In this document: piece after piece, positions 1 through 64,000 of the stretch
Layout of the letters: the number at the start of each line of letters is the position of its first letter
Position numbering within the stretch: the stretch's first letter is position 1
Assembly (NCBI GenBank): GCA_003116975.1
Contig: BGKB01000143.1
Coordinates: forward strand, 124,001 to 188,000
DNA from: Aurantiochytrium sp. KH105
Taxonomy: Eukaryota > Sar > Bigyra > Thraustochytrida > Thraustochytriidae
DNA: 64,000 bases
Reading direction: 5' to 3'
Position numbers and translations under genes: made by a program
Notes under the pieces: model-generated
What the model was told of the DNA's origin: nothing
What the model saw: the letters and a program-made list of their open reading frames with translations, nothing else
Databases searched by the model: none

Positions 1-1817
1 CGACGTTTGAGCCCGGCCTTGGGGTCGTGGCGAAGTTCGGCATTGCAAATGGTGTCCATGGTCTGACCGACGAGGGCCTTGTGGGCGTTCGTGGAATCGA
101 GAACTGCATATTTCCTCGGGATGAGAAAGCCGGCAGGAGACACTTTGTAGGCATTGCCGGCCATGTGCAGGCCAAGCAAGGAATGATTAAGGTTGAGGCC
201 CTGCGCAAGTTCCTTGCACTGGTCGGCGGTAATGTGATTGTACGAGAGATCAAGATGCGAGAGCACGCGGTTCTTGGCGAGCGCGGCGCCGAGTGCCGTG
301 GCCGCCGTGCCAAGCATGTTCCAGCGTGCATCGAGCGTGTGAAGTGTCCGATTGGCTCGAATGCCCTGGGCAAGTGCTTCGGCTCCGGCTCCGGAAATAT
401 TGTTCCACGCGATATTGAGAGCCACGAGGGACTTGTTTTGCGAGAGCATCTTTCCAAGCGTCTCGGCAGTAGCGAGCGTGTGGCCCATCCCAGTGTCGCA
501 CAGGTGGAGAAAGCGCAGCGTGCACGTTGGTGTGCGGAGCGCACGACAGATTCGCTCGAAGGAATCGCCTTCAAAGCGAACCTTGTTGAGAATGACGACA
601 CGAAGCGACGCAGACTCGCGCAATAAGGCCCCGAGAGCTTTGGCGGCGCCCCGGGACACGCAGCTATGGCTGAGATCGAGCTTTCGAAGCTTGAGATGCG
701 CCGTATTTTGCAGGAGCACGGTAATGGCCGAGTCACCGAGACGATTTTCTCGCAGGTCGAGCGTGCGGAGGCCCTGCATATTGCGGAGACCTTGCGCCAT
801 GGCGCCCGCATGCGCATCGCCAATACCAAAGTGGCTTAAATTCAGAGCCCGGGGCTCGGTCTCGGAGAGGCCAAGCGGCTCGGGTAGAAGGCGTTGTTTT
901 TGACAGTACTCGGCATACATTGTTCGTGGAGAGTCTGCCTTGCGGTCGACGCCCTGGAATCGCTCGTAAAGAATCTGCTTTAGTTGCTGCTTTTGCGGAA
1001 GGACAGCAATGACTCGTTGTCCAGGATTTTGTGGTGTGAGATCCAAGCGCTTGTGCGCTCGTCGGGGTGGACTGAGGGAGGTTTTTGGGCGTACAGTTTG
1101 CCGCCTGCCCGGTGAGGAGAAAAGGTCTTTTTCTTCTTTTGTTTGTTTTTCTTCTTCATCGCCGCTCGAACAGCTATCAGGATCTCTTTCGAAGCAATCA
1201 CCATTTCGCGAGTTCGGTGTGTTGGCTTGGGGCTCGTCGGTGCTGTTTTGCCTTGGCATATCTCCGTGCGAGGTCGCTGGTCGCTGCAAGAATTGTACGG
1301 GAGGGAACTGCGCGGGAGGATCCCATATTCGAGGTCCTCGATGTCCTGAGAAACAGATGCCTTGAAGGTCGGAGACATCGAAGAGACCATCAAGAGTGCT
1401 GGCTTCCACAGTGTCTCCGGATGTATTGAGGTCTTGGGAACCTGTCTGCGCCGCAAAGTTTCGCGCTGTTCGCGCGCGCGACGTGAGGAGGCGACGCAAC
1501 CGCGCATTTCTGCGTTTGGCTTCCTGGTCTTTTCTTGATGGCGGGCCTTCGATGGATTTGAGGCGCTTTTGGAGCTGTTTATAGGTGGTGTAGCGACCAT
1601 GTCGTAGTGCCACGCGCGCAAGTTTCTGAAGATTGACCTCGATGTCGCCTTCTTTTGCGGCGCCGACCCAGTGGTGTTGATTACTATCACTTGTGTCTGT
1701 TTGCGCAGGGTCTGCAAGCTCTTGTCTTCGCCGCACGAGGCTGGCCGAGGATTGCACGTGGGGCCAGCCTGCGCTTTCACTCAGCGCAAGCGCCTGCATC
1801 TTCCCCACCTCGGCCAT
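1..1817 (-). CDS. Leucine-rich-repeat (RNI-type) protein, C-terminus cut by window edge
   Basis: An open frame on the minus strand runs from an ATG at 1817-1815 to the left edge without a stop (about 605 codons). The first upstream in-frame stop lies near 1848. Residues 1-310 are polar and low in complexity, with a Lys-rich patch and a basic/helical stretch (YTTYKQLQKRLKSIEG). From about residue 315 there are ribonuclease-inhibitor-style leucine-rich repeats of about 28 residues: LRTLDLRENRLGDSAI, LRKLDLSHSCVS, LVALNIAWNNISGAGAEAL, LSHLDLSYNHITADQCKEL. Such repeats form a horseshoe used for protein binding. Proteins of this layout are often cytosolic scaffolds or axonemal/regulatory factors in protists, but nothing here fixes the partner. 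No NACHT, kinase or other catalytic domain is visible in the part present. The true C-terminus is outside the window. An upstream ATG six codons or more away is not available, so this start is the simplest choice. The LRR call is firm; the function is unknown. Confidence 0.82.
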   Translation of the reverse strand, partial: MAEVGKMQALALSESAGWPHVQSSASLVRRRQELADPAQTDTSDSNQHHWVGAAKEGDIEVNLQKLARVALRHGRYTTYKQLQKRLKSIEGPPSRKDQEAKRRNARLRRLLTSRARTARNFAAQTGSQDLNTSGDTVEASTLDGLFDVSDLQGICFSGHRGPRIWDPPAQFPPVQFLQRPATSHGDMPRQNSTDEPQANTPNSRNGDCFERDPDSCSSGDEEEKQTKEEKDLFSSPGRRQTVRPKTSLSPPRRAHKRLDLTPQNPGQRVIAVLPQKQQLKQILYERFQGVDRKADSPRTMYAEYCQKQRLLPEPLGLSETEPRALNLSHFGIGDAHAGAMAQGLRNMQGLRTLDLRENRLGDSAITVLLQNTAHLKLRKLDLSHSCVSRGAAKALGALLRESASLRVVILNKVRFEGDSFERICRALRTPTCTLRFLHLCDTGMGHTLATAETLGKMLSQNKSLVALNIAWNNISGAGAEALAQGIRANRTLHTLDARWNMLGTAATALGAALAKNRVLSHLDLSYNHITADQCKELAQGLNLNHSLLGLHMAGNAYKVSPAGFLIPRKYAVLDSTNAHKALVGQTMDTICNAELRHDPKAGLKR

Positions 1818-2716
1818 CCTCGTTTCACGATGCAATGCTATCAATCAATCTGTTCCGACCGGTCGAGGCGAGGTTTGCCCGCGGCGGCTCTTCTCGCCAG
1901 CCAGACACTCCGGCCGCGGGACCTCGCGTGCGGCGCGCCCTCTGCGAGCCTCCAAGAGAGACCTTCTGCTGCTTCGTCTCGTCGCGTCGCAGTAACTCCG
2001 CGCTCGAAGAAATGGCGTCTCTCTCTCTCTTTCATTAGGGCTGCGCGGCGCGGACCCCCACGTGCGTGCGCAACCCTTTTGTGTGCGCAACCCTTTTTCG
2101 CCCCGCCTTGAGCACGGGCCGTGTCTGTCCCGGCGCTGTCCACAGCCGCGCTCGCGCTCCCGCAGCTGCGTCACTGATACGCCCGCGGGTGCGGGGCCAG
2201 AGTGCACACCGTGGGGGGCGCACACCCCGCGCTTGGACGCGCACGGACGGCCGTGCGTCGAGGACTGTGCACTCTCGACGCGCGGCTCTGCGGCGGCGGC
2301 GTCGGTCGGGAGACGCACGAAGCCGCGCCGTGTCGGTTGCGTGTGGCCTAGAGAGGCCTGGGTGGCTGGCTGCAGCTGGCTGCAGTGCGCTGCGTGTGAG
2401 ACCTAGTAGGCCTGGGTGTAGCAGAGTCTTAGCTTGCTGAACTGCCTTTGATCTTCGTTTGTCGATGGTCGATCGTCCATAATAACGCTCGAAACGAAGG
2501 TGCTCCATGTTCGATGTCGAGTCTCGCGGTCGGTCCTTGGATGAACGCCGGACAGCGTCCCGCGGTGGCCTGGCGTGATGTGGCGCAATTGGTGGGGTGG
2601 CAGGGTGGGTGGGTATAGCCAGGTGGGCGCAGGTGGCTGGCTGGGTGGCTGGCTGGTCTTTGGCAAATCACTCACTCCTCCGCGCGCTCGAATGCGAGAT
2701 GCATGCGAGCGAGACG

Positions 2717-2784
2717 AATGGATGAACAAATGAACAAATGAATGAATGAACGAATGAACGAATGAATGAATGGATGAATGAATG
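2717..2784. repeat. Imperfect (AATG)n microsatellite
   Basis: A run of GAATGAAT-type tetranucleotides with interspersed AACA and AACG units. Confidence 0.9.
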
Positions 2785-3429
2785 CGCTCGCCCAATGAGG
2801 GATGGAAGGATTGTTCGGGCCGCAACCAAACGCTGCCTCGCCCGGATCCGATTCTTCCCTCGTACGGTCGTGCAGTTCTTCCCTCTCAGGTCGGTCGGCC
2901 GGTTGGTCGGTCGGTGAGTTGGTTTGTCGGTAGACAGCCTAATAAAGCAGCGTTGCGCTCAATTTTGAGGCTTGCGCTCATTTTCTCGCGGGCAGCTGCG
3001 CATCCGCGGTCGCCATCGGCCTGCCGCGCTGGCTCGTGGGTGAGACTCCTCTCGCGCACGCTCTGCCCAGCCAGCCGGCCAGCCGGTTGGCAAACACCCT
3101 ACGAGGACGACGTCCTCCGTGGCCGTCCGCGCTGCTGCGCGCCTTGCGACCGCATCTGCAGCACGTGCAGGCGGCGAGGACACCACGATTGACGGCGGCA
3201 CCTCCCTCCCACACAAGTGCGAGTTCGACGCCTCGATCCATACCCACGGCGACCGCGAGACGACGCTCGCTAGCTAGAGCTAGAGCGAGAGCGAGAGTTC
3301 TTCTCTCCGGCGATACGCGCTTGATCGATCGACTCGCGCACGAGCCGTCGACGACCGACTTCGTGCCATTCGTCCCCATCATGCAAGCCTGTCCGCATTC
3401 TCTCGAGGCGAGGGCACAGGTATGTATGC

Positions 3430-3490
3430 TGCATGCATGCATGCATGTATCCATTCATCCATCCATCCATCCATCCATCCATCCATCCAT
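3430..3490. repeat. (GCAT)n then (CATC)n microsatellite
   Basis: A short palindromic GCATGCATGC run grades into about eight CATC units. Confidence 0.9.
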
Positions 3491-3988
3491 TCACCATACT
3501 AGGCGGCGGCCTCCCACGAATGATCGAACACGATCGACTCGCGCGCCGCAGAATCACGCTGTGGCGAAAGCTACAGCTCGTGTCCAGCATTGGCAAGATG
3601 GTACTTGCCTCGCGGGCGGGCGTCGAGGACGGCGTAATAAGGTAACGCTGTCGCTCGGCCAACCCCACCAGTCAATCCATCGATCCATCCACAATCAACC
3701 AAATCCACCAATCAGTCAATCAACCAACAAATCAAGCCAAATAAAAACCTATAGGCATCTAGACAGGAAGTCAGCACGGCGCGCTCAGCAGCGAGTCGGA
3801 GCGGAAACGGCGCGAGGTACGACGCGCCTGTGTTGTGTATAGTACTTGTGAGGCGAGGACGGTCGATGGACCTCTCGATCTTACATTGATCATTCATTCA
3901 TCGAACGAGCAATCGATCAGCAGAACCGTATCGCGGAGGAGGGTCGTCGCGCTCCGCCCGCCGGGACGGACGGCGGGCTCCACGCGTG

Positions 3989-3991
<3 letters not shown>

Positions 3992-4018
<27 letters not shown>
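3992..4018. repeat. (CAG)9 trinucleotide repeat
   Basis: A pure CAG run. It gives a polyQ tract in one short spurious frame, but no supported gene covers it. Confidence 0.9.
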
Positions 4019-4019
<1 letters not shown>

Positions 4020-4435
4020 TTCGCGCAGGCTTGAGAGCTCGCGCTGCGCTGCGAAGCACGAGCCTTGGGGTGCTTTGCTGCTGCGAGCGTGGGAGGCGAG
4101 CAGAGACAGCGACAGCGAGCGAGCGATCTCTCGAGGAGCAAAGCGCACGGATGAAGACGCTTCATCCGCGCGTGCGGCGCGGCCCGTACTCGTGAGCATC
4201 ATGCACGCGTGCGTCCGCGAGTGTGACGGTCCGAGCTGATGCGATGATCTAGGCCGCGCGTCTGCGTGCTCTACAGAAAAGCATGCAAGATGCACGCGCG
4301 AGGAGAGTCGGTCTCGGCGGCGCGAGTATGCGCGAGTATGCGAGGCCTCGCGAGTCGTGGCGCAGCAGCGGGCGAGTCGAGTGGGTTCCAACTCGCGGCG
4401 TGCGTCTTTGAGTAGACCACCGACCGACTGCCCCG

Positions 4436-4686
4436 CGCAAGCAAGCAAGCAAACAAACAAGCAGACACGCCATTGGATGTTGTTGATACGGGAGAAGAGC
4501 AAAGGAAGGAAGCCCGGGGGGCGAGTCGTGCACACTGCAGGCGTGCTGCACGGCTCTGCTCTGCACTCACGCACTCACGCACTGCCGCCATCCTTGACCT
4601 GGGGCAGAAGAACCGTGAGTGGCCAGGCAGGCAGGCAGGCAGTCGCAGTCGCAGTCGCAGTCGCAGTAGCGGTCGCAGTCGCAGCC
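4436..4686. repeat. (GCAA)n, (GGCA)n and hexamer (GTCGCA)n repeats
   Basis: GCAAGCAA/AACA units lie at 4436-4462. GGCA units at 4624-4642 run directly into a hexamer array GTCGCA at 4642-4686 with one variant unit. The 160 bp between them is not repetitive. Confidence 0.85.
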
Positions 4687-5031
4687 GCGGAGGCAGCAAA
4701 GCCCGAACTCGTGTGCACGAGGGAGACCGTGACTGACCTGCATGGCTGAAGAGCGGGACCGAACGAGCACGGGCACAGGATTGCCGCGAGGAGGGGATAG
4801 ATGCATGTATGTGTACACGCGGGGTGTTGGCTGTTGCGGAAAAGAGCAAGGGAAAGATGATCGAGTTGATAAAGGAAAACTATAGGCATTGACAGTGTGT
4901 ATAATCGTCTATGGTCATGGATAGTCATGGATAAAAGAGAGTAGCAGAAGAGGCATGTAGATGAAGACGTAGTGATGGCGAAATAATTGGCGCAAAGAAA
5001 GAAACAAAAAGCTCGTCGAGAAGCCATAGAG

Positions 5032-6816
5032 CTACTCGAGCTTGAGCATGAGTCGTTTGACAAAAGCAAGGTCCATCGGGTTGACGACGGGCTTGCAGTC
5101 TTCAGGTTTGGGGCACGACACCTTGTGGCACGAGTGAACGTGGCGACGGAGCTCGGAGTGGCAAGCAAATGACTTTTTGCATGTCTCGAGCACGCAAGGA
5201 AAGGGGCGAATGTTCGAATGGATGCGAATGATGTGCATGCGAAGGTCTGACTGTCGCACGAAGGAGCGACCACAGTCATCAGCCAGGCACCTCCAAATCT
5301 TGGCGTCGAGATGAACGTTGCGCACATGGAGACGCAGACCTTCACCCGTAGAGTACGTCTTGTGGCAGCCAGGGTGCACGCAGGTGAAGCTGTTTTCGCC
5401 AAGAATGTGTTTCTCGCGGTGCTCGAGCAAGTCGTCTGGGGCGTCGAATTTGCGCAAGCAAAACTCGCACACGCTGCGACGGTTCGCCTTGGTGACACGG
5501 GTGGCGTGCAGCTCTGGCATGGCAGTTTTGACGCCCTGATTTGTGTCGGGTTCTGGGCTCGACGTTGGGCTAGGCGTGTCGTTGATGCCGAGCGCAGCAA
5601 ATCGCTTAACGTTGGCGTTCTTGGGGCTGATGCAGCCGTGGTGGCCGTAATGTTCAGACAGGCGGCGTTTGGCGCAATGACGATCGTCGGAGGTGGCTCG
5701 GTGCAGGTCAGAAGCACCAGCCGTTCCACCCGCAGCAGCAGCCCTTGCCGAAGCTGACAAAGGGGTTGCTGCAGCTGCAGCGGCTGCGACTGGACCATGG
5801 TGCGCAATTCCGTTTGCATACGCAGCGGATCCAAGCGGTCTCACTGTCGCGCATCCGTCCGAATTTGCACGCTGCAGCATTGCGTGGCGCGAGGGGCCGA
5901 GCGGTCCTTGCCGATGTGTTTGGTACGCTGCCGCGGCTGCTGGAGTCATGGGTGCAGCTCCAGCAGCCGCCGCCGCAGCAGCAGCAGCGTGCATGTATTG
6001 CGCGTGCTGTTCTCTCGCAAGAAGATGCGCATCGTGCATGTACCGCACCTGCAGGGCATGACGCGCGAGCTGAATTTCGTGGTATTGAGCAAGCAGCTGT
6101 CGCTCCTGAAGTTTGAGGTGTGCATCGATGTGCGAGGGGTCAGGGCCTGCTCCGGTGGGCACGGAACCGTACACTGGCGCCGCCGCCATGGAGTAGTGAT
6201 GTTGTTGATGATGATGAGGAGGAGGCCCAAGCGCATACGGGTACGGTGCCATGGCGGGCATGTGGCCCGGGTGCACGTGGACTGCCGAGGCGGATGGGTT
6301 TGCGGGCGAGCGGGCGAGCATGCGTTCCTCACGCGAACGTCGCTCCTCCCTGGAGGACAGAACGGCTTCGGAGTGTCGTGGCATGTGCGTGGGCATCATG
6401 GCGTGTCTGGGTCTTGATGGTGGTGCGTCTGCCGCGGCGCTGACAGTAGCAGTAGCTGCACCAGAAGGAGCAGCAGGGGCGGTTGCAGCGTTTTGTGATG
6501 CCATGCGTGCTGCTGCGTGGTCGCCTTCGTGTGCTTCGGTCTCTGCGCCAGGCTCGTTGAGAAAGATGAGGTCGATGGGCTTGAGGTGAAGGGCCTCCAA
6601 GCCATCTTCTTCTGCCGCGGCCTGCGAAGGGCCGATTGAGGGGCTTACAAGGTCGTCCTTGGCGTTGCTGCCTCGTTCCGCGTCTTCTCGCGACCACGCG
6701 ATAGTAATGTCTGACGGGGCGCCGTGCTCGTCCTCGATGTCCTCGAAATTGTCGAGCCACGCCATCTCCTCGCCGGCCTCGTTGCCGATGTTCTCGTTGC
6801 CGACGGTCTCGTACAT
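5032..6816 (-). CDS. C2H2 zinc-finger protein with four tandem fingers
   Basis: This is an intact 594-residue frame with an ATG at 6816-6814 and stop TAG at 5034-5032. Residues 1-110 are acidic. Residues 110-430 are low complexity, with Ala, His and Gln runs (polyA tracts, HHHQQH), as expected of a disordered regulatory region. Four C-terminal C2H2 fingers follow: residues 450-470 (C-x2-C-x12-H-x4-H) and 479-502, 510-533 and 541-564 (each C-x4-C-x12-H-x4-5-H). The C-x4-C spacing and short seven-residue linkers resemble the TFIIIA/ZIC/Gli style of DNA-binding finger. A 30-residue tail after the last finger contains two further Cys (SCPKPEDC). A nuclear DNA-binding role, probably transcriptional, is inferred; the target is unknown. 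The gene stands alone, with no intron needed and no close neighbour. Confidence 0.88.
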   Translation of the reverse strand: MYETVGNENIGNEAGEEMAWLDNFEDIEDEHGAPSDITIAWSREDAERGSNAKDDLVSPSIGPSQAAAEEDGLEALHLKPIDLIFLNEPGAETEAHEGDHAAARMASQNAATAPAAPSGAATATVSAAADAPPSRPRHAMMPTHMPRHSEAVLSSREERRSREERMLARSPANPSASAVHVHPGHMPAMAPYPYALGPPPHHHQQHHYSMAAAPVYGSVPTGAGPDPSHIDAHLKLQERQLLAQYHEIQLARHALQVRYMHDAHLLAREQHAQYMHAAAAAAAAAGAAPMTPAAAAAYQTHRQGPLGPSRHAMLQRANSDGCATVRPLGSAAYANGIAHHGPVAAAAAAATPLSASARAAAAGGTAGASDLHRATSDDRHCAKRRLSEHYGHHGCISPKNANVKRFAALGINDTPSPTSSPEPDTNQGVKTAMPELHATRVTKANRRSVCEFCLRKFDAPDDLLEHREKHILGENSFTCVHPGCHKTYSTGEGLRLHVRNVHLDAKIWRCLADDCGRSFVRQSDLRMHIIRIHSNIRPFPCVLETCKKSFACHSELRRHVHSCHKVSCPKPEDCKPVVNPMDLAFVKRLMLKLE

Positions 6817-7503
6817 GGTCTGTTGTGTCTTTTCTGGCTCTAGCAGCGCGGCGCCGCGAGGGCCGTCCCTCCCTGCTCCGCGCGTTGCAGATCTGCGGCC
6901 GCCTGGGCCTTGCTTCCTTGCTTCCTTCCTTTCCTTCCTCTCTCGGCTGGGTGGGCTTTTTGCCTTTACCTTTACTTTCCCTGTCCGTGGGTTCCCTGCG
7001 GCACCAACCAGTCAGCGAGAGCTAGCGCCAGGCTTGATTGCCTTCCTTCCTTCCCTTCCTAGCTGGCCGTGCGCGGATCTTCCTCGCCGGGATTCGGCGG
7101 CGCCTAGTTCTGGCCCGTGACGTTGTTTGTTTGTCGTTTGGCGCCCGGGCCTGAGGTCGCAGCGAGCGATACCTGCTTCTACGGCTGTCGAGCCGCGTCC
7201 CTGGGCGAGCTTTGCTTTGCTTGCTTTGGCTTTGCTTGCTTTGCTCTGGCTGCTTGCTCTGCCTCGCAAGCCGGAGCGCCGGAAAACGAGTGGCGGGGCG
7301 CCTGGACAAGCAAAAAAGGGTGGGATGCTCTGCCGCGGGCTTGAGGGATGACGACTGCTCAGGCTCTGGCCACGGCTGCCTCGCTTTTCGCTTTGCCTTG
7401 CTTTGCTCGGGACAAAACGGGCGAGAGGAGCGGCGCGAGGAGCGAAGGCGATCTGCACTCTCTGCGTGGGCGACGGTGGCTCTCTTGACGCGAGGCTTGG
7501 CAA

Positions 7504-7602
7504 GAGAGAGAGAGAGAGAGAGAGAGAAAATGGAAATGGAAAAAGCGCACACGCAGCTTTTTTCCTGTTTTCTTTTCTTTTCTTTTCTTTTCTTTTCTTT
7601 CT
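7504..7602. repeat. (AG)n and (TTTTC)n microsatellites
   Basis: (AG)12 lies at 7504-7527. A TTTTC pentamer array lies at 7567-7602. Confidence 0.9.
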
Positions 7603-7826
7603 CCCCCGCTGGTTTACGCTTTACCGCCGGAACCCGCCAGGGACGGGTGTGTGTACACCCGTGTGCGTGAGTGAGTGCGTGGCCCGGCGTAAATGAGAGC
7701 GAAGCAGGCGTCGCTCAGTATACAAACAGGCTATCGCGCAATCAGCCAGCCAGTTCGAACTGCTCCCAGCCAGATGCTGCGCCGCCGTGTGCTCGAGCCG
7801 CCAGAAAGAGCAGCGAGAGTGGAATG

Positions 7827-7897
7827 AAAAGGAAAGAAAAAAGAAAGAAAAGAAAAGAAAAGAAAAGAAAAAGTTTTCTTTTCTTTTTCTTTTCTCT
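7827..7897. repeat. Inverted repeat of AAAAG and CTTTT pentamers
   Basis: A purine array of GAAAA units (7827-7873) is followed within one or two bases by its complement of TTTTC units (7874-7897). The two arms could form a long A-T-rich hairpin. Confidence 0.85.
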
Positions 7898-8976
7898 GGC
7901 CTTTGTCCTTTCTCTCTTCGAATGCTGTCCGCGCTCGTTCGCTCGGTGAAAATCTACTGCGCTGTGCTGCGCTGTGCTGCGCTGCGCGGTCCGCAAGTTC
8001 GTCAGTCAGTCAGTGAGTGCATTTTGATCCCATTGCTGCCGCGCGCGCACCCCCTTTCCCCCGTCCCCCCACCCTCCTCCTCCCCGTCGCGGCGCGCGTC
8101 AGTCCCGCCTGCCCGAGCCGTGCCAGTCGCTCGCTCAACCACCGCGGCAAGTCCGTCTTTCCTCTCCTCGCTTGTTTTTATCGGTGTGCGCCGCGACCAA
8201 GCGCTCCTTCTGCCCTCCTCGCGCGCGACCGGCTGGCACAACCGCCGGTGTGCTTGCTTACTCTCTCGCCCTCCTCCTGCCTTCGCTCACCGCACACATG
8301 CCTGGCATCCGGTCGCGCTCGCGCTCGCGGCAGCGGCAGCGGCAGCGACACGGCGCGCGGGCATGTGCATTGACGGCCTTCGCGCCTCGCCTCGCGCCCC
8401 TCGCTTCCTGCGGCTTCGCGTCGCGGCCCGGAAGGTACCGGGCCTGGCGAGCGCGGTCTCCCCCTCAAGCTCGCAAGCAAGCAAGCAAGCAACCCAAGCT
8501 AGCTGGCAAGCTTCGCAGGCGAGCGAGGGCCTTCGTTTATTACACACGCGTACATGCATGAAGGCTTGGCCAACCTGCCTGGCTGCCCGAGACTGCGAGT
8601 GTGTACCGCACCGCAGCGGCAGAGTGCGTGACCTCTCGGCTCACATTCCTCTCCCGCTCTCGCACCGCAACGCTACGCTGACGCGGCCCGAGCACTTGCC
8701 GCGCGGGCCTCTCGCCCTGCACGCGCGCGAGGGAGGCCCAGCCGCCTCCCGCCTCTGCATCGAGCGCGGCGCTTGTCGTGCTGCTGCTCCATTTGCTTTG
8801 CTGTGTCGCTCGATCCTTTCTTCCTTGGTGCGCTCTCTGCGCGCGTGAACTCCCAAGAGCTGCGGAGAGGAAGATCGCGCAGGAGCTGCGGCGAAAGCCG
8901 GCTGGCGAGGAGGGAAAAGAGGCCGCCGCGGCCGTCGTCGCGCGCCTGGACGGACGGGACGGGCTGGATGGCCCAG

Positions 8977-9018
8977 TAAAGCAAAGCAAAGCAAAGCAAA
9001 GCAAAGCAAAGCAAAGCG
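8977..9018. repeat. (GCAAA)8 pentanucleotide repeat
   Basis: A nearly perfect GCAAA array. A related GCAA array lies at 8468-8492. Confidence 0.9.
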
Positions 9019-9273
9019 GAGCTGGCGGAGAAAATAACAACAAAGAAAGAAAGCGCACGCGCACGATTGTGCGAACCTCGGGGTCGCGCGCGCTCACTCA
9101 CTCACGCGCTCACTCACTCGAAGTCAACGCACCCACGCACTCGCTTGCGGGAGCGAACGGGCGGGCTGTGTCCCGCAAGGGGGCGACCGGGCTGGGCTCG
9201 CGCCAGGATCTTGTCTACTCGCTCTCCCGCTCTCCCGCTCGCGGTCATCGATTGCCGCGGCCTCTCTTCCCCT

Positions 9274-9401
9274 CCCCCCCCCCCCTCAAGGTCTCCTCCT
9301 TTCCCCTCCTCGCCTCGAACTTCGTCACGGCGACAACGAACGAACGAACGATGATGCACGTACCTTTCTTCGCGAGAGCTGCTGCTGCTGCTGCTGCTGC
9401 T
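9274..9401. repeat. Poly(C) tract and (GCT)8
   Basis: About twelve C residues at 9274-9285 are followed by a GCT trinucleotide run at 9378-9401. Confidence 0.85.
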
Positions 9402-10086
9402 CGAATGGATGGACCACTGGTCACTGCCACAGCTTTCTTGCTTTGCTCTCCGGTTCTTACTCGGGTAGAGGCCGGCAAGAAAAGATGACTGATTCCCTGT
9501 TTTTGCTTCGTCCAGGCTGTTTGCTTCGTCTTCAGCTTCCGGCCTGTTCGCGCAGCGCGAGCTTGACGAAGTCGACACGCGCGGACACGTCCAGGCTCCA
9601 GCCAAAGCCTGCGCCAAGCTATCGAAGTTACGGCCCGAAAGAGCCGCGCGAGGCGAGCCGGGCTCGCGGGCTTCGAGTCCGAGTCAGACACTCACCTGCG
9701 TGTCCCGCCTTGCGCTGCGAAAGCAGCGCACGCACGGGGCGCACGCTCGCAAGGCACGCGCGCGAGCAGGCTACGGTGCGCGACGCGCGGCCGCCCGGTC
9801 GAGCGATGGATGGATCGAGCGGGCGCAATGGGCGGATGGGCGAACGAAGATAGATGCAATCGATCCCCGACGGAGGCGCGGGTTCCCTCACGCGGCGCCT
9901 CCGGGAGACTCTGCTAAACTCTGCTTGCTCCGCTCCCTCGACCCCGACCGAGGACGCTCGCTCCCGAGGAGCGCGCGGCGGAGGCGAGGCCCGCGCCGAG
10001 CGCAAGTGGTGGTGATGGGCTGGACGGCGGGGGACGCGGCCCGGACCCGTACCCAGGCTCAGGACACCTTGCTGGCAGAGGACTCG

Positions 10087-10127
10087 CGATGCGATGCGAT
10101 GCGATGCGATGCGATGCGATGCGATGC
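10087..10127. repeat. (GATGC)8 pentanucleotide repeat
   Basis: A nearly perfect CGATG/GATGC array. Confidence 0.9.
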
Positions 10128-11261
10128 AATACGAGTTTGCCTGAGGGAGGGATGGAGAGGGAGAGGGAGACTCGCTTGTCGGGCTGATTGGTTGTTTGAT
10201 GACAGAGTTGATTCGATGCGCGCAACCCGCAAGGACGCTTCCTTGTCTTTGCTCGCTTGCTTTTTCTCCTACCGCGGTTGAGGGACGTCTTGAATGAATG
10301 AATCACAAGCCCTCAAGCTGCCGCGACAGAAAACAACCTTGGCCAAGCTCGTCCCGTCGAAAGAAGTCTGTGCCTGCGTTCGCTCGCTCGCTTGCCGACG
10401 TCGCTCGGGCTGGGCGAGACGAGTAAATTTATTGGCCAAAGGTGAAAACGCAGACCGTGCACGCGAGCGTAAAAGGGTGGTTTTCTGAAGGGGGTCGAGC
10501 GGGTCCAGGGCACTGGTGTATGTATGCGCAAGGGCGTGCAGGTGCGTGCGTGCGTGCGTATCGTCAGCCAAACAGCCAGCCAGACAAGGGATGCGGAGGC
10601 GCCTTGGTCTTTGCGTCCGTCCAGAATTCCAGTTTGGGCCGCCTATTTCTCCTTGTTTGGAGTTTCCCTGGCTGGCTGATGATGAGAGCCAGGTGCCAGG
10701 CAAGCGTGCGGCTGCCACTGGTCGCTTGCTAACTTGCTGGCCTTGCCTCTGCCTACTGCGATTACTTGCACGTCGTGTCGCTGGTGCTATTGCCTTCTGC
10801 AGGTCACCTCGTTTCGCGTCACCTTCACCACGCGTCGCGCTTCGCGTCGTCTGCGCGTGGGATTGCGCTCTGCTCTGCTCTGCGCTGCTCTGCGCTGGGC
10901 TTCTCCGCGCGCGCGCAATCTACGCTGGGCTCACGGAGGCAAGGACCTTCAAAGAGCGAGCGAGGAAGCAAGCAAGGTGGCGCCGATGCGATCGATGCGA
11001 GAAGCTGTCTGTGCCGCTCGCTCGCTCGCTCGCTAGGAGTCTGCCGACCGCAACCTTCTGCTGCAGAGCTGCAGCGCCTGCTTCGTCGCGTCGGAGCCTG
11101 GGCTCCCCGCGCCGCACTTCCCGGGGCCGGCAGCCAGGCTCGCACGCGTCGTGCCCTCGCTCACGGCGCTCTCTCTGTTCCTTCAATCTCTCTCTTGCCC
11201 CCGCTCGCTCGCCTGCTTGCTCGCTTGCTTGTTTGCTTGAATGTGGTAAAGAGCAAGATGG

Positions 11262-11286
11262 AAAAAAGAAAGAAAAGAAAGAATGA

Positions 11287-11374
<88 letters not shown>

Positions 11375-11392
11375 AAAGAAAGAATGAAAAAC
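11262..11392. repeat. (GAAA)n long purine microsatellite
   Basis: About 130 bp of almost pure GAAA units with a few GAATG interruptions at each end. It is the longest simple repeat in the window and generates spurious KKERKKER (plus) and FFLSFFLS (minus) frames. Confidence 0.95.
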
Positions 11393-11800
11393 AAGAAGGA
11401 AAGAAGCGGGACGGACAGCCTCCGTCGCCTCCGGCGCCTCCTGTCCCGCAGATTGCTGCTTCCGACTGACTCTTCCTTCTTCCCGCGGACACACTTGCGC
11501 CGCACCGCCTGCACGCGCCGCCCCGTGCTAGAACAGAACGGTTCCGCTCGCCAAGCATAGTCCCGCGTTCTTTTCGCGCGCCGGCGCCGGCCGGTCCGTC
11601 GTTGCCAGCAGGAAGATAGGTGCCGGGCCACCAGAGGCGGCGGGAGGGGGAGGGAAGCAGGGGGGGGGGGGAGGGGGACGGGCCGGCTGCGGGGCCAGGC
11701 GAAGGCGCGCCACCTTTCTTTCTTTCTCCCGCGCCCGTCACCGCTTCGCGATGCGCCGGCCTTTGCTTGCGCAGAGCCAGTGCGGCGCGCCGTGCCGACC

Positions 11801-11838
11801 AGGCTTGGCTTGACTTGGCTTGGCTTGGCTTGGCTTGT
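11801..11838. repeat. (TTGGC)n pentanucleotide repeat
   Basis: An array of TTGGC units with one TTGAC variant. A G-run of about eleven bases lies nearby at about 11660-11672. Confidence 0.85.
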
Positions 11839-12942
11839 TTTCTTGGCGCGCTGCGCTCGCGTCCGCCCACCCGCCCGCCTGCTTGCTTGGTCGAGCTGGC
11901 TGGTGGGCTGCCTTGCTGGCAGCGGCGCGCGTCTCCCACCATCATGATTGGCTTCTTGGAGCCGTCGAGGACTCTGGGTCGCCCGTCCTCTGCACTACGG
12001 CAAGTAAAAAGGCAAGGCAAGACTGGAGTGGCGGCGACGCAAATCCAGTCCGAACCCGGATCCGAATCCGCGCGCCGCTCCCGCCGCCGGCGTTTGATGA
12101 GGGCCCGCTTGATCGATCGATCGATAGTTTGCTGACGCTCTGCAGCTTTGGCGGCGAGTTGCCGGACGGCGAGTTGCCTCCTCAATGGATGAGTTTCCGG
12201 GGAGGCGCGAGTATGGGCTACCTGCTGTATGGCGTGAAAGCAGACATCACGCGCGAAGTCGCCTGCTTGCTTGCTTGCATGCCAACTGGTTCGACTTGGC
12301 TTCAAGAGGCCGCGAGGAATCCTCCGGGATCGCCTCGCGCCGCGCGGTGCGCGCTGGTGCCGTCGCGCCCGGCTACATGTATGCAGCGCGTGCCCCGCCA
12401 GTGAATCGATCCGCCGCCGACCGCTCCAGCCCTGCTAGCGACAGCAGCGACAGCGACGTGCAGGTCTTGCCAGCGCGTCTTCTCCACGTGAGCCCAGCTC
12501 CTCGGAGAGGCGACGGACCCGGAGCTTGCGACCTCCCTCGCATGCATCCATCCCATCGCATTGCATCCGTCCCATTGCAAGGTCCTTGCAAGAGCTGCGC
12601 CACCGATCATCGCGGGTGCCACCGATGCGCTGTCGGCCTGGGGCAGCGAGGGGCCGAGGGAAGCGACGCGCAGGGCGCTCGTCCCGCCCAGCCTCGCCTG
12701 GCCTCGCCAGCCTCGCGAGGCAGGCGGCTCGAGGCGTCCCATTCCATTCCATCTCATCATGATCCATCCCATCTGCCACGCAGGCCCCTTTTTTCCAGCC
12801 GAGGTCGCCTGCGCTCTGGCACGTCGGGCCCACAAAAGAAGGCAAGGTCTAAGGAACGATTGGCGGCCAAGTGACGCTCGCAGTTGCCTCGCTCTCGCGG
12901 GCGCCGCAACTTTCAAGTTGCTTGATCGGCCAGTCGCCCTGG

Positions 12943-12986
12943 GCGGGGAGGAAGGAAGGAAGGGAGGAAGGAAGGGAGGGAGGGAG
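12943..12986. repeat. (GGAA)n/(GGGA)n purine microsatellite
   Basis: A G/A-only stretch built of GGAAGGAA and GGGAGGGA units. Confidence 0.8.
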
Positions 12987-13728
12987 CCGTTCGCGAAAAG
13001 AAAACCCTGGCTCGGGCAGCCAAGGGAAGGAAGCAGCGCGCCAGCAACGTAAAGTGCTGCTAGGTGGTTAAAATTATTATAGCCAGGCACCGACCGCGCG
13101 TGCGAAGGAATGCGGTGCAGCAGTTGCAACAGCGAGCGCAGCCTTGAGGAAGGAAGCGCAGTCAGTCCAGGCTTTGGTGACCTCGCCCACCTTCAAGTGC
13201 TGTTGAGCGCTGAATAGCCGGCGCAGCGGGACTTGCTTACAACAACACCAGTGTTCCAGCTGGAGCGGTGGCCACTAGTGCAAGCATCGGGGGCTACGTC
13301 GCCGCTGCAGGTCGCAGGCGCGAGAAGAAAGAAGCTCCTCGCCCGCCACCGCGCGAATTTGATCGATTGAATTGACAAAAGCAGCAGACTATCCATCCGT
13401 CGATACCCATCTATCTACCTGGCAGCTTGATAAAGATGAGCGATGGCAGCACCCACCAACGTCTTCATTGATATGAGCCTTGGCTCGAGCGTGTTTTCCT
13501 GCACAGAGAGCCTGCTAACGTGCTCTCCTGCTTGCACCGCTTGCACAACTGCTTCGCTTGCGGCTCGCTCGAGCCGCATTTTAGCGCAGCTGCACCAGCG
13601 TCGCGAGTGGAGGCTGGAGATGCGCGGTGAATTCTTCGCAGCTCGTTCGCCAACGACAAACTGCGACCCAAACAGCCACATCGACCAACCAACTCAACTA
13701 GTACCCCTGTCGGCAACAACCTCTCGCC

Positions 13729-13755
13729 AACGAACGAACGAACGAACGAACGAAC
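13729..13755. repeat. (CGAA)n microsatellite
   Basis: About six CGAA units. Confidence 0.85.
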
Positions 13756-15912
13756 TGACAAGCAAAGCTCCGGGCGCTCAAGCCCCGAGCGGAAAAAGAA
13801 ACCCGGCCCGCGCGTGCACCGTGTCCACGCCGTCCGTGTCCACGCCCGCAGCTGCGACCTTCAATCGGTCCGCCGATAACGTCTGCAAACTCCCTCCTCT
13901 GCGAGGCCGCAGGCAAGCAGCAGCCAGCAGCACGGGCAGGGTTGGCGCGGGGCGCCACCTCCGATGCGAAGGCTCTCTCGTCAAGCCTCGCGGAAAACGC
14001 ACGGCCGTCTGCGATGGCGCGCCTGCTTCGCGCTGTCCGCTGTAGCCTCAAGCGTCCGTCCATCCACCCATCCATCCTCCGTACTCAAGGGCGCAGAGCA
14101 AGGCATGAAGCAGGAGCCCTATCATCAGAGGCAGGTCGCGAGCCAATCTCGAGAGCCAAGAACGCCTCAAGAAGGCGAGAAAGCAATCGGTCGGTGGCTA
14201 TAGCGCTGCAAAGTTTACAAGAGGTAATGTAAGTTAAGGCGGCCGAGGTGTGGGCCGCGAGATTGTTGTATACTTTACTCAGTTGCATGAGGGGGGAGAG
14301 CTACGCTTTTGGCGAGAGAGCGCACTTGGCTCGTGCAGCAGCAGCCTGCCGCGCGCGTGCGGCCGTGCGCACGCAGCAGCCAGCAGCCAGCCTGCCGGTG
14401 GCCAGCAGCCGCGCCCAAGCCGCCAGTGTAACCCAAGCCAGCCAGCTAGATCCGCCCGCCGTGGTCTCGCTCACGCCTGGCTGTCTGGCAGGCAAGCATC
14501 GACCTGGCTGCTGTTAGTTGTCTCAAGAAGAAAAACCTGCACGTCGTGTTCGTCGCGGGCGTTTCCATTCACCATTCGAAAAAAGCGCGGGCATTGCAGG
14601 ATGCGCGGTGGGCTGGCCGAGCGAGTGACAGGAAGACCGCGACGTGCGCTTCGCATCGCAGCTAGTGCTTGCGCTTGCTGCAGACCTTCCTTTCCGGAGG
14701 CGATCTCACGGGACAGGACGGGCGAGGGAAGCGACCGCGGGGACGGAAGACGAAGAGGCTGGCCGGTCATCGCCACCTCATGATGGACCGAGCAAACAAC
14801 CCAGCCACCAACCACTGCCAACCACCATGGCCAGAGAAAGCATCGTCGCCGCCATCGCCATTCATTCGCACCTCCGACAGTCGCAGCGCCAGAGGTCGCA
14901 GACGCTGGCCCGTCCAGATCACAGGGGCGGGTGACTGCGAGCCACGCCGTGCCGGAGCGAGACGAAAGTCACGGTCCGGAGCGAGACTTTCCCTCAAGTC
15001 AACTCCAGTCAGCTCGAGCGAGCGAGCGAGCGAGCGATGACCGCGCCGCGCTGGCGGAACCACGCTCACCACGCTACGCCTGCCGCGTGATCGTGAGCGT
15101 GGTCGTGACCGTGACCGTCACCGTGACCGCTATCAAGATCCTGAGCGTGATGGTGGCCGCAAGCGGCTGCGTCACGCGGCGCGCCAGCGGCTCGCCAAAA
15201 GTTGCTGGTGCCGTCCGCCAGGCAGGGAGGGACTGGCGCCTGCCACCCACCACCGCGATTCTCGACAAGGTCGAGGACGGAGACAAGAAACGTGGTCGCG
15301 GGGCCGGCCGCAGCCAGCTGAAGCTTGCTGGCTCTGACGGGCGGCGCGAAGCGGCCCGGAAGCGGCCCTGGGCGATAAGTTCGCCTCGCTTCGCCTCGCA
15401 TCGCATCGCCTCGCATCGCTGCGGAGCAGAGTGAGGCACGTGCAGAACGGGGCACGTGCGCGAGATTTTCTTTTTGTGAAAGTGGCGTGCGGCTCAGCTC
15501 GAAAGTTTTGGCTCTCACGGTCTCGAGGCGCCGCTCCCGTATCGTGAACGCCGGCGGTAGGTCGGTCGTCACGGGAGCTCAGGCAGGGAAACGGGCTGGC
15601 GTGGGAACGCGGCGGCGACGCGACCGGCGCGGATCCTCGAGGAAGTCTTTGAGCGCCTTCTCGGATCCCTGCGTGCGGCCAGCTGCTGCTGCAGGTGCAG
15701 GCGTCAGTGAAGGTGCGTGATCGCAGAGCAGCAGCCCATACCACCGCCAGGCGACGCAGTAGAAGTGGGAAGCGCAGCACGAAAGCTGAGCTGAAGGCGG
15801 CATTTCCAAGCAAGCTGTTAGCCTGCTGGAAAAGGTCGGCGCTTGGTTGGTTGCTTGTTCCCCCCGTCCCCGTTTTTTGTTTTGGTTTTTGTTACTTGAA
15901 GCTCGTCGCATT

Positions 15913-16047
15913 ATGGCGGCTAAAATGTCTTGGCGGGCGTATATACAACGTCTCGGCTGGCTTGGCTTTTTTCATCTTGTTGTCAACATCATCCGGAGCA
16001 TTTACTACCCCTGCTGCAAAACCGCGAGCAGCCTTGTATACGCTTGA
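15913..16047 (+). CDS. Possible 44-residue membrane micro-ORF (doubtful)
   Basis: A short ATG frame, 44 codons, lies in a patch visibly more AT-rich than its surroundings, 330 bp upstream of the IQ-motif gene and on the same strand. It starts MAAKMSWRAYIQRLGWLGFF, continues with a hydrophobic stretch HLVVNIIRSIYY and a Cys pair (PCC), and ends SLVYA. One amphipathic or membrane helix with a palmitoylatable Cys pair is conceivable. I recognise no family. It could equally be an upstream ORF in the leader of the IQ gene or chance. No splice sites link it convincingly to anything. Confidence 0.22.
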   Translation: MAAKMSWRAYIQRLGWLGFFHLVVNIIRSIYYPCCKTASSLVYA

Positions 16048-16380
16048 AAAGCTCCTCATTCGACAAAGAGCAAACCACCACCTCATGCATAAAAGGTTGC
16101 TGACAAATAAAACACGTGGTCATCGCGACGCCGCTCAGGGAAAAGCGGTGGCGCGTGTCAGCATTACAATCTTGCTGCGCCTTTCATAAAAAAACAAGAA
16201 CAAGAACAGCTTCAAGAACGGAACGAAACGGAACGAAAAGAACAGGGCCCTATTTTTCTCCCTCAACGGCTACTACGGCGATGATTGTTGCTGCTTGCGC
16301 GACGAGAAGCCAATGGACGGATGCATCGATCGTCCGATTAATTGGTTGATTGATCGATCAATCGATCGATCAATTGGTGG
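16048..16380 (+). promoter_or_regulatory. Presumed promoter/leader of the IQ-motif gene
   Basis: This is mixed-composition DNA with an A-rich patch (ACAAGAACAAGAAC and GGAACGAAACGG units at about 16190-16240). Directly before the ATG is a GATC/GATT-rich segment that is partly self-complementary (16337-16380). No clear TATA box is in a standard position; CATAAAAGG at about 16088 is the nearest resemblance. Confidence 0.35.
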
Positions 16381-18567
16381 ATGGATGCACGGAGACGCGA
16401 CGGCGGCACCGGCGGTATGGCGCCGCAACGAGGTCTACGCGAGGTATGGAACGAGCGGCACTGGCGGGGACTTGAACCGGTGCTCGCCGAAATCAGCGAA
16501 ATCCTGCGCAGCGGGGACGCAGACCTGACAGAATGGCTCAAAATCCAGAGCGAAGACACCGCGACAAACCACAAAGGGAAACAAGATTTCACGTACAAGG
16601 AAACGTGGATGACAAAGGCCGTAGCGCACCTCGAAAGCCGTCTGCGCGACCCTGACGACGACTTTGATGAGGTTTTCGAAACCCTGGAGCGTGCCTTGAG
16701 CAAATCCATCACTCCTACTATCCGTACACAACTCGAGGACGCCATTGCGGGTGTACAAGAACGTCTGGCAGATGATCTCCTGTTTCAACAAGCAGAAGCA
16801 GACCGTACTCGACGCAAGGCGATTCGAAACTATGCCGCGGAGCGTTTTCAGATGGCATGGCGATGCATGCGCTTTCGGCGAGCTGTCGCAAGCTCTCCTT
16901 TTCGGCGATTCCGCTTTGTTGTCCGTCTTTTGCAAGCTCACATTCGCGCGCGACACGCACGAGCTCGTGAAAAACGAGCGCTCGAGCTCTTGCGAAAAAC
17001 CGCTGCCGCCTGTACCATACAAAGAGCGATGCTAGCCGCCAGAGCTCGCGCCTATGAACGCGCAGTCTGCGAATCCAGACTGCGTCAGGCCCAACGCCGG
17101 CAACTCTTTCTCTGTGCACGTCGAATTCAGCGAGCGTGGCATCATCATCAGAGCCTTCGGATCGATGATGCTTCTCGCTTGCAAGCGTGGTGGCGAAAAG
17201 CGTACGCGCAACATTGTCGTCTTAGAGCGCAAAGTGCCTGCAAACTGCAAAACGCGTGGCGTTCCTGGAGGCAAAAAAGGATCCTGGTCGCCTCCAAGCG
17301 ATGCGTCACGTGGTGGAAACTTGAGCTCTGGCGCAGACGGCGACGCTTTGCGGCGAGTGCCATCCAGTCCCACTATAGAGGAATTCTTACTGCGCGAAAA
17401 ATTCGAGCAACACGGAAAGCAGAATGGCGCACTGCACATGAGCTTCGACGGCGACAAGAAGCCGCAAGCACTCTTCAGGCTCATTGGAATAGAATTACTG
17501 CTGCGCGAAGGGATCGTGCAACGCGGAAAGCTCAATTTTGCGCTGCTCAAGAGCTTCGAGATAACGCCGCAAGCACTTGTGCAGCGTGGTGGAGACTCCG
17601 GACACGGTCCAGAAGACAACATGGGGCGGCGCAGTGCATCCAAGCATATTTTCGAATCTATATTGTGTCTCGGCAGCAACGACGTGTTGCGCAGGACAAG
17701 GCAAGGGCTGCAGCGCTTTTGCAGTCATTGTGGCGACGTGAGCATGGAAACCTGCGTGCTTTGCAAAAGGCGGCAGCCTTTGCAGCGGCAGCTCGTATCC
17801 AATGTAATTATCGTGGTTTGCTAGGGCGTCGCCGCGCAAATGATGCCCGAAAAGCCCTTGATAGAAGAACCCGTGCTCGCCGCGAGCGCGAAGCGGCCCT
17901 GAAACTACAGCGCTTTGTACGTGCCAAGCGTTGTGACAAAAGAAACATTGCTCGCGATTACCGTGTCGATCAAAAGCAAAGTGTTCCCGAGACGAGCAGC
18001 CCGCGGCCAGAGGAACAAGAGAAGCATAAAGAGACGCGTCTGCGTGATGACGCAAAGACTTTGCCAATGTCTCGAGCCGGTGGTGGCCGTCTGTACGGGT
18101 CAACCGGGTCGCGAGTAGGAAGTAATGGGACCGAAATGGAAGCGCCGCCCTTCCCCCAGAATCAATTGCGACCACGCATCTACAAGGTACCGGAACGACG
18201 GTCGCGCGTTTTGCCACCCGTACGCAAACCAGTCCGAAAGACAGCGGCTCGCAAGCCCGTGCGACCTTCGCGGCGCGATGACACATATTCGTGGAGTTAC
18301 TCTACGCAGGTGCGCCAGCAGCGTCAGCGTCAGCGCATTCCTCAAGAATCGACAATTTCGCATGAATCTCAGCATTACAGCAATCGAAAGACTCTGTCCC
18401 GAGCTCATGGCCATCTCGGCGACGAACGGAACGAGGAGGCAAGTGTGCGGCTACCGGCTATCCATAAACGTGAAGGTTCTGTTGCGGCTTTGCATTCGCC
18501 AGGTTTCGGGGCTCAAAAACGCTGGAACCCATCATCAACAGGCAAAAAGGTGGTTCTGCCTCTGTAA
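16381..18567 (+). CDS. Multi-IQ-motif protein
   Basis: An intact 728-residue frame; a second in-frame ATG at residue 13 could also serve as start. Residues 15-155 are helical and acidic. From about residue 160 to 540 the chain is very basic and carries eight to ten IQ-like motifs: CTIQRAMLAARARAYERA, ARRIQRAWHHH, SRLQAWWRKAY, CKLQNAWRSWRQKR, SAIQSHYRGILTARK, QCIQAYFRIYIVSR, ARIQCNYRGLLGRRR, LKLQRFVRAKR. IQ motifs bind calmodulin or myosin-light-chain-like EF-hand proteins, usually without calcium. Two neighbouring units (AIQSHYRGILTARKIRATRK and TLQAHWNRITAARRDRATRK) look like a recent tandem duplication. Residues 545-728 are basic, disordered and lack a domain. There is no motor, kinase or GAP domain, so this is a scaffold-type protein, possibly cytoskeletal or flagellar (inference). 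Confidence 0.85.
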   Translation: MDARRRDGGTGGMAPQRGLREVWNERHWRGLEPVLAEISEILRSGDADLTEWLKIQSEDTATNHKGKQDFTYKETWMTKAVAHLESRLRDPDDDFDEVFETLERALSKSITPTIRTQLEDAIAGVQERLADDLLFQQAEADRTRRKAIRNYAAERFQMAWRCMRFRRAVASSPFRRFRFVVRLLQAHIRARHARAREKRALELLRKTAAACTIQRAMLAARARAYERAVCESRLRQAQRRQLFLCARRIQRAWHHHQSLRIDDASRLQAWWRKAYAQHCRLRAQSACKLQNAWRSWRQKRILVASKRCVTWWKLELWRRRRRFAASAIQSHYRGILTARKIRATRKAEWRTAHELRRRQEAASTLQAHWNRITAARRDRATRKAQFCAAQELRDNAASTCAAWWRLRTRSRRQHGAAQCIQAYFRIYIVSRQQRRVAQDKARAAALLQSLWRREHGNLRALQKAAAFAAAARIQCNYRGLLGRRRANDARKALDRRTRARREREAALKLQRFVRAKRCDKRNIARDYRVDQKQSVPETSSPRPEEQEKHKETRLRDDAKTLPMSRAGGGRLYGSTGSRVGSNGTEMEAPPFPQNQLRPRIYKVPERRSRVLPPVRKPVRKTAARKPVRPSRRDDTYSWSYSTQVRQQRQRQRIPQESTISHESQHYSNRKTLSRAHGHLGDERNEEASVRLPAIHKREGSVAALHSPGFGAQKRWNPSSTGKKVVLPL

Positions 18568-19340
18568 AACTCCGCAGCATCGTATCGTGCAAAAAGTGAT
18601 TGCTGCTGCTTTTTCTTCTTTCAAAAATTACTACTACATTTTTTTTTTCGGGTTTGTGTCCACCAAGGCGTCCAGATTCGCCTTGAGAGTCTCTTGTGGG
18701 AAATGGAAATGACGTGAACAGAAAGCAGCACCACAGAAGCGGTAAGGCCGGGGAAGTTTCATGGCAACTACGACGGCCGCTAGTTCATGCGACATGAAGG
18801 TAAGTCTAACAGCGCTCGCGGTATGGACTAGCACGGCCAAGGTATTCAGAATCAGCAAGCTCTAAACAACAACCTCTAGACGAATCTTTAAGGAGGCGAG
18901 AACATCGAGTTCGACAACTGACCCAGGCGATCCCAGCGTACATAGCTTTACTAGCAATCTATTTGACTGTAGTTATTTCAACAGTCTCTCTCTCTCTCAT
19001 AATGAGTGCCTTGACGGTTTCGAATCTCGTCCGAGTTGCAGAAATGAGAACGTAGCATTTTTTCCTCTTAAAGGGAAACGCTAGTGTCCAGCAGATCTTT
19101 CCGCTTTACTTCGTGAGCTCGTCTGGTGCCATGCAGACTCTTGGGAAGTTGCGAAACAAGTTCCTGAACAGCATGGACTTCCATTATATCGCTCAAAATC
19201 TACTTCCTCCTCGTTTCAAGAAGATTTTGTTTTGAAAAGTTTTAGGGAGCCGGCAACAAGTTATGCGAAATCATGCGGTATACATCGTGAGTTTCGTTTG
19301 CGTTTTATACTTTATTTTTTTGGTCTTTCTATCGAGGCCA
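18568..19340. other. Intergenic between convergent genes
   Basis: This 773-bp region holds the 3' ends of the IQ gene (plus) and the AP2 gene (minus). It has lower GC than the coding DNA, T-runs at about 18637-18650 and a short (CT)n at about 18990. A minus-strand frame at 18634-18792 (MSHELAAVVVAMKLPRPYRF...) is protein-like in places but unsupported. Nothing else was seen. Confidence 0.6.
19311..19316 (-). terminator. Poly(A) signal AATAAA for the AP2 gene
   Basis: TTTATT on the plus strand reads AATAAA on the minus strand 24 bp past the AP2-protein stop codon. The position suits a short 3' UTR. Confidence 0.5.
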
Positions 19341-21200
19341 TCACGTGGCCGTGGTCGCAGAGACAACAAGCCCAGCGTCTGCTGCAGCATTCCAAAGAAC
19401 GTCGGCAACCTGTCCAAGTTGCGCACTTTGCAGGCTTGCCACCAAGAAAATGATGAGCTGCTTGAGCGCCGTGAGGAGTTCTTTGTTGGTTTCAAGGGTG
19501 GCCGAATCGAGCCCACTTGTTTCTGGCATAAGCTGAATGAAATGCTGCATGCTGACACCTGCGCGAGCTTGAATGATGGCGGTGTCGATCCCGAGCTGAC
19601 GCACGAGCGCACTGACCATGCCTCGCACACGATCGAGAAGCGTGACACGCGCAGCGTTTTGATACTTGTCAAGAAAAGCTGTGAGAATATTACCGAGAAG
19701 ATCAACCTCATGCGAAGGTGCCAGCGCAATCCGCGTGTCGAGGTACCGTGCCACAAGCGCGGGGTCCACGGGTACATAGTTTGCAACCACTTGGGCTTCG
19801 AGATTTAGGTAGCGAATGCGTTGCAAAGTCATTCGACGACGCATGTCTAGCACATGTGTCGCAATGATGCCTTCCAGTGCTGCGCGATCGGCGTCGTTGG
19901 TGGCGTTGGCGGCAACACCGGCATGAGCAGAAGCAGGAGAGCTCGCCGACGACAAGAGCCCGGGGTGCAGACGCTGCTGCTGCTGCTGCAGCTGGAGCAT
20001 TTCGCCTTGCATAGATTGTGCCTCTTGCGTCTGAGGTGCACTTCGATTTTGCGCCAAGAGCTCATGCAAGCCTGCAAGGCTTTGAAGTCCGGGCACATTT
20101 CCTTGCATGAGTGGAGTCTGCGAGCCCATGGGTGCAGATGTAAGGCCGTTCGGTGAAAGTGCAGCGAGAAGTGCTGCCGGCGAAGAGTGTGTGGGTGTGA
20201 TTGTCCCCGAGCTCGAAGCCGTGGAGAGCGGTTGCGAAGCGAGCAAGCCCCGATGCTGTGCCAAAGAAGAGGCAGACGAGACCGAGAGCGAGGCAGGGGA
20301 GTTTTGCCGCTCTTGCGCAGCAGAGAGGATGGGGCTCAAGTTGAGACCTTGTCCAATCGGTAAGCCGAGCTGAACGGGTCGAGTATTTGGCGACGACGAG
20401 GAAGAAGAAGACGCAGACGACGAGGAAGGTTTGGATGACGACGAGGAGGAGGAGGAGAAGGAGGTTGCTGCCGCCGCCGCTGCCGCTGCTGCTCCAGCGG
20501 ACCGTTTGCGCGCGCGCTTGAGACCCTGACTCTCCTTGTGCTTGGCGATCCAATCGTTTTGAGTGTCCTCGCGGAGCTGGTCAATTTTGTCGGGAAAGTT
20601 GAGTTGGGCCCACGTCCCGTGCACCTGAAGAGCGCGAATATCGTAGGCCCAGGCGGCGTCTGCTTCCTTTTCAAAGTAGCCCAGATATTCGTACTTGCCG
20701 TTGACGGTGATTTGAGCCTTCCAAACGTGGTTCGCTTTGAACCAGCTGACGCCTCTGAATTTGCTCGTACATGAGCTCGGTCGCGAGCGTTTCAGGCCTG
20801 AGCGCCGGGCGCTGGCGCTCGACTTGGCCCCAGAGGCCGACGATCCTTGGCTCGACGTCGAGAGCGCGGACCCGGAGCTGGAGCGTAAATGTTTTTCAGT
20901 TTTTTCGATGTGACTGCTTGCGCTGCCCGACGTCGCTTCAGTCTTGACATCTACGTGGGCCTTTGTTGCCGACACTGATGGTGCGGAGGCTTGAGGTTGT
21001 TTCTGTTTTTCGGTTTGGCCAGTGGACTCGCTCGATTCGGCGTCAGGGGCGTTCTTGTTGTGCTCATTTCCCTCGTTTGCTTTTTCCTTCTTGTGCAGAG
21101 ATTGGTCGTTTTGTTTTGGCGACTCCTGTTGCGATTGTTGCTGCTGTTTACGTGGCGAAGTGGCCTTTTGCAAGTCCGCGAGCTCATTCTTGACCATCAT
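19341..21200 (-). CDS. AP2/ERF-domain DNA-binding protein
   Basis: A 619-residue frame. The start is taken as the tandem ATG at 21200-21195 (MMVKNELADLQ), because the frame upstream of it contains no further ATG. Residues 1-140 are Gln/Lys/Ser-rich and disordered. Residues 145-203 form a single AP2 domain: SKFRGVSWFKANHVWKAQI, then GKYEYLGYFEKEADAAWAYD (the YLG and WAYD signatures) and ending WAQLNFP. AP2 folds bind GC-rich DNA through a three-stranded sheet. Long Ser-, Ala- and Gln-rich linkers (residues 230-440) follow. The C-terminal 160 residues are folded-looking and helical (RAALEGIIATHVLDMRRRMT to the end) and match no family I know. Probably a nuclear transcription factor. AP2 proteins occur in plants, apicomplexans, ciliates and stramenopiles, so this does not by itself imply a plant. 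Confidence 0.87.
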   Translation of the reverse strand: MMVKNELADLQKATSPRKQQQQSQQESPKQNDQSLHKKEKANEGNEHNKNAPDAESSESTGQTEKQKQPQASAPSVSATKAHVDVKTEATSGSASSHIEKTEKHLRSSSGSALSTSSQGSSASGAKSSASARRSGLKRSRPSSCTSKFRGVSWFKANHVWKAQITVNGKYEYLGYFEKEADAAWAYDIRALQVHGTWAQLNFPDKIDQLREDTQNDWIAKHKESQGLKRARKRSAGAAAAAAAAATSFSSSSSSSSKPSSSSASSSSSSSPNTRPVQLGLPIGQGLNLSPILSAAQERQNSPASLSVSSASSLAQHRGLLASQPLSTASSSGTITPTHSSPAALLAALSPNGLTSAPMGSQTPLMQGNVPGLQSLAGLHELLAQNRSAPQTQEAQSMQGEMLQLQQQQQRLHPGLLSSASSPASAHAGVAANATNDADRAALEGIIATHVLDMRRRMTLQRIRYLNLEAQVVANYVPVDPALVARYLDTRIALAPSHEVDLLGNILTAFLDKYQNAARVTLLDRVRGMVSALVRQLGIDTAIIQARAGVSMQHFIQLMPETSGLDSATLETNKELLTALKQLIIFLVASLQSAQLGQVADVLWNAAADAGLVVSATTAT

Positions 21201-21485
21201 AAAGTTGGACGTGAGGAAGGGCAGCGAGAGGAGGCCCGGTCCCAGCACGCCCACGGGTTGGCGCTCCAGCGTGCTGAAGCTGCGTCCGCGGGCTCTGCCC
21301 CGAGGCAAAGCCCACGCGTTCCCGTGCGTCCCGTCCGTCCCTAGCCTCCTTCGCCTTCCTCGCGGCGAAGCGGCTCTTCCTCGGTCACTTGCTTGCTTGC
21401 TTGCTTGGCGAGGCTCGGTTCCCTTGCTCGCTGGAGTTGCAAAATTGCTTGCCCTCGCCCGAGGCCCAGACGCTCCAGGCTAAAC

Positions 21486-21522
21486 GACTGACTGACTGAC
21501 TGACTGACTGACTGACTGACTG
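21486..21522. repeat. (GACT)9 microsatellite
   Basis: A perfect GACT array. (CTTG)n lies nearby at 21388-21406 and GTACGTACGTACGT at about 21575-21590. Confidence 0.92.
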
Positions 21523-23389
21523 AGAGAGAGAGAAACGGAGACCCGACTCGGTTGCGGCGCTTGTCTTTCCGCCAATGTACGTACGTACGTCCGTGCTTGT
21601 GAGCGCTCCTTTCCTCTCCTTTACTTCGCGGTCCGTGCGCCGGCCGCTCTAGATTGTAGTCTGTCTGCCCGTTCCAGCGAGGCCCGCCGCCGCTGACCGG
21701 CCGGAGTTTTTCTGTCCCTCTCGGCGTGCCGCGCCTCGCGAGCCTCCTTCCTCTCTCCCGCGTCCTCCGGACAGAAACGCGCGAGCTCGAGCGACGCACG
21801 CTCGCTCGGGGGGAAACGATGTGTCTTGAGGAGGGGTTGCGAATCGTGGCAGGACAGCGCCCGCGGTGCGCACGCGGCGCGAGGAGGAGTAGGAGGCAGA
21901 TAGAGAAACCAGTGAAAATGAAAGCAGGCCTGCGTGTCTGCCTGCCTGGGAGGCGCGAGGTTCCAGGAGGTTCCAGGTCCTGCCGCGCCAGCCCCGTTTC
22001 CCGCAGCGCGCACTCCGCAGCGCACCGCAGCGCGCGGGTTATCTGTGGGCCACACCTGGCCCCGCGGGCGGGGGGAAGCAAGCGAGTAGAGCTGCTGGCT
22101 GGCTGGCAGCGGTAGTTGGGGAAGAAGTGAATGAAGGGAGGCACGACAGAGGACCCAAGGATGCAGCGACCAATTGACGGATCGATGCGATGGATGATGG
22201 ATGGACGGATGCGTGCGTGCGAGAGAGGGAGAGGGTGACGAGGAGGAACGGGACGCGGTCAAGGAGCAGAGGAAGCCCTCGGAAAGACGGCGCTTCCGAT
22301 CCGACGGAGGTGGCCGAGCCCGGGTTCGTCGTGCGTCCGAGCGTGGGTGACTGACTTGACTGACTGGCTCACGAAAGAAAGCCTGGGTCCCTTGGAGCGC
22401 GCGTTCGGCCAGTGAAACTTGCTTCGTTGGGGAGTTTCGCGGAGACTGCGTACGCGAAAGCAAAGCTAGGCGAAAGCCAAGCCTCGCCGACAAGCAAAGC
22501 TAAAGCTAGAGCTAGCTAGCTGGAGCTAGACCTTCTTTATTTTGGCGTCCTTCCTTGTTTGTTGACTTCCTTAGCTGCGCTATCGCCGGTTGGCCTCGAG
22601 ATTGACTCTGCTACGTGCGTGAGTGCGTGCCCGCCTTGACGTTCTTTCAACTTCCTCGAGGTACACCTGGCTGGCCTGCCGCGACCTCGCCTCGAAAACG
22701 CAAAGTCCCGGCGACGCCGGATTTCCTTCCTTCGCGCCTTCTTCCTCCGCCGGTCCCGGACGCCCGGAACCCTGGAAGGAAAGGAAAAGAAAGGAAAGGA
22801 AGAAAGGAAGAGGGAGGGGTAAAGTAAAATCTGCAAAATAGCAGTGGCGGCAGACACCACGCACCACGCCACCAGCCCGTCGATCGATCAAGAAAGCCGT
22901 CCCGCGCCACGCAAAGTCGAGTGGACCCGAGTCGAGTCGGACGCGCTCCGCGTGCTCCAGACGCGAGCGGGCCGGGACTCGCGCGCGGGCGGATGGACGC
23001 GGGAGCGAGGCGGGGAGAAGGGAGGGGGCAGGCAAGGAAGGAAGGAAGGAAAAAGAAGAAAGGCGGTGCGAGGCGAGGCGAGACAGGCGGAGAGCGGGCT
23101 GCGGGCGGACAGGAAGAAGCGCGGGCGCGCAGGAAGAAGGCGCGCGGCGCAATCGTTTTTCCGCCAAATCTGCGAGTCGCTCCGAGGCTCGCTCGCTCTC
23201 GCCCTCTCTCTTTCCCGCCTTCTTTCCTGGTCGCTTTTTCCGCGCCCGCGGCGCCTTCGCGTCGAGGGGAGAGATCAAGAGCGCCCGGCGAGCGAGACTC
23301 TCGCCGCGTCTGCGCGCGAGGGCCCGAGCTCCGGCGGCCGCGAGGACACGAGCGAGCGCAGGCCGCCAGCCAGCCAGCCGGCTGCTCCT

Positions 23390-23417
23390 GCTCTGCTCTG
23401 CTCTGCTCTGCTCTGCG
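23390..23417. repeat. (CTCTG)n pentamer repeat
   Basis: About five CTCTG units. Confidence 0.85.
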
Positions 23418-24280
23418 CGCGCTGGACGGAGAGATGGAGACGGAGATGCGGCGAGCGAGCGAGCGATGGAGGCAGAGGCAACGAACGAAGCGAGCTGCGC
23501 CGCGATCGCAGCGCCTGCCGCGAGAGCTCTCGCTCTCGCTCTCGCTCGCGCCGCGAAGGCAAGGCGGGGCTGCGTCGCGCGGCGGCGCGGTGGCTCGCGG
23601 CTGGCGTCGGCCCGCGCGAGCGTGCGCGACGGGAAGCCCCTCGAGGCAGGGACTCCGCAGAAGAGGCTGGGTGGGTCCGGGGCGAGAGCGAGCCCGATGC
23701 GATGCAGGGAGCGCGAGGTTGTACCCTGGCGCCAAGACGCGAGCCACCGCACGCTACGACTCTGCGCGCTGCTCGGCGCTGCGCGGCACTGCACTGCGCT
23801 GCGCTGCGCTGCTCGGCGGGCGCGGGCGGGCCGGCCTACCGGGCCGCGGGAGCACGCGAGCGGGCGCGAGGAGCGGCGGGCGAATGGGCGGGGAAGGAGC
23901 GGCGGTCCCGCGTTTGCCTTTTGCCGCTCGCTGCTCTGTCGTGAGTTTGCTTTCCGGCACTCATGTCACTCGCGGCTGCTTTTCCTGCATTTTATCCTTT
24001 CCTTGCTTTTCTTTTTGTTCTCTGTCTTGGTCGAACAGATCGTCTCGATCGAGGATAGACATCGAGCGATCACCTCTCGACGAATCGCTCACGCGCGGCC
24101 GGAGCGAGGAGTTGGCTGGCGTCGAAAAGAAAAGCGCATCGATGGATGGTTGGACGGTCAGCGGATGGACGCATGGATGCATGGATGGATGGTAGAGCGA
24201 AACGAGCCAATCGGAGCAAGCTCGGAAAGAGAAAACCGTTCAGCCGTGTGCTGCGGCCAGACAGCTGAGCTGGCGGGGTG

Positions 24281-24314
24281 AGACAAGACAAGACAAGACA
24301 AGACAAGACAAGAC
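24281..24314. repeat. (GACAA)7 pentanucleotide repeat
   Basis: A perfect AGACA array. Confidence 0.92.
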
Positions 24315-24601
24315 CGTCGTGGTGTGACCACAAGTTGGCAAAAGCAAGCGGAAACTAGCAAAACCAAGCACCTGGCTGGTGCTGGCTGCACGCCGCAGGG
24401 GAATCCGAGACGGGGCCCGAGACAGAGCCGACGCCTGTCTCTACCTGCTGCGAGAGCCTCCCTCGATCGATCAACCTTGCACCACGCCGCGCTTCTTGCG
24501 GCTGCTCTATCTAGCTGGTCGATCGATGCCCAGATGGACGGATGGTGGATGCACGGACGATGAACCCCGATGATGCCGAGCAGGAAGGAAGCAAGGAAAC
24601 C

Positions 24602-24638
24602 CCTGCTCCTGCTCCTGCTCCTGCTCCTGCTTCTGCTG
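24602..24638. repeat. (CTGCTC)n hexamer repeat
   Basis: Five to six CTGCTC units with one TTCTGC variant. Confidence 0.85.
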
Positions 24639-24918
24639 GTGTGGCTGCCACTGACCGCCGACGCCTCGCTCGCTCCGCCTCCTCCCTCGCCCCCCGCGCC
24701 AGCCTGCCACGCGCAGCCAGCCAGCCAGCCAGCCCGGCGCCAGGAGCGCAAAACGGCCGCAGCAAGCGCACTGCCCCCGGCGCGTACGGTTAGGGGGCGC
24801 GAGCCCGCAGGTGTGGACCGCGCCAGGCAGGCTGGGCTAAGCGGGGCAAGCCGAGAACGAGCGAGCGCGAGGTTGGTTGCAGTTGCTTGGATGCGAGGTC
24901 GGCGAGGCTGGCGGGGGC

Positions 24919-24944
24919 GGCTGGCTGGCTGGCTGGCTGGCTGG
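24919..24944. repeat. (GGCT)n microsatellite
   Basis: Six GGCT units. A GAGT array follows at about 25195-25215. Confidence 0.88.
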
Positions 24945-26080
24945 CGGATGGCCGGCGGCTCCCGCTTTGCGTTCTTTCTTACTTTCTTTCGCTCGGGGGT
25001 GCGCGGTTCGGCCGCGGCGGCTGCGGTGGCCTCGGATGGATGGAGTTATGGAAAATCTCCGAGACTCCGAACCACGCGCGCCGTATCGTGCCGTGCCAGT
25101 TTGCTGTGCCACGAGGAGCAAGCTTCACTTATCGCTGCGAGTGCACGCCGTAGGAGCGTGCGCGTGCGTGGCGGGGGTCTCCAAGAAGTCGAGGAGTGAG
25201 TGAGTGAGTGAGTGAGAGGAGGAAATGACGGCGGAATAGTGGTGGCTGTGGCTCGAGTCTTGAACAAAAATGTGTTGGATTCTTTGGATTGGGATGGCGC
25301 GTCCCACACCGCGGGGATTTTGGAAGAGAGGAGCGCGAGAAAGGTCGCTCCGCTCGCCTGCTTCTTTCCCCTGCCGCCGCTGGTGGTATCGGGCTCTCAG
25401 TATTTCTTCTCTTCCGCCAATGCCGCGGCGCCGCGAGGCCCTGACTCGGTCTCGCGTGCTAGATTGACTGATGACAGCACGCCCTGCCCCGCTCGCGCCG
25501 CGGGTTTCGCTGGCCGCTGTGCGTGCTCCGCACGACACTGTCCTGGGCTCGAGCCTGTCGAAAGAGAGGCCCTCTATTTTTTCCCGAATCTCGCAGGGTG
25601 CTGGATGTGCACGGACCCTTGAAAAGACACATACCGCTGCTGTAGCCTGCAGCACCCACGTGCAAGGGGCAGGCGCCGAGGAAGAAGAAGTCTTGACTCG
25701 AGTCCGCGCCTTGTGTGTGCGTATGTGTGTATAGCGCGGTGGCTGTCGTGGACTGTAGCGCCCGACCGGAGACCGCACACTTGGCTGCTTGGTTGCTTGG
25801 TTACTTGGTTGCGAACTTTGCATGCTTTTGCTCCGTAGCTCGTCCGATGAAAGCAAAGCAGGGCAGAGCAGATAAAAGAAAAGAAATGAAAAGAAATGAA
25901 GAGCAGCGTAGTTGTGAGGTTGGTTGGTTGTTTTAGGAGCGAGCGGCCGCCGTGCCGCACGTCGAGTCGAGCCGTGTCGTGTCGACCATCGCGGGGGAGA
26001 AAGAAAGAAAGAAAGAAACGCGAAGTCCGCGAGACGTGCGACACCGCGTTCTCGAGAGCTAACCAGCGACACCGGTCGAG

Positions 26081-26117
26081 CGATCGATCGATCGATCGAT
26101 CGAGCGAGCGAGCGAGC
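26081..26117. repeat. (GATC)n then (GAGC)n
   Basis: A self-complementary CGAT array passes directly into a GCGA array. Confidence 0.9.
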
Positions 26118-26381
26118 CTGCCCGCCATGGCCGCTGCCTGCTGCTCCTGCGAGGGGTCGCTCCCCTTGCTTTGCCTTGCCTTGGCGCGGTCGCTTTACAC
26201 GCACGTACGCACTGCCGTCCAGGCGGCGGCGGCGGCGCACAATGCGTCGACCGCCTGGCTGGCTGGCTGGTGCGACTCGCTGTCGGCAAATCTCGATGCG
26301 GCTCTCGGAAACAGGGCCTGGACGGGACCGCCGCGTCGAGAGTGAGAGAGAGAGAGAAGGAACAAGAAAGGAAACAGGAAC

Positions 26382-26382
<1 letters not shown>

Positions 26383-26463
<81 letters not shown>
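26383..26463. repeat. (GAAA)20 purine microsatellite
   Basis: About 80 bp of pure GAAA units, preceded by (AG)n at 26343-26358. Confidence 0.95.
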
Positions 26464-26869
26464 GAGCCGAGCCTGCCTCACAGAGGCGAGATCCGCGTGA
26501 TATCTATCACCTCGCGACCTCGCGCCGAGCCAGGCCAGGCAGCCGACTTTTCGCAGCGAGGCGGCGAGCGTTCTCGGTCTCGCGGCGGCAACCAGATCCG
26601 GGCGAAGGAGATCGAGGCGGCCATGATCGAGCGGCGGGCCGCTCGGCAGACACGAAGCGAGGAGGCGGACCGCGCCAAGGAGTGGAGGGAAAGGGGGGCA
26701 GGGCGAGAGGAGGCCGCGGCACGTCCCAGCGTGACTTGACTTGACTCCACCCAGTCGACATGTGCATGTAAGGGCACGGACCCTGGGTCGTCGCTACGCT
26801 CTCTCCCTCTCGCAGCGGCGGGCGGGCTGCCGCCCTGTCCTGTCCCGTCCTCAGGCTGGCTGTTGTTTC

Positions 26870-26896
26870 GTTTGTTTGTTTGTTTGTTTGTTTGTT
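26870..26896. repeat. (TTTG)n microsatellite
   Basis: Six to seven TTTG units. Confidence 0.9.
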
Positions 26897-27409
26897 TCTT
26901 AGGTTGCTTCTTTGTCTCCTGTCCTCATGTCGTGTCTCGCAGGAAGTGCGCGCGAGTGAGTGCGCGAGATGAGGTGACCTGACCCCGTCGCGAGCGCTTT
27001 CTTTCTTTCCTTCTTTCTTTCCTCCGCTCCGCAGAAGCAGGCAGGCAAGGCGTGAGCAGAGTCGCGGGAGGGTGCGTCCACGCGGGCGCGAACCGTCCAG
27101 ACGCGCCCGGAGTCGACGCGCTGCGACGCGAGCCCCGAGGCAAGTCGAGCCCCAGGGAGGCGCTGGGCAGCGCAGGCTGGAGCTAGCGAGCGCGCTAGCT
27201 TCCAGCAAGCGAGCGAGCCCGGCCTGACTAGCTTGCTAACTGTAACCGCCGGCCAGTGCGAGCCAGCTGTGCGCTCACTCACTCACGGTTGTCAATCAAC
27301 CAGTCGATCGAGAAGCCTGGGTTGGCCCGTTCGTTGCGCTCGACACGGGACGGCGCCGCAGCGGACTCGACGCCGAGCATGGATCCCGGCTCGCGGCTGT
27401 TCGCGTTGG

Positions 27410-27438
27410 CTTGCTTGCTTGCTTGCTTGCTTGCTTGC
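27410..27438. repeat. (CTTG)n microsatellite
   Basis: Seven CTTG units. Similar arrays lie at 28098-28122. Confidence 0.9.
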
Positions 27439-27665
27439 ATGCTCGCTTTAAGCGTAGAGGCTGTGAGCGTGCTTGCTTTTAGATTGGCTCGAGTGACTGG
27501 TCGGCTGAATGCTCGAGACAAGCCGGGGACCGCCTGGCTGACTGCCTAACTGAGCCAGCGACAGACGGCGACGGATAGACGGATAAAAGACAGCTAGCCA
27601 GCCAGACAGACAGACAGACAAATAACTGACTGACTGCCTCGCCGACTGACAAAAAGAAACAAAGC

Positions 27666-27719
27666 GAAATGCAATAGCCTAGTTCAAAGAAATGCAATAG
27701 CCTAGTTCAAAGAAATGCA
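27666..27719. repeat. 23-bp tandem direct repeat, 2.3 copies
   Basis: A 23-bp unit beginning GAAATGCAATAGCC and ending TAGTTCAAA lies at 27666-27688 and is repeated exactly at 27689-27711. A partial third copy (GAAATGCAA) follows. This unit is longer and more complex than the usual tetramers here. Confidence 0.85.
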
Positions 27720-28624
27720 AAGCAAAACAAGGCAAAACAAAGCAATGCAAAGTATGAGGGGTGGTGCATGAGCGCACGTTCGCAGGTGGACGGAGGATTT
27801 GCTCCTCCTGTCGTCGTGCCTCCTGCAGCCGCTGCTTGCAGTTGCATGTTGCTTCTCGCTTGCTTCTTGCGCGCTTGCTTCTTGCTTCTCGCTTGCTTTT
27901 CCGTACTTTCTGCGAGGTTCCGACTTGCGTTTCGACACGCGTCGAGTCAGGGTCAGCTGTCAGCTGGCTGGCAGCTGCATATCGAGCAAGCCGGAGCCAC
28001 CTGGTTGGTAGTCGCTGGCAACCAAGTGCAGGCCAGCATGGATAAATAAGTAGATGCACACGGCAGGATTGACACGTGGAATAGAGTTGGGCGACTTGCT
28101 TGCTTGCTTGCTTGCTTGCACTGTCAAGTCGGGTCGCGGTCGCTCGCTTGGCCGCAAAGCCCGCCCGCGTTCGCGTCAGTCGGCGACGCGAACCGCCTCG
28201 ACGTTTGACTGGCAGTGGATACAAGGGACGCCCTTCCCGTCCCGTTCGCCGTTGGGAACCCGCCTCTGCCTTCCGGGAAACACGGACGGCGTCAAGCCTA
28301 CGCGGACTCGGCTCGACACGAGGCCGAGACGACTGCAACGATAGGCATGAGGATCGGATCGAAGAACGCGACAACGTGTCTTTTACTATGAGCTAGGGCG
28401 GTCAATATCCAAAGTTGCCCCGTCGCAGCATCCAGAGAAAGATATTCTTCCTTTTACATCTTTATCTTCTTCTTCATCCTCTCCTTTCTTCTTCCCCTTT
28501 CTTCTGCTTCTTCTTCATTCCTTGCCTGGTTCCTGTTCCCAAACGAGCGACCAAACGTTCTTCGAAAGATGGCCAAGCAAACGCTTCGCCCAGTGAAGAT
28601 CAAGTTCGAGTTGGTCGCCCTCGG

Positions 28625-28625
28625 T

Positions 28626-28660
<35 letters not shown>

Positions 28661-28661
28661 C
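28625..28661. repeat. (GGCT)9 microsatellite
   Basis: A perfect GGCT array. GACAG units follow at about 28907-28925 and GACC units at about 29120-29143. Confidence 0.92.
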
Positions 28662-30417
28662 GCTTGGCCGTCGACGTGAACGAAAGAAAGGTCCCGGCAA
28701 GCGCACGAAACGTGGAGGAGAACCAGGCCTCGCTTTGCTTGTTACGGTGCGCTGGTGGGCGTGGTGGACACGAACACGGAGATACTCTGACTTCGACTGA
28801 CGGACGCGGTGCGTTCGAGGGGGACCAAACGAGGGTCGCCGCCGCCCCCAGCCAGCCAACCACAGCCCCTGCGAGTCAGCCCACAATGGCCAGCCAGCCA
28901 GCCAGGACAGGACAGGACAGGACAGGGCTCAAACTGGCTGTCAGAATTCAACAAAGAAAGGTGACCTTCACACCCGTGCGAGCACGTCTGGACGGTCAGT
29001 TTGCCTGGCTGCATATTGACCTAGCAAGCAACTTAGCAAGCAAGCAAGCAGCTCATCAGAACGCTTCGACTCCGGAATACCACGGAAACGGCAAACCAAG
29101 AGACAAACCTCCGCGACCGCACGACCGACCGACCGACCGATCGACCGGCCGACACAGAGAGGGAGAGAGACAGGCAGACCGGCTGCCCAAATGATCAATC
29201 GGCTGGTTCTTACAATGGTGTTCATTCATTTCATCACTTCGCCGCTCGCTCAAACCGGCCTGGACCGACGATCAACACCCCACGTGTACATACACAAACA
29301 AGCTTACCCGCGTCTGTGCAAGGGCGTCCGGGCGGGCATTTTGTTTCTCCGTTCAAGAAAGCAAGTCGCGGAGGCTGGCCATGGTGGCTGCCTGGCTGGC
29401 CATGGCGGGCTGGATGGCAATTCTGTTCTGGGGTCCTTGAATGTCTTGATTGAGCTGGCGAGAAAACGTCGAGATTTAGGGAGCGGAGAGGAAGAAGCGC
29501 CCGCGCGGGTCTCAGAGCAAGCTGTGGGAGAGAGGGGAGCCTCGGGGGGCACGCGACGGTGGGTACACGTTTGCTGTCACCCCTTTGGACCACACCCGGT
29601 CCCCGCAGAACCCAGCGGGTCCGGCACGGCTTCCAAGCCCGCGCTGGTGCGGGTGTTTTGGAATACCGTAGCGTCTCCGCAGCTTCCCGCAGTGCCGGAC
29701 GGTGCACGCAGAAGCTTTGGGAAGATCGGGCGCGCGGAGAATTAGTCCCCGGAGTAATGGTCCCGCAGCGGCACGAGCGGTACGAGCGCAACGACTTTCG
29801 CAGCACCCCCTTCAGCGGAGACCGGCCCCTTTCGCTCGCAGGAGGGGCGGCGTCCAGAGGGGGCGCAGGGCGAGACCGCGCAGAGACGCAGGCCCTGTGT
29901 CGCGGGGCCTCCTGCCTCGCCTTTTATCTTTGCCGGGCGAGTCGAGGCTCGTCTTCTCCGGTCTTGACGCGGCCGCGCCCGGCGGCGTCAAGCGAAGCGA
30001 CGCGACTCTCGCGCGCCGCAGCCGATTTCCCTTTCCCGCCCTTGCCTTCTTCCGCCTGCCCCCCTCCCTCTCCTCGTCCCTCCCTCCGCGGGCCGGACCC
30101 CGAGGACGGCGGTGACGTTTGCGGCGCCGCGCGGGGGCTGGCGAGGAAGACGGCCCCCGCCCGCCAGCCCGAGACTGCCGGCACGCGACGCGACGCGTGC
30201 GCCACGCGCGGCGAGACGTCATCGCGCCAGGGCGACGCCGTGGGGGGCGAGTGGGCTCGGAGCGGGGTATAGATAATAAAAAAAAAGCAGGGCGGACGCA
30301 CGCGCCCTCGCGACCGGCGTCCATCCGATCCGATCCGACTTGCAGCGGCGTTGTAGCAGTAGGTTTTGGCGAGTTGCTGTTGGCTGGGTGCATGCAATGC
30401 TATGCAATGAATGCAAG

Positions 30418-30580
30418 GCAATGCAAGGCAAGGCAAGGCAAGGCAACGCAGGGAGGGAGGGTGTGGCAGCCAGGTCAAGCTGCTCTTAGGCGGCGTTCGC
30501 TCCGCTTCTTTGTTTGCGGGGCAGCGAATTGGCGAACCGGATTGGATCGGATCGGATCGGATCGGATCGGATCGAATCGA
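30418..30580. repeat. (GGCAA)n and (GGATC)n pentamer repeats
   Basis: GGCAA units lie at 30418-30446 and GGATC units at 30544-30580. Confidence 0.88.
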
Positions 30581-30689
30581 ATGTGATCGCATCGAGTCGA
30601 GCGAAGCCGAGCGGAGTCTCGCCCCGACTCGACGCGGTCCGAGGCGACGATGAAACCCATCTAGAGAGCGAGCAAGTCCGTCGTTCAAT

Positions 30690-31140
30690 CGTTCGTTCGT
30701 TCGTAGGTTGATTTGGTTCTTTTTTTCGTTCGAATGATCGATCGCTAAATGCGCCAAAGCTATTGCCCCTGATCTTTGGTCTCTTGACTGATTTGCCAAT
30801 GTGCCAATATAAAATTCTATTCATGGATGGCTCATTCACCTATGGATTGACTTGCCCTTGATTTGCTGATAGCTGATTGATTCTTTCAAATTTACTGGGT
30901 TAAATTTGCCCTTGGTGGCTGATTGTATGCGGCCTGATTTTTAAGTTAAAATTTATGCTACTACTGGTGTCCACCTGACTTGATTCACGGGATTTGATTT
31001 CATGGTTTTTGACTTTATGATTTATGAATTTACGGTTTTTGGATTTATGATTTGTGTCGAATTTTATAACGTTGTTTAGGGTGTACCTCATATCAGGGTG
31101 ACTGACGTGACGTGTCCGCTTGACGTCTAAAACGATCGAA
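30690..31140. repeat. AT-rich island with degenerate internal repeats
   Basis: An abrupt change to AT-rich DNA immediately downstream of the LeuRS stop (minus strand). It contains diverged copies of a TTTATGATTTATGAATTT-like unit around 31010-31060 and several TGATTTGC-like words. It probably includes the LeuRS 3' UTR. A minus frame of 63 codons here is Asn/Lys/Ile-rich and unconvincing. Confidence 0.6.
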
Positions 31141-31142
31141 AG

Positions 31143-34100
31143 TTAAGGAAAGACGAAACGAGGGTTACCCGGCGAGCACGCAGCGTCATTCTCCTCCGCG
31201 GCCACAACCTCGAACTCGTCCATGTCCATGGCAGAGGTCACATACTCGCGGTTCTCCTCCAGCACGGCGCGCTGGTCGTAAGGGACGCTAAGCTCGAGCG
31301 CCTGGGGACCGAGCTCCTGCGCGCTCATCATCGTCTGCGCGGCAGTCTTCATCACGTCCTTCATGTTCTTCTTGAGAAGATCATCCGTCTTGCACGCATC
31401 CTTGAGCTGCTTCATGATGTCATCCGGGAAGCTGCGCGTCTCAGCATCATACTTGGACGCCAAGAACTTGAACACTGCCTCCTGGTACGCGGGGTACTTG
31501 TCGTTGATGACAATCTGCACCTTGCGGATCGGCTCGTCCGCGTTGGCCGCATTCTTCTTCTTGCGCTGCTTCACTTCCTTCTCTGCCTTGACGCGCACGT
31601 TGCGGATCGTGCTGCCCATGTACTCGACGCTACGCACAAATCCAACGTCCGGCTTCTCCACGGTCGGCCACAGCTCCTTGACCACAAAGCTCGACTTGCC
31701 CAAGTAATCGCGCCAAATCTTCTCGCAAAAGTGAGGGCACACCGGGGCCATAATCACAGCCAGCGTCTCCAGGAACTTGCGCACCAGGCCACGGTGCAGA
31801 GGCTGGTTCTGCCGCGCGCACGCGTCACGGTACGCGTCCCGGAACCCGAGAAACTCGTAAAAGCCAGTCTTGACAACGTCGCGGTACCGCATCGCCTCGT
31901 ACGCGACCTGGCACTCCTCCACGGCCAGGTTCATCTGCGCATTGAACGCCCGCTCGAAAAAGTTGTACTCTTCCGCGCTCACGTCACGCATCTCGGCCTG
32001 CGCCTTCTCCGCGAGCACCTCCTCGGCCCAGTCCAGCTCAGTCGTCAGGCGCAGGATCGACTTGTCCGCGACTTCGCACGAAAAGTTCGCGTCATCCAGC
32101 GAGTCACCTGCTGCTGCGAGGGCGAGACGGGTTGCGTCGGCAGTCCAGCCAACAACAATCTTCTTACCGCTCTGCTCGAACGAACGATGCCCGGCCACCG
32201 ACTCTTGGATCGTGAAAAAGTTGCCCTTTGACTTGGACATCTTCTCGTTCTCCACCTGCACAAAACCTGTGTGTCCGTGAAAGCAACCCAAAAAAGCAAT
32301 CGAACAAGGACAAACAATGCATAAACCGTAGCATTTCCCGCTGTCAGTTTTCCTGTCACCATTCGATCTCAACTGATTCCCCACCTCAGCCTCGTCCTTC
32401 CCCTTGACTCGCCTCACGTCTCCCGCGCCGGAGTCTCAAGACGCCCGCACAAACACAAGAATTCAAGTTGTTTGAGCCATTGGAGACACAAAGCGGACGG
32501 ACCACACGGCGTTTGCCGCGACCGCAATGCGTACTATGATGCTCTTTGTCCATCTATGGCAGCCTTTGCAGTAGTGACGCAGGCCAAAAGACCTCACGTC
32601 GCCCACCGCAAAGGGCCATCAAAAGCCCGCGTCCAAAATATCCAGGTGTCAGAAAACCCGACGATCGGATGCTGGCCACCTCCGCCGTCACAGGCGCCAA
32701 CGCCAAAAAGGCGTCAGAAACTGCAACGTAAGATGAAGGTGCATGTCGAGACATTTTCAATCAAGAAAATAGCACGCGCGGATTTGAAAGCAATGCCAGA
32801 ACGCCACTTGCCTCTCTCTCTCTCTCTCTCTCTGCACAACTCTCTCTTCTCGTGACGGCTCTTTTTTCCTTTTCCCTCACGTTTTCTCGTTCCTCTCCTT
32901 TCCTTTCCTCCCTCACGCTGTGAACGTACCGTTGCAATAAAAGGCTTGCGGCCACAGATCCTCACGGTCAGGCCAAATCGCCGCGTGCGTGTACAGCGAC
33001 ATGGTCAAGTGGTTGCGAATCAAGTCACGGCCCGAAACACGCAGGTCCAGCGGGTACCAGTACTCAAAGCTCTCGCGCAGCACCTTGAGCTTGTGCTCCT
33101 CAATACCACAGTCCTCAGGGTACGGGTTACCCAGAAAAATGTAGTCAAAGACAGCAGGCGTGAGCTGCTCAGGCTTGATGCCCAGCGGCGAGCCATTGCC
33201 GCGGTCGCCCGTGTAGTCATCCGCGTCCTTGCGACCCTGCAGCAAGTGGCAAATCGTGTAGTACGCCATGTAAATAGTAGAGTCCGACAGAGACTCAATG
33301 ACGAACTGCTCGTCCCAAGGAACAAGCGTACCCAGGCCAAACGAACGTGAGCACGCCCACTCCTCGAGCCAGTCGAGCGTGTCCATGAAAGCCTTGCGTG
33401 TGCTGTCCGTAAACGTCTCAAAGTTCTTCGGGTCACGAACGTAGTCCTTGACCTTTTCGCGCCACTTCTCCTCGCCGTACTTGAGGAACCACTGGTCCAA
33501 ATGGGCAACAACGCACTCGTCGCCCGAGCGGCTAACAACCTCGCTCTCGGGCTCAAAGTACACGATCGCCTCGCCGTCCTCGCACATCTTGGCCTTGACG
33601 ACATCCTTGGCCTCGCTCACCTTCATACCCTCGACGCCGTCCTCCTTTCCGGCAATCATAATGCCCTCGTAAAAGCCGCGCTTGTACGTCTCGGCCTTGG
33701 CCTCCTTGAGCTTCTTCTCGTCGTGCTGAGATTTGATCTTAAGTTTGAGCACCATCGTCTCTGCAGCGCGATCGCCCAGGCCCGGAATGTTGATCACAGG
33801 GACCAGCTCAAAGGGTGCGACCATTTCCTCCGTCACGCCGTGCTTGGCCCGCAGCTTTTCGTCCGTCTTCCAGTCACGCAGCGCCGCGTAATCGTCCGCC
33901 GAGTCCGAAGGTACCGACGTCACGATACCCGTACCCTTGGTCATGGAGATCGACAGCAGAGGGAGAGCGTATACACGCTCGTACTTGGCCTTGGGCGCCT
34001 TGACGGGCACGCCCACGAGCTCCTTGCCGGAAATCGTGCCGAGCTGCTTCAGCTGACCCTGCGAACCAGGCTCCACAAAGGCATCCTGGTAAGACATGTT

Positions 34101-35168
34101 CCGCGCGGCGCGTGCAGCGCAAATGAGCACCTGACGCGTGCGCTCCGCCGACTTGGGCGTGTGCTGTACGTCAAACTCGTACACGCCGTACTCGCCACTG
34201 GGCAGCACGTAGCAGTTTGTCTGCCCGTACATGGTCTCGGGACGCAGCGTCGCTGCAACCATAAACACATGGCCCTTGGCAACAGACTCGCTCAGCTCCG
34301 GGATGCGCGACGTCACGCTCTCGGGCGCCTCCAGCAGCTGCAGCTTCACCAGCATGTACTCCTGCGGACCAACGTTCTCACCCTTGCTGCGGTCATGATC
34401 GGCGCATGCCTGCTTGTCCAGAGGCGAAAACACCGTCGGCCGGCGTCCAAAGTCGATCTTGCCTGCCTCCTTCAGACGAACGAACTGCCACCGGATAAAG
34501 GCATCGTAGAACGGGTTCAGAGACGTCGTGATGAAAGAGCGCCGCCAGTCCACGCGCGTGCCAAGCAGCTTCAGATCCTGCTCGTACAGGCGGGGGAAGT
34601 AGTCCAACCAGTACAGAGGATCGGCAAACTTGGGGATCTCCTCCTCTGGGACACCGGACATGACCAGAATGTCCCACTGCGTCTTGCTCTTGCCGCCAGT
34701 CTTGGCAGTCAGCTTTGACTTTTTGCCCTTGAACTTGGACACATCGGCGGGTGCAGCCTCGGCATCGGCCTCGGCGGCTGCCGCGGCGTTTTCGTCCTCA
34801 TCGGGCACCACAACGGGCACGCCGTACTTTTCCATCTCAGCCTTGAGCTTGAACGCCGCACTCTGGATCGGCGAGCCCGTCACGTGCAGGCCAAACGGCC
34901 ACACCACGTTGTAGCCTTGCGTCGTCTTGTACCCAGCCGCAAAATCAGCCTTGCACAGCGTGAACGCGTGACCAATGTGGGCGCGCGCATTGCAGTACGG
35001 GTACGGAAAAGAGACCAGGTACTTTTTCTTTTCCGGGTTCACGTCCGCCTCAAAAATCCGGTGCTCCTCCCATTGCGCCTGAATCTCGCTCTCGAGCTTG
35101 CGGACGCGGTCGCGACGAGGGAATGCGCCTGCCGGCGGCACCGCCTCGGCGGCCTCTCCGCTCGACAT
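31143..35168 (-). CDS. LARS1: Leucyl-tRNA synthetase, cytosolic type (two exons)
   Basis: Charges tRNA-Leu with leucine for cytosolic translation. Exon 1 is 35168-32930 and exon 2 is 32266-31143; joined, they give 1120 residues, close to the 1100-1180 usual for eukaryotic/archaeal-type LeuRS. The HIGH motif (AHIGHAFTLCKADF) lies near residue 64 and KMSKSKGNF near residue 755, just after the splice junction. Between them is the large insertion expected to carry the editing domain (for example residues 250-480). The C-terminal part is the anticodon-binding and C-terminal extension. The family sequence NG-x6-EKMSKS is restored exactly (CNG FVQVEN EKMSKS) only when the intron 32929-32267 is removed, which fixes the splice sites. 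The start is the ATG at 35168-35166; the upstream in-frame codons have no ATG. An acidic Ala/Glu/Asp linker occurs at about residues 125-150. It is divergent from selenoprotein H. Confidence 0.96.
32267..32929 (-). other. LeuRS intron (663 nt)
   Basis: The donor is G|GTACGT at 32930/32929 and the acceptor ACACAG|GT at 32267/32266 (minus strand), in phase 1. It holds a (CT)n run at 32812-32832 and an unsupported plus-strand open frame (32472-32855). It separates the catalytic-core exon from the KMSKS-bearing exon. Confidence 0.9.
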
Positions 35169-35650
35169 CTTTCGCCTCTTCCTTGCCACGAAACTCCTAC
35201 GCTTTGCCGTAGCTAAACCTTAGCACTTGGCAACCTGCACCTGGCGGCCACGCAAAGCGCTGCTGGCCACGACTTTTTCGCGCGCCTTGCTTGCACGAGC
35301 GCGTGTCGCGCTCCGCTCCTCACGAGCGCGCAAGCTGCGCCAGCGGCCTTCTCCTCCCGGCGGTGGCTCGCGCCCCGCTCCTGCACCTCGCGCAAGCCGG
35401 TCCTCGCGCGCGCGCCCACCCAGATCGATCGATGGTCGTGCGCAGATTTTGGTTTTGCTTCACCTTGCCAAGGGCGTAGGATTTTGGGGGCCCAGCTAAC
35501 TTCTTTTTTTAGGGACTTTGACCAATCTCACTCTCAATCTCAATCTCGATCTCGATCTTGCAAGGTCCATCCACCGGTCGGGAGCGCGAGCAGTTCTCGG
35601 CGTCTCGCGTACGCGACGCGGTGGCGTATCGGTTCTGGCGCTCGCGATGC

Positions 35651-35700
<50 letters not shown>

Positions 35701-35845
35701 CTTTGCGTCTGGCAAGACTCTGGGTCGAGTTCTACGCTTGTTCCTGGTCTGCGTATGCAGTTTGGGCACTTGCTTTCGCTTGCTTTGCCCAAGGCGAGGC
35801 GAGGGAGGGGTCGCAGTTAGGCAACGTGAAGGTTAGGAAAGCGCC
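35169..35845. promoter_or_regulatory. Divergent promoter region, LeuRS / selenoprotein H
   Basis: 677 bp between two start codons facing away from each other. It is GC-rich near LeuRS, with CAATCT-type hexamers at 35523-35558 and a long AAGC array at 35651-35698. No canonical TATA box was identified. The shared spacer suggests both core promoters lie here. Confidence 0.5.
35651..35698. repeat. (AAGC)12 microsatellite
   Basis: A nearly perfect AAGC array about 150 bp upstream of the SelH start codon. Confidence 0.93.
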
Positions 35846-36436
35846 ATGGAGGGCCTGCGCAGGAGCACGCGCGCAAGGAGGCGGCCCGGCGAGGCCGAGG
35901 CCGAGGCCGAGGCCAAGGCGGAGGCCGCCCAACAGGCCAAAAAGCCCGCTCCCGCGGCCAAGAAAACGACGAAGAAAGCCGAGGAGAAAACGACCAAACC
36001 CAAGAAGGCGGCCTCCACCACCAAGTCCAAGACCAAGACACCCGCCAAGCGCAAGACCCCCGAAGGCGAGTCCGAGGAAAAGCCGGATTCGAAAAAGCTC
36101 GCCAAAGATGATGTCGCGACTGCCGACACGAAACAAGTGGATGCACAGCCCGAGGCAGAGACGGAGGTCTCGGTTGAAGCTTGTAAATCCTGAGGCGTCT
36201 TCAAACGCAGCTTCAAGAAACTGGACGATGCTCTCCGCGAGAGCATGGGCACCAATGCTCCCAAGGTGCTCTACAACCCTCAAGAGGCGCGGCCCCGCAA
36301 GGGGACTTTCGAAGTCACGCTGAACGGCGAAACACTTGTATCCCTCGTTGCCATGCCCCGTCCTTTTAAGCGCCTGCGCGAGCTCGATATCGACGCGCTC
36401 GCCGCAGACATCAAGTCCAAGCTGGAGAAAAACTAG
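35846..36436 (+). CDS. SELENOH: Selenoprotein H, in-frame UGA read as selenocysteine
   Basis: Reading through the TGA at 36191-36193 joins two short frames into one of 196 residues. The frame starts at ATG 35846 (GCGCCATGG context) and ends at TAG 36436. Residues 1-100 are Lys/Ala/Glu-rich with a basic RRSTRARRRPG patch like an AT-hook, suiting nuclear/nucleolar localisation. The C-terminal half matches the SelH thioredoxin-like fold: a C-x2-U redox motif (EACKSUGVF, Sec at residue 116), then KVLYNPQEARPRKGTFEVTL, equivalent to the VNPTKPRRGSFEVTL block of animal SelH, then a helical end (DIDALAADIKSKLEKN). SelH proteins are redox-active nuclear proteins linked to stress response. The 3' region carries a SECIS-like hairpin, which independently supports Sec. 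The alternative, a roughly 28-nt intron from GTAAAT to GCAG, is implausibly short and would delete the CxxU motif. Confidence 0.9.
36191..36193 (+). other. UGA selenocysteine codon
   Basis: TGA sits in the CKSU position of the SelH CxxU motif. Conserved SelH sequence continues in frame on both sides. Confidence 0.88.
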
Positions 36437-36570
36437 GATTTCATATCAATCCTCACCCCAGCCATTTGATTCCCCCTCACGCCTCTGCCAAGATGAGCGC
36501 GACTCTTCACTTTAAGTGAGAGGGAGAGGGAGAGAGAGGGAAAGTCCGCTAAAAGTGCAAGCAAGCAGAC

Positions 36571-36660
36571 TCATGACGTGCGCGCTCGAGAAAGAGATTC
36601 CCAATAAGCCCAACATCTTTTCAATAGAGGAGGAAAGAGGGCCTCGGGCGTGCATCGAAC
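36571..36660 (+). promoter_or_regulatory. SECIS element in SelH 3' UTR
   Basis: About 140 nt after the stop, ATGAC at 36573-36577 faces TCGAA at 36655-36659 and can form the non-Watson-Crick G.A/A.G quartet (G75.A58, A76.G57, last two digits of position). Directly above it 13 consecutive pairs form between 36578-36590 (GTGCGCGCTCGAG) and 36643-36655 (CTCGGGCGTGCAT), including three G-U pairs. An unpaired AAA follows at 36591-36593, the conserved apical A motif. The apical part can form a small extra helix (AGAT/ATCT, 36595-36598 with 36615-36618), as in type 2 SECIS. It is odd in that the apical region is about 52 nt, larger than usual. SBP2-type proteins and EFSec would bind it to recode UGA. 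Confidence 0.8.
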
Positions 36661-36822
36661 AGCTCGCGTGCTGACCGTGAAATGGCACATGAGCCGTCAT
36701 TGTTGGGTTTTCTATTTTCAGTTTCTTGAACCCCGCGATGCGGCGCCATCATATCAGTCGCACTTCTTGCCTGCAGCACTAAAGGCCTACTGATCCCCCC
36801 TTTCCCTATTCCCCCTCACCAA

Positions 36823-36828
36823 AATAAA
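36823..36828 (+). terminator. Poly(A) signal AATAAA for SelH
   Basis: AATAAA about 165 nt downstream of the SECIS and about 390 nt past the SelH stop. It is the first such hexamer on this strand. Confidence 0.45.
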
Positions 36829-37046
36829 AGTACGTTCTTGAAATTCAAATTGCAAGGTTTTCTCGAAATGGAAAGTGGTGTCTCCCAACTTTGTGAGTTA
36901 GAACGGAAACACAAAAACGACACGCAAAAAACAAACAAAAGTGTATCCAAGGCGACCGTGAAAATCTCGTCAAGAACACTGCACGTCAATGCTTTGAAAA
37001 AGTGAATCAAAAGAAATACTCTTGTACGTAAAGTATGATCACGGTG

Positions 37047-38582
37047 TCAAATCACAGCAACTTCTTCGTCCGCGTTCGAGGCACCTCGAGACCGATGTTG
37101 ACCCTCCAAAAAGGAATCAAACATGGGTTCATCAATCATTTCAAAGTCGCCGAGATGATCGTCTTGTTGATGATGATGCCGGCCACCGCGCTGGAAACGA
37201 CGAATGAAGAACAGCCCAACGCCGCAGCAGCAGGTCAGACTTGAAATTACGACTACTGTGCCGAAAAGGTGCTCGCCAATCCGAGCGGGCTCAGCGTCTG
37301 TTGGCGACGCAGTCTCCGGTGCCGCGGCACTTGGCTCGTTGGATGGGCGCAAGGTTGGCACGTTGAGCGTTGACGGTCGTTTCGTGGGTGATGCAAAGGT
37401 CGGGCTCGCCGTGGGCTTTGCAGTCGGCGCGGCCGTCGCCGGCTTGCTCGGCGAACTTGTGGGCGACTTGGATACGGATGCCTCTCCCACACTCTCAAAG
37501 AGAAAGAGACAAGAGTCCTTTTCGCGACGTTGCAGAACGAGCAATTGCTCTGCAGTATTATTACCTGCAGCAGACACATGGCCCGACAATCCTAAGGTCC
37601 CGGAGGCAAGGTCCCCAGTCCCAGGTGTCGGCAGCGTTTGCGTCGCCACGCTCGCATTTAAAGAAGCAAAAGCAGCGCTAAGCTCCTCCTGCGTTGTCAA
37701 CGATGATGCGATCGTATTAGCTGATATCACTGCTGTCCCCGTCGCGTTCGCGGCGATGAAGCGAAGCGTGAAGGAGTCACTAACGTTTTCTTGCGAGCTT
37801 GAGCTGTAGGTTCCCAAAATACCGAGCGAATTGTTCGCGACAGATGACACAAGACTCCACGGACCGTCTTCCGTCAAGTCAATGCGAAGGAGGCCGACGA
37901 GAAGTCCATGATCTATATCGACCAGTGCGACACGTCGTGCAAGAGAAAGCCCCGCAGCAACATCATCGGCTACAGCGCCACTCGAGGATATCGCTACCGT
38001 GCTCGGTCCGATAACTGCCATCGGTCCGAGAGATGCATTTCCAAAACCAAGACGAGCCGTCTGGTCTTCGCTAAGAATTGGGTTTTCCGTGGTTGTCACA
38101 GTGCAGTCACTCAGGTTCGCAATCTGCACGCGTTTCCCGTCGGTAACCAGAACAAAATTGTCTTTAGAAGAAAAAGATTCCCCCGCTTTTGATGATAAAA
38201 GTCCGCTGTCGAGTGGTGTCGCACCTTGAATCTGTGCAAGCCCATCTATGGAGGAGCACACGATATCGGGTCCACCTGCCGTTTCGTTGTCTGCACCTGC
38301 GAGATCTTCGGCATCAAGTGCCCATTGCATGACCTCGCCCGACGCTCGTACGAGTCTGACTGATCCCGCTGCGTCGTCCGTGACAGCGCGCAACCAAGCG
38401 CCGACTGCATCGTCAACGCCATCAAGGACGAGCTCACCAGCATCGGTCAACGCTGCGTCTGCGCCGTGCAACGCCGACCCTAAGACCAGCAGACTGATCC
38501 CAGCAGCGACAGCGATTGCCGAGGTCGTCATACCCCCTCCGCGAGGTCGCGTTCGCGTTCGCATCGCACGGTCCCCATTCAT
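37047..38582 (-). CDS. Type I membrane protein with Thr/Ser/Pro stalk
   Basis: An intact 511-residue frame. It starts at ATG 38582; residue 18 is a second Met directly before the hydrophobic signal (MTTSAIAVAAGISLLVLGSA, cleavage likely after ALHGADA). The mature ectodomain (to about residue 360) has many N-glycosylation sequons (NET, NLS, NAS, NNS, NVS, NAT, NNT) and few Cys. Residues 365-432 form a Pro/Thr/Ser-rich mucin-like stalk (SKSPTSSPSKPATAAPTAKP). A single transmembrane helix (LFGTVVVISSLTCCCGVGLF) lies at about 438-459, then a short tail with a basic RRF patch, a HHHQQDDH cluster and an acidic end. This is the layout of a cell-surface or endomembrane glycoprotein. The ectodomain resembles no family I recognise. 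Its 3' end converges on SelH; its 5' end lies 176 bp downstream of the coiled-coil gene. Confidence 0.8.
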   Translation of the reverse strand: MNGDRAMRTRTRPRGGGMTTSAIAVAAGISLLVLGSALHGADAALTDAGELVLDGVDDAVGAWLRAVTDDAAGSVRLVRASGEVMQWALDAEDLAGADNETAGGPDIVCSSIDGLAQIQGATPLDSGLLSSKAGESFSSKDNFVLVTDGKRVQIANLSDCTVTTTENPILSEDQTARLGFGNASLGPMAVIGPSTVAISSSGAVADDVAAGLSLARRVALVDIDHGLLVGLLRIDLTEDGPWSLVSSVANNSLGILGTYSSSSQENVSDSFTLRFIAANATGTAVISANTIASSLTTQEELSAAFASLNASVATQTLPTPGTGDLASGTLGLSGHVSAAGNNTAEQLLVLQRREKDSCLFLFESVGEASVSKSPTSSPSKPATAAPTAKPTASPTFASPTKRPSTLNVPTLRPSNEPSAAAPETASPTDAEPARIGEHLFGTVVVISSLTCCCGVGLFFIRRFQRGGRHHHQQDDHLGDFEMIDEPMFDSFLEGQHRSRGASNADEEVAVI

Positions 38583-38757
38583 GACGACGGATGTTCGATT
38601 GAGAAATGCCAGCCTGCCTCGTCATCTCCGGTCAAGGTCAACAAGCCTCGATTGGCATTTCGGACCAGACCTGATCCAAAGGGAAAGGTATTGGTCAGTC
38701 GATCAGGCGAGCGGTCGGTGGAGCGGTCGGTGGATAGGTCGATAGGTCACCCTTTTC

Positions 38758-38763
38758 TTTATT
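38758..38763 (-). terminator. AATAAA overlapping the coiled-coil gene stop codon
   Basis: TTTATT on the plus strand gives AATAAA on the minus strand, with the TAA stop inside it. Whether it is used for polyadenylation is unknown. Confidence 0.3.
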
Positions 38764-40978
38764 GCACATTACAATCGCTACCTAAGTTTTCCGCGTAGTT
38801 GTCGGCGATTCGCGAGCGAACCTGCAAGACAGAGTCTCGACTCGCAGCAAGTTCGGCTTGCAATTCACGAAGCACCGCGACGCGCTCAGACGAAGAAAGA
38901 GCCGCAAAACGAGCACCCGCGTCAGTGTCGCCATCCACATCATCGAGCAGGACATCCATCGTCGGCTGCTCACCTTCCAAAAACGCATCCAAGAGCGCGG
39001 TAAGTCGTTTTGCTGCCCCCAGGTATTGCGTGACTTCTCCAATCACGTCGCGCAAAAGCCTCTCTTCGTCCGCGCGATGAGAAGCTGCCTTTTCTCGTGA
39101 TGCTTCTTGTTGCGCTTCCATCTCGTCCAGTTTAAATGTTGCTTCCTCAAGCTTCTGTTGCAAATCAGCCTCGAGGTCTCGCGCGACTTCGAGCTGCTCG
39201 TCCGACTCCATCGCGCGCTGCTGTACATCTTTGAGCTGACGCAAGGTCGCTTCTAATTCGCTTTGCGCCTCTTGCAGTGCGCTTCGTATTTGCTCGGCCT
39301 CTTGCTCCGCGGCCACGCGGTCCCACTCCGCTTGTGTGAGCGTCTTTTCCCGCTGCTCCAGTTCGCTGCGAAGACGCGCAGCTTCCTTGGTCAGCGCGTT
39401 CGATTCCTTCAGTGACAACGAAGAAGAACCATCCATTTCTTGGCGAAAATCTCCGCTTCCGCTCTTGAGCGCTGCAAGCTCCGCCTCTGCGCGCCGTGCA
39501 CGCTGCTCGAGCACCTGATTGGCTTGCTTCGACGCTTGCACCTCCTCGAGGCACCGTTTCACTTCGGCAAGCATTTCCAAATACTCCTGGCGTCCCGGAC
39601 CCCGCGCGTTGGCAATGGCAGTCGTTGACGCAAGGGTTACGTCCTCGCCATCGCCACGCGCACTCTGGTCCTCGAGTCGTAGTTTTCTGCTTTCGCCAGA
39701 CCGCGCCGACATAAGTGTATGTTCCTGCATCTTGCGCAAGTCGTCTTCTAACGCAGCGGTGCGCAATTTTTCCGTCGCAAGCTGGCGACTGGCATCATCC
39801 GCGGCTCGTGTCGCTCGCGCGGCGCGGTCATCAGCCCGATCGCGTTCCTCGCGTGTTTTCGACAAAGAAGCTTCGAGCTCCGCCTCCCGTTCGCGGGCCC
39901 GCTCGAGCTGTTTGTGTAATTTACTTTGCTCGTGCTGAGCAGTCTTGAGTTCGACGACAATGCTCGAGTTTGTTTGCCGCAGTGCTGCCTCCGTGTGCGA
40001 AGCGGTCTTCACCTTTGCATCGGCGATTTCGAGTCGACCGCGTACGAGGTCCATGTCGCGCTCGAGCAGACCAATCTTTTGGTTCTTCTCCAGAATCTGC
40101 TGCCGCAGTTTGTCCTCTGCGCGAAACTTTTCCTTTTCTCCGCGAGAGACGGTTTTGCGCATGGCTTCCATCTCGCGCGTCAAATGTTTGGTTTTGGTCT
40201 GGAGGTTTTTTCGTTCGCCTTCCAGCTGGCGCTGCCGCTCCTGATTCTCCTCGCGTTCCTTTTGTAAAAGGTCGTGCTGCCGTCGCAAGGCCTGTTCGTG
40301 ATCGATCAGCTCCATTTCGCGCCTCTTGAGCTCGTCGCGTTTCGCCTTGATTTCTTGCGTCAAACGTGTCTTCGTTTCGAGATTGTCGAGCCGCTGCTCG
40401 TTTAGCATAGCCAAGAGGTCCTCGCTCGTCGTCCTTTCTACGAGGGCCTGTGCGCGCTCACGCGTGCTTTGCGTGCGGCCCCCATTCGTATAGGGTCGAC
40501 TTGAGAACTCGTCATTTTCAAGTCGTGTCCATGGCTCGTCGCGCTTTTGGAGCAGCAACGAAGGCGTGTGTGAGCGCACTGGTCGGGAGCTACGACGTCG
40601 TTTTTCCTCGAAATCTTTGCGATGCTGTTGCTGTTGTTGCAGCTGTTGCTGTTGCTGTTGTTGCTGCTGCTGGTGCAAGAGGTGTCTTGATCGCTGCATG
40701 CCATCGATCCGATCAGCGACAAGAGCTTCGTGTTCTTGCCATCGCCCAGAATTCTCGTGGAAGCTAGGCTTTCCCCGCGAGTATGCCGCGTACGAGCTTT
40801 CTGGCCTCGGCCTTTGGCTGCTCGCACTTTGCTCGAGATGCCACTGTCGCGTGTCGCCATGCGATACTTTGGAATGAAGCTTTACGCTTGAAACTTCGGC
40901 CGAGAGATCAGGCCAAAGACTACGAGTTTTGCGCTCGCCCGTCTGTCCCAGACAATCGAGCGAGATCCACCCATCCAT
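38759..40978 (-). CDS. Long coiled-coil protein with N-terminal polyQ
   Basis: An intact 739-residue frame starting at ATG 40978. Residues 1-160 are polar and disordered, with a Gln run from residue 103 (ten Q, then LQQQQQH). From about residue 165 to 735 the chain is almost entirely heptad-patterned and charged (EEVQASKQANQVLEQRARRA and TLRQLKDVQQRAMESDEQLE are typical), so a long parallel or antiparallel coiled coil is expected. There is no motor, GTPase or membrane segment. Such proteins are commonly centrosomal, basal-body, axonemal or Golgi tethers. With a ciliary kinesin in the same window a flagellar role is tempting, but that is only a guess. Its stop codon TAA is part of an AATAAA hexamer. 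Confidence 0.82.
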   Translation of the reverse strand: MDGWISLDCLGQTGERKTRSLWPDLSAEVSSVKLHSKVSHGDTRQWHLEQSASSQRPRPESSYAAYSRGKPSFHENSGRWQEHEALVADRIDGMQRSRHLLHQQQQQQQQQQLQQQQQHRKDFEEKRRRSSRPVRSHTPSLLLQKRDEPWTRLENDEFSSRPYTNGGRTQSTRERAQALVERTTSEDLLAMLNEQRLDNLETKTRLTQEIKAKRDELKRREMELIDHEQALRRQHDLLQKEREENQERQRQLEGERKNLQTKTKHLTREMEAMRKTVSRGEKEKFRAEDKLRQQILEKNQKIGLLERDMDLVRGRLEIADAKVKTASHTEAALRQTNSSIVVELKTAQHEQSKLHKQLERAREREAELEASLSKTREERDRADDRAARATRAADDASRQLATEKLRTAALEDDLRKMQEHTLMSARSGESRKLRLEDQSARGDGEDVTLASTTAIANARGPGRQEYLEMLAEVKRCLEEVQASKQANQVLEQRARRAEAELAALKSGSGDFRQEMDGSSSLSLKESNALTKEAARLRSELEQREKTLTQAEWDRVAAEQEAEQIRSALQEAQSELEATLRQLKDVQQRAMESDEQLEVARDLEADLQQKLEEATFKLDEMEAQQEASREKAASHRADEERLLRDVIGEVTQYLGAAKRLTALLDAFLEGEQPTMDVLLDDVDGDTDAGARFAALSSSERVAVLRELQAELAASRDSVLQVRSRIADNYAENLGSDCNVQ

Positions 40979-42676
40979 TATTTTTTTATTCGTTCATTCG
41001 TTCGAAGAGGTGAACACGTAGGTCATGTCATGCACGTAAGAAATACTGGTTCGTCGAAATCCTCAGTCGTTCACGGAACTTACCTTATGGCTCTCGCCAT
41101 ACAGACCTGCATGCGCGTTCCAGGCATTGTTGTCGTTCTCCTCGTTCTGTGTCCACGCGCGTTCACCGTCCCCCTCGTCGTCAGTCTCCCTTGGTCTCCT
41201 CTCTCCTCCAATCTAACCGGCGCTCGCTCGCTGGGCTTAATCTTTCGATTTTCTCTCTTCGCAATGCCCCTTCCCGCCCCGCGCGGACCAGCCGGCCAGA
41301 GGCGGCGCCGGGCTGGGCTTCGCTGCGGCGGTCTTGCTGCGCCCGTCGCCCGGATCTGCCCTTCCCGGGACCTGGTCCTGCACGCAGACGTACCATCGCT
41401 TCGGTCGGGTCGAGCGGGTCCCTTGGTGGTTTGCTCTCTGCTCTCTGTTCTGCTCGGCCGTTTTTCCAAAGCCCGTGCATACTTTATTATGGGTCTCCAA
41501 CCAGTCACAACGCCACGCTGACGATGATTCACGGTGATTGGTGGGCCTAGGCCCAGTATGTGTTCGCGCAAGGCGATAACGCGTAAGTGATGTGGCCGCG
41601 CTAGCGCCGCTGAAGAAGAGGAAGAAGAAGAAGAAGAAGGAAATCGACAAGAAGCTCTTGCTGGCGGCTTGGCGCGCAAGAATGATCACGATATCATTCG
41701 AGGAAAAAGACCTATACTGTCCGAACGCAAAATGTGACCTAAAAAAAAAGATACACCAGGTGTCCGTTATGCCCTTGTGTGACTCGCAATGACACAATGC
41801 TATGGTCGCCGCAACTTGCGGAAGAAGAGAGCTAAGTCCGACACGCGTAAGATAAGACTTGGTCCAGCGCTTTGCCAGACGGTAAGAATTCAAGCTCCGC
41901 GGAACATTTTCACATCCTCAATCAAATTTTTTATATTCTCAAGCATCCCGTGCATGCTGGTTACAGTAAAGGCTCACAAGGTCAAAGTGTCGTTCATATT
42001 ATTTTCTGAAACATGCTGGGGTTCCTGACCCGCCAAGTGAAGGTCGAAACCCCCATTCCTTCATGCATTTCCATTCTCCGTAGCGTCGGTCACGGCGTCA
42101 CCTCATCCTTTCTAATCGATGCTAAAAAGCCCGTTGACGATCCGTGCGATCAAGGGTCGCCCTACGTCGCGGTGACTACTCATTCTACCATCGGGTAGAG
42201 TAGGAAGTGAGCTCGACTTTCTGGAAATGCTCGACGGAGAGAAATCACAGTCACAGTCAAGGCTTGGCGTATCTTGCTTGAACGGTACTGGGAAGGGAAG
42301 CGGCGTTCTGTCTGCCTGAAAGACCAACGCAGATCGAGGCGTTAACGACTTTTGAAAGACGCAGGGACAGGTGTGCGCACACGCGTCGTTTTCATTTCCC
42401 TTGCAATTAGCAAAGTGCAGGCAGCTGGCCGTGCTGGCTGGCTGGCTGGCTGCTGGCACGCTTGCGTGCGTGCGCGCGTGCGTGCGCGCGTGCGTGCGTG
42501 CGTGCGTGCCCAGCGCCAGGGCCGGTGCGCAGCGCGTTTCGCCCAAAGCGCTGGCGCACTCGCTTCAAAGCAATACCTGAGCGAGCGCTGAAGCAACCAA
42601 AAAAAGTGCGTCGCGCTCTCAAATCCTTCTTCCTGGCAGCCTGCCTTCACACGCAAAAGTCAGCGAGCCAGCGACC
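40979..42676. other. Divergent intergenic region, coiled-coil / ion channel
   Basis: 1.7 kb between divergently transcribed genes. It has a GC-rich block at 41100-41450, an AAG-rich patch at about 41612-41642, an AT-richer stretch at 41680-42200 and a GC-rich repeat patch near 42430-42510. Short overlapping frames on both strands show no domain. It presumably contains both promoters. Confidence 0.55.
42436..42509. repeat. (GGCT)n and (GTGC)n microsatellites
   Basis: GGCT units at 42437-42453 are followed by GTGC/GCGC units at 42463-42509. Confidence 0.88.
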
Positions 42677-45526
42677 ATGGCGACCGCGGCCTCGGCCGCA
42701 GGCGCTGTGCGGCGGCTGCGCGAGCGCGCAAAAGAGCAAGAGCGCGAGTCGCGAAGAGCCATGCTCGAGACAGAATCAGACTATGGTGAAGACACTGCGA
42801 CAGTCGTCGAGCTCAGCAAATACAAAGACGAGGACAACTACGACAACGAATACATGAAGCAATACATTCGATTTGCGGCAAGGTGCGATGATCTGGTTCG
42901 CAGTGACTCCTTCAATGGTTTCATCATATTCATCATCACGCTGGCGGGGCTCATCGTCGGACTCCAGACCTATCCAAAATTTGAGTCTGACACTCGCATC
43001 AACGGGGCCGATACCTTTGTTCTCGCGATTTTTGCTGCCGAGGTCGTGCTCAAGGTCGTTGCCGAGGGAGGTGCCCCTTGGCGCTATTTCACCGGCAAAG
43101 AAAAAGGCTGGAATATTTTCGATCTTCTCATCGTTTTTCTCTCGCTCCCCTTTTGGGGATCAACATTTGGCGGAAACTCGGTCAAGCTTTTGCGTCTCAC
43201 GCGCCTAATGCGTGTCATGAAGCTTGTGAAAAAGATCCCTCAGCTCGAGGTCATCATTATGGGTCTCATCGGTGGTCTGCGCTCCATCGTCTACATTCTT
43301 GCGCTTCTCTTGCTCGTCTTTTATGTGTATGCCATCCTTGGGTTTTACATGTTTGGCGAAAACGATCAATTTCATTTCGGCTCGGTGCCCACAAGCATCA
43401 TCACGCTCTTTCGCATGGCCACGCTCGAGGACTGGACCGATGTAGTATACACGCAATATTTTGGTTGCTCCAGCGAGATGTTTGACTCTTATGCGCAGAC
43501 AAGCGGGTACTTTGGGGACTGCCCCGAAACCTCAGAGTCCGACATGCGGCCCTATCAAGGCATCACCATCGCCTATTTTTTGTCTTTTATCATTGTTTCC
43601 GCGCTCGTCATGTTAAGTCTCTTTGTTGGTGCTGTGACGATGAGCATGACAAAGTCCATGGCCGACATGAAATTCGAAAAGGAAACGCAAGAGCGTCTGC
43701 GTCGAAAGGAAAGGGCAAAACGCAGGGCCGAAAAGCACCATTCGCAAAATACAGAATCCAAGCTCAGACTCAGCGAATCAGATGCAGAATCCTCAAAGAG
43801 TAGCGAGCTTGAAGGTCCAGTTCTACAAAAGCACTTTCACACTGAAAATGTACTACAATCAAGTGGATCAGGCCGCACCGAAGCCTCCAAGCCATATGGC
43901 GCAGGCAGTGCCACCGTCGCCAAGCTTTTCCAAAGCAGCACTCAAAGTGGCCAAGCCAAGAGCAAATTCAGACCGGCAGCGATTTTGCCATTATTGCCCG
44001 AAGACGAAGCTGGTTCGGCACTGAGTAACACGGCTATAGCGCCAATACCTGGTGCAATCAACGACATGGGGGTTACATACTCAAAAGCCGAAAAGGCTAA
44101 GCTTGAAAACGTCATTAGCTTCTTGCACAAAGAAACGCAGCCAGCGCCAAAAGGCCGTTTCCAGAAAATTGCAAGGGGCGCCGTCGATGCAATCAAGTCG
44201 GGCCGACGTACAACCCTCTTGTGGAACCCCTTTGCCCCCCCCGTCCCGTGCAGGGAAGAAACGGAGCGCGTACGCGAGGCCTTCAAAAACGCCTGGGAGG
44301 GCGTCGACTTGCTCGAAATACTCGAGGAGGATGTCGAGGCGCATTACAAAACGCGCTTCCAACGCAAGTACACCGCGCTTTCCAATGTAAGTAGGCATAT
44401 TAGCGAGAGCTCGTGGTTTGCGAATTCAGTGACAGTCACGATTATTATCGCCTCACTGCTCGAAGGCTTCCAAACAGAGGAGTTCACAAAGACTGGCAGA
44501 ATTTACCAAATCTTCACGACGATCGACTACATTGTCGTCTGCATCTTCTTTACAGAGATCATCCTTAAGACGATCGCGGAACGCTTTCATCCGTGGCGAT
44601 ACTTTATTCGCCACGGTCGAGTGCTCGGCTGGAACCTCTTCGATTACTGTGTGGTGATTGGCAGTTTATTGCCAGGCCAAGGAAGTCTTATTCGCTTACT
44701 GCGCCTTTTGCGCCTCATGCGCGTGCTCAAACTCGTCAAGGCCCTGCCTGCGTTGCAGGTCATCATTGTAGCTCTCATTGGCGGTCTCACCTCGATCTCC
44801 TACATTGGCGTGATTCTTTTTCTCGTGTTTTACGTCTTTGCCATCCTTGGCATGATCCTCTTCCAGGAATCGGATCCCTGGCACTTTGGCTCCTTGCATA
44901 CCTCACTCTTCAGCCTCATGCGCATGGCAACTCTCGATGACTGGTCCGATATCATGTACGTAAACATGTACGGCTGTGACAAGTATGGATATGATGGTAT
45001 CGAAAGTATGTGCACGGAGCCATATGCCTTTTACATCGTGGCTGCCATCTACTTTGTCTTCTTCGTGCTCGTTGGCGCGCTCGTACTTATGACGCTTTTC
45101 ATCGGTGTAGTCACCACCTCCATGGAGGAGGCCACAGAAGCGCAAGGGAAGCAGCAAGAGTTCAACAACAAGGTCCAGGCGCTACGGGAACGTCATGACA
45201 TCAGCGAAAGCTCCATCAAAGCCTACCAGCGTGTCTTTGACATGCTCGATCTTGATGGGAGCGGCACAATCGAAGAGGAGGAGCTACGATTTGGGCTCAA
45301 GTCGATCGGACGCTGTCCCGCCAAGGAAGACCTTGATCGAATGATCAAACTCGTTGACGAGGATAAGTCTGGCGAAATTGACTTTATCGAATTCTGCAAG
45401 CTCCTCATGCTCATTTCCGAGGCAGGTGCAGGCGGTTCTATGCTCTTCAATAAGGATCCCACTCGGTCACGACCGTCCATTCAAAAGAAGTTTGGTTCAA
45501 TTCTTGGCCGCACTCTCTCCAGATGA
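42677..45526 (+). CDS. Two-domain (2x6TM) voltage-gated cation channel with EF hands
   Basis: An intact 949-residue frame starting at ATG 42677 (ACCATGG). Repeat I: S1 80-99, S2 112-130, S3 145-162, S4 168-186 with regularly spaced Arg/Lys (RLTRLMRVMKLVKK), S5 203-226, pore loop with filter TLEDWTD at 249-255, S6 297-322. Repeat II begins near residue 578, with S4 (RLLRLLRLMRVLKLVK) at about 670-688, filter TLDDWSD near 751-757 and S6 to about 820. The roughly 255-residue link is disordered and charged. Two canonical EF hands follow S6: DLDGSGTIEEEE (about 857-868) and DEDKSGEIDFIE (about 894-905). Two such chains would dimerise into a pseudo-tetrameric pore in the plasma or an internal membrane. 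The four predicted acidic side chains per repeat pair point to calcium. It differs from plant TPC1, whose EF hands lie between the repeats. Possible role: calcium entry and flagellar or action-potential signalling. Confidence 0.9.
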   Translation: MATAASAAGAVRRLRERAKEQERESRRAMLETESDYGEDTATVVELSKYKDEDNYDNEYMKQYIRFAARCDDLVRSDSFNGFIIFIITLAGLIVGLQTYPKFESDTRINGADTFVLAIFAAEVVLKVVAEGGAPWRYFTGKEKGWNIFDLLIVFLSLPFWGSTFGGNSVKLLRLTRLMRVMKLVKKIPQLEVIIMGLIGGLRSIVYILALLLLVFYVYAILGFYMFGENDQFHFGSVPTSIITLFRMATLEDWTDVVYTQYFGCSSEMFDSYAQTSGYFGDCPETSESDMRPYQGITIAYFLSFIIVSALVMLSLFVGAVTMSMTKSMADMKFEKETQERLRRKERAKRRAEKHHSQNTESKLRLSESDAESSKSSELEGPVLQKHFHTENVLQSSGSGRTEASKPYGAGSATVAKLFQSSTQSGQAKSKFRPAAILPLLPEDEAGSALSNTAIAPIPGAINDMGVTYSKAEKAKLENVISFLHKETQPAPKGRFQKIARGAVDAIKSGRRTTLLWNPFAPPVPCREETERVREAFKNAWEGVDLLEILEEDVEAHYKTRFQRKYTALSNVSRHISESSWFANSVTVTIIIASLLEGFQTEEFTKTGRIYQIFTTIDYIVVCIFFTEIILKTIAERFHPWRYFIRHGRVLGWNLFDYCVVIGSLLPGQGSLIRLLRLLRLMRVLKLVKALPALQVIIVALIGGLTSISYIGVILFLVFYVFAILGMILFQESDPWHFGSLHTSLFSLMRMATLDDWSDIMYVNMYGCDKYGYDGIESMCTEPYAFYIVAAIYFVFFVLVGALVLMTLFIGVVTTSMEEATEAQGKQQEFNNKVQALRERHDISESSIKAYQRVFDMLDLDGSGTIEEEELRFGLKSIGRCPAKEDLDRMIKLVDEDKSGEIDFIEFCKLLMLISEAGAGGSMLFNKDPTRSRPSIQKKFGSILGRTLSR

Positions 45527-45909
45527 CCATATCTTTCCAGCAACAAGAGATGATGCGTGTCCGCATGAAAACATAAAACAAGAAAGCAGCAAGAATTTCT
45601 TCCTCTTAAAAATTGTGCCCTCGAGACTTCTCTTATGTCTCTTGTCAGGTTGTCGGCTTAGGTTCATAAGGAACAAAGGAGAGATGACCTATTTCGTTCA
45701 TCGATCATGGAACGAGAACTCAGAATCTTGCAAGTCTTTACATACCGGGCTATCAAGTATTGCATGGAACCACATTGCGCTGACACATTCGTAAGTGCAT
45801 TTCTGATGGGAAGAAGAGGTTGTTCTCCAATTATGTCTGACAAGACCCGGTTTCTTTCAACAAGTCGAGTTGACCAAATATTCTAACATAAACTCAATAT
45901 CAACACGTA
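45527..45909. other. Intergenic between convergent channel and Snf2 genes
   Basis: 383 bp of AT-richer DNA containing both 3' UTRs. No gene and no strong AATAAA were seen. Confidence 0.65.
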
Positions 45910-48900
45910 TCAATCCTTGGTCTCACTGTCGCCAGGTCCGCTGTGTTCATCGTGGGGTTGAGGAGCGTCGCTGTCCCTATTGTCTTGACCGATCATCTTG
46001 GCTGCTGGAGTCCCGGCCGGGGTTACTGCCGGAGTTCCGGCAAGGGTACCCGCTGGTGTCGCGGAATCCTCCTTGGGCTCATCTGGTGCCTCCCGGTCTT
46101 GGCCCGCTGTGCTCGTAGACATCCGACTGTTTTCCGAGCCATCCAAAGCCTGACTTTCTCCTGAGTGTGCATTCGCTGCAGCAGAAGGCGATCGTACGAC
46201 GTCCGCGCCATCCTCCTCCGTTTTCAATCTTTTCCTTTTTGGCTCATCGTCCTCCGCCATCGCCTCCAGCTTGTTCTTCGAGCCCTCAGCCGATATCACG
46301 TTCGCAGGGGGCACACTGGGTTCGGCGGCACCAGAAATCTCCTCCGAACCCGAAACGCTTCCCTCTTGTTTCTTGACCTCATTTGCATTCACACCTTGAT
46401 CGTCCGAAGCAGCAGGGGCAGCAACCTTGATTGTGGCATCAGCATTCTCAGTTGAAGAGGATCCAGCACTTTTAACCACTTCGTCAACGGCCGATTGACT
46501 GCTCTGCAATTCATCGACGGGGTCGTCTGCTTTTTCCTTGGTCACCTGAGCAGACTCGATAGCAACCTCACTTGATTGGCTTGCGGTTGCTGCAACGTTT
46601 GCATTGGAAGCGGCAACAGCTTCGTCTTCAGCACGATCGCTCGTCTCTAACAATGTAGAAGTCTCTTCTGCGACACCAACCTTTCCGTCGCCTGCAGTCG
46701 CCATGGTGCCCATGTTCTCTGTGACCTCTGTTTTTTCAGAAATGGGCTTGCTCGATGAATTAACATCCGCCATAGCAATGTCTTCATCCTGCGTCGTCTC
46801 TGTAGGAGGCACCACTTTGCTGTTTGGAGAAGAAGCATCTTCCACTTTCGTGTCGTTCTCGCTTGAAGTCGATCTTGCTTGAACCGAAACATGTGCATCA
46901 GAAGTACATGAGGCCATCGCAACCTTCTCGCCTCCTTCTTTGGTCTCTGCCTTGACTTCGTCAGCATTTGCCTTGACTTCGTCAGCGTTTGCCTTGACTT
47001 CGTTAGCATTTGACTTGACTTCGTCAGCATTTGCCTTGACTTCGTCAGCGTTTGCCTTGACTTCGTCAGCGTTTGCCTTGACTTCGTCAGCGTTTGCCTT
47101 GACTTCGTCAGCGTTTGCCTTGACTTCGTCAGCGTTTGCCTTGACTTCGTCAGCATTTGACTTGATTTCGTCGGTGTTTGCCTCGATAACAAGGCTCGTT
47201 GGGACGGTCTTGACTTTCATTACGTCTGAATTGTTTCCCCCCGCACTTGTTTGTGTAAGAGCATCATCGACTAGAACAGCTTTTGCAACAACAGCGTCCC
47301 CTGCTTCGTTTCCCTTGACTACCTTGGTATTGGCAGCATCGCTCGTCAACATGCCCGAATCATTCATAGTGACGTCCTTGTTTGAAACGTTGGCCTGGGC
47401 AGATTCCATGTTCGACTCCACATTCTCAGCAGTAGTCGGGGTTTCAGAAGTCGCGGCAGCGGCGGCACCCTCCACACTCACTCCCTCGGGCTGGGTAGAG
47501 GCGTTTGCGTCGCTCTTCGGTTCGAGAGCTGCATTGATTTGGGAGGTTTCCGTAGATGTGGCGGTAGCAGCATCTTCTTTACAGTTAGTCACTTCCTCGT
47601 CCTTGCTCACGATTTTGGACTCGACTCCTGTCGGAGCAGCCCCACCCAGACTTGAGTCCAGCTTGGGAGTAGCGCTGGGTGTCGCCATTGCGACGTCACC
47701 CTTCACGACGGCAGCCCCCTCCTTGTCCTGAGCTTGCGAAGCATCCTCTGGCGCTTCCTTGGCCTCAACTCGCGACTGGGCAGCCTCGTCTACACCAGAG
47801 TCTACTTTGGGACTCGTGCTAGATGTAGTATTGGCAACAACGTCCTCCATTTCAGTGCCTCCGTCCTTCGCCTTGGCTTGCAAATCGTCCTTGGCCTCGA
47901 CTTCTGCCTGAGCAGCCTCACCCACACAAGATTCTCGTTTGGGAGTGACGCTAGGTGTCTCATTGCCAACACCGCCCTCACCCATGACAGTGACCTCCGC
48001 CGTAACTTGAGCTGGCGTTGATACAGAAACAGCAGTATCTTGCATCGTACTGTCTTCGCCTTTCGTCTCAGCATGAATAGAAGACTCGTTAGTCGTGGCC
48101 GAGGCGTCGGCGACGTTCTCCGTGACGAAAGCGTCCGCGGTCTTGACGACGGGGTCCGCGTTCTGTGCACTTGCGCCCTCGGCCTTCACGTCGCCGTCCG
48201 CGGTCTTGACGTCAGGGCCTGCGTTCTGCGCAATTGCGCCCTCGTCCTTCATCACGACGTCCTCATCCTTCATCACAACGTCCTCATCCTTGACGACAGT
48301 GGCCTCATCCTTGACGACAGGCCGAGTTGACGCGGACACAGCAAAATCTGACATCGCAACATCCTCATTCTTCGTCTCAGCAACAGCAGGCGTTGACGAA
48401 GCAGTTGTAGCAAGGGGCTCTGGCATCGTAGGCTCCTTTTTCTCAACCTTAGAGGTATCCGTTTTGATAGCCTTGCTACCTTCGACAGCACCAGCGGGAT
48501 TTTTCTGGATATCGCGGATAGCAGCCAAAACGCCGTCTTTCCTGCGAATTGTTGCAAAACGATGGCACCGCAGAGAGCACTGCACAAAGTAGGCTTGCGC
48601 TGGCTTACGCTGCCCCAGCGCCTCGAAACGCTCCTCGCGACCATTTTCGTTCAGGTAGAGGTGATCGGCTGGAAGGTGATCCTCGCAAAAGGCAGATGGA
48701 CACTCGGTACAGCGGAAAAGCATGCCACCCGAAGCGTGTGCCTTGCGCGCGCATACCTTGCACGAGTGATGTGGACACCCCCACGTCACGGCGCCTTGAC
48801 CGCCGTCCTTGCGACGCGGTGGAAGTTGATCCGGGCGAAGGCAGGTTTGATGGTATGCAGCACAGCATTGATCACACAGAAGGAGCTCGCCACCATCCCA

Positions 48901-51900
48901 GCAAGCCAGACAGTGGCCTTCATTATCGTAGTCGCGACCCGCGACCTGGCGGCCCTGCGCAGGAAGAACCGCCGCCGCATTTCCGTTGGTGAGCTCGTCT
49001 TCATACACGGACCTGCCACCTTGTTCAATGGTGTAGTTGTTTGCTTTGAGGATTGTGTGCCCGTCAACCTCGACAAATCGGCTCACACGCGCGCGCTTAC
49101 TGGGTTTGACACCGTGAGCGTACATGTCCGGATTCTCTTCAGCCCAACGTTTGGCAATTTCATCCATGGACTGGGCAACAGACTCCTCATTTGCAGCCTC
49201 AGCAATTGCAGCAAGCTTGCGCTTACGTGGCTTGGGGGGAAAGCCATCCGACCCTGACTTCTTCTCGTAAAAGACTCCGTCGAGTTGGCGCAGGTTCAGA
49301 GCTTCCGATGTTCCGTCGAATTCGAGAGCGTTGAGTGAAGCATCAACGACGCCTCGGGCGGCGGCTCCCTCGCCAGCAGCTTCTTCGGCATCTTCGTCGT
49401 CTTCGCCAGACGCACTCAGTCCACTCTTGCCGAGAACCTTGGTTGAAGTGTCCACCTCGCCCTCGGCCTTGCCCTCGAGACGGGATCGGTCCATCATTTG
49501 GTCAAGATCCTCATCGCTAATGTTGTCGTCCTCACCTCCAGAGCCGCCAAAAACCGTCGAAGCGCCAAATGTGAGCATCTTGAGCATTTCAGCCTTGGAC
49601 AGCGACTCAAGCGCCTCTGCCTGGCTTGTGCTGCCACGATTGACCATGCGGTCCAGGTAAAGCTTCTTTTTCGCTCGCTGAACGACGCGCTCCTCGACTG
49701 TGCCAGAGGCAATGAGGCGGTAGACGTGCACAGGCTTCGTCTGCCCGATGCGATGAACACGATCCATCGCTTGCAAGTCAACTTGAGGGTTCCAATCCGA
49801 GTCATACAGGATCACTGTGTCAGCGGTGGCCAAGTTGATGCCAAGGCCACCGGCTCGCGTGCTCATGAGGTAGGCAAAGTATACTGACCCCTCGCGATTA
49901 TACTGCATGATATCGATGGCGCGTTGCACTCGATTCGTGGAGCCGTCGAGACGAGAAAATTTGTAGCCGCGAAGGTTGCAAAAATCCTGCAAAATGTTGA
50001 GAGTGGCGGTGAACTGCGAGAAAATGACGACACGATGACCTCGTTCATAGAGCTTCTTGAGTAAGCGATCAAGAATCTTGAGCTTTCCAGACGCCTCCAC
50101 AAGGTCCTCTCGAGTTTCCCCAGTAAAGTTTGGCTCCGCGTTCGGAAAGAGGTACGGGTGGTTGCAGCATTTCCGCAGCTGCATCATGAGGCTCTGCAAT
50201 TTTTTCCAGTCGCCTGCAGACGCAGCCCCGGACTCGCTGCCCTCGCCACTGATCTCACCTTCGACGCGCTTGAGCAGGTTCGCATCGCGCATCAAAAGCT
50301 GCTTGTACCAGTACCGCTGCATCTTTGAGAGGGGAACCTTGACCTCAATCTCCTCCTTGGGTGGCATCTTTTGCTCCACCTCGCCTTTCGTGCGGCGTAA
50401 TACAAAGGGGCGAATGAGGTAATGTGCCTTGGCGAGCATATCCGTCTCAACAATCTGCTTCGAGAGGTCAAAGCAGTCGTCGAAAGTCGACGACTCCGTG
50501 AAGATCGCAGGGTAAAGATAGTTCAGGAGAGCCCAGAGCTCGTGCAAATTGTTCTGCAACGGCGTGCCTGTAAGCAAGAGCCGGCCCTGGCAGTTGATCG
50601 ACCGCACTGCCACAGCGAGGTCGGTCTCATCATTCTTGATCTTGTGACCCTCATCGATGACAACGTAGCGCCACCACATCTTTGAACCGAGCATAAGCTT
50701 CATGTTGTTGGAGATAATCATCTCAAAGGTTGTGATGACAACGTCGAACTTGCTAAAGTCACTGAGAATGTCACGCTTGAGACGGTCCCGTTCCTCCTTG
50801 GACGAAGAGTGGAGCTTGATGACCTTGAGCTTGGGGGACCAGCGATTAAACTCGTTCGCCCAAGCCGTCAGCACGCTCAAAGGTACAATCACCAAAAAGG
50901 GCCCACCCACCTTCATCTCAAACTTGAGGTGAGTCAAGAAAGAGACGGTTTGAAGTGTCTTGCCCAGACCCATTTCGTCCGCGAGGATACCATTGATGCC
51001 GTTTTGGAATGTTGATACCATCCAGCGAAGGCCTTCGCGCTGATACTGGCGCAGCTTTCCCCATACGATGTCGCGAGGTTGATCGCACGCCGGTCGCTTT
51101 CGTCGCACGGTGAGTGTTTGCGCGACCTGCTTGAGTTTGTCCGCTTCGGCAATGGACGTCTGCCCGTTCTCGTGGGCTGTTCCAGTGCCGGTGCCTGTGC
51201 CAGCACCCGAGAGATCGCCGACATTCGGGCCCGAGTTGCTTGGCACAATCTCGTCAATACTGTGATTTGCATCTTTGGACTCGATAGCTTCTTTGGCCTC
51301 CTTGGTTTCACCGTTTGCGGCAGCTGCAGCTTCGAGTTTTTGGCGGCGTTGCTCTTCTTCCATGATGCGATCTTCTTGTTCGTAGCCACTCGGGTCGTTC
51401 TCCAAGAGATCGCCCCGACCATGCTCGCGAAGCAGCATGGCGGCAAATTCAAGCTTTTCCTTGACGTCCTTGGTGACAAAGGGACCGAGAGAATCTTTCT
51501 GTCGGTACATGAATGCCCACATGCGCTGGTTCGCCTCGAAAATATCAGCTTTCATGGCAATACGGTGCTCGTTGCGCTGTTGCTCGAGCTCCTGTTGACG
51601 TTTTGCACGAAGAGCCGAAGCAGAGGTGTTTTTGCTCTTGGCGCGCGCCTGACGCTCCTCCTCTTTGATGTCGCGGAGCGACTTGGCGAGAGCCACCTCG
51701 AGAAGTCCGGAGGTTGAGAATTTTACGCCACGAGCAGGCGTCTTTCCCGTAGCGCGTTCTTGCACGTAGCGACCGCGGTTGATACCACGCCGCACTGCCT
51801 TGATGAGCGGCGATTCGTCAAAGGGGGCCTTGAGTCGGCCCATGAAGATGCGGCCGAGACGCGTATTCTGCACCCAGGCAGCAAGCTCTTTCATTTCGTG

Positions 51901-54165
51901 GCCGGCGCGCGGGCCAAGCGCAATCATGACCGCGTCGGCGACCTCGGGGTAGTTCATGCGAGGAGGCTGGCCACGCTGCGCTGCGGCTGCTGGAGGCGAG
52001 GGGGAAGCCGCCCCGTGGCCACTGCCCGGCGCCCCGGATCCCGTCCAGGCGACCCCGCTGAGCGCAGATGTCGACGACGAGGCAGCCATAGCCTTGTCAC
52101 GCCGCACAGAGTCCTCGAGCGCGAGGGTTTCTTGGCGAGCTTGGTGCATGAGCTGCTCCTTCTTTTGCGCTTCCTGCATGAGTTGATGGTTGTGCTCCAT
52201 ATTGTGTAGATCGAGTGCGCGGGCTGCCTCGAGCTCCCGCTTATAGCGTTCCTTGTCCTCGGCGCTCTGGGTCTCGAAGATTTTCTTTTGGCCGGGCGCA
52301 AGCAAACGCCATCGCCGCGAAACCTCCTTTTGAACATCGCGAAAATCAAGAGAGGGAAAGGTCTCGCGGACCTCTTTACCCGTGACCGAAGTGTAAATGT
52401 TGAAGGCTGAGCGCGCGGGGCGAACCTGCTTGCGATTGTTTTCGTTCAGCAGGCCCTCCACGACGGGCTTGCCATCCTCATCCATACCGTAATTGTTTTC
52501 CCGCAAGACCATGTGACCCGCGACATTGACGAGGCGGGACTTGACTTGGCGACGTGGGCGTCTGCTTGACTTGGCGACGGCCATGGCGGTGCGCGTCTTT
52601 TCAAGTTTCCGCCGCCGTTCTTGCTCCGCCGCGATGCGGGAGTCGTCATCGACTTTTTCGGTCGTCCGCCAGTCGGACTTGCCAACCATCTTGTACGGCT
52701 TGAATTTGAAAAACTCTTCAAAGTCCTTTTGTAGCTGTTTCTTCCGTTTCTCAGCCTCGCCCATTTTCTTCCGCTCCTCGCTGAGCCCGCTTGCATCCAC
52801 ATCCTCTGTTTGCATTCGCTCGAGCTCGGCGAGCTCGGCAGCCTCCTCCTGGACCCTGTTCTTGGCGGCGTAATACTTTCTCGTTTCCTCGACAGCCTCT
52901 TCAAAAGCGGACCGTTCCGGATCATCCTTTTCCGCTGGCTTGGCGTCTCTGACAGCTTCATCAATCATATCTGTCGAAATCCAAGTGTCATCGTATCCGA
53001 TCGTATCGAGATATTTGCGCAAGAGGATCTTGGTTTTGGGCCTTTCGGCAATGCGCGCTGCCTCGTACCTCTTTCGTTCTTGCGCCTCGAGAATCTTTCT
53101 GCGCCGTTCTGCCTCGGCGCGTTCTTCTTCCTCTTTACGGCGCAGCGCTTCGAGTCGGGCCTTCTCTTCGGCGGCTTTGCGCTCGCGTTCAACTCGTGCC
53201 TTTTCGGCGGCAATGCGCGCACGTTCAGCTTCTTCTTTCTTACGCTTTGCCTCCTCGAGGGCCTTTGCTTGCTGGCGTCGCTTTGCCTCCAGCAATTGTT
53301 GCTGTTGTAACTGTTGCTGTTGTTGTTGCTGCTGCTGTGTCTGCTGCGCCATTTGCGTGTTAACCATCTGTTGCTGACGTTCAATCTTGTAGAGCTTGAG
53401 ATGCGTGATGAGTTCTGGCGGAAGTGGCTGCTTGGCCTGGAGCAGGCGGAGGCCGTGCGCAACAGCTCTCGGGTTGTACCAGTGCGTTGTCGAGTCGGTC
53501 GTGTTGTACCAGTATTTGCGGCCGTTTCCGTCCTTGGCCTCGTACCACTCCATTCCCGCCCCGGGAATCTGCATTCGGTTAGAGTTGGAAGAGGTACTCG
53601 CGCTTCGAAGAGGCTGCTGCGGCTGCGGCTGTTGCTGTTGCCTTTGCGCAGCGGCAGCAGCGTATCCGCCATATTGTTGTTGCTGTTGCTGTTGATGTTT
53701 CCTTTGTTCCAAGATCTGACGCTGGTGATCGTCGTAGGCAGATTGTCCGCTTCCTCCATACGACTGGCGCTGATTGTACGCGTGTGGCTGTTGCTGCTGA
53801 TAACTCGAGTATCCTGCGTATTCGAGATCGCTCTGCTGTAGCTGTTGTTGTTGCTGCAGCTGCTGGGCATGCGAGTGCGAGTAATAGTCTCCGTCTTGCT
53901 GGTATGTTTGCTGGCCATAAGAGGGGTCGTTGCTGTCTGCAGCGTACGAGCTAGCTGAGTGACCAGCGGATATCGTCCCCGAGCCATAGGCGCCATCGTA
54001 CACGGAGCCGGAAGACTGAGACGGCCATGACGAGCCCGCCATTCCCTGCTGCATATATTGCTGGCCTGAAGCGTATATCGACTCCACTCCATTTCCGTCG
54101 CCGCCAATACTACTTCCATCGTTGTAGCCCGGATACTGAGTGTTGCCATAACTGTTTCCGTCCAT
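45910..54165 (-). CDS. Snf2-family chromatin remodeller, WW-HMG-Snf2-PHD, 2751 residues
   Basis: An intact single frame. The start is ATG 54165 (GAAAGATGG), the only ATG in the open frame that runs up to 54723. Residues 1-190 are Gln/Tyr/Ser-rich. A WW domain lies at about 202-232 (EWYEAKDGNGRKYWYN, then THWYNP). Long charged helices follow (300-560), then an HMG-box-like segment at about 582-655 (RPARSAFNIYTSVTGKEVRE). The Snf2 ATPase spans about 1030-1520: Walker A ADEMGLGKTLQ near 1068, DEGH box near 1171, LLLTGTPLQNN, then the second RecA lobe with STRAGGLGINLA near 1438 and DRVHRIGQ near 1472. The region after it (LSKAEMLKMLTFGASTVFG, ISDEDLDQMM) resembles ISWI, but no HAND-SANT-SLIDE follows. 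A PHD finger plus extended Cys/His module is at about 1750-1867 (CLACWDGGELLLCDQCC). The last roughly 880 residues are acidic and repetitive. Nuclear ATP-dependent nucleosome mobilisation is inferred. Confidence 0.92.
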   Translation of the reverse strand: MDGNSYGNTQYPGYNDGSSIGGDGNGVESIYASGQQYMQQGMAGSSWPSQSSGSVYDGAYGSGTISAGHSASSYAADSNDPSYGQQTYQQDGDYYSHSHAQQLQQQQQLQQSDLEYAGYSSYQQQQPHAYNQRQSYGGSGQSAYDDHQRQILEQRKHQQQQQQQYGGYAAAAAQRQQQQPQPQQPLRSASTSSNSNRMQIPGAGMEWYEAKDGNGRKYWYNTTDSTTHWYNPRAVAHGLRLLQAKQPLPPELITHLKLYKIERQQQMVNTQMAQQTQQQQQQQQQLQQQQLLEAKRRQQAKALEEAKRKKEEAERARIAAEKARVERERKAAEEKARLEALRRKEEEERAEAERRRKILEAQERKRYEAARIAERPKTKILLRKYLDTIGYDDTWISTDMIDEAVRDAKPAEKDDPERSAFEEAVEETRKYYAAKNRVQEEAAELAELERMQTEDVDASGLSEERKKMGEAEKRKKQLQKDFEEFFKFKPYKMVGKSDWRTTEKVDDDSRIAAEQERRRKLEKTRTAMAVAKSSRRPRRQVKSRLVNVAGHMVLRENNYGMDEDGKPVVEGLLNENNRKQVRPARSAFNIYTSVTGKEVRETFPSLDFRDVQKEVSRRWRLLAPGQKKIFETQSAEDKERYKRELEAARALDLHNMEHNHQLMQEAQKKEQLMHQARQETLALEDSVRRDKAMAASSSTSALSGVAWTGSGAPGSGHGAASPSPPAAAAQRGQPPRMNYPEVADAVMIALGPRAGHEMKELAAWVQNTRLGRIFMGRLKAPFDESPLIKAVRRGINRGRYVQERATGKTPARGVKFSTSGLLEVALAKSLRDIKEEERQARAKSKNTSASALRAKRQQELEQQRNEHRIAMKADIFEANQRMWAFMYRQKDSLGPFVTKDVKEKLEFAAMLLREHGRGDLLENDPSGYEQEDRIMEEEQRRQKLEAAAAANGETKEAKEAIESKDANHSIDEIVPSNSGPNVGDLSGAGTGTGTGTAHENGQTSIAEADKLKQVAQTLTVRRKRPACDQPRDIVWGKLRQYQREGLRWMVSTFQNGINGILADEMGLGKTLQTVSFLTHLKFEMKVGGPFLVIVPLSVLTAWANEFNRWSPKLKVIKLHSSSKEERDRLKRDILSDFSKFDVVITTFEMIISNNMKLMLGSKMWWRYVVIDEGHKIKNDETDLAVAVRSINCQGRLLLTGTPLQNNLHELWALLNYLYPAIFTESSTFDDCFDLSKQIVETDMLAKAHYLIRPFVLRRTKGEVEQKMPPKEEIEVKVPLSKMQRYWYKQLLMRDANLLKRVEGEISGEGSESGAASAGDWKKLQSLMMQLRKCCNHPYLFPNAEPNFTGETREDLVEASGKLKILDRLLKKLYERGHRVVIFSQFTATLNILQDFCNLRGYKFSRLDGSTNRVQRAIDIMQYNREGSVYFAYLMSTRAGGLGINLATADTVILYDSDWNPQVDLQAMDRVHRIGQTKPVHVYRLIASGTVEERVVQRAKKKLYLDRMVNRGSTSQAEALESLSKAEMLKMLTFGASTVFGGSGGEDDNISDEDLDQMMDRSRLEGKAEGEVDTSTKVLGKSGLSASGEDDEDAEEAAGEGAAARGVVDASLNALEFDGTSEALNLRQLDGVFYEKKSGSDGFPPKPRKRKLAAIAEAANEESVAQSMDEIAKRWAEENPDMYAHGVKPSKRARVSRFVEVDGHTILKANNYTIEQGGRSVYEDELTNGNAAAVLPAQGRQVAGRDYDNEGHCLACWDGGELLLCDQCCAAYHQTCLRPDQLPPRRKDGGQGAVTWGCPHHSCKVCARKAHASGGMLFRCTECPSAFCEDHLPADHLYLNENGREERFEALGQRKPAQAYFVQCSLRCHRFATIRRKDGVLAAIRDIQKNPAGAVEGSKAIKTDTSKVEKKEPTMPEPLATTASSTPAVAETKNEDVAMSDFAVSASTRPVVKDEATVVKDEDVVMKDEDVVMKDEGAIAQNAGPDVKTADGDVKAEGASAQNADPVVKTADAFVTENVADASATTNESSIHAETKGEDSTMQDTAVSVSTPAQVTAEVTVMGEGGVGNETPSVTPKRESCVGEAAQAEVEAKDDLQAKAKDGGTEMEDVVANTTSSTSPKVDSGVDEAAQSRVEAKEAPEDASQAQDKEGAAVVKGDVAMATPSATPKLDSSLGGAAPTGVESKIVSKDEEVTNCKEDAATATSTETSQINAALEPKSDANASTQPEGVSVEGAAAAATSETPTTAENVESNMESAQANVSNKDVTMNDSGMLTSDAANTKVVKGNEAGDAVVAKAVLVDDALTQTSAGGNNSDVMKVKTVPTSLVIEANTDEIKSNADEVKANADEVKANADEVKANADEVKANADEVKANADEVKANADEVKSNANEVKANADEVKANADEVKAETKEGGEKVAMASCTSDAHVSVQARSTSSENDTKVEDASSPNSKVVPPTETTQDEDIAMADVNSSSKPISEKTEVTENMGTMATAGDGKVGVAEETSTLLETSDRAEDEAVAASNANVAATASQSSEVAIESAQVTKEKADDPVDELQSSQSAVDEVVKSAGSSSTENADATIKVAAPAASDDQGVNANEVKKQEGSVSGSEEISGAAEPSVPPANVISAEGSKNKLEAMAEDDEPKRKRLKTEEDGADVVRSPSAAANAHSGESQALDGSENSRMSTSTAGQDREAPDEPKEDSATPAGTLAGTPAVTPAGTPAAKMIGQDNRDSDAPQPHDEHSGPGDSETKD
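46950..47185 (-). repeat. 21-bp coding repeat: eleven (A/S)NADEVK heptads
   Basis: Eleven near-identical 21-bp units inside the Snf2 gene encode ANADEVK/SNADEVK, with edge variants NTDEIK and SNANEVK. The units are nearly identical at the DNA level, pointing to recent tandem expansion. The antisense strand stays open through them by chance (TSSAFAL repeats). Confidence 0.9.
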
Positions 54166-56808
54166 CTTTCCGTCGGTTTGGTCTTCGTTCTCGTCTGAGC
54201 GTGCGTGCGCGCGAACGTGCGAGCCTTTCTCGCTCAAGGCTTGGCGAGTTTTCTGGTGTTTCTTTCGCCTCGCCTCGCCGCGCCGCGCCGCGCCGGCTCG
54301 CTCGCGTCGGTGTCTCGACCGCGGCCTCGTCTCGCGCGTGCTCTCCCAGCGCGTCCACGTGCGTGCGGAGCTGGGCGCGTCCCAGCTCTGCCGAGTCCCA
54401 GGGGTCCCTCCCTCCCTCTGCGCGGCCACAAGCACGCACCGCGGCGCCGCTGCCAACGACGAGGCCAGCAGGCAAGCAAGCAGCAAGCACGCAGACAGCC
54501 GCGCCTGCCTCGGCCTCGCCCGGGGCAGGCCGGACGGGCCCTGGCGGCCCGGCGCGCGCCGCGAGGGCGACCTGCAGCCGCTGCCGCTCGCCGCGGCGGC
54601 CCGAGCGGGGCGGCGCCTGCTGTCTCGCAGCGACGCTCTGGCTGGCTGGCCTTGCGCCGGGAGTCTTGTCTTGGACTTGGTTGACCTGCCGACTGACCAC
54701 CGAATGCGGATTGAATGCCTCAATGAACGAGGGCCCGCGATCTGTCTGTGTCTGCTGCGCCTTCCTGAGTTTTTGAAACCAGACGGGCGGGGCCGGCGCG
54801 GCGGGCGGCCGGGCGCGGGGGCCCTCCCGCGCGACGGGGCTCCGTGCCCTGCGCGGCTGGCGGGCTGTCTGCCTCGCTCGCTCCGGTCGCGTGCCCTGCC
54901 TGCCTGCCTGCCTGCGTCGCACTCCGTGCTCCGAGCCCGCGCGTGCGGGACGCCTTTGACGCGAAGCGGGTCTTCTGGTTTTGCCCCTTCCTCCTCTCTC
55001 TCTCTGCCTTGTTTCCCCCCTTCTTTCCCTTCTTTCTTTCTTTCTTTCTTTCGCCATTTTTTTTCTCTCCCTCTCTCTCTGTCTGTCTCTGGTCTCGGCC
55101 GAACAGCCGGCCGGGATACCGCACTTGCGCGCCGCCATTCTCCACTTGCCGCCGCGCGTGGCCAACAGGGCTATCGCCGCCGCCACAGCGCTCCACTCGC
55201 GCCGCGCGGGAATTTCCACGCGCTAGGGGTCCCTACTGCGCGCCTAGGCGCCGCGCGACCGCGCGACCAACTGCCGCCGCTTCGGTCGCTCGGTCGCTCG
55301 CTCGCTCGCGCGCGCCGGCGAGCGAGCGCGGCGCGGCGGGCAGCGGCGGCGCGGGCGGCGGAGAAGCCCGGTGCGCGCGCGCGCCGGCGCCGGGCCGCGG
55401 CTGCGCGGCGGGCCAGCGGCAGCGGTGCGGGCGCTCTCGGGGGACGAGAAAAGACGGCGCGTCGGTCCTGTGGCGTTGTGAGGAGAAGAGGCCAGGGGAA
55501 AAATTATCGCTCACTTCGACAGCAGTGCAGACAGACAGACCAGAGAAAGAAAAGAAAGAAAAAGAAAGACGGCTTGAGGACACTTTCTCGTTCACATGAC
55601 GCGACCTTTGGCGGGTCATTTGCGCTGGTTGCAATTTGTTGGGTGGTTGGTTGGTTGGTTGGTTGGTTGGTTGGTTGGTGTGGTGTGTTCTCTGATGCTA
55701 CCGGCGACCAGAGAGAGTTGGCGAAGCAACACCAAGACGAATGGAGGAAACTCACTGTATGGCAGTGTGCATTGGTCTGCTTGGAGGATCGCGTCACGCG
55801 AGATGTCGATTGACGCTTTCTTTGGATAAAAGCGTTTCTTAACTTTCGTTTTCTTTAAATCCGAACGTTTGAATGTGCTTCAAGCGTTTACATGTGCTTT
55901 AACGGGTTTCTCGTCATGCTGATCACTTCGTGAATGTGCCGGTGCGTGATTTCTACGCGTTTTTGTCTTTTTGCAAGCATAATTTTGCATCGTTTCTTTT
56001 TTCAAACGGATTCGAATTGACCAAGCGAACGGAGGAATAATAACCCATCCAGCAAGTTTTGATGTGAATGGCATTTCGACGAAAAGAACGTTGAAATCAA
56101 ACTGTAGGACCCTTACACGCATTTTGCTACAATTCGACGCAAGGCAAAAAGGCGCCATCACCATGAGAAGCGTCAAAATATGCTGTTTGCGTCCATTCGA
56201 CTCGGCTTTGAAGCCTAGAACGTTGGATCGAGGACTTATTTTTTGAAAAGTCAAGAAAAAAAGTAGAAAACATCCAGTAACTCCAACGTCAACCTTAGCT
56301 TTAAGACATCTACATCTGTCTGGTGAAGGCCGTCTTTGCTTCTGTTACGCATTCATCTCACTAACACGATGGGCTTTGCGCGCGCGGTGACCGCTGGCCA
56401 AAAGAGTAAAGGCACCGAATAGTCGTTCCCCACGTCAGCTCCAAGCCGGCGCGGTGCTATATTCATGTCTTGGATTGTTTTCGTGTTTTGTTTTAATTTC
56501 TTCTCTTTCATTTGGCATACGCCTTCACCCTTCCGGCCCGCGATGCACCAGGGGAGACAACAACAAAGGCATAAAGTTCACGAGGAAGAAAAGCAAAGTG
56601 AGCGCATTCCTTTGTGGCACCGAGCGAGTGAGCAAGTGCGCGAACCAGCCAGCCAGCCAGCCAGCCACAATCTTAGCTCAGCCGAACCACAAAGAAGACG
56701 ACAACATCATTGAGAAGCAGAGGATCGCCAAAAGCAGATAAGAAGAAAAAGTCATGGCCGGAAAAATCGGAGGCGGCGATGTCGATCAAGAAGAGACGCT
56801 GCACGTGA
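54166..56808. other. Intergenic: Snf2 5' flank and AT-rich tract
   Basis: 54166-55450 is extremely GC-rich and is the likely promoter and leader of the Snf2 gene; it includes TTTC units at 55027-55052 and TGCC units at about 54898-54915. A (GGTT)n array lies at 55644-55679. 55810-56760 is AT-rich and resembles neither coding DNA nor the GC-rich gaps. Short frames there (for example minus 55880-56200, MAPFCLASNCSKMRVRVLQF...) have no recognised domain. Confidence 0.55.
55644..55679. repeat. (GGTT)9 microsatellite
   Basis: A perfect GGTT array. Confidence 0.93.
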
Positions 56809-57084
56809 TCATGATGATCCGGCAGCGACTGCTGAGGCAGACGCAATGTCGACGTCCGACTGAATGGCGGCAGGATCACCCACGATCGAATGCGCAAGGG
56901 CCACGCAGAGGTTAAAGGTCTGCATGGCCATGCTAGCTGGGAGGTAGAAGAAAATGAAGATCAGGAGAGGAAAGAAAACCATGAATTCTCCTCTGGAAGC
57001 CATCGAAAGCCCTGTGTACATGGCGAATCTAGAAAAGCTCACAAACGACACGTCAGTTCGACTGTCACTTTAGAGAGGGCGAGC

Positions 57085-57117
<33 letters not shown>

Positions 57118-57201
57118 CGCGAGCGCGCACAACATGCGAAAAAGAGAATCGCACAACACTTACACAAAGACAAAGCGCTTGACCTTGTCAACAACCCACA
57201 T
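56809..57201 (-). CDS. Small spliced membrane protein, 98 residues, unknown family
   Basis: Exon 1 (57201-57164) starts at ATG in a CCACAATGTGG context and encodes MWVVDKVKRFVFV. A GTAAGT donor at 57163 and an acceptor ending CTAAAG at 57068, behind a long pyrimidine tract (CT repeats), define a 96-nt intron. Exon 2 (57067-56809) continues exactly in frame (DSRTDVSFVSFSRFAMYTGL) to TGA. A hydrophobic block at residues 40-72 (EFMVFFPLLIFIFFYLPASM and on) forms one long or two short membrane helices. The tail is small-residue-rich and ends in AAGSS. Splice consensus, phase match and a Kozak-like start together argue for a real gene. I recognise no family; an ER or organelle membrane micro-protein is possible. 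Confidence 0.6.
57068..57163 (-). other. Intron of the small membrane-protein gene (96 nt)
   Basis: The GTAAGT donor and (CT)n polypyrimidine tract, seen as (GA)n at 57084-57112 on the plus strand, with an AAAG acceptor join codons in phase 2. Confidence 0.58.
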
Positions 57202-58329
57202 TGTGGCGTCGCGTTCTTTTCCGCGCCTGCCTGCCTGCCTGCCTGCCTTCTTGGCCGCCTTCTTGCCTGCCTACCCGATACCGTGTCCGAAGTGTCTAGC
57301 GTCGCTGCAAGGGGCGCGTCAGCGACTCAGGACTCGGCCGGAAACAACGTCAAGTCCGTCCGTCGTCCTCACGCGAGACCTCCTGCGCAGAGACGGCCAA
57401 GAAACTAATCTGCCGCGACGCTCGCCCAAGCTTGCGACCTCTCGCAAGCGCGCGGCCGCAGGAGGCGAGGTCCCAAGGCAGGCAGGGTGACTCGTGCGCA
57501 GTGCAGGCTGGATGTAGCCTGCGACGCGCACGCGCCAGACCCCTCGCTTGCCCCAGACAGACAGAGACTCCGTCGCCGCTCGCGCAGGAACCCTGTCCGC
57601 AAACGCCAGCGGCCGTCTGCTCAGCGCCGGCCGCGGTCTCTCCCCGCTAGCTGCGCTGCGCTGCGCGCTCGCCGCTTGCTTGCTCCGCCGCACGCGCGCG
57701 GTGACGTGAGTGAGCGAGCGAGTGCACCCGACCCGGTTTTGCCGCGAGCGCAGTCTGCCTTCCCGGCTGGACTTGAGATTTCTCTTTCCAGGCTGTTTGT
57801 TCGACTTTGCCGCCCGCCCCGCCGCCTTTCCCCGCCTCGCCGCAAGTCGCGCAAACCCTGCGCGCACTGCGGCAGGGGCCGAGGTTCAATTAACGGCCTA
57901 TTTCTCGTTTTATTCCGAGTCAAGTCTTGAACTCTTGCCTACTAAAAAGAACGTGCAGCGGCGCTTTCTTTTTTCTTTCTCTTGGCCCAAACAAAAAACT
58001 ATCAGGCCTATCCACACCCGGCCGCGACGCCACGAGCAGCGCCCGCGTGGCGGCGCGTCTCTGTCCGCCGTGTTCCATCTGGCGGCAGCGGGAGAACAGA
58101 AGAACAGCCAGCGGCTGTTCCGCAAAGGTTCCGAAAGGGTTCCACGAAAACCAGGCCGCCAAAGGAGGAGAAGAACGAAGAAAAAACGAAGAAAAAAAAT
58201 AAATAAAAAAGGGGCCGAGGATGACGGACAAGAAGCGAACGTCGTCCTTCTCCTTCGCGCGCGCGGCGCGGCGGGCGGCGGGCGGGGACGGCGAGCGGGG
58301 CCTGCGAGCGGGCGGGCCCTGCTTGGACG
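57202..58329. other. Divergent intergenic region
   Basis: 1.1 kb between the small membrane-protein gene (minus) and the four-span protein gene (plus). It has (TGCC)n at 57225-57248, GC-rich DNA at 57300-57900 and an A-rich patch at 58190-58210. Overlapping frames on both strands (for example 57710-58339 plus and 57920-58537 minus) carry no domain. Confidence 0.55.
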
Positions 58330-60357
58330 ATGCTGGTGAGCGACGCGAACGCGAGCGAACGTGCCGCCGGAGGCAACGCGCCGAGAAGCCAGGACGTTGA
58401 ACGGGGCCTCGACCCCGCGTCAGACGTCGAGCAGCCGCAGCCGCAGCCCCAGCCCCAGCCGCAGCAGCAGCCGCAGCAGCAGCAGCAGCAGAAAGTGAAA
58501 GAGGAAGAACATGCAGGTCAAAGCAAAGACTCCGCATGCTGCTGCTCGTACGAGCGAAACATGTACCGAATGGTCTCGCGGCTGTGCTCGCTGTCGGGTG
58601 CGAGACTGACCCCCAACGAGCAGTTTGAACGCAACTTTATCATTCGCAGGCTGCGGTCCGAAGCAAGTTATCTCGTCGCCATCATCTTTTTCTTGACCTG
58701 GTTCGCGATTTACTTTGCTCTACTCGTCACCTCGCTGTCCCTCTTCGATGACTGGAATGTACTTTGCTCAGGAGTGCCTCAACTGGAGTGCTCCCAAAAT
58801 GATGCCTGCCTCGCTGTATCCGCCTATATGCTCGCTCTAGGCGTATGCGGCTCCTTCCTATTTACTTTTCTCACATGCATGTCGTGCGGACTTCGTGAGG
58901 TGGTGAAACGGAGCGCGTACTCTAATTTCCAGGAACGCCTCGAAAGTCGACCCATGTCCCGTCCTCGTCGTCGCGCCTTTGGCGGCAATGCCAAGCCTCC
59001 AGAGCCCTGTCTTGACGTACAACACGTGCATCTCGACGCACCGCTCACGGAAGCAAAATCCGCATGTTCGGATGAGTCCTCCCTCCCACTTCCCCCGTCT
59101 TCCGTAGGACAAATTGCCATTACTTCCGCTCTCAACGACTTCGATGATGTCGAGGCTCCTGCCACGGAGCCTTCTCTTCCTGATGCAACGGATGACTTGA
59201 CCAGAAATGATACTCTCGACAGAGAATACGCGAGTGGCAGTGACGACAATCATGACGACGACACTTTTGTTTCTGGCTCGCGCACTTTGAGTGCGCAGAC
59301 CCTTGTAAGCAGTGTCGATGGCGAAGACGAGGGAGACGATACTTCCGGGCGAGCCCAAGTTTTGCTATCGCATCAGAACGATCAAACATCCGATATGCAA
59401 GGCAGTAAACGGGGAGGACAAGGCAACGAAAAAGTTGCACATCATGAAGAATTTGGGGGCGATGAAAAAGAGGAGGAAGAAGAAAAGGACGATCGTGTCC
59501 CTTCCCCGTCGCAGCCAGACTTGAAAGAGGAAATGAGCGGAAGAAATGCCCCTTTGCACCAGCAAACCCCAAGCACAATGGTCCACGAGCAGGGACACGA
59601 CCTGCTTTCGCCTGCAGGGTCGACAGCGTCGAGTCTGCCCAGAAGTGATCTCATTGCGACAGGCGCCCATGGGAACCGCGTGCAACGCATGTCGCGACCC
59701 GCTTTCTTCAGACACTCCGCCTCCAGCTCTAATATTGGCGATGGTCAAAGTCGTCTGATGCTCCGGCGTGGCGCATCGTTGAGTCAGTTGTCTCAGTGCA
59801 GCCGCCAGGAGAGTGGCGACTTCTCCGTAGAGGAAGAAGACGTTGATCTCTTTGATGACCCATTTCCGTTCCAAACGGTCGATTCCGGCAAGAGATTTGT
59901 ATATCGACCTTTTGAGCATTGCTCATGCGCTCGCTCTGCGAAATGTTGTGGCAATTGGTGTCCCAAATGGTATGAGGATCCTTCTCAGATCGTTATTCAC
60001 CTGGGTCGTGAGCGCCGATTCGACACTTATTGCTTAGTCTCCTGGACCCAAGTAGGCGCGCAATGCTGCATGTTTCCTTGGCTCGTGCTCATTTTTACGG
60101 CTACAATTGTTGTCCTTGCGCGAACCAACCCCTCGGAATTCACTGACCCAGAGGGAGTCTGCTCTGTCACGGTCAACTCTACGTACGCCGAAAACTACGA
60201 AGAGAACCGCGTCTTTCACGGCCGTGCAGTTGCGCTCACGTGGTTTGCAGTTCTCTGCACGTGGATTGTACTTTCTGGCTTTGGCATTCACGCCCTTGCC
60301 AAGACCGCCATGTCGAAATTCAAAGAGTCCCGCTGGGGAATGACGATGCGATCGTAA
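58330..60357 (+). CDS. Four-span membrane protein with long acidic loop, unknown family
   Basis: An intact 675-residue frame starting at ATG 58330. Residues 1-65 include a PQ-repeat and polyQ tract. A Cys cluster (SACCCSYERNMYRMVSRLC) at about 68-86 precedes TM1 (113-137, SYLVAIIFFLTWFAIYFALL) and TM2 (161-185). Residues 190-540 form a very long polar, acidic Ser/Glu/Asp-rich loop. A second Cys-rich patch (EHCSCARSAKCCGNWCPKWY) leads into TM3 (579-598) and TM4 (about 630-655). The TM1-TM2 and TM3-TM4 linkers carry Cys and an N-glycosylation sequon (NST), so both probably face the lumen or outside, with the termini and the long loop inside. The intracellular Cys clusters may be palmitoylated. 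No transporter or channel signature is seen. The gene ends 75 bp from the next, convergent gene. Confidence 0.8.
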   Translation: MLVSDANASERAAGGNAPRSQDVERGLDPASDVEQPQPQPQPQPQQQPQQQQQQKVKEEEHAGQSKDSACCCSYERNMYRMVSRLCSLSGARLTPNEQFERNFIIRRLRSEASYLVAIIFFLTWFAIYFALLVTSLSLFDDWNVLCSGVPQLECSQNDACLAVSAYMLALGVCGSFLFTFLTCMSCGLREVVKRSAYSNFQERLESRPMSRPRRRAFGGNAKPPEPCLDVQHVHLDAPLTEAKSACSDESSLPLPPSSVGQIAITSALNDFDDVEAPATEPSLPDATDDLTRNDTLDREYASGSDDNHDDDTFVSGSRTLSAQTLVSSVDGEDEGDDTSGRAQVLLSHQNDQTSDMQGSKRGGQGNEKVAHHEEFGGDEKEEEEEKDDRVPSPSQPDLKEEMSGRNAPLHQQTPSTMVHEQGHDLLSPAGSTASSLPRSDLIATGAHGNRVQRMSRPAFFRHSASSSNIGDGQSRLMLRRGASLSQLSQCSRQESGDFSVEEEDVDLFDDPFPFQTVDSGKRFVYRPFEHCSCARSAKCCGNWCPKWYEDPSQIVIHLGRERRFDTYCLVSWTQVGAQCCMFPWLVLIFTATIVVLARTNPSEFTDPEGVCSVTVNSTYAENYEENRVFHGRAVALTWFAVLCTWIVLSGFGIHALAKTAMSKFKESRWGMTMRS

Positions 60358-60432
60358 AGACAACCTTTTGGGGCATTCATTTGCTCTTTATGCTCATATT
60401 TACCTATCCATCAAGAAATTGCTCGCGTGCCA

Positions 60433-61424
60433 TCATGTGAGCGACAGGGCCTTACTCAGCTGCTCACGTGCCATCTTGAGCTCGCGTTCCATCTTGCGTC
60501 GTGCCGCGCGTTCGGACGCTAATCTGTACTCTGTAACCATAATCATTGCATCGAGCACCGCATCGCGAGGTCCTTTGGGGGCGTCGCGCCGCGCCGCCGT
60601 GACGCGTCGCCATGCTGCTTGCGCTGCAGACTGATCTACGCCAGTCTCCTTGCCCTCAATTGTATCTACAAAACACGCAAGGCTCGCCTCAAGGCTCCCA
60701 TCGCTTCTTGTCGCGGCATCGAAACGTCGCTGTCCTTCTTTCTGCCTGATCTGTGGTGTGGTGCTCTCAAGTGCAAATGCAGGTTGCCTCTTTGCCCGCG
60801 GGACCGCCATGGGCACGCTGGAATAGTGAGGGGCTTCTCTGTTGCTAAACGTGGCAGGAGGTGGTACGGCTGCAGTGGCTTGCACATCAGCAGCTGCTGG
60901 CTGATAAGGCCGCGCTGTCATGATTGACTGCATGTCTGATTGATAAGAATCGTCACGTCGGGCGGAGACGTATGGCCGTGCGCTCTGTGACCCGTACCTC
61001 GCTTCGCCTCCAAAAGCGAGCGCGCCAAAGTCTAATTGAGCGATTTCTGAGCGTGTAGAGTCAGGATATTCGACATTTGATCTTGCAGAATCCATTGTGT
61101 TGATGCTTGTGCTGTATTCGACTGGAAAATCGCCGGATCGTGGAATGCTTTGTGGGCGAGCAGCGCTCGATGCAAAGAGGGCCCAGCACTTCTTGCAAAT
61201 GGCTGTCTCACATTGATGGCATGTATGTGCTTGGCCTCGAAGATGCATTTGGCATTGAACGCAGACCCAGCCATCAGCTCCCCAAGGGTTCTTGACCATC
61301 TCACGCACACATTGCGCTCCATTCGGGTCCCCTCCGCATAGCGTCGGATGAGACGGGTCCGCCATCTCGCCTGCGGACGAAGCGCACTGTGTTGGTTTCT
61401 CCAACAAGCACGTTGTTGTTCTTC

Positions 61425-61456
<32 letters not shown>

Positions 61457-61518
61457 GCTGCCGCTGCTGCTGCTGGTTGCTGCTGCTGCACCCTTTCTAT
61501 AAACTTTCTTCCTACCAT
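60433..61518 (-). CDS. Cys-rich (zinc-binding?) protein with C-terminal helix
   Basis: A 361-residue frame with its start at ATG 61518; the open frame extends about eight codons further but without an ATG. A QQQQ and polyAla run (residues 11-30) is followed by a Cys-rich module. Cys 86, 89, 100, 103, 108 and 111 (WVCVQCQMHL, then HTCHQCETAICKKCW) form three CxxC pairs, with C61, C70 and His 92/98 close by, so one or two zinc sites are likely. The middle is disordered and Ser/Tyr/Arg-rich. The last 60 residues are a charged helix or coiled coil (RLASERAARRKMERELKMAR). The CxxC spacing is reminiscent of ZZ/B-box or treble-clef fingers but not close enough to name. It shares a 493-bp divergent promoter with the kinesin gene. 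Confidence 0.75.
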
Positions 61519-62011
61519 CTTCGTGCCTTTCTTTTCCCTCACAATTTTTTGCTCTTCTCGTCCTCGGCACTATTGCACAGTAAGTAATTTGCGTTGCGCA
61601 CGAAGCCGTTGAGGCAATGTTTGCGGCGATATTGAGGGACGAAAGCGCCAGCAAGCCATGACCGGGACTGCCGCGGGCTTGATGGGCTGAGCAGATACAG
61701 TCGCTGGCAAGGGCCCTGCTGGTGGTCGGAGGGTGGGCTCGACGTGGAGTCACGCGAAGGAGCTCGCCGAGGCCCACCTCCGGCGCGCATCTGGCAGGAC
61801 CTTCGCCCAGGTGCAGTGAATAGATCGATAAAAATAAAACCTGCCTGCCCGAGCGCGCAGTGCACGCATCAACAGACCCAAGCAAAGTCGTCAATCTCAT
61901 CTTCAAACCTGCGTTTTTCGCGAAAACCAAGAAAGAAAACAGGAAGAAATCGTAGAAGAGGACCCTCTTCATAGAGCCAAACGCGGCAGGACAGGACAGC
62001 CAGCTCAAGTC
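61519..62011. promoter_or_regulatory. Divergent promoter, Cys-rich protein / kinesin
   Basis: 493 bp between two outward-facing start codons. It is moderate in GC with A-rich patches (AAAATAAAA near 61828-61840 and GAAAGAAAACAGG near 61930). No microsatellite, which is unusual for a gap in this window. Confidence 0.5.
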
Positions 62012-64000
62012 ATGGCGCCACCAGAGAATGGGATTCGCGTGTACCTTCGCGTGCGGCCCACCAAGCGGCCCAGTGGTTTTCTACGTCTCGATGAGGATGA
62101 TCCTAGTCGTGTCGATTTCGAGATTCCCCCCGATGTGGCCGCGAGCCATAATGCCAAGTCCACGTACAAGTTCAAATTCAATGGCATCATCGATCAGGAT
62201 GCCAAGCAAGATGAGGTTTTCGATCGTGTTGCCAAGGTAAGTCGAATGCAGGGATTCGTCGCTCGCTGTTCCAGGAGATGTTCATGCGCTAACTGTACCT
62301 TCATTCTCTTCTTTGTTCTCGCAGGATGCGGCCCTTAGCGCCATGGAAGGCTTTAACGCAACGGTTTTCGCGTACGGCCAGACAGGCTCGGGTAAAACGT
62401 TCACCATGACCGGTGGAGCTGAAAGATATGTTGATCGTGGCATTATTCCGAGAGCGCTCTCCTTGGTCTTTGAAGAAGTCGAAAAACGGAGTGATGTGCA
62501 AATCACGACACATATTTCATACCTGGAGATTTACAACGACGCAGGCTATGATTTGCTTGATCCGTCACACGAATACAAGGGTCTCGAAGACCTCCCAAAG
62601 GTGAGCATGATGGAGGATGAAGATGGCAATGTGCACCTAAAAAACCTTTCCATGCACGTTGCCAACACAGAGGAGGACGCCTTGAATCTGCTCTTTCTCG
62701 GCGACACAAATCGCGCTATTAGCGAGACACCGATGAACTTGGCATCTTCTCGATCGCACTGCATTTTCACCATCTCTCTTGAGATGCGCAAGGCTGGCTC
62801 CGATGTGATTCGCCGGAGCAAGCTGCATCTTGTGGACCTTGCCGGTTCAGAGCGGGTGCACAAAACAAGCTCTAGCGGCCAGCTGCTGCGCGAAGCAAAA
62901 CACATCAACAGCTCTCTACACTTTCTAGAAATGGTTATTGTCGCACTCCACGAAAGATCCTCTCGAGGCCGGCAGCATATTCCGTATCGAAACTCTATGA
63001 TGACCAACGTATTGCGAGACAGTCTGGGAGGCAACTGCAAGACGACCATGGTGGCAACAATCTCTTTGGAGAAGTCAAACACGGAGGAGAGTATTTCAAC
63101 GTGTCGATTCGCGCAACGTGTGGCACTTGTGCAAAACGATGCTCTTGTCAATGAGGAAGTAGACCCTGCAATGCTCATCAAGCGTCTCAAGGCGGAGGTC
63201 GCCGCTCTACGAGAGGAGGTCGCCTTTCTCAAAGGCGAACGCGATCCGAATGCACCGGGTGCGGGCCAACGCATCGATCAGCTCGAGATGAAGCGGCTGC
63301 GCGGGATTGTGTCCGACTGGGTGGAGGCGCAAAGGTCTCGCGATTCGGAAACGAAAGGTTCCGAGGACGAAAGCGGCATTGACATGCTGCAACCGGGAGA
63401 GCTCACCTTTGAGCGCATACATGCATGTTTTCAGATCCTTCGCGAAATGGCTGCAGAAGACCGTAGCGACGCAGCGGGAACCGGCAAAGGTTCTTCATCT
63501 CATGGCGAGCGAGACGACGCCAAAGAGGAGGAGATCGCAGCGCTTAAAGAGCAAATTCAACAGCGCAACAATGAGATTGCTATCCTCGTCAACATGGTCA
63601 AGCAGGGACGCGCGCAAGAAAACGGGGAGCTCCCTTTGGTTACTTCGGGATCCAGTGCAGGTGCGGCCGAGGCGTGGCATGCTCCGCGAGGAGGTAGTGA
63701 GACAAAGTCTTCTGTCGAAGGCAATGGTGAATCAAAATCTCAAGGCTCCCTCGGGGCCTCGATTATTGCAGCTGCGCCCACGACGCGCCGACCCGTAGGT
63801 CCGATGGCCCCGGTGCCCCCATCTGAGGTTCTTGCAGACAAAGATCGTGCGCTCGACTACTTCAAGCGGCATTATCCGAGCATCAAGGCAATCAACGAGA
63901 ACAAGAGACTGCTCAAGGACAAGTATGCATTGGCCAAGCAGATTGGCGCAACAGTAAATGCCTCGCGTGGGGAGATTACGCGCTTGAAAACCGAGATCGA
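62012..64000 (+). CDS. KIF6: Kinesin-9 family (KIF6-type) motor, 3' end outside window
   Basis: Exon 1 (62012-62236) and exon 2 (62325 to the edge) give about 633 residues of an N-terminal-motor kinesin. The motor domain begins GIRVYLRVRPTKRP and has the P-loop GQTGSGKT at 93-100, switch I (NLASSRSH) near 217-224 and switch II (LVDLAGSE) near 247-254. It ends near residue 345, after TCRFAQRV. Coiled coil follows (VDPAMLIKRLKAEVAALREE). The later segment SEVLADKDRALDYFKRHYPS and the following NKRLLKDKYALAKQIG match the conserved post-motor block of KIF6. Kinesin-9 proteins work on axonemal central-pair or doublet microtubules in cilia and flagella, so the organism probably makes a flagellated stage. 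All motor nucleotide-binding residues appear intact. The stop codon lies beyond the window. Confidence 0.93.
62237..62324 (+). other. Kinesin intron (88 nt)
   Basis: GTAAGT donor after AAG and a pyrimidine-rich tract ending CTCGCAG, phase 0. Removing it restores the motor sequence DRVAK-DAALSAMEGFNATV. Confidence 0.93.

Follow-up and report, generated by a model that had tools for sequence, protein, structure and literature searches.

A frame that looks like a truncated gene in the 64,000-nucleotide stretch of DNA analysed here (the window) is very probably a functional selenoprotein H (SelH) gene of a labyrinthulomycete (thraustochytrid-type) protist, in which an in-frame UGA would be read as selenocysteine (Sec); judged from the sequence, we put the probability of this reading at roughly 0.9. 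The apparently truncated gene is almost certainly complete, because a SECIS element lies just 3′ of it and the genome carries the Sec machinery. The strongest evidence is this SECIS in the predicted 3′ UTR, which the gene has in common with three other selenoprotein genes and which was absent from the preliminary description of the locus.

Translation of the open reading frames of the window gives a single 196-codon frame, opened by ATG, closed by TAG (36434–36436) and broken solely by the TGA at codon 116, which leaves 115 residues before it and 80 after it, or 196 in all if the TGA specifies one residue (Table 1). The preliminary description had already joined two adjacent frames into one 196-residue protein by read-through of this TGA, and had drawn attention to the motif CKSU and the block KVLYNPQEARPRKGTFEVTL; the frame is confirmed, the TGA is present in both haplotypes, and motif and block are both there as quoted. 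The product would be a basic-tailed oxidoreductase of the Rdx family with CKSU as its active site. Animal SelH is described in PMC8985259 as a nucleolar redox protein; the protein here may likewise be nuclear or nucleolar, as its basic N-terminus suggests, and the N-terminal tail may be what localises it there.

Table 1. Features of the putative SelH locus, in coordinates of the window
Feature	Position	Strand	Detail or basis
Putative SelH coding sequence, 196 residues including one Sec, intron not required	35846..36436	+	Frame; both haplotypes
N-terminal tail, low-complexity, Lys/Ala/Glu-rich, starting MEGLRRSTRARRRPG	35846..36157	+	Translation; carries all 5 residue differences between haplotypes
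Rdx (SelW/T/H) domain, residues 105–196	36158..36433	+	Pfam PF10262; TIGR02174
CxxU redox motif, TGT AAA TCC TGA = Cys-Lys-Ser-Sec (CKSU)	36182..36193	+	Sequence
Predicted Sec codon, UGA	36191..36193	+	Both haplotypes
SECIS	36573..36658	+	Quartet ATGA 36573–36576; C 36577; helix II 5′ arm 36578–36590
SECIS, loop and 3′ side		+	Apical loop 36591–36642, starting AAA; 3′ arm 36643–36655; C 36656; GA 36657–36658
Poly(A)-signal-like string AAAATAAAA, 3′ of the SECIS	36821..36829	+	Pattern only

The profile match to the Rdx/SelWTH family spans the TGA. Pfam Rdx (PF10262) scores 24.1 bits against the domain alone, above its cut-off of 22.6, and 21.8 bits, just below that cut-off, against the whole protein including the low-complexity tail, so that the profile search suggested in the preliminary description did return an Rdx match above the Pfam cut-off for the domain part of the read-through protein; NCBIfam TIGR02174 (SelT/SelW/SelH) matches the domain with E 1.7e-7 and 31.4 bits, below its cut-off of 34.2. 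A BLAST comparison with an uncurated human SelH sequence aligned 55 residues across the TGA, of which 40% are identical, at 40.0 bits with composition adjustment switched off; 999 of 1000 shuffles also gave a match, the best of them at 23.1 bits. Searches of the PDB with phmmer, using the whole protein and the domain alone, returned no credible relative, and none was confirmed for the Rdx domain in viral and genomic contig collections. A single-sequence AlphaFold model, examined for a thioredoxin-like fold, was of low confidence (pLDDT 62.7), with SelW-family chains solely in the weak part of its match list, and neither it nor the PDB search added to the assignment.

The genome (76.0 Mb in 367 contigs) holds the gene twice, on the contig of the window (C143) and on C77, where the protein is 97% identical and the TGA is kept; since the second copy carries the same TGA, this codon is not a single-read error. 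Because nearly all the genes searched occur in pairs (the exception is one Rdx match, on C44, which is single), the paired copies are most simply two haplotypes. Between them, the gene differs before the TGA by 9 substitutions in 345 coding bases, 5 of them residue-changing, and from the TGA to the stop by 2 in 246, both synonymous, so that the part beyond the TGA shows no sign of decay; in the sequence 5′ of the start, 58 differences fall in 498 aligned bases. About 150 bases 5′ of the start lies an AGCA tetranucleotide repeat (12 copies, window 35651–35698), of which the other haplotype has a shorter version with interruptions, and short tandem repeats are numerous in the window generally (93 rows). 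The neighbouring frames include a class I tRNA synthetase upstream (32916–35168, minus strand; tRNA-synt_1, also a Met-type model) and, at 42677–45523 on the plus strand, an ion-channel frame with EF hands.

The SECIS begins 136 nt after the TAG and reads ATGA-C-13 bp-AAA...-13 bp-C-GA, with AA 14 nt after the ATGA and an apical loop of 52 nt, so that NTGA, helix, unpaired AA and GA are all present. Folding of the region downstream of the gene pointed to a long helix with this signature; the overall folding energy of 36560–36800 is unremarkable (z −1.48; matched by 17 of 200 shuffles). A first, stricter hairpin scan, built for small apical parts, found no element in the 3′ UTR of the window and three weak ones in haplotype 2; it missed the SelH SECIS because of the long apical loop. 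When the scan was loosened, both strands of the window yielded one match scoring at least 12, at 36573, and 3 + 1 scoring at least 9. The Rfam model SECIS_1 matched neither the window nor the SelH 3′ UTR, and it matched nothing among the 133 genomic candidates scored, out of 925 picked up at first look. Between haplotypes the arms differ at 0 of 34 bases and the apical loop at 3 of 52. The mRNA presumably extends to 36658, which would place the element in the 3′ UTR.

The same geometry lies 3′ of the TGA-containing genes for SelT, glutathione peroxidase (GPx) and thioredoxin reductase, in both haplotypes, and at none of the other loci (66 scanned). The elements downstream of SelT (C70/C181; CTSU) and GPx (C24/C13; TTUG) match that of SelH in a scan that allowed any base before the TGA, and the thioredoxin reductase (C5/C21) ends SGC-UGA-G-stop (GCUG). 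We fixed a rule after seeing SelH, SelT and GPx, thioredoxin reductase not being used to make it: [AG]TGAC, then a 13-bp helix in which at least 11 positions pair, followed immediately by AA, a loop of 20–60 and N-GA. Because the geometry was first noticed in SelH, the three genes behind the rule cannot count as independent of it; thioredoxin reductase alone can, and there too the C after the quartet is demanded by the rule. Run over both strands of loci L001–L063 (460,436 bases), it matched SelH, SelT, GPx and thioredoxin reductase; 10 of the 66 loci matched, at 8 places (four genes in two haplotypes, SelH being represented twice), and both strands of the window held a single place. No element of this type was found within about 1.5 kb of flank at the GPx, Rdx, MsrA and TGR-like loci without a TGA, and 12 Mb of first-order random sequence, scanned on one strand, gave 0 matches with at least 12 pairs and 3 with at least 11. 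An extra match with 12 pairs appeared at an MsrA locus in both haplotypes (L040/L041) when any base was allowed on either side of the TGA; it lies inside the apparent coding frame of a neighbouring gene, and we take it as chance.

The arms of helix II were aligned alone because MAFFT alignment of the whole elements failed to line up the 3′ arms; the alignment has seven entries because SelH haplotype 2, whose arms are identical to those of the window, was left out. Of the 91 cells that these seven different arm pairs make up, 98.9% are paired, and 10 of the 13 pairs have changed on both sides, a number reached by 18 of 500 shuffles; the covariation score was reached by 0 of 500. Since the arms were picked for pairing, this test measures sequence diversity under a common structure and is not an independent discovery of the helix. 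The helix of the two thioredoxin reductase haplotypes includes a swap of A-U for U-A, and in one place the pairing is broken.

It is very unlikely that the UGA is a genuine stop, leaving a 115-residue Lys-rich protein and a decaying relic downstream. UGA serves as an ordinary stop elsewhere in this genome, where it ends EFSec, SelD, SepSecS and one of two MsrA pairs (a tally that left out rows whose longest frame was antisense), and EFSec, with the same final residues in both haplotypes, terminates at TGA in one and at TAA in the other. Here, however, the TGA stands exactly where CxxU has its Sec, the half beyond it carries the two synonymous substitutions against the nine upstream, and the SECIS that lies 3′ has the geometry seen at three other selenoprotein genes. 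Splicing is just as improbable an escape. Introns do exist in this genome (read by eye, the GPx frame breaks at GTAAGT and resumes about 150 bases later), and a donor-like GTAAAT lies at 36183, eight bases before the TGA, so an intron that removes the UGA from the mature mRNA, the danger which the preliminary description itself had named, could be imagined. But all 46 frame-keeping GT-AG introns of at least 30 nt within the coding frame that would take out the TGA start no later than the Cys codon of CKSU, the same holding for all 44 whose donors lie within 150 nt, and all of them therefore destroy the motif. Both introns from the GTAAAT would remove CKSU through GTFEV or more, which is the conserved half, and an intron leaves the SECIS unexplained. 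As far as the sequence can tell, then, no intron of this kind spares CKSU.

The gene might instead encode a selenoprotein of another Rdx subfamily (SelW-like or lineage-specific) that has gained a basic tail and is not a SelH orthologue, and the curated models PF10262 and TIGR02174 cover SelW, SelT and SelH jointly; we nevertheless regard this as improbable, if less remote than a stop or an intron. A human SelW sequence, likewise uncurated, scores 16.5 bits where the human SelH sequence scores 40.0, so that by these two sequences the protein fits SelH better than SelW. The block PR(K/R)G(T/S)FEVTL also occurs in that human SelH sequence, and separate SelT and SelW-like genes (named by eye) are found in the same genome. 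The identification as SelH, made in the preliminary description, is supported; orthology to SelH rather than to a sister Rdx group is our inference from the human sequence, from blocks that stand in the expected order and at the expected distances, and from the basic N-terminal tail. The SelW-like stretch, on C49 and C90, was seen without its CxxC/CxxU part, which may sit in an upstream exon.

In eukaryotes, Sec is decoded by SBP2 bound to the SECIS and by EFSec, with Sec-tRNA formed via PSTK, SepSecS and selenophosphate. This genome encodes tRNA-Sec with anticodon TCA (UCA), SepSecS (E 7.7e-121), EFSec (C184/C85; best PDB match 5izk, 6.2e-133; domains euk_SelB_III and eEFSec_4th), SBP2 (sole PDB match at an E threshold of 0.001 the SBP2 structure 7zjw_B, 7.3e-23) and SelD (8.9e-81), the last as the C-terminal part of a fusion with Pyr_redox_2 (C78, C170) that has Cys at the usual Sec/Cys site, CGGCGAK (seen in L021). 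PSTK is probably encoded as well: the candidate, a 292-residue open reading frame, matches TIGR03575 with E 5.5e-18, below the cut-off, and KTI12 also matches. The preliminary description had supposed that the organism keeps the whole Sec pathway and that a genome lacking the machinery would speak against its reading. The tRNA-Sec, SelD, SBP2 and EFSec that it proposed to look for were all found, together with SepSecS, and only for PSTK does the claim stand as probable. The top selB matches, on C119/C7, are not taken to be EFSec because the frame in L013 reads by eye as a mitochondrial-type EF-Tu, and a third tRNA-Sec-like match is the tRNA-Ser of a mitochondrial contig (C366).

With these parts, the putative SelH mRNA would be decoded as follows: SBP2 would bind the AUGA/GA core of the SECIS and recruit EFSec carrying Sec-tRNA(UCA), the latter made by PSTK and SepSecS with selenophosphate from the SelD fusion, and the ribosome would then read the UGA at codon 116 as Sec. 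Expression of the gene, insertion of Sec and redox activity of the product are what this scheme predicts.

In its first 10 kb the mitochondrial contig carries 10 tRNAs and three frames that look by eye like cob, nad6 and nad5. TTA is absent inside the conserved parts of these three frames, each of which meets TTA at the expected end of its protein, and among the tRNAs of this stretch tRNA-Leu CAA and TAG are present and TAA was not found; another frame in this stretch has several TTA in its last third, and is either shorter than it looks or an exception to TTA as a stop. TTA thus seems to be a stop on this contig, as in the Thraustochytrium mitochondrial code (NCBI table 23), which suggests a labyrinthulomycete, probably a thraustochytrid.

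Thraustochytrids are used to make DHA. In the titles and abstract openings of the open-licence literature searched, no selenoprotein of a thraustochytrid or other labyrinthulomycete was described; for the stramenopile Hyphochytrium, PMC5795050 reports a selenocysteine tRNA. What emerges here is a Sec system that looks complete, and at least four selenoprotein genes (SelH, SelT, GPx and thioredoxin reductase), in a probable thraustochytrid. The novelty is modest, namely a known selenoprotein in a lineage for which none was found described in that literature and a uniform SECIS across four genes, but a precise SECIS rule could locate the remaining selenoproteins of the lineage and correct mis-annotated genes.

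The elements found here share with eukaryotic SECIS generally the AUGA quartet, helix II, the unpaired AA and the GA. They depart from the SECISearch rule printed in 2007, which is a search rule and not a strict definition: in the passages of PMC2375036 that give it, AA follows NTGA by 10–13 nt and GA follows AA by 15–39 nt, whereas in all four genes here AA lies at 14 nt and GA 39–64 nt after AA (64 in SelH; by our count). The same passages record that Ostreococcus, Chlamydomonas and one Dictyostelium gene have long mini-stems, and they give a Dictyostelium query (ATGATT, 10–12 nt, AAA) that allows up to 14 nt and so gives a precedent for the AA spacing. Since both features are precedented, the SECIS here falls inside the range of forms already known, as a variant and not as a new kind; that a single form serves four genes and is missed by the Rfam model is less expected. 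From these four genes of one genome we tentatively suggest, at somewhat less than even odds, that labyrinthulomycetes use one rigid SECIS (RUGAC, a 13-bp helix II, AA at 14 nt and a variable, sometimes very large loop) for their whole selenoproteome; because it lies outside the printed SECISearch spacing and the Rfam model, the selenoproteins of the lineage would have been systematically overlooked, and labyrinthulomycete SBP2 should then show matching changes in its RNA-binding domain.

SelH is known from animals (SELENOH, SelH/BthD) and from Ostreococcus and other algae, according to passages of PMC2375036 and PMC7539508. As measured against the uncurated human SelH sequence, the protein described here has its CxxU at the same place in the Rdx domain and likewise a basic N-terminus, and like SelH it would have its SECIS in the 3′ UTR; it differs in the tail, which at about 100 residues is much longer, and in its C-terminal end, where the BLAST alignment stops at residue 159 and the last 37 residues are unaligned. 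The SelD of this genome resembles the NADH-dehydrogenase-like/SelD fusions of protists and bacteria presented in PMC4561486: Pyr_redox_2 lies N-terminal to SelD in both, CGGCGAK in place of the Sec site is common to them, and no notable difference from the fusions described there was seen.
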